In this document: positions 1-23,634 of the stretch, one piece after another
Layout of the letters: each line of letters opens with the position of its first letter
Position numbering within the stretch: the first letter of the stretch is position 1
Source of the DNA: a virus
Virus record (IMG/VR): IMGVR_UViG_3300009173_003877
Coordinates: 1 to 23,634 of that record
Direction: 5' to 3' (one strand)
Length of the DNA stretch: 23,634 nt
Made by a program: the position numbers and the translations under genes
The notes under the pieces: model-generated
Seen by the model: the letters and a program-made list of their open reading frames with translations, nothing else
Told to the model about the DNA's origin: nothing
Database searches by the model: none

Positions 1-1
1 A

Positions 2-532
2 CCAAGAAGTAAGTCGCTAGCAAATGCTGCTAAACGCCAGTTCGCTAAGGATTATCCTGACGTGCAAGTTGGTATCGACGGAAGAGAAGGCTGGTTAACT
101 GTTAATGGTAAAAAAGCCGTTAATATGTCTCAGGCTTCCGGCTCCCCACTTTCTATGGACGATATTATTGATCAAATGAAGCAAGCGTACCTAGGTCATC
201 CTATGTCACCCCAAGAAGTACCAGAAGCTAGTCCAGGATCTCGACCCGGGGAACATAAGCTAGATTTTGGTAAAGATATCGGAACATACAATTATCGCAG
301 CGAGGGTGCCAACATGAAAATCACAAAAAGACAACTTAGAAGAATCATCAAGGAAGTTGTTAACGAAGCTAAAAAACCACCCACTGATGAAACTATCAAA
401 CCACATATGAGTCAGTATCAGACCTCGGATGATCCTTACGAGGTAGCAGAAGAAATCGGCAAAGAATATGGTTGGAATCAAAAGCAAATAGAAACTGCTG
501 AAAGTCTTATCAGAAAGAGGTATATTAGATAA
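2..532 (+). CDS. Leader-family ORF, 5' partial, with internal leader
   Basis: The frame is open to the left edge, so the true start lies outside the window. The first ~104 codons encode an unrecognised segment (contains GREGWLTVNGKKAVNMSQ). It then runs without a stop into a full leader, MKITKRQLRRIIKEVVNEA, whose ATG is at 314. GAGGG at 302-306, 7 nt upstream of that ATG, looks like a ribosome-binding site, so a separate 72-aa protein may start at 314, either instead of or in addition to the read-through product. The part after the leader (KPPTDETIKPHMSQ, then a predicted helix around EEIGKEYGWNQKQIETAE) has no recognisable domain. The upstream part is probably the C-terminal end of another leader gene, fused by loss of a stop; that is inference. 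The stop overlaps the next start (TAATG). Confidence 0.7.
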   Translation, partial: PRSKSLANAAKRQFAKDYPDVQVGIDGREGWLTVNGKKAVNMSQASGSPLSMDDIIDQMKQAYLGHPMSPQEVPEASPGSRPGEHKLDFGKDIGTYNYRSEGANMKITKRQLRRIIKEVVNEAKKPPTDETIKPHMSQYQTSDDPYEVAEEIGKEYGWNQKQIETAESLIRKRYIR

Positions 533-768
533 TGAAAATCACAAAACGACAGCTTAGAAGAATTATCAAAGAAGAGAAGCAAAAGCTCTTGCATGAAGGT
601 CAGGTCCAAGAGGAAACCCTGTTCGACGCCCTTGAACAGTACGTCATGGTACTTGACGAAGAAATGGGTTATGATGTCCCTCGAGATCAGCTCAAAGCTG
701 AAGTCTTGAAATTTGTTGATCAATATTTTAAGCAGACGGAAGAGCCGCCAGGAGGATGGGACCAATGA
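532..768 (+). CDS. Leader-family small protein (78 aa)
   Basis: ATG at 532 overlaps the previous stop (TAATG), so translation is probably coupled. Residues 1-15 are the leader MKITKRQLRRIIKEE, continued by KQKLLHEG, which contains an L-x-E step followed by a small residue. The remainder is acidic and helical (ALEQYVMVLDEEMGYDV...), with no Cys and no known motif. Function unknown. Membership of the family rests on the leader alone. Confidence 0.8.
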   Translation: MKITKRQLRRIIKEEKQKLLHEGQVQEETLFDALEQYVMVLDEEMGYDVPRDQLKAEVLKFVDQYFKQTEEPPGGWDQ

Positions 769-1034
769 AAATCACAAAGAGACAACTGAGAAGAATCATA
801 AAAGAAGAGAAGCAAAAACTGCTTAACGAAGCAATGCCTGGACCGTCTTACGGCCAATCACGGCCAAGTAAAGATTTCAATGAGCAAATCCCTCGAGATG
901 ATCGTGCATTCTTAAAGGCAATGAAAACCATCATGGATCAGCTGATGATTTTGGAGCCGAAAGCAAGAATCCAAAACGCTGAGACTCTTATTATGAACTT
1001 GGAAACTGTCATTGATCAAGCGAAGCAAGGATAG
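765..1034 (+). CDS. Leader-family small protein (89 aa)
   Basis: I chose ATG 765 rather than the upstream in-frame ATG at 756, because GGAGG at 751-755 is correctly spaced for 765 and the leader starts exactly there. The start overlaps the previous stop (ATGA). The leader runs MKITKRQLRRIIKEEKQKLLNEA. L-N-E-A is the best match in the window to the T4-type prohead-protease consensus (L/I)-x-E before a small residue. The rest has a Pro/Ser-rich linker and then a two-helix C-terminus (FLKAMKTIMDQLM ... ETLIMNLETVIDQA). Product function is unknown. Confidence 0.8.
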   Translation: MKITKRQLRRIIKEEKQKLLNEAMPGPSYGQSRPSKDFNEQIPRDDRAFLKAMKTIMDQLMILEPKARIQNAETLIMNLETVIDQAKQG

Positions 1035-1038
1035 AAAA

Positions 1039-1629
1039 GTGAAGATTACTAAAAGGCAGTTAAGAAGAATCATTAGAGAAATGCACCCTCGTGCCGGTGT
1101 GGATGATGCTATATTCAATTATGAAGAATGGGCACGCGAAAGAGGTTCACCTCCGGGCGCTAGCTCAGTTATTGCTAGCTACTTCGTTTCCAAAGGTAGC
1201 TTTTCAGCGCCCGATATGCGAATGTTGGGTGATCACTACGGCATATCAGTGGAGGATATCCAAAGAGAAGTTAGCACGCAACGAAAAGAAATATCTGCCG
1301 GCGGTTTATCCCAAGAAGTCCCCGAATTAACAGGCGGTCGTCGATCATCTTGGCAGGTTAGAAAAGAAAAAGAATTAGGAGAATCAGTGAAAATTACAAA
1401 AAGACAACTAAGAAGAATCATTAAAGAAGAGAAAGCTAGGTTACTTAATGAGCAAGGTCCTCCTTCTATGGATGCTAAAACTGCCGATGCTGCCCAGCTC
1501 CTGCAAACTGCTTATTACAACCTAGATGATTTAGTTGGTGGTTCGACTGATGATGGTGTAGTTGATGATGTCCTTATGAATATGGAACTGATAAAGAACG
1601 CACTTCACATACTTGGAGTTGTCCTCTAA
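1039..1629 (+). CDS. Leader-family protein with two leaders (fusion ORF)
   Basis: The start is taken as GTG 1039 because the leader (VKITKRQLRRIIREMHPRAG) begins there and AAGG lies about 8 nt upstream. The first half continues as an unknown domain with a segment YGISVEDIQREV that looks helical. A second full leader (VKITKRQLRRIIKEEKARLLNE) begins in frame at GTG 1387, preceded by AGGAG with ideal spacing, and is followed by an acidic two-helix tail ending ALHILGVVL. The ORF may yield a 196-aa fusion, a 80-aa protein from 1387, or both. MHPRAGVDDA after the first leader recurs almost unchanged in the gene at 6486. No known fold recognised. Confidence 0.75.
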   Translation: MKITKRQLRRIIREMHPRAGVDDAIFNYEEWARERGSPPGASSVIASYFVSKGSFSAPDMRMLGDHYGISVEDIQREVSTQRKEISAGGLSQEVPELTGGRRSSWQVRKEKELGESVKITKRQLRRIIKEEKARLLNEQGPPSMDAKTADAAQLLQTAYYNLDDLVGGSTDDGVVDDVLMNMELIKNALHILGVVL

Positions 1630-1970
1630 TGAAAATCACAAAAAGACAACTAAGAAGAATCATCAAAGAAGAAAAGACCAAAGTGCTCCAAGAGTATGGT
1701 GCTATGTCCATGGAGTCTTTAAACCCAACGATCGCCTTCGCTCAGGCTTGGGCTGGCTTAGGAGACGCGATCCAGGCGCAGATGATAGATCTTGTTAATG
1801 CCCATGTAGAAGGTCGCTTGGAAGACGCTATATACGAAATCAATCCCAATGCTTTTGAACGCGCTCAAGAAAGGCTTACTATACCCTTAAGAATGATGGA
1901 CGGCGAAGACGCAGATGAGCTGCAAGACATGATAGAACAAGTCTCACAAGCAATAAAGGGCATGGAATGA
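1629..1970 (+). CDS. Leader-family small protein (113 aa)
   Basis: ATG 1629 overlaps the preceding TAA (TAATG). The leader MKITKRQLRRIIKEEKTKVLQEY has an L-Q-E step. The rest is Ala- and acid-rich and helical (FAQAWAGLGDAIQAQMIDLVNAH is one predicted helix within residues 33-57), ending DMIEQVSQAIKGME. No catalytic motif or membrane segment. The first 35 bases of the gene are identical to those at 5811, one of the closest leader pairs at DNA level. Function unknown. Confidence 0.8.
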   Translation: MKITKRQLRRIIKEEKTKVLQEYGAMSMESLNPTIAFAQAWAGLGDAIQAQMIDLVNAHVEGRLEDAIYEINPNAFERAQERLTIPLRMMDGEDADELQDMIEQVSQAIKGME

Positions 1971-2296
1971 AAATCACAAAAAGACAACTAAGAAGAATTA
2001 TTCGCGAAGCAATTGATAATGCCGGCAACGAGATCCCGGATCCTACAAAACGTCAGAGCTGGAAAGACCGCATGAATTCCATGGGCTATACTGATGGACT
2101 AGAAGGGAAAATGCCTGTATCTATGAGTAGCTTAGAAGATCCAGATTATATGGCGGGAAAAAAAGCTGGAGAAAGAGATAGTATGAATGATCCGCATGCA
2201 GATCACAGTTTCATCGAACGCGAAGAGGTATACGAAGGCACATCGCCAGACAATATGCCTGCTTCCTGGAAACAGATTTTAAAAGGAGTACTCTAA
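1967..2296 (+). CDS. Leader-family small protein (109 aa)
   Basis: ATGA overlap with the preceding gene. The leader MKITKRQLRRIIREAIDNAG is followed by a polar, Asp/Gly/Pro-rich segment (DGLEGKMPVSMSS, GKKAGERDSMNDPHADHS) that is less helical than in the sister genes and may be partly disordered. The E-A step after IIR (IIREA) is a possible processing site if the leader is a propeptide. Function unknown. Confidence 0.78.
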   Translation: MKITKRQLRRIIREAIDNAGNEIPDPTKRQSWKDRMNSMGYTDGLEGKMPVSMSSLEDPDYMAGKKAGERDSMNDPHADHSFIEREEVYEGTSPDNMPASWKQILKGVL

Positions 2297-2853
2297 TTAA
2301 AATTACAAAAAGACAACTAAGAAGAATTGTTAGGGAAGAAGCAGCTAAATCAACTAAAGAGTATGATGACGACTCTGCTTTAGTCGGAGACCAAGATAAG
2401 CTTCATGATAAGTTACAAAAAGCAATTATTGATAAAACAGTTACTGATCGCAAAAAAAAGAAAAACGAATCTACGAAAAGAATTACAAAGAGACGGTTAA
2501 GAAAGGTCATTAGAGAAGCTTGTGGCCTCGCTATGGGTGTTCCGGAAGCTTCTTTAGATTTTACACCTGCAATTGAAGAACCGTCAACAGACGTACCAGT
2601 CCCAGAAGATTACGATGCTGTTAGGGATCTCTTAGATGATAATTCTCAGCTTGTTGATCTGGCATTATCTTTTGTCATGATCAAAGCAGGGACTCATTGC
2701 GAGAAATCATCCGCACAAGCAATCATCGATCACTTGCAAGACAAGATTGGTAGTGATGTACAAGAAGAACCGGTTGAATGGGAAACCGGCCATGGAGCTG
2801 GAGATGAAGTATTTGGAATTAGCCTAGAAGCTAGAAAGAAGAGATTAAGATGA
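2296..2853 (+). CDS. Tandem-leader protein with ATT start (185 aa)
   Basis: The conserved leader begins at an ATT codon (2296-2298) exactly where its sisters have ATG, and this ATT overlaps the previous stop (TAATT in place of TAATG). There is no ATG, GTG or TTG in frame until ATG 2533, which lies downstream of both leader copies. Residues 1-16 read (I/M)KITKRQLRRIVREEA. After a Lys/Asp-rich linker a second, more divergent copy (KRITKRRLRKVIREA) occurs from codon 60; the codon before it is ACG (2473). The rest (DFTPAIEEPSTDVPVPEDYDA..., then a helix DLLDDNSQLVDLALSFVM) is acidic and unrecognised. If only ATG 2533 were used the product would be 106 aa without leader, which seems less likely given the conservation. 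Confidence 0.65.
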   Translation: MKITKRQLRRIVREEAAKSTKEYDDDSALVGDQDKLHDKLQKAIIDKTVTDRKKKKNESTKRITKRRLRKVIREACGLAMGVPEASLDFTPAIEEPSTDVPVPEDYDAVRDLLDDNSQLVDLALSFVMIKAGTHCEKSSAQAIIDHLQDKIGSDVQEEPVEWETGHGAGDEVFGISLEARKKRLR

Positions 2854-3215
2854 AAATCACAAAACAACAGCTAAGAAGAATTATCAAAGAAGAGAAGCGT
2901 AGACTCCTAAGAGAGCAAGAGGAACAGGTTGCTGCTGTAAATGGGGATGATCATCATTGGCCTCGAATTGACTGGTCCAATATCGGTGAGTTGGTTGATA
3001 AGTGGACAAAGATGGAAGAGGATGCTTGGGACACAGGAGATACCTCTATGAATCCAGATGATGTCTCTAATGTAGAAGCAAAGAGACACTGGGGCGACCA
3101 AGTTGAAGGCGCAGCTATGGACATGGAAGCTGAGTTAACTCTCCGAGTTCGGAGAGCTGCGCTTCAGACCATGAAAGAGTTTACTGATAAACTTATTAAC
3201 GGTGAGTATTCGTAA
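2850..3215 (+). CDS. Leader-family small protein (121 aa)
   Basis: ATGA overlap with the previous gene. The leader MKITKQQLRRIIKEEKRRLLRE carries Q instead of R at position 6 and an L-R-E step at residues 20-22. What follows is acidic, Trp-rich for its size (HHWPRIDWSNIGELVDKWTKMEEDAW) and ends in a long helix (DMEAELTLRVRRAALQTMKE). No known domain recognised. Confidence 0.78.
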   Translation: MKITKQQLRRIIKEEKRRLLREQEEQVAAVNGDDHHWPRIDWSNIGELVDKWTKMEEDAWDTGDTSMNPDDVSNVEAKRHWGDQVEGAAMDMEAELTLRVRRAALQTMKEFTDKLINGEYS

Positions 3216-3490
3216 TGAAAATTACAAAAAGGCAACTAAGAAGAATCATCAAGGAAGAGAGAGCTAGGCTTTTAAAAGAATCTGAAATTATTCAAGATCT
3301 TGATCCAAATGAAGTCTTGCGAATAGTTGAATCTTTACTTAACGAAGTTAGAGCTGTTGATAACGACCTGACTCGTGCAAATAGAGAAAGAGGACCGAGT
3401 ACGACCGCGCTCGTTATTCGTGCTCAAGATGCAAATAAAGGCGTATTAGATAAACTACAAAGATTACGTGCTATGATGTTAGGAATGTAA
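3215..3490 (+). CDS. Leader-family small protein (91 aa)
   Basis: TAATG coupling to the previous gene. The leader MKITKRQLRRIIKEERARLLKES has an L-K-E-S step; the extension ERARLL also occurs in the gene at 6175. The rest is an almost wholly helical segment (DPNEVLRIVESLLNEVRAVD ... GVLDKLQRLRAMMLGM) that could form a two-helix hairpin. Function unknown. Confidence 0.8.
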   Translation: MKITKRQLRRIIKEERARLLKESEIIQDLDPNEVLRIVESLLNEVRAVDNDLTRANRERGPSTTALVIRAQDANKGVLDKLQRLRAMMLGM

Positions 3491-3494
3491 AGTA

Positions 3495-3656
3495 TTGAAA
3501 GATGAAGATGTAATTTTGCTTAAGCTTGGTCTTCGTTTCGGTCCAGGTGAGATCGATAAGATCATCGATGATGCGATTGCTAGAAAGCGTAGACATCCTT
3601 TAGAAAATTACCATCTGCTAGTTAAAGAGTTGAAGAGGTTAAAAAAAAGAGGTTAA
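3495..3656 (+). CDS. Small leaderless protein (53 aa), TTG start
   Basis: The gap between two leader genes holds an open frame starting at TTG 3495 (reads LKDEDVILLKLGLRFGPGE) and ending GGT TAA at 3656. AGGA at 3481-3484 gives a ribosome-binding site about 10 nt upstream. The product has a hydrophobic N-terminal stretch, a GPGEIDKIIDDAIARKRR segment and a very basic C-terminus (LKRLKKRG). It lacks the leader found in all its neighbours. There is no ATG start and no known family; the evidence is frame openness, fit to the gap and sensible composition. Confidence 0.5.
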   Translation: MKDEDVILLKLGLRFGPGEIDKIIDDAIARKRRHPLENYHLLVKELKRLKKRG

Positions 3657-3662
3657 ACAAAA

Positions 3663-3902
3663 ATGAAGATGACGAAACGCCAATTGAGAAAAATTATCGT
3701 AGAAGCTTTAGCGTTAGACCTCGAAGTCGGTGATGTTATCTTGACTGGTCGCTTTAAAAATAAGCGAACAGTAGTTAAAAAAATTGGGACTGACGATATG
3801 GGTCAACCAACAATAAATGGGATGAAGGTTCTTAGCTTTAGGATAGAGAAACTTATGCCAAGATCGAAATGGAGCAAGAAATCTTTGGAAGAAGAAAAAT
3901 GA
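3663..3902 (+). CDS. Leader-family small protein with SH3/KOW-like body
   Basis: 79 aa. The leader is divergent (MKMTKRQLRKIIVEA) and short, with an I-V-E-A step. The body reads GDVILTGRFKNKRTVVKKIG, then QPTINGMKVLSFRIEKLMP, an alternating beta-strand pattern like a small SH3- or KOW-type barrel; this is a fold impression, not an identified family. It is the clearest beta-rich body in the leader array, where most others are helical. Confidence 0.75.
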   Translation: MKMTKRQLRKIIVEALALDLEVGDVILTGRFKNKRTVVKKIGTDDMGQPTINGMKVLSFRIEKLMPRSKWSKKSLEEEK

Positions 3903-4159
3903 AAATTACAAAACGCCAGTTGAGAAGAATTATTCAAGAAGAAGTAGGCCGCTTAAGCGAGACGCCTAATTGGAAACCGTTGAGTGGTGAGCATGCTAAG
4001 CAGTTGGGTGAACCAAAAGTTAGCGCAATTCATATGTCGGGCCGTAACAATGATGTAATGAGCCAGCTACATGCTGCTATTGATGCTTTAATTAATACTA
4101 TGGGAAATGAAGAAGCTCATCAAGAACTTATTGGTATTGTAGAAGATTGGGAAGGCTAG
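3899..4159 (+). CDS. Leader-family small protein (86 aa)
   Basis: ATG 3899 is preferred over the upstream in-frame start at 3869 because the leader begins here and the start overlaps the previous stop (ATGA). The leader MKITKRQLRRIIQEEVGRLSET includes an L-S-E-T step. The C-terminal part is a short helical pair (VMSQLHAAIDALINTMG ... HQELIGIVEDWEG), similar in layout to the tails of the genes at 765, 1387 and 5203. Function unknown. Confidence 0.78.
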   Translation: MKITKRQLRRIIQEEVGRLSETPNWKPLSGEHAKQLGEPKVSAIHMSGRNNDVMSQLHAAIDALINTMGNEEAHQELIGIVEDWEG

Positions 4160-4172
4160 GAGGCCTATTAAA

Positions 4173-5201
4173 ATGAAAATCACAAAACGACAGTTACAAC
4201 AGATAATAAAAGAAGAAGCTATGCAGGTTCATGAAATGAAACTATTTAATGAATCGGTAAGAGAAGCTTATAGCGAACAACTTTTGCTTAATTATCCCAA
4301 TGTTCTTTTAGAACATGGATATATTTCTAGAGCAACATATCATAGAGCTAAGAGAATGAAAACACTTAATGAATCTGGATTAGCTAATCTAGATATACAA
4401 GAGGGCTTTTTCGATGATGTTAAAGCGATGGCAAAGAAAGCCGGTGACGTAGCTATAGCAAAAGGCAAAGAGGCCGGCGGCGCAGCTATGGCAAAAGGTA
4501 AAGAGCTTGGAAAGGCCGGGATGGCAAAAGCTAAAGAACTCGGGGATACAGAGATTGACGTTAAAGGGGCACGTAAACGAATGAGCAGAGTCGGTGGCGA
4601 AGCTGGTGAATTAGCTGCCGGTGCCGGTGAGGCTATGTTAAACTTCATGGGTCCTATGGCTAAAAAGCTTGGAGATAAAGCAACAAAGTTTGCAGCAAAG
4701 AAACTTAAACAAATTGATAAGAATGGGCCAAAAGTGATGGCCTCAATTAGTAAGCACATTGGAAGCGCCGTCGATGCTACATTGTCTAAGTCAAAGAAAG
4801 CAGCAGGGTCAGGTATTAAGGGACTAGCGGATCTAATCACCAAAGCAAAAGAAGGCTTGACATTTGAGCAAATGGCGAAAAAAGAGCCCATAGCATTTAT
4901 GGCCACATATAAAGCTTTAGAGCAAAAAGTTGTGGGCATGAAGATAAAGGGTGTTAATACACCCAAATCTGCTGAAGCTACACTAGGAATTTTTCAATCG
5001 CCTGATGGCCAAAAGGCGCTAGCTGCCGCGGCTAAGAAGTCAAGCATGTCAGCACCTGAGCTAGAGACAATTCTAGGATTATATGTATTTCAAGCACGCT
5101 ATGTGCCAATCGCAACTAAGGCCGCTGCGCAAGTACAAGAAGCATTTATGTTTGAAAATAGAATTAAAAGATCTCTTAGAAAGAAGCTTAAAAGATTATA
5201 A
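4173..5201 (+). CDS. Large leader-family protein, Lys/Ala/Gly-rich (342 aa)
   Basis: This is the largest member of the leader array and has its own ribosome-binding site (AGGAGG at 4158-4163). The leader is MKITKRQLQQIIKEEAMQVHE; LFNE and LLEHG follow as further acid steps. Residues ~85-130 contain imperfect repeats of the type AKGKEAGGAAMAKGKELGKA, giving a very basic, low-complexity amphipathic region reminiscent of LEA-like or histone-tail segments. A second half (~residues 220-320) is more globular and Ala-rich. The C-terminus is strongly basic (NRIKRSLRKKLKRL). A DNA-packing or internal virion protein would fit the composition, but no family is recognised. Confidence 0.78.
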   Translation: MKITKRQLQQIIKEEAMQVHEMKLFNESVREAYSEQLLLNYPNVLLEHGYISRATYHRAKRMKTLNESGLANLDIQEGFFDDVKAMAKKAGDVAIAKGKEAGGAAMAKGKELGKAGMAKAKELGDTEIDVKGARKRMSRVGGEAGELAAGAGEAMLNFMGPMAKKLGDKATKFAAKKLKQIDKNGPKVMASISKHIGSAVDATLSKSKKAAGSGIKGLADLITKAKEGLTFEQMAKKEPIAFMATYKALEQKVVGMKIKGVNTPKSAEATLGIFQSPDGQKALAAAAKKSSMSAPELETILGLYVFQARYVPIATKAAAQVQEAFMFENRIKRSLRKKLKRL

Positions 5202-5202
5202 A

Positions 5203-5445
5203 ATGAAAATCACAAAACGACAGCTAAAAAGAATCATTAAAGAAGAGAAGAAGCGTATCCTTCGAGAATCCCCTAGATACATGGACTCTAGTCAAGAAAA
5301 GGCAGCGGTGAAGGCCGCCGCGGCGGAGACCGGCAATACTATTGATTCTTTACAAATGCTAATTGATCTTAACTACCACCGTTTTACAGAAGAAGAAAAT
5401 AATACGCTTGAACAAGCTATCGATATTCTAAACGATATATTATAA
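5203..5445 (+). CDS. Leader-family small protein (80 aa)
   Basis: ATG 5203 begins the leader MKITKRQLKRIIKEEKKRILRES; the in-frame start at 5083 lies inside the previous gene and is rejected. The leader ends in an L-R-E-S step. The body is Ala-rich and then a two-helix C-terminus (TIDSLQMLIDLNYHRF ... NNTLEQAIDILNDIL). Function unknown; the helical-hairpin tail resembles several sister genes. Confidence 0.8.
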   Translation: MKITKRQLKRIIKEEKKRILRESPRYMDSSQEKAAVKAAAAETGNTIDSLQMLIDLNYHRFTEEENNTLEQAIDILNDIL

Positions 5446-5456
5446 TAAGAGGTAAA

Positions 5457-5810
5457 ATGAAACTTACAGAAGTACAACTTAGAAAGATCATTAGAAAAGA
5501 GCTTTTAAGAGAGATGAGAATAAAACAACCCATCTCATTAGAGGAATTACAGTTCACTCCTTCCGAGCAACGAGGGGATATGGCTCTACCTGGAATTGGT
5601 GCTTATAAGGTCGTTCGTACGCTAGAAGAATTTGAAAATTGGAAAGCAGATTTCTTGAATCGGTACGGCCCGACGATGATTAGTTGGGATCACAATGGGT
5701 GGAATGTACAGAACGAAAAATTCAAAGCTGAGCAAAGTAATGAGAATAAACGATTTATAACCCATCACAGCGGAATGGAAAAAGCGCTTGGAAGAAAGTT
5801 GAGTTATTAA
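5457..5810 (+). CDS. Divergent leader-family protein (117 aa)
   Basis: An AGAGG ribosome-binding site lies upstream. The leader is the most diverged in the array (MKLTEVQLRKIIRKELLREM) but keeps the M-K-x-T spacing, the L8/I11/I12 hydrophobic face and an L-R-E step. The body is mixed alpha/beta and aromatic (GIGAYKVVRTLEEFENWKAD, then MISWDHNGWNVQNEKF) and looks globular. No match to a known family comes to mind. Confidence 0.75.
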   Translation: MKLTEVQLRKIIRKELLREMRIKQPISLEELQFTPSEQRGDMALPGIGAYKVVRTLEEFENWKADFLNRYGPTMISWDHNGWNVQNEKFKAEQSNENKRFITHHSGMEKALGRKLSY

Positions 5811-6173
5811 ATGAAAATCACAAAAAGACAACTAAGAAGAATTATTAGAGAAGAGAAGACGAAGATTCTGAACGAAGTAAGGGGCAACGCGAGTGAATAT
5901 GACGAGCATGTTGAGCTCCGTACCGAGAGAGAAGATGGATATCTAGACTGGATGCATGAACAGTTGGCTCCCAAAGCTAATGATATTTTAGCTATGCTAT
6001 TAAATAGAAAGCATGCTCCATATAATAGTGAAGAAATGGCAGAGATAATAAATGATGGATCTTGGATTGACGCAGTCAATTTAGGTGAATCGCTATTAGA
6101 AGCGTTTGAGATAGATTTCGAAAAGCAAGAAAAAATATACACTGGCGAGATCGCCCCGGACGAAGAGTGGTAA
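5811..6173 (+). CDS. Leader-family small protein (120 aa)
   Basis: The start directly follows the previous stop. The leader is MKITKRQLRRIIREEKTKILNEV, with an L-N-E step. The body is markedly acidic and helical (EYDEHVELRTEREDGYLDWM; NLGESLLEAFEIDFEKQEK; ends APDEEW). The strong contrast between basic leader and acidic body recalls prohead core proteins of T4-like phages, but no homology is claimed. Confidence 0.8.
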   Translation: MKITKRQLRRIIREEKTKILNEVRGNASEYDEHVELRTEREDGYLDWMHEQLAPKANDILAMLLNRKHAPYNSEEMAEIINDGSWIDAVNLGESLLEAFEIDFEKQEKIYTGEIAPDEEW

Positions 6174-6174
6174 A

Positions 6175-6486
6175 ATGAAAATCACAAAGCGACAACTTCG
6201 AAGAATCATCAAGGAAGAGAGAGCTAGACTATTAGCTGAACAACCTCGTCGGCCGATGCCAAAAGGCATGGCGATCGAACGTGATGCATTGATCGTAGCA
6301 GATAAGCTCGAAGGCGCCTTCTTTGATGCCCTTGAAGAATTGGGTGCAGATGCACAAACTGCGGATGATATTGAATACTTCCTTAAGTCAACTGCTGTAC
6401 TAGATACTTCATTCGCAAATGCATTAGAAAACTATAATAAAAAATTAGACATGATGGGTGGAAACCCTAAGCCAAGGAATGTATAA
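6175..6486 (+). CDS. Leader-family small protein (103 aa)
   Basis: The leader MKITKRQLRRIIKEERARLLAEQ has an L-A-E step and shares ERARLL with the gene at 3215. The body begins basic and Pro-rich (PRRPMPKG) and then becomes acidic and helical (GAFFDALEELGADAQTADDI). TAATG coupling to the next gene. Function unknown. Confidence 0.8.
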   Translation: MKITKRQLRRIIKEERARLLAEQPRRPMPKGMAIERDALIVADKLEGAFFDALEELGADAQTADDIEYFLKSTAVLDTSFANALENYNKKLDMMGGNPKPRNV

Positions 6487-6908
6487 TGAATATCACAAAG
6501 AGACAACTTCGAAGGATTATTCGAGAAATGCATCCACGAGCAGGCGCAGATGATGCTTACGTTGCAGATCTTGAAAGACAGGAAGACGAATTAGCTACTC
6601 AGATTAGACACGCTTCTAAAGACATACATGGAAGAAAAGACATATATGATCTCGAGGGTAAATCTATAGAAGAGCTCGAAGATATCCTATATGATTTAGA
6701 CAATTCTCGTGAGCAAGATGCTATTGATAATATGTACAGAGATGAAGAAGAAGATGCGATGGGAAGAGATCATGATTTATCTCCAGCTGAATCTGCTCCT
6801 ATACGCCAAGGGATGAAACGTAGACCTGCTGGAAGTAAAGCAGTACGCAGAATGGAAAATGTTAGTAAAATTAAAAAGATCATTAGAGAGGTTTTAAGAA
6901 ATGATTGA
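6486..6908 (+). CDS. Last leader-family protein (140 aa), extra C-terminal motif
   Basis: The leader is MNITKRQLRRIIREMHPRAG, followed by ADDA, almost identical to the extended leader of the gene at 1039. The centre is very acidic (IEELEDILYDLDNS..., RDEEEDAMGRDHD). The C-terminus returns to a basic amphipathic helix, VSKIKKIIREVLRND, which resembles a shortened leader core. It overlaps the next gene by 8 nt and marks the end of the array. No known family. Confidence 0.78.
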   Translation: MNITKRQLRRIIREMHPRAGADDAYVADLERQEDELATQIRHASKDIHGRKDIYDLEGKSIEELEDILYDLDNSREQDAIDNMYRDEEEDAMGRDHDLSPAESAPIRQGMKRRPAGSKAVRRMENVSKIKKIIREVLRND

Positions 6909-7314
6909 AGTACTAAACGCATGTTACAAATTTGTTGTAGATCTAGGAGTAGAGATTATTGCGTTGTGTGCATCTATCTTGACATGGACGGGAGACTCGC
7001 TAGTCCAATTTGATCACAACTGGCCAAGAACTACTGGTCTATTGATCGGTATCACGCTAGCATGGTTGATGATGCGACGTGATCGCCACCCATTTATTAG
7101 AGCTATCAGTGCTCCACTCAAGCTAGTAGTTGATATTCTAGATCTAGCATGGGATCACTCAACAGAATTTGTCAGTGACACTCTGGGAACTGTTTGGGTC
7201 TGGTGTAAAGGTTCTGGTGGCTGGTGTCGATCCAAAGTCACTAGTGCTTGTTCTTGGGTTGTCAGGTGCTTAGAAAACGCTAAGAGTAAATTAACTAAAG
7301 CAAAAGATGATTGA
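6901..7314 (+). CDS. Membrane protein of unknown function (137 aa)
   Basis: Starts with ATG inside the end of the last leader gene (8-nt overlap). A hydrophobic segment at residues ~8-32 (VVDLGVEIIALCASILTW) and another at ~45-58 (GLLIGITLAWLMM), followed by MRRDRH, suggest two membrane helices. The second half is amphipathic and Trp/Cys-rich (GTVWVWCKGSGGWCRSK) and ends basic. There is no leader. Too long and with too large a C-terminal part to call a holin with any confidence. Confidence 0.65.
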   Translation: MIEVLNACYKFVVDLGVEIIALCASILTWTGDSLVQFDHNWPRTTGLLIGITLAWLMMRRDRHPFIRAISAPLKLVVDILDLAWDHSTEFVSDTLGTVWVWCKGSGGWCRSKVTSACSWVVRCLENAKSKLTKAKDD

Positions 7315-7727
7315 TGCGTTTCTTCTTAACACTTTTGTTCTTATTCAATTTCAGTTGTGGTAACCCTCAGCAAAAAGCATTGCAAGAACGTAAGCAACCC
7401 AAATATGCTACAGCGCAACAAATAAAAAGAATGCTAGACGATCAGATTGAAGGTCGAAGCAAAAAAAACATGCATGTTATTTTCTCTGCAAGCTGGTGTG
7501 CATCATGCAAACAGCTACGCAAACTTTTAAGAGATGCTGCAATTGAAAACCAGATACTTTTTGTAGATGTTGATAAGACTTGGGGATTCTTGTTCTCAAA
7601 GCAGGTTGGAGTCAAAGGAATACCAACTCTAGTAATTATCAAGAAAGATCAAGCAACAGAGAAAAGAGATAACATGAATAAAATTTTAATTTATTTACTA
7701 GCAAATGTCAATAATAAGAATGAGTAA
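7314..7727 (+). CDS. Thioredoxin-like lipoprotein
   Basis: ATG 7314 overlaps the previous stop (TGATG), so I prefer it to the TTG one codon upstream. Residues 1-14 are a short hydrophobic signal ending FNFS-C15-G, a passable lipoprotein processing site although position -3 (Asn) is unusual. A thioredoxin-fold domain follows: strand HVIFSAS, redox motif W61-CASC at residues 62-65, then LFVDVDK and GIPT with the cis-Pro at 104. At 137 aa it is of ordinary thioredoxin-domain length. It would act outside the cytoplasmic membrane as a disulfide oxidoreductase; substrate unknown. It sits beside a membrane protein gene. Confidence 0.8.
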   Translation: MRFFLTLLFLFNFSCGNPQQKALQERKQPKYATAQQIKRMLDDQIEGRSKKNMHVIFSASWCASCKQLRKLLRDAAIENQILFVDVDKTWGFLFSKQVGVKGIPTLVIIKKDQATEKRDNMNKILIYLLANVNNKNE

Positions 7728-7733
7728 ATTAGC

Positions 7734-7958
7734 ATGGATGACGATGATAATCCAATACTAGACAAAGAATTAATAATTCGAATCGAAGAAAATATACAAG
7801 AAGATGAAGTAGAGACTGATATTTTACCAATGATAGATGAAGCTATTTATCCAGATGAAGATAACAACGATACAGATGTTTTTGAAAAAAAGATTTTAGA
7901 TTATCTTCGTAATCGACTAATATCAGTTTTTAAGAAGAGGGTTAGAAGTAAAAATTAA
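7734..7958 (+). CDS. Acidic small protein (74 aa)
   Basis: ATG 7734 follows closely on the thioredoxin gene. The first 55 residues are strongly acidic (MDDDDNPILDKELIIRIEEN ... PDEDNNDTDVFEK), and the last ~20 are basic and helical (LRNRLISVFKKRVRSKN). This two-charge layout and helical content are visible, but no family is recognised. Its stop overlaps the proposed ATT start of the HAD gene. Confidence 0.6.
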   Translation: MDDDDNPILDKELIIRIEENIQEDEVETDILPMIDEAIYPDEDNNDTDVFEKKILDYLRNRLISVFKKRVRSKN

Positions 7959-8502
7959 CGTTTTACACATATTTGATTTTGATGATACCTTAGTACACTC
8001 AGGCTCAAGCATAGTCATTGATCACGCCGATGGTACTCAATCTGTGTTAACGTCTAGTGAGTATGCAACGTATGTTGAACAGCCTGGTGACGAAATGGAT
8101 TTCGGGGAATTTGACAGATATCCAGAGAATGCAGAGTTAATAGACGATGTATTCGCAGAACTTGAAAACGCTATCGCTAGAGATGGTTTGGGATCTGTAG
8201 TTATCCTTACTGCACGTAGTAATCCCACACCGGTAGAACAGTTTTTAAATGATCATGGAGTTGGTGGAGTAGAAGTATACGCAACCGGTAGTAGTAATCC
8301 CATGATGAAAGCTAGGTACGTATTATCTCGTATAAAAGAAGATGATATAGACTTAGTCAAAGTTTTTGAAGATAACGCGAAGAACATTCGAGCTATTCGT
8401 AAAATAATTAGAGCAGATGGAGAAGCAGGATTACAGAGTCACCGTATTGTTGGTGGTAAAATTGCTAGCATAAGCAAGATGCAAGCTAAAAACAATTCTT
8501 AA
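7954..8502 (+). CDS. HAD-superfamily hydrolase/phosphatase, non-canonical start
   Basis: The frame is open from 7921 and encodes VLHIFDFDDTLVHSGS, the HAD motif I with nucleophile Asp and general acid Asp. Motif II is ILTARS, a Lys occurs in NPMMKARYVL, and motif III is VFEDNAKN. The first canonical start codon (GTG 8044) lies after motif I, so it cannot be the true start. The best candidate is ATT 7954 (IKINVLHIF), overlapping the preceding stop as ATTAA; a frameshift from the upstream gene is the alternative. Length from ATT is 182 aa, suitable for a compact HAD domain as in phage 5'-nucleotidase or polynucleotide-kinase phosphatase modules. The substrate cannot be inferred. Confidence 0.75.
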   Translation: MNVLHIFDFDDTLVHSGSSIVIDHADGTQSVLTSSEYATYVEQPGDEMDFGEFDRYPENAELIDDVFAELENAIARDGLGSVVILTARSNPTPVEQFLNDHGVGGVEVYATGSSNPMMKARYVLSRIKEDDIDLVKVFEDNAKNIRAIRKIIRADGEAGLQSHRIVGGKIASISKMQAKNNS

Positions 8503-8536
8503 ATCATAAAACTAGCTTTTATCAAATCTCGTTTTA

Positions 8537-8566
8537 TTGTAACAAACATAACTGTATATTTATAAT
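8537..8566 (+). promoter_or_regulatory. Candidate sigma70-like promoter
   Basis: In the 104-nt gap before the ORF at 8607, TTGTAA (8537-8542, 4/6 to TTGACA) and TATAAT (8561-8566, perfect) are separated by 18 nt. This is the longest non-coding stretch between plus-strand genes in the first 9 kb, as expected for a new transcription start. AT-richness makes chance matches likely. Confidence 0.4.
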
Positions 8567-8606
8567 TGCATAGCTCTTATTCAAATGGAGGGTTCAACAC
8601 AAATCA

Positions 8607-9068
8607 ATGGATAAAGACAGCGAAATCAGGCGTCTGAGAGAATATATTCATCTACAACTCAGGCGCGAGATGAAGGAGAATAATAATGAAAGATCCGGAA
8701 TATTCTTTTTTCTTAAGGAAGGCGTTACTAAATCTCGAACGCGCAAAGCACATAGCGATCAAAGTGACAGAACTAGAAAAAGTAAAAAAGATAAATTCTC
8801 TCATGCTAGAGATCAAAAAAGAACTCAAGAGATAAGAGAAGAAATTGGCAGAAACGTGCATACAATTCGTCAAAACCCTTATCAAGTTGACGAAGTTTTA
8901 TCAGATGTTAAAATTGAATCATATCCGGTTCCCAACGGATATTATGCTGCTGTATCTTTAAGGGATGATGAAAATATAAAAAAATCTAAAATATTCGTTG
9001 ACGAAGCAGAAGTTGATGTTTGGATTAGAAATGTTGCGCTAGAGATGACTCAACAGTTTACTCAATAA
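8607..9068 (+). CDS. Unknown ORF (153 aa), middle overlapped by another frame
   Basis: The frame is open throughout. The N-terminus (MDKDSEIRRLREYIHLQLRR) and the C-terminal ~75 residues (QVDEVLSDVKIESYPVPNGY, FVDEAEVDVWIRNVAL) look like real protein. The middle (~residues 32-76, SRTRKAHSDQSDRTRKSKKD) is low-complexity and basic and coincides with a well-formed ORF in the +1 frame at 8686. Either two genes overlap, or this frame is two separate short genes joined by a chance-open stretch. GGAGGG lies ~14 nt before the ATG, rather far. The 3' end overlaps the convergent protease gene by 11 nt. No family recognised. Confidence 0.5.
   Translation: MDKDSEIRRLREYIHLQLRREMKENNNERSGIFFFLKEGVTKSRTRKAHSDQSDRTRKSKKDKFSHARDQKRTQEIREEIGRNVHTIRQNPYQVDEVLSDVKIESYPVPNGYYAAVSLRDDENIKKSKIFVDEAEVDVWIRNVALEMTQQFTQ
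8686..8835 (+). CDS. Overlapping small ORF (49 aa) in +1 frame
   Basis: ATG 8686 has a strong ribosome-binding site (GAAGGAGAATAATA just upstream). It encodes MKDPEYSFFLRKALLNLERA, then KHIAIKVTELEKVKKINSL, ending in a stop at 8833-8835. The product is a plausible amphipathic helical protein with Leu spaced as in a coiled coil. It lies wholly inside the ORF at 8607, in the region where that frame looks least like protein. It is short, so evidence is limited to the ribosome-binding site and composition. Confidence 0.5.
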   Translation: MKDPEYSFFLRKALLNLERAKHIAIKVTELEKVKKINSLMLEIKKELKR

Positions 9069-9834
9069 TTGCGTTGAGATCTTGAGCTTTTATCTCAACA
9101 TACCTTTCCATAACATCTTTCAAGTCTTTATATTTTATTGATAACGCTACATGCGGAAATATACTGTGCGTTCTTTGGATTATACCGACAACCTTGTTAT
9201 CTTTGTTATATATCGGCGCGCCAGATCCACCGGGTGCAGTGGGAATAGTATAAAAAGAGAATTTTTTATAATCTCCTGTGTATAGTCCTGTTAGCACTGG
9301 AACCATTCCAACATGAAATATAGATGCTGGTGCAGAAATAGAATAATAATTATCGTGTAATACCGGCTTGCTAAGTGCTATTTTGGGTAGGTTTTTGATA
9401 ACTGGATGAACTGCATCGATGATGCACATATCATATTTTAAGTTAACGTATTTTATTTTTCCTTTTATTTCGTGTCCCGTATAAGATTTTAAAGTTATGC
9501 TAGTAAGTACTTTAGACTTATTTGGTATATTGTTCCAAATTTCAAATGCTGGTCCCAAACAGACATGTCCTGCAGTCATGAAAGATGTGTACCCCTTATA
9601 AGAAAAGAAAGTTCCCGATCCCAAAGCTACCCTTTTTCCCGCCGAAGAGTAATCGCATTTTTTTTCTTTCGTTTTTTTATCTTCTTTGCACTCATAAACT
9701 AGCAACTCTACAGCTGACTTAACTAAAGCAAAAGCTTTTTGGGGAGGTTTTATTTTTCTAACAGTGATTGCGCAGCTTGTTTGGAGGCACGATGCAATTA
9801 ATAAAAGCGATGTAAAAATTAGCTTCTTAATCAT
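9058..9834 (-). CDS. Secreted trypsin-like serine protease, lipoprotein
   Basis: 258 aa on the minus strand. The N-terminus MIKKLIFTSLLLIAS-C16 is a good lipoprotein signal peptide with lipobox I-A-S-C. The domain shows the chymotrypsin-fold catalytic set: H90 in FMTAGHVC, D135 in KYDMCIID and S204 in APGGSGAPIYN, with GSGTFFS leading the first strand and VVGIIQRTH after the serine. It would act at the cell envelope. It is one of two minus-strand genes here and has its own promoter-like sequence, typical of a phage moron gene. Similar to the S1 family of degradative or regulatory proteases; the substrate is unknown. Superinfection exclusion or envelope modification are guesses. Confidence 0.85.
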   Translation of the reverse strand: MIKKLIFTSLLLIASCLQTSCAITVRKIKPPQKAFALVKSAVELLVYECKEDKKTKEKKCDYSSAGKRVALGSGTFFSYKGYTSFMTAGHVCLGPAFEIWNNIPNKSKVLTSITLKSYTGHEIKGKIKYVNLKYDMCIIDAVHPVIKNLPKIALSKPVLHDNYYSISAPASIFHVGMVPVLTGLYTGDYKKFSFYTIPTAPGGSGAPIYNKDNKVVGIIQRTHSIFPHVALSIKYKDLKDVMERYVEIKAQDLNAIIE

Positions 9835-9862
9835 ATACTCTTTTCACGCGATCTACTCTTTA

Positions 9863-9891
9863 ATTATAGCAGACAAGAGAGATTCTTAAAA
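9863..9891 (-). promoter_or_regulatory. Extended -10 promoter for the protease gene
   Basis: Read on the minus strand: TGC-TATAAT (TATAAT at 9863-9868, TGn extension at 9869-9871), with a weak TTTTAA at the -35 position (9886-9891) after a 17-nt spacer. The implied transcript start is about 20 nt before the protease ATG at 9834. It is an isolated gene facing away from its right-hand neighbour, so a private promoter is expected. Confidence 0.5.
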
Positions 9892-9960
9892 CAACAACAA
9901 TAATTATGCTGCTTTTTGCTGTCATGACGTTTCTAGATAAATGAACTGATCACAATAATT

Positions 9961-9974
9961 GATTAAAATTAATC
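9961..9974. other. 14-bp palindrome upstream of the helicase gene
   Basis: GATTAAAATTAATC is a perfect inverted repeat (arms GATTAA/TTAATC, 2-nt centre) lying 16 nt before ATG 9991 in the 156-nt divergent intergenic region 9835-9990. It could be an operator or part of a promoter, but AT-rich palindromes of this size also occur by chance. Nothing else is clear in the region apart from the minus-strand promoter. Confidence 0.25.
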
Positions 9975-9990
9975 TAAACTGGAGATTCAC

Positions 9991-11595
9991 ATGATTTCGC
10001 TATTTCCTCACGAAGAGCCTAGGGAACAACAGAAAACTGCAATGACTTTCATTGATGAAACTTTTATTAATAGTAATAAAAAATTCTGTATTATTGAGGC
10101 GGGGACGGGCGTAGGAAAGAGTGCTTTAGGGATCTACGCAGCTAATATTCTCATGAATAAGCTGACGGAAAAACAAGCTGGATCTTACTTCTTAACTACA
10201 CAAAAAATCTTACAAGATCAATACGTCCAAGATTTTTCGAGTAATCAAAAAATGCTTTCTCTAAAATCATCTTCTAACTATAATTGTAAATATTACAAGG
10301 GAACAAGCTGCGGTGAAAGTTTAAGGCTATTAAAAACTGCTCAAAAAGATTCTGCTTTTTGGCGATGCTGTGCTATTAATTGTATCTATAGGAAGGAAAA
10401 AGAAAAGTTTATCGACGGGACGAAGGGAGTGACAAATTTTTCTTACTTTTTGGCTGAAACTGTTTATGCTGGTAAGCTCAAACCAAGAAATTTGTTAGTA
10501 GTAGATGAAGCACACAATGCACCTGACGAATTGTCTAAATTTATTGAAGTAACAATATCAGAAAGATTTTGTAAATCTCAAAAGATTAGTTTCCCATCAG
10601 AATTAACACAACTACAAGCTTTTAAATGGGTAGAAGAAAAATATTATCCGCATATTAAAGCTAGACTTAAATACATAGAATCTTTTTTAGATAAGCATGT
10701 TGGTTTAAGAGAAAAGCTAAAAGAGATGCAGAGAATTTCAAAGAATTTTGACTTATTAGATAAGCACGTTTGTAAAGTCAAAAGATTTATAGAAAGGTAC
10801 GATAAAGAGAATTGGGTTTTTAATTTGATAGAGGGAGGGGGTAGATCTCTAAGAAAGCTTGAATTCAAGCCTATTGATGTTTCGAAATATGCTCATGAAT
10901 ATCTATTTGATAAGGCCGATCACGTTCTTCTTATGAGCGCTACTATACTGGATAAATCAGCATTTTGTAAACTATTAGGTGTTGATCAAGAACAGTGCAA
11001 TTTTCTAAGCTTACCCAGTCCTTTTCCGGTTTCTAATAAACCTATAATTGCTGTTGGGATTGGAAAAATGTCGGCTCAACACATCGATAATACTCTTCCG
11101 AAGCTGGCCCAAGCAGTCGAATCGATCTTAGATGCTCATAAGAAAGAGAAAGGAATAATCCACTGTCACTCTTATAAGATAGCAAACTATTTAAAGCATA
11201 ATATTCATAAGGGTAAATCTAGGTTAATCTTTCACTCGTCAGAAGATAGAGAACAAGCGTTAGAGAAACACAAGAATTCTACTAAACCTACAATACTACT
11301 TTCACCATCGATGACTGAGGGTGTTGATCTAAGGGATGATTTGAGCCGTTTTCAGATCATTTGTAAAGTACCCTACCCATATCTAGGCGATAAGCTTATT
11401 AGAAAGAAAATGAATAAGTGGAAGTGGTGGTATCCACTACAGACTGCGAAGTCTATAATCCAAGCTGTTGGTAGATCTGTTCGATCAAAAGATGATCATG
11501 CAACTACTTACATACTAGATGATGATTGGAATCGATTTTATCAAATAAACAGCCGGTTTTTTCCCAAGGATTTTCATGAAGCAATCAAAAATTGA
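9991..11595 (+). CDS. DinG/XPD-type superfamily 2 DNA helicase
   Basis: 534 aa with the Rad3/XPD helicase motif order. A Q-motif-like segment EPREQQKTAM is followed by Walker A (EAGTGVGKS, residues 36-44), the DEAH box (VVDEAHNA, D172-H175), LLMSATILD, LLSPSMTEGVDL and motif VI QAVGRSVRSKDD. Between motifs I and II lie C99, C107, C126/C127 and C131, suitably placed for the 4Fe-4S cluster of DinG/XPD. It probably unwinds DNA 5' to 3' in phage replication, recombination or repair. GGAG lies 7 nt before the ATG. Compared with bacterial DinG (about 700 aa) it is compact, as phage versions tend to be. Confidence 0.88.
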   Translation: MISLFPHEEPREQQKTAMTFIDETFINSNKKFCIIEAGTGVGKSALGIYAANILMNKLTEKQAGSYFLTTQKILQDQYVQDFSSNQKMLSLKSSSNYNCKYYKGTSCGESLRLLKTAQKDSAFWRCCAINCIYRKEKEKFIDGTKGVTNFSYFLAETVYAGKLKPRNLLVVDEAHNAPDELSKFIEVTISERFCKSQKISFPSELTQLQAFKWVEEKYYPHIKARLKYIESFLDKHVGLREKLKEMQRISKNFDLLDKHVCKVKRFIERYDKENWVFNLIEGGGRSLRKLEFKPIDVSKYAHEYLFDKADHVLLMSATILDKSAFCKLLGVDQEQCNFLSLPSPFPVSNKPIIAVGIGKMSAQHIDNTLPKLAQAVESILDAHKKEKGIIHCHSYKIANYLKHNIHKGKSRLIFHSSEDREQALEKHKNSTKPTILLSPSMTEGVDLRDDLSRFQIICKVPYPYLGDKLIRKKMNKWKWWYPLQTAKSIIQAVGRSVRSKDDHATTYILDDDWNRFYQINSRFFPKDFHEAIKN

Positions 11596-11613
11596 AAAAG
11601 TTTATGTTCAAAA

Positions 11614-12042
11614 ATGATACCACCCGACAAAAAAAAGAAAGGTCCACGACCCGGGGCTGGATTCATTTTAGTTAAATCAGGTAAGACTAAAAAAATATTA
11701 GCTTTAATCAATCACGATAGAACTTATGATTTACCAAAGGGAACTCTAGATAAAAAAGATTCAAGCTTCTTAAGCTGTGCTAAAAGAGAATGCTTCGAAG
11801 AGTGTAGCATAAAAGTCAAAGATAAAGATATAATAAAATCAATACCAATCATATCTTCCGGAAAGTTGGTAGTTTTCACAGCATGGACAAGCCAAAAACC
11901 TAAAATAACCAAGAACCCACACACGCAAATATTTGAACATGCCGGTTGGGAATGGGTATCTACAGATCAATTCAAAAAAAATACTTCTAAATTCCTCGCT
12001 GACGCTGTTTCTCAAATAGAAAATTACATGTTCTTAATTTAG
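11614..12042 (+). CDS. Nudix hydrolase-like protein
   Basis: 142 aa. RPGAGFILV begins the fold, then YDLPKGTLDKKD (43 onward) and AKRECFEECSI form a Nudix box. It deviates from the consensus: the first Glu is Asp49, there is one extra residue before R58-E59, and the Gly of EExGU is Ser. R58, E59, E62 and E63, which bind metal in the family, are present. A later AGWEWVSTDQFKKN is typical of the C-terminal part. It would hydrolyse a nucleoside-diphosphate-linked compound; T4-like phages carry such enzymes (NudE). Substrate not inferable. Confidence 0.8.
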   Translation: MIPPDKKKKGPRPGAGFILVKSGKTKKILALINHDRTYDLPKGTLDKKDSSFLSCAKRECFEECSIKVKDKDIIKSIPIISSGKLVVFTAWTSQKPKITKNPHTQIFEHAGWEWVSTDQFKKNTSKFLADAVSQIENYMFLI

Positions 12043-12051
12043 ATATATAAT
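12023..12051 (+). promoter_or_regulatory. Candidate promoter for the yeaH-spoVR-prkA cassette
   Basis: ATTACA (12023-12028, 4/6 to TTGACA), 17-nt spacer, TATAAT (12046-12051, perfect), overlapping the end of the Nudix gene. The implied start (~12058) leaves a leader of only about 12 nt before ATG 12070, with no clear Shine-Dalgarno. Moderate support at best. Confidence 0.35.
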
Positions 12052-12069
12052 CTATCCATATTTAAAAAC

Positions 12070-13245
12070 ATGACTACTTTCAAAGAAAATAAAGGAATCT
12101 CTGATCGATCTGGCTCAGATCGGCAAAGGCATAGAGATAAAATAGATAAAGCAATACGCGAGGGTATTCACGACATTGTTGCAGATGAATCTATAATAGG
12201 CCAAGACGGGAAGAAAAAGATAAAAATTCCAGTAAAGGGAATTAAAGAATATCGTTTCGTTTATGGAGAAAACGAAAATAAAAAAACCGTAGGTTCTGCC
12301 CCGGGTAAGAATATAGCAAAGGGACAAAAGATCGGGCAAAAAGATCGAAAGATGCCTGAAGCTCCCGGAAAAGCTGGGGATCAAAAGGGAGAAGAACATT
12401 ATGAAGTTGAAATTACTCTAGATGAGCTAGCAGCATACCTGTTTGATGAGCTTAAACTCCCAAATATGGAAAAGAAAAAATTCAAAAATATTTCTAGTAA
12501 ATCCTTTAAAAGACATGGCTACAGAAATCATGGAATTAGACCTAGACTAGATAAAAAAGAGACGATAAAAAAGAAGATAAAGAGAAGAAAAAAAGCTATA
12601 AAAAATGAAACCCATGATCCTGAGTCGGACGAGCGCTTTGGGTTTCACCACGACGATCTAAAGTATCGTCACATTAAAGAAAAAAAGAAACTTACTTCAA
12701 ATGCTGCAATTTTTTTCATAATGGATGTTTCTGGTTCAATGACAAAAGAAAAGAAATTTCTCGCAAGAAGCTTCTTTTTTCTGCTTTATCATTTTATTAG
12801 ATCTAAGTATGAAAATGTTGAACACGCATTTATCGCACATGATACCGTAGCTAAAGAAGTTTCAGAAGATGATTTTTTTGGAAAAACATCAACTGGGGGA
12901 ACACTAGTTTCTTCTGGTTTGGGTAAATGTTTAGATATAATAGACTCTAGATACCATCCCGAAGCTTGGAATGTATATGTGTTTCAATGCTCCGATGGAG
13001 ATAACTGGCCAGAAGACAATGATTTTGCTTTGAAATATGCTAATAGATTAATTAACTTAAGCCAGTTTTTTGGATACTGCGAAATAGAACCCAGAAACAG
13101 TAGGGATAAAAGGTGGCTTCAACTGTCTGTTTTGTCTGAGATTTTTAGTTCGTTAACCAGAGATAATTTTAAAATTGCAGAAATTAGAAACAAAGACGAT
13201 ATATGGCTAGCTTTTCAGAGATTTTTTGGAGGTTTTCATGAGTGA
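12070..13245 (+). CDS. yeaH: YeaH/YhbH-family protein (DUF444, VWA domain)
   Basis: 391 aa, the normal length for the family (B. subtilis YhbH is about the same). The N-terminal block DRQRHRDKIDKAIREGIHDI, IIGQDGKKKIKIPVKGIKEY, then a Gly/Lys-rich stretch is diagnostic of YeaH/YhbH. From ~residue 213 comes a von Willebrand A domain with a MIDAS motif (MDVSGSM; D219, S221, S223) and a TSTGGT segment. In bacteria YeaH works with PrkA/YeaG and SpoVR/YcgB in stationary-phase and nitrogen-stress physiology or sporulation; its molecular action is unclear, with metal-dependent protein binding expected. First gene of a three-gene cassette; it overlaps spoVR by 8 nt. Confidence 0.92.
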   Translation: MTTFKENKGISDRSGSDRQRHRDKIDKAIREGIHDIVADESIIGQDGKKKIKIPVKGIKEYRFVYGENENKKTVGSAPGKNIAKGQKIGQKDRKMPEAPGKAGDQKGEEHYEVEITLDELAAYLFDELKLPNMEKKKFKNISSKSFKRHGYRNHGIRPRLDKKETIKKKIKRRKKAIKNETHDPESDERFGFHHDDLKYRHIKEKKKLTSNAAIFFIMDVSGSMTKEKKFLARSFFFLLYHFIRSKYENVEHAFIAHDTVAKEVSEDDFFGKTSTGGTLVSSGLGKCLDIIDSRYHPEAWNVYVFQCSDGDNWPEDNDFALKYANRLINLSQFFGYCEIEPRNSRDKRWLQLSVLSEIFSSLTRDNFKIAEIRNKDDIWLAFQRFFGGFHE

Positions 13246-14542
13246 TTGGAATATAAAAGATCTAGAAGAATGGGACGAAAAAATCATTGAGTTAGCAAAG
13301 TCTAAAAACCTAGATTGGTTTCCTATCTCGTATGAGATATGCGATTACTATGCAATGATCGGTAACATGGCGTATCATGGTATGCCGCTTCATTACCGGC
13401 ACTGGAGCTACGGTAAATCTTTTGAAAGAACTCATCAGATGTACAACATCGGAGCCGAGGGCTTACCTTATGAACTAATCATCAACAGCGATCCATCAAT
13501 TGCTTACTTAATGAGAGAAAACCCTTTTTATCTGCAGCTTCTCATTATGTGTCACTGCATCGGACACTCTGATTTTTTTAAAAATAATTTGACTTTTTCT
13601 GATACTAGTCCTGAAAATATTATACAAAGATTCAAAAATGCAAAAAAAAGAATTGACGGTTATATAGAAGATCCCAGTATCGGAGTTGAAAAAGTAGAAA
13701 GAATACTAGACGCTGCGCATGCGCTTTCGATGCATATTCCGCCAAATTGTAAACCCTACATTCCTCACAAAAAAAGAAGAAAAGATCTAATATCTAAGAT
13801 CAAATCTGGACACGAAGACTATATTGGTCGTGATCCGGATTCGTACCCAATAGAACCCGAAATAGACTTATTAGCATTTATTGGAGAGATGGCTTTAAAT
13901 TTAGAAGACTGGGAAAGAGATCTCATTGAGATTGTTAGACAAGAATCTTTCTACTTTATGCCACAGATTAGAACAAAGATCATGAATGAGGGTTGGGCAT
14001 GCTTTTGGCATTACAGGTTGATGCATGAACTAGAGCTTCCGCAAAAGTACCACATACCTTTCATCAAGAGTCATAACCAAGTCGTTCGACCGCATCTAGG
14101 TCGGATCAATCCTTACCATTTAGGATTTTACTTATTTAGAAAAATTGAAGAAAGGCATGGATTAGAAGAATGTTTCATTGCTCGCGAAGTTTGTCATGAT
14201 GAATCTTTCATAAGACAATATTTAACTGCAGAAGACTGTTATGATTTGAATTTATTTTCATATTCGCTTTATAAAAAAGATTACATCATTAATGAGATTT
14301 CTGATTCAGAAGGTTGGAAAGAAATTAAAAATTCTTTAATTAAGCAAGTAGGCTCAAATTCATCGCCAAAAATCATAGTAAGCAAATTAAAATCTAATAA
14401 TGTTTTAAGGATTCATCATGAACATGATGGGAGAGACTTGGAATTAAGTTACGCAGAAAAGGTTATTGATTATATTAGTACACTATGGGGTGGTGTTGTT
14501 AGACTAGATACCATTATAGAAGATGAACCGTTTGAAATTTAG
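13238..14542 (+). CDS. spoVR: SpoVR/YcgB family protein
   Basis: ATG 13238 is chosen over TTG 13226 because TTGGAGG at 13226-13232 is a fitting ribosome-binding site. 434 aa, slightly shorter than YcgB (~510) and B. subtilis SpoVR (~470). Family signatures are visible: WFPISYEICDYYAMIGNMAY, LHYRHWSYGKSFE, YELIINSDPSIAYLMREN, then MNEGWACFWHYRLMHELELP and HLGRINPYHLGFYLF. SpoVR affects spore cortex formation in Bacillus and stress-related functions elsewhere; biochemical activity is not firmly known, though the conserved His/Glu positions suggest metal binding. It is translationally coupled to yeaH upstream and sits 8 nt before prkA. Confidence 0.92.
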   Translation: MSDWNIKDLEEWDEKIIELAKSKNLDWFPISYEICDYYAMIGNMAYHGMPLHYRHWSYGKSFERTHQMYNIGAEGLPYELIINSDPSIAYLMRENPFYLQLLIMCHCIGHSDFFKNNLTFSDTSPENIIQRFKNAKKRIDGYIEDPSIGVEKVERILDAAHALSMHIPPNCKPYIPHKKRRKDLISKIKSGHEDYIGRDPDSYPIEPEIDLLAFIGEMALNLEDWERDLIEIVRQESFYFMPQIRTKIMNEGWACFWHYRLMHELELPQKYHIPFIKSHNQVVRPHLGRINPYHLGFYLFRKIEERHGLEECFIAREVCHDESFIRQYLTAEDCYDLNLFSYSLYKKDYIINEISDSEGWKEIKNSLIKQVGSNSSPKIIVSKLKSNNVLRIHHEHDGRDLELSYAEKVIDYISTLWGGVVRLDTIIEDEPFEI

Positions 14543-14550
14543 GAGATGCT

Positions 14551-16479
14551 GTGAGTAAGAAAGATTTTTTGAAGCTTATAGAAGCGCAAAGAAAAAAGTC
14601 GAAAAAAGAAAAATTCAAAGGAAGTTTTCTGGAATTTCTAGAAAAAGTAAAAGAAGAACCTACGATAGCCGATCCGGCGCACAAGAGGCTATACGACACG
14701 CTAATTAGCCACGGTGTCTCTACGCTTCTAGATAGCAACCCTAGAAAAAATAAAATATTCGATGGGGATAATATTAAAATCTATGATTATTTTAAAGACG
14801 AATTCTTTGGAGCAGAATTAATAATTTCGAAAATTATGAGTTTCTTAAAATCAGCAGCTTCAAAGGGGGAAGAGTCAAGGCAAGTATTATTGCTTATGGG
14901 GCCGGTGGGGGCAGGGAAATCAGCTATCACTGAACATGTTAAGAAATCTCTTGAGGGTGTTAGCTATTATTACATCAAAAATGATCCACAAAAGGGTAAC
15001 CCATTGCAGCTTATACCGCGTGGGATTAGAAAAGCTTTTCAAGAAGAATTAAAAGTTGATATCGAGGGTGACATATCATCCCCCATAAGGTTTCAACTCT
15101 TAGATGAAATGGGCGGTAAATACGAAGATTTTGAAATATTAGAGACTTCATTCTCCCAACGAGGAAGAAGGGGGATTGCATCTGTTCCGCCAATGGATGC
15201 AAACTCTCAAGACGTTTCAGTCCTCATTGGTTCCGAGGATATTTCAAAACTAGACTTATATCCCGAAGATGACCCCCGGGTACTCTCATTGAATGGTGCT
15301 TTTAATATCGGTAATCGTGGTATAGTAGAATTTATTGAGCTCTTTAAAAACGAAATAGAATTCTTGCACACAATCATTACAGCAACGCAAGAAAAAAGAG
15401 TTCCATCCCCGGGGAAACATGACATGATACACTTCGATGGTGTCATTATTGCTCATTGTAACGAAGCTGAATGGAACCGGTTCCAAAGTGAGCACACAAA
15501 CGAAGCTATTCTTGATCGCGTTGTTAAAATAAGAGTTCCTTATGTTTTAGAGCTTGACCAAGAGATCAAAATTTATGAAAAACTTCTTTCAAGGTCTAAC
15601 TTTGATAGTCACATTGCTCCACACACACTTAGGATAGCTTCAATGTTTAGTGTCATGTCACGGCTTAAGACTTCAAGCAAATGCGATTCGTTAACTAAGA
15701 TGAAGATCTATAATGGCGAAGAAGTAATTGAGAAAGGTCGAGTTAAGAAAATTGACATAAAAGATTTGAGGGAAGAAGCTAATAACGAGGGCATGAGCGG
15801 AATATCGACAAGGTTTATTATGAAATCAATTGATAGTGCCATCTCAGATAGCGATAAGGGTTTCATAACACCAATCTCTATCATGGATACGATAGCTAAA
15901 AACTGCAAGGAACAAATTGTAAATGATGATTTTAAACAAGAGTGCTTGACAATACTTCAAGATGTTGTAAGGAAAGAATATCTCAGAATTCTCGAGAATG
16001 AAATTGCAAAAGCCTTTGTTGCTGCTTATGAAGAACAAGCCCAGTCACTTTTTGAAACTTATCTAGATAATGCAGAAGCCTTTGCTATGAGATCTAAAAT
16101 CAAAGATAGAATCACGAATGAGGAAATGGAACCTGACGAGAAATTTATGACAACTATCGAAGAATCTATTGGAATTGTGGGCTCAGCCAAAGAGGGTTTT
16201 CGAGCCGACGTAACTGCTTATATGTTCGCGAAAGTACGTCGGGGTGGAACGGTAGATTATAGAAGTTATGAACCACTAAAAGAAGCAATAGAAAATTACC
16301 TCATAAATAGTGTTAAAGATATGGCGAGAATCGTGACTAAAGCTAAAACCCGAAATGATAAACAAAAGAAAAAGTATAATAACATGGTAAAAACGATGAT
16401 AGATGATTATGGTTATACAGAGGACTCTGCTGAAGAGATTCTTGTCTATGCTAGCAATAACCTTTGGAGGGATTCATGA
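14551..16479 (+). CDS. prkA: PrkA/YeaG serine protein kinase-AAA protein
   Basis: GTG start with AGGAG 6 nt upstream. 642 aa, full family length (YeaG 644). The AAA part has Walker A GPVGAGKS (residues 117-124), NPLQLIP, the long conserved stretch IASVPPMDANSQD and RGIVEFIELFKNEIEFLHT, then VIIAHCNEAEW and the arginine-rich region near AILDRVVKIRVPY. The C-terminal kinase-like domain contains EGMSGISTRFIMKSID. In bacteria it is a Ser/Thr kinase and also an AAA ATPase active under starvation, acting with YeaH and SpoVR. Here it closes the cassette and overlaps the next gene (ATGA). No key motif appears lost, so it is likely active. Confidence 0.93.
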   Translation: MSKKDFLKLIEAQRKKSKKEKFKGSFLEFLEKVKEEPTIADPAHKRLYDTLISHGVSTLLDSNPRKNKIFDGDNIKIYDYFKDEFFGAELIISKIMSFLKSAASKGEESRQVLLLMGPVGAGKSAITEHVKKSLEGVSYYYIKNDPQKGNPLQLIPRGIRKAFQEELKVDIEGDISSPIRFQLLDEMGGKYEDFEILETSFSQRGRRGIASVPPMDANSQDVSVLIGSEDISKLDLYPEDDPRVLSLNGAFNIGNRGIVEFIELFKNEIEFLHTIITATQEKRVPSPGKHDMIHFDGVIIAHCNEAEWNRFQSEHTNEAILDRVVKIRVPYVLELDQEIKIYEKLLSRSNFDSHIAPHTLRIASMFSVMSRLKTSSKCDSLTKMKIYNGEEVIEKGRVKKIDIKDLREEANNEGMSGISTRFIMKSIDSAISDSDKGFITPISIMDTIAKNCKEQIVNDDFKQECLTILQDVVRKEYLRILENEIAKAFVAAYEEQAQSLFETYLDNAEAFAMRSKIKDRITNEEMEPDEKFMTTIEESIGIVGSAKEGFRADVTAYMFAKVRRGGTVDYRSYEPLKEAIENYLINSVKDMARIVTKAKTRNDKQKKKYNNMVKTMIDDYGYTEDSAEEILVYASNNLWRDS

Positions 16480-16715
16480 TCAAAGCAAGCGAAACTTTAA
16501 TTTTATCTTCTACAATTTTATCTTTTAATCACATACCTTTAGCAATTGCAGCTTTAAGCTTGGGAGTTCTGGGGGCTTTAATTCGTTATACAATTAATTA
16601 CGGAGAGAAACAGCAAAAAGTAAAAGAAGTAGAATCAACAACGGAAAATATCTCAAAAATAGTTTCAGGTTTAGCTTCTAATTTCGGTAATAGCGATAGA
16701 AGTAACATTCATTAA
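16476..16715 (+). CDS. Small single- or double-TM protein (79 aa)
   Basis: ATG 16476 is chosen over TTG 16464; GGAGG at 16466-16470 serves as ribosome-binding site and the start overlaps the prkA stop (ATGA). Residues ~6-42 are hydrophobic (LILSSTILSFNHIPLAIAAL, then GVLGALIRY), giving one long or two short membrane helices. The C-terminal half is polar and coiled-coil-like (GEKQQKVKEVESTTENISKI). A small holin-like or spanin-like protein is possible but position gives no support, and its linkage to prkA may be coincidental. Confidence 0.6.
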   Translation: MIKASETLILSSTILSFNHIPLAIAALSLGVLGALIRYTINYGEKQQKVKEVESTTENISKIVSGLASNFGNSDRSNIH

Positions 16716-16734
16716 AGCTAAATAAAAAACATTA

Positions 16735-17943
16735 ATGTTTACCAAACCAGAATCTATTAACTCAATAGAAGCAATAAATTTTTTCAAAGAGCTTGACAAT
16801 TTTTGCCAAGAACAAAAATTTAAAAAATTAATTTTTTTAGATGAAACAGAGATCTGTAACGTTTCGTTTTCCGAAACTTATCGAGCTATTTTAGATTTTA
16901 GTTTTAGCAATCGTACAATCAGAAACTTATTTATTTCTCATCTAGAATCTATTCAAAGATACAGCCCGCCCTCAGTGGCTTTTATACCTTTTTTAGTTGG
17001 AGAGGTTTTAAAAAAAGATCTAGATTTAAATCACGATAAATTTGTTAAAATAACATCCGAACCATCTTTAGCAGAAATTCATAATTTTTTTGAACCGTTG
17101 TTCAATCATTCTAGTATGTTAACGCCGCAAGATTGTCATAACATATTTCAAGCTAATGGATTCATATCTGATTTTTCTATCAAGAAATCGAATAATGATC
17201 AAAATGCATGTATTTTTAATAGTGGATTTTTTATTTCTGGATATGTTCCGGAATTATTTCTTAAAAAGAGCAATTCAATTGAATTCGAATTTACAGAATG
17301 CAATTTTGTCATATATGATAGTTATATCCAAGAAGTTTCAGAGCTTAATTTAATATTAAACTTATCGTATGATAAAAAAGAAAATTTTGTCATTTTATGT
17401 CGAGGATGTAGCCAAGATGTACAGCACACATGCGCTGTTAACTACTCATCTGGAAAAACGAGCGTTGTCCCCTTTTGTCCTTCAGAAGAGTTTTGGAATA
17501 CTCAGTCAGAAATTATAACTAGCAGTTGCAAGCTGGGCATTTATGGACAGACGACTGGAGTGCTTCTTAACAATTTTGATTTAGATAATCAAGACAAAAT
17601 TAATGTGACTATTAGCACGCAAGGGATCTTTATTAAAGATAAATCGTTGAATTTAAACCGAGTTGCTGATACTGATCTTTATGTTAATTCTCACAATTGG
17701 AAAAAAAGGGGAATATTAGAAGATCAGCTTACGTTTCTTTTTTCATTATTACAACAAATTTCTACATGTGGATTAGTAGAATCAGGATTATTTTATAAAG
17801 AGACTGGGATCGATCTTGCAGAAATTACCGGTATGGACTTAAATTTTTTTCCAGCTTTTTCAATTTTTCGAGCTTTAAATGAAGCTAATAAGATTAAAAA
17901 TAAGATACTTAACATCGGATATATTATAAAATGTGAAACGTGA
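16735..17943 (+). CDS. Divergent GroEL-like (chaperonin) protein, ATPase motif absent
   Basis: 402 aa; I see three stretches that line up with GroEL by eye. Residues ~160-285 match the apical domain: GFFISGYVPELF (GroEL RGYLSPYFI), CNFVIYDSYIQEVSEL (FILLADKKISNIREML), ENFVILCRGCSQDVQ (KPLLIIAEDVEGEA). Residues ~322-343 (KKRGILEDQLTF ... CGLVESG) match KKARVEDALHAT...GGG, and PAFSIFRALNEANKIKNKIL...GY matches the equatorial IVLRALEEPLRQI...AGY. The GDGTTT nucleotide loop has no counterpart (YSPPSVAF in its place), and the last ~70 residues of GroEL are missing. It could be a non-ATPase subunit or capsid-folding helper. Similarity is remote; structure prediction would decide. Confidence 0.55.
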   Translation: MFTKPESINSIEAINFFKELDNFCQEQKFKKLIFLDETEICNVSFSETYRAILDFSFSNRTIRNLFISHLESIQRYSPPSVAFIPFLVGEVLKKDLDLNHDKFVKITSEPSLAEIHNFFEPLFNHSSMLTPQDCHNIFQANGFISDFSIKKSNNDQNACIFNSGFFISGYVPELFLKKSNSIEFEFTECNFVIYDSYIQEVSELNLILNLSYDKKENFVILCRGCSQDVQHTCAVNYSSGKTSVVPFCPSEEFWNTQSEIITSSCKLGIYGQTTGVLLNNFDLDNQDKINVTISTQGIFIKDKSLNLNRVADTDLYVNSHNWKKRGILEDQLTFLFSLLQQISTCGLVESGLFYKETGIDLAEITGMDLNFFPAFSIFRALNEANKIKNKILNIGYIIKCET

Positions 17944-18406
17944 TTTGAACAAAGAATGGAAAAATTCTATTGGTGTGCAATATGAGTTCAATGATGTTAT
18001 TGAATTAATTCAAAAATTTCCCCAATCTCAAATCCACGTGGGTACTGATTCTCATTTTAAATCTGGAAAACTTATATACGCGACAGTCATTGCTATATAC
18101 TCCCCTGGTATCTGCTCACGGTACTTTTTTAAAAGAAAACTTGAAAAAAGAAATTACCGATTGGGATTATCATCTAGGCTGCTAAAAGAAGTTCAAGACT
18201 CTATAGACACAGCTACTAAAGTGAGAGACTGTCTTACAAATAATAGAAAAATTTCAGTACATGCTGATATTAGCTGTAATATCCAAAACAAAAGTAACAT
18301 TGTCTGTGAGCAAGCAAGACGATGGATCATGGCCATGGGCTTTGATTGCAGGATGAAACCGATATCTTGGGCATCATCATCAATAGCAGATTTACACGCA
18401 AAATAA
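17933..18406 (+). CDS. YkuK-like (DUF458) predicted RNase H-fold protein
   Basis: 157 aa starting at GTG 17933, which overlaps the previous gene by 11 nt. IHVGTDSHFKSGKLIYATVI, RYFFKRKL, LSSRLLKEVQDSIDTA, VHADISCNIQNKSN and PISWASSSIADLHAK are the conserved blocks of the YkuK/DUF458 family. Acidic residues D39, E86, D112 and D153 are candidates for the metal-binding active site of the RNase H-like fold. Family members are found in Bacillus and in phages; the nucleic-acid substrate is not established. Length is close to that of B. subtilis YkuK. Confidence 0.82.
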   Translation: MKRDLNKEWKNSIGVQYEFNDVIELIQKFPQSQIHVGTDSHFKSGKLIYATVIAIYSPGICSRYFFKRKLEKRNYRLGLSSRLLKEVQDSIDTATKVRDCLTNNRKISVHADISCNIQNKSNIVCEQARRWIMAMGFDCRMKPISWASSSIADLHAK

Positions 18407-18425
18407 ATACTAATAAAATTAAGTA

Positions 18426-18887
18426 ATGAAAGCGTTAAAACATTTAGTAGAGTGTCAGTGTATTTTACCACAGTATAAAAAAATACCGAACCCTCCTTAT
18501 CACAAATTCGTTGTGTTTTCTATCATCGATTCTTCTGATGCTGTTTTGGAGAAATTTGCTCAATGTAATAACTGTGGTATAGTACACAAGATTTATGATA
18601 TATGCAAATCCGAAATAGCGATTGGACACGAATCTTTAAATAGCTTACCAACTAAAGAAGATTTTTTGCTTATGATTCCGTCAAGCGTTAGTGATATATT
18701 AAATGCATATAATTGCGAATTATATTTGTGGGAAAATGTTGCTTTTATTTTAAATGAAAATTTAATAAATGAGAAAATTATTATCTCAAAAGACGAAATC
18801 GACGGAAAGGTTCAGGGTAAATTTCTTATTTACAAAGGGGGAAATAAATTTGCTATTGAACCGTTCATGACTAATACGGAGTTTTAA
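18426..18887 (+). CDS. Zinc-ribbon-like protein of unknown function (153 aa)
   Basis: Two Cys pairs, C10-x-C12 (VECQC) and C47-x2-C50 (CNNCG), 35 residues apart, would fit one zinc-binding ribbon. The first half (ILPQYKKIPNPPYHKFVVFS) and the CNNCGIVHKIYDI loop look well ordered; the C-terminal ~60 residues are mixed alpha/beta. No catalytic motif. It may be a small transcription- or nuclease-associated factor given its neighbours, but this is guesswork. Confidence 0.65.
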   Translation: MKALKHLVECQCILPQYKKIPNPPYHKFVVFSIIDSSDAVLEKFAQCNNCGIVHKIYDICKSEIAIGHESLNSLPTKEDFLLMIPSSVSDILNAYNCELYLWENVAFILNENLINEKIIISKDEIDGKVQGKFLIYKGGNKFAIEPFMTNTEF

Positions 18888-19094
18888 ATGAAAGATTTAA
18901 AAACCACCGCAATCAGCCTCTCAAAATGCAGAGAGATCAAGAACGAGATTTTACTATTTGGTGTAAACCAGTTAGAAATTCAGCAATTGATAAAACTTCT
19001 AGCTCTAGAATTAGAAGATAGAGAAAAGATGATATCGATAAAAAGTTGTATTGAACAAGAAGATTCAAACAGCATACTATTACCGGAGGAATAA
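18888..19094 (+). CDS. Small helical protein (68 aa)
   Basis: ATG immediately follows the previous stop. Predicted as two helices: SLSKCREIKNEILLFGVNQL and EIQQLIKLLALELEDREKM, then a short polar tail. No cysteine cluster or basic patch. Function unknown; it is coupled in position with the zinc-ribbon protein upstream and the histone-like protein downstream (its stop is 1 nt before ATG 19096). Confidence 0.65.
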   Translation: MKDLKTTAISLSKCREIKNEILLFGVNQLEIQQLIKLLALELEDREKMISIKSCIEQEDSNSILLPEE

Positions 19095-19095
19095 A

Positions 19096-19287
19096 ATGAG
19101 TGATACTACAATAATCAGCAAGTGGGAAGAGCTTAAAACTTTGATAGAGAGCTTAGAAGTTGACGTTATTAAAAACGCAAACGGAAATTCATCAGCGGGG
19201 GTGAGAGCTCGTCGAGGTTTAAGAACCCTAAAGGGAGAGGCTTCATCGATAGTGAAACTTTCTTTAGATAATGATAAAAGTAGATAG
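19096..19287 (+). CDS. Histone H1-like small DNA-binding protein (63 aa)
   Basis: ATG 19096 is preceded by GGAGG at 19085-19089. The product has SKWEELKTLIESLEVDVIKN, then SSAGVRARRGLRTLKGEASS, the layout of the Hc1/histone-H1-like family seen in Bacteroidetes, Chlamydiae and marine phages: an acidic helix, a short linker, and A-G-x-R-x-R-(K/R)-G-L-x-x-L-K. It lacks the long Lys/Ala tail of chlamydial Hc1. Probably a nucleoid- or phage-DNA-associated protein. Confidence 0.6.
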   Translation: MSDTTIISKWEELKTLIESLEVDVIKNANGNSSAGVRARRGLRTLKGEASSIVKLSLDNDKSR

Positions 19288-19321
19288 CCAATTTTAGTTT
19301 ATAGCATATTTATATAAGATG

Positions 19322-19573
19322 CTAATGATTAAGAGTTTGTTCAAAGTTCATAAGTTTCTTTTTAATAGATTTTTCTATTTGGCATATTCTCATCCTCGTT
19401 ACCCCAAAGATGTTTCCAATCTCTTGAAGAGTTTTTGGTCCTTCTTTTGCAGAAATCAAAGTACAATTCTGGTTGCAAGAGTAATTTATCCAGTAACGAC
19501 ACATGCTTTTTTGGCATGGAACGTTGTATTCTTTGTGAGCTTTATAGCATGTTAACTCATCATCTTTATCCAT
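19322..19573 (-). CDS. Sigma-region-4-like HTH protein with Cys cluster
   Basis: Minus strand, 83 aa from ATG 19573 (AAGGA ribosome-binding site); an upstream TTG at 19606 is less likely. The C-terminus, TLQEIGNIFGVTRMRICQIE then KSIKKKL, is a clear sigma-70 region 4-type helix-turn-helix. The N-terminal half carries five cysteines (C9, C20, C25, C33, C37), which could bind zinc or an Fe-S cluster. It is divergent to PIN-PhoH with a 73-nt gap and convergent to the histone-like gene. A phage transcription factor that competes for or modifies host RNA polymerase -35 recognition is a natural guess. It is one of only two minus-strand genes. Confidence 0.78.
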   Translation of the reverse strand: MDKDDELTCYKAHKEYNVPCQKSMCRYWINYSCNQNCTLISAKEGPKTLQEIGNIFGVTRMRICQIEKSIKKKLMNFEQTLNH

Positions 19574-19646
19574 GTATTTTCCTTGTTCAAAATAACCGTA
19601 TATCAAATATTAATTCTAAATTAATAAATTTACAGAGGAGTTCTTA

Positions 19647-20936
19647 ATGAAAAGAAAAACTTTTGTTTTAGATACTAACGTTTTGTTGTATGATAAAACT
19701 TCTATCCACTCTTTCCCGGGAAACGATGTTGTTATACCGCTTCTTGTTTTAGATGAATTAGATAGGTTTAAAGAAAAACCCGGGGTTATCGGAGAGTCAG
19801 CTAGGTATGTCAATAGGCTACTTGATAGTTTTAGAGAGATTGGGAGACTAGATGTTGGCATTGAATTGCCAGAAGAGTTTTCTAGAAAGCAAACTATTAA
19901 AGTTATAATTGGAGAACACGCCGCACCGTTCGGATTAGCGGGGTATCAAGGTGACAATTTAATAATTGCAGCCACTCTCTCAGAGGGTAGAGAGCATCCC
20001 AACAAGCCAATCATCCTAGTAACTAAGGATATTAACCTAAGAGTTAAATGCGATGCCCTAGGGATTCGATCTGAGGACTACTACCAGGACCATATTGCTA
20101 GCGAAGACGCAAACTATTCTGGTTATCAAAAAATAATCTTTGAAAAAGAAAAAGTAGATAAATTCTATGAAGATGGGTATCTAGAATTAAAAGATTCATC
20201 TTTGTTTCCAAACGAATATGCTATTATAAATGAGGGAGAGCATTCATGCTTTCTAGCAAGATATGAGAATGAGCGTCTTCACAAGCTAATAGGACCTCCT
20301 GGCGGCATTGGGAATATAACTGCAAAAAATAAAGAACAAAGTTTTGCTATCGATGCGCTGATGAATCCTGACATACCTCTAGTTACCATGACTGGCATAG
20401 CAGGTTCGGGCAAAACATTTCTGACGCTGATGGCTGCTATGGACGGTGCAATGTCAAAAAAGTATAATCGGATCGTAATAAGCCGATCAATACAGACTGT
20501 GGGAAATGATATCGGGTTTTTACCTGGTGATTTGAATGAAAAAATGGATCCATGGCTGGCACCAATTAAAGATAATTTTCAGACAATGTTCAACGACATA
20601 ACTTACTTTGAAGCAATGAAAGACAAGGGGCAGATCGAGGTCGCACCGTTAGCATTTATAAGAGGAAGATCGTTTAATGATTCTTTTGTCATAGTTGATG
20701 AAGCTCAAAATGCTACTGTTCACGAGCTTAAAACTTTAATTACTCGAGTCGGGAAAGGGTCGAAAATTGTGTTACTTGGTGATACAGATCAGATCGATAC
20801 ACCTTACATTGATAAAGTCTCTAATGGTCTGTCTATTATAGTTGATAGGTTTAAGAAGACCAATTTGTCTGCACATGTGCACATTCCGCATGGACAAAGA
20901 TCTAATTTAGCAACTATGGCTTCCAGTATACTTTAG
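19647..20936 (+). CDS. phoH: PIN-PhoH ATPase (PhoH2/YlaK type)
   Basis: 429 aa, GAGGAG ribosome-binding site 5 nt upstream. The N-terminal PIN domain (residues 1-~140) shows FVLDTNVLLYD with D9, VIPLLVLDELD, DNLIIAATL and ILVTKDINLR with its acidic residue. The C-terminal PhoH domain has Walker A TGIAGSGKT (249-257), the VISRSIQTVGNDIGFLPGDL block, Walker B FVIVDEAQN (D351, E352) and LLGDTDQID, ending with RSNLATMASSIL. PhoH2 proteins couple helicase/ATPase activity to ribonuclease action. PhoH is common in marine T4-like phages, although many phage versions lack PIN; this one has it. Confidence 0.93.
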   Translation: MKRKTFVLDTNVLLYDKTSIHSFPGNDVVIPLLVLDELDRFKEKPGVIGESARYVNRLLDSFREIGRLDVGIELPEEFSRKQTIKVIIGEHAAPFGLAGYQGDNLIIAATLSEGREHPNKPIILVTKDINLRVKCDALGIRSEDYYQDHIASEDANYSGYQKIIFEKEKVDKFYEDGYLELKDSSLFPNEYAIINEGEHSCFLARYENERLHKLIGPPGGIGNITAKNKEQSFAIDALMNPDIPLVTMTGIAGSGKTFLTLMAAMDGAMSKKYNRIVISRSIQTVGNDIGFLPGDLNEKMDPWLAPIKDNFQTMFNDITYFEAMKDKGQIEVAPLAFIRGRSFNDSFVIVDEAQNATVHELKTLITRVGKGSKIVLLGDTDQIDTPYIDKVSNGLSIIVDRFKKTNLSAHVHIPHGQRSNLATMASSIL

Positions 20937-20969
20937 AAGAGCATATTTATTCTTTGCCTTGGAGAGAAT

Positions 20970-21332
20970 ATGAGCATTTCTAATAAATCAACAAAATTTA
21001 AAAAATATGACAGAAATAGATTTAGAAAAATTTATCCGATAAATCGATTTCCTGCATCGAACTCTTTTCGTTCTGATGCGGAAGTTGTTATGGAATCTTT
21101 GATCTTGAGTTTTTCCGACTCTGAGCGTCAAAGCACAAACTTACAAGAAAAGTATTCAGAAATTCCAACCATAGTATTTTCTTCAAACTCTACCGGAGTT
21201 GCTGAGATAGGCAATGTGAATCTTTTTATCTCCGCTATATCAAGAAATGAAATGGGCGTGGTAAGTTTTACAATAGATGCTAGCGCGCCGTTTACGGGTG
21301 ATGTTTCAATACATGTTTTGAGTATCATATAA
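20970..21332 (+). CDS. Beta-rich structural/lectin-like protein (120 aa)
   Basis: GGAGAG lies just before ATG 20970. A basic N-terminal part (KFKKYDRNRFRKIYPINRF) leads to a beta-rich half: IPTIVFSSNSTGVAEIGNVN, then ISRNEMGVVSFTIDASAPFT, ending VSIHVLSII. The strand layout resembles H-type-lectin-like tail domains, also suspected in the next gene. It opens the structural gene block at the right end. No positive identification. Confidence 0.6.
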   Translation: MSISNKSTKFKKYDRNRFRKIYPINRFPASNSFRSDAEVVMESLILSFSDSERQSTNLQEKYSEIPTIVFSSNSTGVAEIGNVNLFISAISRNEMGVVSFTIDASAPFTGDVSIHVLSII

Positions 21333-21595
21333 TGACCACTTTTAGTAGATCAGAAATAAATACTGGAAAATTAATATTCACCAGTGGTAGCATGCCCCAA
21401 ACAAGCTTTCCTGTTACTTTTCAAAAAAAGATGGCGACACCACCCAATATAACATTAAGGGTTGTTAAGAGCAATAAAACAGCTTTAGCAGAAAATATTA
21501 CACCTACGGGCTTTACTTTAATAATTAGTGATGATGGTTTAGATAATGAAGAAACATCTTTCGAAGTCCACTATCACGCAATAAGGGTATATTAG
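21332..21595 (+). CDS. H-type-lectin-like tail protein (87 aa)
   Basis: TAATG coupling to the previous gene. Sequence features are FPVTFQKKMATPPNITLRVV, then ENITPTGFTLIISD and FEVHYHAIRVY. The pattern F-x-F...P-x-(V/I)-x-(L/V)...(N/V)-I-T-x-T-G-F-x-(L/V) with an aromatic-Ala terminal strand is that of the H-type lectin domain seen in phage fibres. It may bind receptor sugars or assemble in the fibre. Only 87 aa, so essentially one domain. Confidence 0.6.
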   Translation: MTTFSRSEINTGKLIFTSGSMPQTSFPVTFQKKMATPPNITLRVVKSNKTALAENITPTGFTLIISDDGLDNEETSFEVHYHAIRVY

Positions 21596-21603
21596 GATTA
21601 AAA

Positions 21604-23634
21604 ATGGCAAGAGATTTTAGAGCAAAGCAAGTTAGAACGTCGATAATAATAGGCTCAGGTTCTATAGAATCTACAAAACCACACTTAGGGTTGGCTTTTT
21701 ATTCCGGTAGCCAAGCAGCTAACCACGATGGAGCACGGATTGTTGCTGGAACTGTTATTAGTATAACTGTAACTATAGCTAGTAATAAATTTGTCTTTGA
21801 TGGAGCCAATCCAAGCAGTTTAACGATGCACCGCGGGTTGACTTACAAGTTTAATGTTTCGCACGCTAGCAATACGGGACATGAGCTTAAATTTTCAGTG
21901 ACAAAGAATGGAACTCATAACGCCGGGGCTGCATATGCGACGGGGTACACTAACGGTAGTACAACACCCGGGACAGCCGACGCATACGTTCAGCTGGTGG
22001 TAGCTGCTGACGCACCCGCGTTGCTATATCCCTACTGCCACACAGCAGCGCATAGCGGTCACGGGGGTGATAGCTATATTAATGTGGTTAACTTACTGGA
22101 TTTATCAGACGCAGGAATAGGCGAAGATGTTTGGTGCATGTTTGATGGAGCATCAAGGGGGACGGGTGGAGAGGCTCACACAGCTGGAAGAATAAAGGGT
22201 TCAACCGTTCTCTTCAAGGGGGACGTCGCGATTAGTGGAAGCCTGTTTGCTGAGCGGCATGTGGTCGAAGTTGATAGCACAGCCGCTGGTCACTTTTTCG
22301 TTCCAAACAACTCTTACCTGGGTGATCAGGGTTCTGGTGTCTATGCATTAAGAGTTAACCCAAGTGATGTTACTGTCGATACTATTTCAGCTAACTGTGT
22401 TCAAGTTGCTGCTGGAACTGATTTCAAAACTATGGGTGACACGTTTCTGGGCGGTGGAAATGGAGCTGGCGGGGTCACTGTCGCTGGCAGTACCGGCTGG
22501 TTGTGGGCTGATGATTATATTAGAACAGATGCTGAAATAAGAACTGCTACAGTATCTTTCACTGATGGCGATGATGCCATTGAAATAGAAGATGGAGGAT
22601 ACCTCAAGTTAACTAAAGGCATAAAATATCCTCATGGTGTGAGGGTCGACGCAGATGATAGCGGTAACTCTAGTAATCCATGGATAAAAATAGCATCGAC
22701 TACTGGAACTCACAGGGATCAAACAACAACCACCTTTTTGTTAACTTGTATTCACGAAGGCTGGACAGATAATTCCACGCGCCGGGCTGACCACACTTTT
22801 ATAGTTAGGGCTAGATATGTTGCTAGAGCCGATACGCCATTTTACTATAGCAATGTAACCGAAGTGACTGTTGAACCTGTTCATGGTAATCTTTTAAGGG
22901 ATTTTGACCCTGCAACTCATATTGGCTTTAAGATCGATTCAAGTATGAATTGTCATTTATATTACAAAAGTAGCATAATGTATACTACTGTTTATGCAAA
23001 TCAACTTGGGGGCAATAATACTGTTGATGATACACAACAAATTCCAGGTTTCAAGATCGAAACAGGGCAATCCTGGGTAGGTGATCCTACGCTAACAGTC
23101 AGTGGTAAGTATGCAACAAAGAAATTCGACAAAGTTCTTACTGCTCAATTAACTGGCTCAGCTGGTGTCGCGATGGAGATGAACAGCCAGAAGATAACGC
23201 TGTTCCATGATGGGACAGATAACGTAATAGATTCTTCTGATGATCTGATAATCAGGTCTAACGCGGGTGCCGGGGATATCACACTTGATGGTGCTATTGT
23301 TTTCAATACTATCACGACAGAAGAAAAGCTTGCGCACAACGAAGCTGGTGCAAACGATACGTTCTTGCAGTTTCCCGCTGAAGACCAGATAATACTGCAC
23401 GCCGGTGGGGTTGATTTTCTACACATTACAGAAGATGATTCTCAAGATAAGATAGAGATAAACCCAGGCAGCAATGATGTTGATTTTATTGTTAAATCAG
23501 ATCACGTGGCTTATGATTTTATCACAACACATGCTGAGACTAATGTTAGGGATATGTTTCTTGGCGGGTGGAATAACGGCAATGGATACCAACTATTGGT
23601 GGGGGTAAGCGAGGGCGTTGTTGTCAACCCAAAC
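21604..23634 (+). CDS. Tail fibre/adhesin, 3' partial, with cupredoxin-like domain
   Basis: The frame is open from ATG 21604 (AGGA upstream) to the right edge, 677 codons so far. After a short leader (MARDFRAKQVRT) a cupredoxin-like domain spans residues ~55-165: KFVFDGANPSSLTMHRGLTY, GHELKF with H93, and YPYCHTAAHSGHGG with C145, H150 and H153. The usual axial Met is replaced by His153. The remainder is repetitive, Gly/Thr/Asp-rich and beta-structured (e.g. MEMNSQKITLFHDGTDN, DLIIRSNAGAGDITLDG, FLGGGNGAG and FLGGWNNGNG), as in phage long tail fibres. Surface-adhesion role inferred; the C-terminal receptor-binding part lies beyond the window. Confidence 0.8.
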   Translation, partial: MARDFRAKQVRTSIIIGSGSIESTKPHLGLAFYSGSQAANHDGARIVAGTVISITVTIASNKFVFDGANPSSLTMHRGLTYKFNVSHASNTGHELKFSVTKNGTHNAGAAYATGYTNGSTTPGTADAYVQLVVAADAPALLYPYCHTAAHSGHGGDSYINVVNLLDLSDAGIGEDVWCMFDGASRGTGGEAHTAGRIKGSTVLFKGDVAISGSLFAERHVVEVDSTAAGHFFVPNNSYLGDQGSGVYALRVNPSDVTVDTISANCVQVAAGTDFKTMGDTFLGGGNGAGGVTVAGSTGWLWADDYIRTDAEIRTATVSFTDGDDAIEIEDGGYLKLTKGIKYPHGVRVDADDSGNSSNPWIKIASTTGTHRDQTTTTFLLTCIHEGWTDNSTRRADHTFIVRARYVARADTPFYYSNVTEVTVEPVHGNLLRDFDPATHIGFKIDSSMNCHLYYKSSIMYTTVYANQLGGNNTVDDTQQIPGFKIETGQSWVGDPTLTVSGKYATKKFDKVLTAQLTGSAGVAMEMNSQKITLFHDGTDNVIDSSDDLIIRSNAGAGDITLDGAIVFNTITTEEKLAHNEAGANDTFLQFPAEDQIILHAGGVDFLHITEDDSQDKIEINPGSNDVDFIVKSDHVAYDFITTHAETNVRDMFLGGWNNGNGYQLLVGVSEGVVVNPN

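Follow-up and report, generated by a model that had tools for sequence, protein, structure and literature searches.

The window, by which we mean the whole 23.6 kb stretch of viral DNA analysed, is a fragment without capsid or protease genes. Between positions 314 and 6527, a profile search finds 19 copies of a leader peptide in 17 open reading frames, all on the plus strand, which is the count given in the preliminary description. Chance is excluded as an origin of these copies, since the profile E-values reach 4e-14 within the window. The copies start at 314, 532, 765, 1039, 1387, 1629, 1967, 2296, 2476, 2850, 3215, 3663, 3899, 4173, 5203, 5457, 5811, 6175 and 6486, and two of the frames (1039-1629 and 2296-2853) hold two leaders each. 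The earlier picture of one shared leader sequence is correct in that all 19 copies match the profile, but exact MKITKRQLRRIIKEE occurs in only five of them (532, 765, 1629, 3215 and 6175). The copy at 1387 differs from it by a GTG start alone, and the remaining copies diverge, as far as MKLTEVQLRKIIRKE (5457) and KRITKRRLRKVIREA (2476). Three copies have non-ATG starts (GTG at 1039 and 1387, ATT at 2296), and the copy at 2476 is without a start codon. Similarly, the run of consecutive leader frames comprises 17 members but is broken by an ORF at 3495-3656 that has no leader.

The array extends past the left edge, as had been suggested: the truncated body encoded at 2-313, whose leader would lie beyond the edge, matches residues 20-95 of a relative's leader protein (L133:3493-4233) with 53% identity over 77 residues (E 1e-26). 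In frame with this ORF, and with an SD-like site of its own (GAGGG), follows 314-532, where the leader MKITKRQLRRIIKE↓VVNE precedes a body of 58 residues (here and below, the arrow marks a putative cut). Long leaders stand before the bodies at 532-768 (..EEKQKLLHE↓G), 765-1034 (..EEKQKLLNE↓A), 1629-1970 (..EEKTKVLQE↓Y), 2850-3215 (..EEKRRLLRE↓Q), 3215-3490 (..EERARLLKE↓S), 5203-5445 (..EEKKRILRE↓S), 5811-6173 (..EEKTKILNE↓V) and 6175-6486 (..EERARLLAE↓Q). Short leaders are found at 1967-2296 (..IIRE↓A) and at 3663-3902, where MKMTKRQLRKIIVE↓A is joined to a conserved GDVILTGRFKNKR body. In the two-leader frame at 1039-1629 the first leader ends in ..IIRE↓MHPRAG, and the second, preceded by AGGAGA, in ..EEKARLLNE↓Q. 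The ATT-started leader of the other such frame, 2296-2853, overlaps the previous stop and has the SD sequence AAAAGGAG upstream, while the internal leader-like copy ends in VIRE↓A; the body of this frame has an ortholog of 92% identity in contig L178. The same contig holds a body 91% identical to the one behind the divergent leader at 5457-5810. The frame at 3899-4159 has a leader ending in ..IIQEEVGRLSE↓T, and at 4173-5201 the leader MKITKRQLQQIIKEE begins a Lys/Ala-rich protein of 342 residues that contains several LxE-type sequences (LFNE↓S, LNE↓S, IQE↓G). The final array member, at 6486-6908, carries MNITKRQLRRIIRE↓MHPRAG in front of its body.

Beyond the leader the bodies are dissimilar, in agreement with the first reading of the sequence. 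Pairs of bodies inside the window show no convincing similarity (best E 0.04), and in related contigs 281 body families stand behind the leader, with one representative taken per direct-similarity group; this recount was made because single-linkage clustering had merged 81 proteins via two-leader ORFs. Scans of the bodies with PHROGs, Pfam and PADLOC were almost empty, with a few weak single matches. One body resembling ribosome modulation factor (L121:10869-11129, E 6e-6) lies below the Pfam cut-off and was not accepted. The AlphaFold2 model of the 3663-3902 protein (mean pLDDT 70) has a leader helix at residues 5-16 followed by a small beta body, for which Foldseek returned only insignificant matches (best E 0.03). 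The low-confidence model of the 342-residue protein (pLDDT 48), used for its mostly helical character alone, predicts an all or mostly helical fold.

The leader is either 14 or about 22 residues long, and each form has a putative gp21 site at its end, IIKE↓A/S in the short form and IIKEEKARLLNE↓Q/S/A/G in the long one. When residue 15 is A or S, a second [LIVM]xE at residues 18-25 is seen in only 4/63 leaders, compared with 147/190 when residue 15 is E; the two ends are nearly exclusive (Fisher OR 50, p 9e-25, each body family represented by one leader). Within residues 12-30, 249 of the 281 families have a [LIVMF]xE↓not-E site, against about 30% in later stretches, and the other 32 families are without a clear site. 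Information content is 4.3 bits at the site Glu and drops to about 0.3-0.4 directly after it. At the P1' position past the second site, Q is enriched 4.8-fold and S 2.1-fold, and L and P are depleted. In 16 of 17 gp23 proteins from the same viruses, the place where the propeptide should end reads [VIL]L[RK]E↓[ASQ]; the other one has ALRE↓S. The sites in T4 are FIAE↓A (ipII, ipIII), LLRE↓S (gp24) and FLTE↓A (gp23). From a two-length leader with so sharp an end, the specificity of a still unstudied gp21-type protease can be predicted.

The leader is found in large marine viral contigs, with up to 41 copies per contig. It had been proposed that a profile of the leader might lead to a partner gene, and its partners are the S77 (T4 gp21-type) prohead protease and gp23. 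All 15 records with S77 also carry T4-type gp23, and neither occurs alone; the two are found in the same 15 leader-bearing records (15/24 and 15/28), and the records with neither are at most 135 kb long. As the window itself is without such genes, its link to S77 and gp23 runs via relatives that have its leader and PrkA gene. In one contig, L077, the head module has leader genes on both sides, and four of these come immediately behind gp23. For each of the six further head-module regions inspected, the leader genes are located elsewhere in the genome. Among named phages, tblastn of the leader gave one weak match, to a 484 kb metagenomic phage.

We conclude that the leader is very probably the capsid-targeting sequence, and at the same time the cleaved propeptide, of a large group of T4-type (gp23/S77) marine myoviruses. 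The leader helix would bind the prohead scaffold core, so that the leader protein is built into the prohead, and a gp21-type protease would cut after the final leader Glu, at IIKE↓ in the short form and LLxE↓ in the long one, judging by the sequence of these sites. The cut would free the body inside the head, where it would remain with the DNA and, by analogy with T4, would most likely be ejected into the host. The array would then be a greatly expanded set of internal-protein cargo.

The preliminary description named no family with this organisation, but the T4-type internal head proteins (Ip1-3, Alt) have exactly that: their N-terminal capsid targeting sequence (CTS) is their sole common part (PMC12373910; PMC3012670). 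As in the array, the small bodies of T4 IPI, IPII, IPIII and Alt are unrelated and only a short, gp21-processed N-terminal leader is common to them, of 10-19 residues in T4 and 14 or 22 in the array. To judge by the motifs, the leaders also end alike, in hydrophobic-x-Glu↓ followed by A or S, and the relatives of the array encode the same protease family, S77, together with gp23. However, the T4 CTS (MKTYQEFIAE) is not detectably homologous to the array leader, and the likeness is one of functional analogy, not descent; when leader profiles were compared with the T4 head and ip regions, none of ipI, ipII and ipIII was among the six best matches (best E 0.15). Copy number differs as well, with up to 41 per contig in the array group against three IPs and Alt in T4; for T4 relatives "at least 10" Ips are reported (PMC12373910). 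Unlike T4, the array group has leaders of two alternative lengths, dense arrays and several in-frame double-leader proteins. What is new is therefore the leader sequence, which is absent from the literature searched, its two lengths and the scale, while the principle is already known.

Two other systems invite comparison. The ejection proteins of phiKZ and SPN3US are likewise cargo of giant-phage heads, with N-terminal propeptides cut by the prohead protease gp245 (PMC10052503, PMC5694885), but their sites are AXE↓, most of their propeptides are long (111-254 residues) and their bodies are paralogous; the array leaders, which are 14 or about 22 residues long and end in IIKE↓ or LLxE↓, are not of this type. 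In phage P1, residues 1-30 of DarB are an N-terminal signal sufficient to bring a reporter into the head, and the Dar anti-restriction cargo protects the DNA after injection (PMC9024508). There are six Dar proteins, and an array-wide common leader is not described for them in PMC9024508.

A profile of the leader, built without any protease-adjacent small protein, was run against 415 head-module ORFs and picks a small protein beside the protease gene (E 3.5e-4 in L080 and 0.005 in L079). The match lies at the N-terminus, and its register is exact up to and including the P1 Glu. The N-terminus of this core protein is MAKITKRMLKGIVKECLVEILSE; nine homologs follow the pattern [AS]K[IVL][TSK][KR]xxLKx[IL][IV]K[EQ]CLVEILxE, and the profile comparison gives P 8e-8. 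A resemblance to small proteins encoded between protease and scaffold would also be expected if the leader targets the prohead core but the proteins are structural fillers or scaffold parts, kept or degraded in the head, with few or no injected effectors among them. The 342-residue member, predicted helical, rich in Lys and Ala and with its several LxE sequences, would suit such a role, and T4 IPIII affects head morphogenesis (PMC9026906). However, with 281 body families, and with gene content and order that are not the same in the window and in its closest relative, the bodies look more like accessory cargo than like a conserved scaffold, and we regard fillers as an unlikely explanation.

That a shared tag implies a common destination was part of the first description, and of the destinations it listed the evidence points to the capsid core. 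A tag for another hub (membrane, replication compartment or chaperone), with LxE ends that are incidental to an amphipathic helix, would agree with a leader that is basic and, in the sole moderate-confidence model, predicted to be helical. It leaves unexplained the two lengths, the conservation that stops at a gp21-type site and the nearly exclusive choice between ends, and the gp23 propeptide has the same site at its end. In addition, no recognisable domain for replication or metabolism turned up in a scan of 108 representative leader proteins. We consider such a hub improbable.

The leader signal acts at the protein level. Among the leaders of the window pS is 0.66 and pN 0.10, and over eight arrays the ranges are 0.56-0.86 and 0.07-0.17: synonymous sites are near saturation while the amino acids are conserved. 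Identical peptides with unrelated codons also recur across contigs. These codon data contradict the idea that the leader works at the DNA level, as a cassette that serves translation initiation or intergenic recombination and has no peptide function. Such a cassette is very improbable even though gene order in the arrays varies between relatives, as expected if common starts promote shuffling. An SD-like site lies upstream of 73% of leaders over all loci; for the ATGs of the window taken together the share is 12%. The T4 late promoter TATAAATA has two matches in the window, about the chance expectation, and none in the array, and a scan for sigma-70-type promoters showed no excess.

The leader is a separable N-terminal module that occurs in arrays, and not part of a single ordinary domain. 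Its modularity follows from the 3663 body, which occurs behind this leader, behind other LFE↓M-type leaders, or without a leader. A single fast-evolving homologous family, in which the leader is ordinary orthology, is almost certainly not the explanation: small orthologous body families do span contigs, but the best body pair in the window reaches only E 0.04, similarity separates 281 families, and predicted folds differ (all-helical against a small beta body, in models of modest or low confidence).

If the leader is a capsid-targeting propeptide, the head of these viruses carries, and by analogy probably injects, a large mixed protein cargo. More tentatively, the cargo may be of a "plug-in" kind, a proposal to which we give slightly less than even weight: any coding sequence behind the 14- or 22-residue leader would be packaged, trimmed and delivered, with some 20-40 injected proteins per virion. 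These would come from a pool that comprises hundreds of accessory families, for the most part uncharacterised takeover or counter-defence factors. The mature T4 internal protein acts in the host, where it for instance inhibits GmrSD. Since T4 Ip1-3 turned out to inhibit Type IV restriction enzymes specifically, the pool of bodies is a reasonable place to search for new counter-defence proteins. By means of this address label, ORFs that were anonymous, hundreds of them in large marine phages, become predicted virion cargo; proteins of this class are the likeliest to act in the opening minutes of infection.

The leader was also met in bacterial genomes. In one MAG, all 30 leaders lie on a single contig of 305,838 bases that also encodes an S77 protease, so they look like phage sequence binned with the MAG and not like a bacterial feature.

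In the 23,634-base IMG/VR fragment a profile search finds 19 copies of the leader, the short N-terminal peptide common to the array, all on the + strand (314 to 6486) and located in 17 open frames, which encode 72-342 aa when counted from the leader. These values agree with the preliminary description (19 copies in 17 ORFs, products of about 70 to 342 aa). As it also proposed, the array continues leftward, since the frame truncated at the left end encodes the body of a further leader protein (53% identity, E 1e-26). The idea of one shared leader holds for the 19 profile matches; however, only five copies are exactly MKITKRQLRRIIKEE, while the remaining ones are variable.

The leader is a protein signal, not a DNA repeat: at codons 2-14 the window leaders have a divergence of 0.66 at synonymous and 0.10 at non-synonymous sites, and in seven other arrays the values are 0.56-0.86 versus 0.07-0.17. 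A Shine-Dalgarno-like motif precedes 73% of the leader starts, compared with 12% when every ATG of the window is taken, and G has maxima at -9 and -10 relative to these starts; therefore the leader methionine is normally the translation start.

The leader comes in two lengths. In the short form the last residues are MKITKRQLRRII[KR]E and the next one is A or S; the long form runs on as EEK-A-[KR]-L-L-x-E, with Q, S, A or G in the next position. Counted with one leader per body family, the two ends are nearly exclusive alternatives: families with A or S at residue 15 have a second [LIVM]xE at 18-25 in 4/63 cases, those with E in 147/190 (Fisher OR 50, p 9e-25). Conservation of the leader ends at the Glu or one residue beyond it, the Glu itself being a selection criterion for the long class. 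In T4 sequences the site of the prohead protease gp21, [LI]-x-E| and then a small residue (the bar marks the putative cut), is seen as FIAE|A (ipII, ipIII), LLRE|S (gp24) and FLTE|A (gp23). At the corresponding place the capsid protein gp23 of the marine group has [VIL]L[RK]E|[ASQ] in 16/17 sequences and ALRE|S in the other. Q is 4.8-fold enriched after the second site of the leaders, and this unusual Q also follows the gp23 site of the marine group.

Two window frames, 1039-1629 and 2296-2853, have two leader copies each. The copy at 2296 (+ strand) has an ATT start that overlaps the preceding stop and keeps its Shine-Dalgarno sequence; a leader-like copy at 2476 (+ strand) is internal, has no start codon and keeps VIRE|A. 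Further in-frame double-leader proteins occur at L178:4949-6202 and L121:9209-10861. There are 33 second leaders that share an open frame with a first one, 17 with and 16 without a start codon, and most of the latter keep an LxE-type site. Such proteins may be polyproteins that the protease splits.

In T4, IPIII needs no more than its first 10 residues to be packaged, targeting and processing residues are mapped within its leader, and gp21 removes the leader in the prohead (PMC9026906). The bodies of Ip1-3, which have the leader alone in common, inhibit different GmrSD restriction enzymes (PMC12373910). The earlier statement that no named family has such an organisation is not supported, as one leader on many unrelated bodies is a principle already known from T4. 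In contrast, the array leader shows no detectable homology to the T4 capsid targeting sequence (CTS), and because of this our claim is limited to the leader working like the CTS, not descending from it. The novelty lies in the leader family, the two-length design, the arrays, the copy number and how large the cargo pool is; the leader sequence is absent from the literature searched.

Judged from its sequence and by analogy with T4, the leader is very probably a targeting plus cleavage signal. It would dock each protein onto the scaffold core and be trimmed by the protease, and the body would remain with the DNA and then be ejected. That most bodies act as injected effectors is a further and tentative claim, judged slightly less likely than not.

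The head module in the relatives has the order terminase, portal, protease, small proteins, large scaffold-like protein and gp23, with names taken from gene order and sequence, and profile tests confined to the protease and gp23. The N-terminus of the small protein adjoining the protease, e.g. MAKITKRMLKGIVKECLVEILSE|G, lines up with the long leader in exact register. Among 415 head-module ORFs searched with an array-leader profile built without it, this protein ranks directly behind the true leader ORFs (E 3.5e-4 in locus L080, 0.005 and 0.045 in two others, no significance in three further cases). A profile-profile comparison of nine of its homologs with the leader gives P 8e-8, which is supporting and not independent, since the alignment register was set on the conserved KECLVEIL. 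A second small head-module protein has a like but weaker pattern (E 0.002 against the leader profile). In locus L077 leader genes stand directly after gp23 and also before the terminase region.

The bodies are dissimilar, as first described: without the leader, the best pair in the window has E 0.04, which is not convincing, and the bodies of the 539 unique leader ORFs over all loci form 281 groups by direct similarity. The leader is separable from the body, and the conserved body at 3663-3902 (GDVILTGRFKNKR) occurs behind the array leader, behind other short leaders that end in LFE|M, or leaderless. Family scans find almost no known domains in the bodies; the body of the leader protein at L121:10869-11129 is similar to ribosome modulation factor (PF04957), at an E of 6e-6 that narrowly misses the cut-off. 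Loci L018 (from 410), L020 (from 5934) and L062 (from 10193) encode micro-proteins of about 41 aa in which the leader is joined to ..PFGSGMEQAELDPEEEELIGHT and the C-terminus is conserved. With almost no body, these micro-proteins are possibly peptide cargo or decoys.

In IMG/VR the leader query matches contigs of up to 293 kb, with at most 41 leaders in one record. Among the records examined, the same 15 leader-bearing ones carry both a protease of the T4 gp21 type (Peptidase_S77, PF03420) and T4 gp23 (PF07068), and the nine that are protease-negative are all 135 kb or shorter. Two complete gp23 genes are adjacent in each of records G008 (176.5-180.1 kb) and G011 (139.4-142.9 kb). In bacterial assemblies the leaders are mainly confined to few contigs, for instance all 30 copies of one MAG on a single 305,838-base contig together with an S77 protease, and we therefore read these contigs as phage. 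Jumbo-phage contigs seem to have ended up, through binning, in MAGs of Methylococcaceae and Halobacteriovorax (L109/L112, NHDW01000006.1; L110, PBIO01000025.1), and L110 and an IMG/VR record have equal length, 101,404. A 484 kb metagenomic phage (L117; LR756508.1, 211570-227635) carries an array whose short N-termini differ from this leader but are of a like kind (MKLQNILYE|S, KFKSLLFE|S, KLQDLLFE|A and LRKIIKEETRDLLNE|K), which suggests that cleavable leaders are common among huge phages.

The closest relative of the window, L178 (record G024), has a 23-leader array followed by PrkA, arranged as in the window, and about half of the window bodies are represented there in partly changed order. 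The window has its PrkA gene in common with 13 of the leader-bearing records; PrkA is present in 14/29 of such records, as well as in Thermus phages and huge metagenomic phages. In the window it belongs to a phage-encoded DUF444 (YeaH)-SpoVR-PrkA gene set (12070-16479, Pfam E 1e-110 to 1e-130). The region downstream of the array encodes, on the opposite strand (9058-9834), a trypsin-like peptidase that bears a lipoprotein-like signal.
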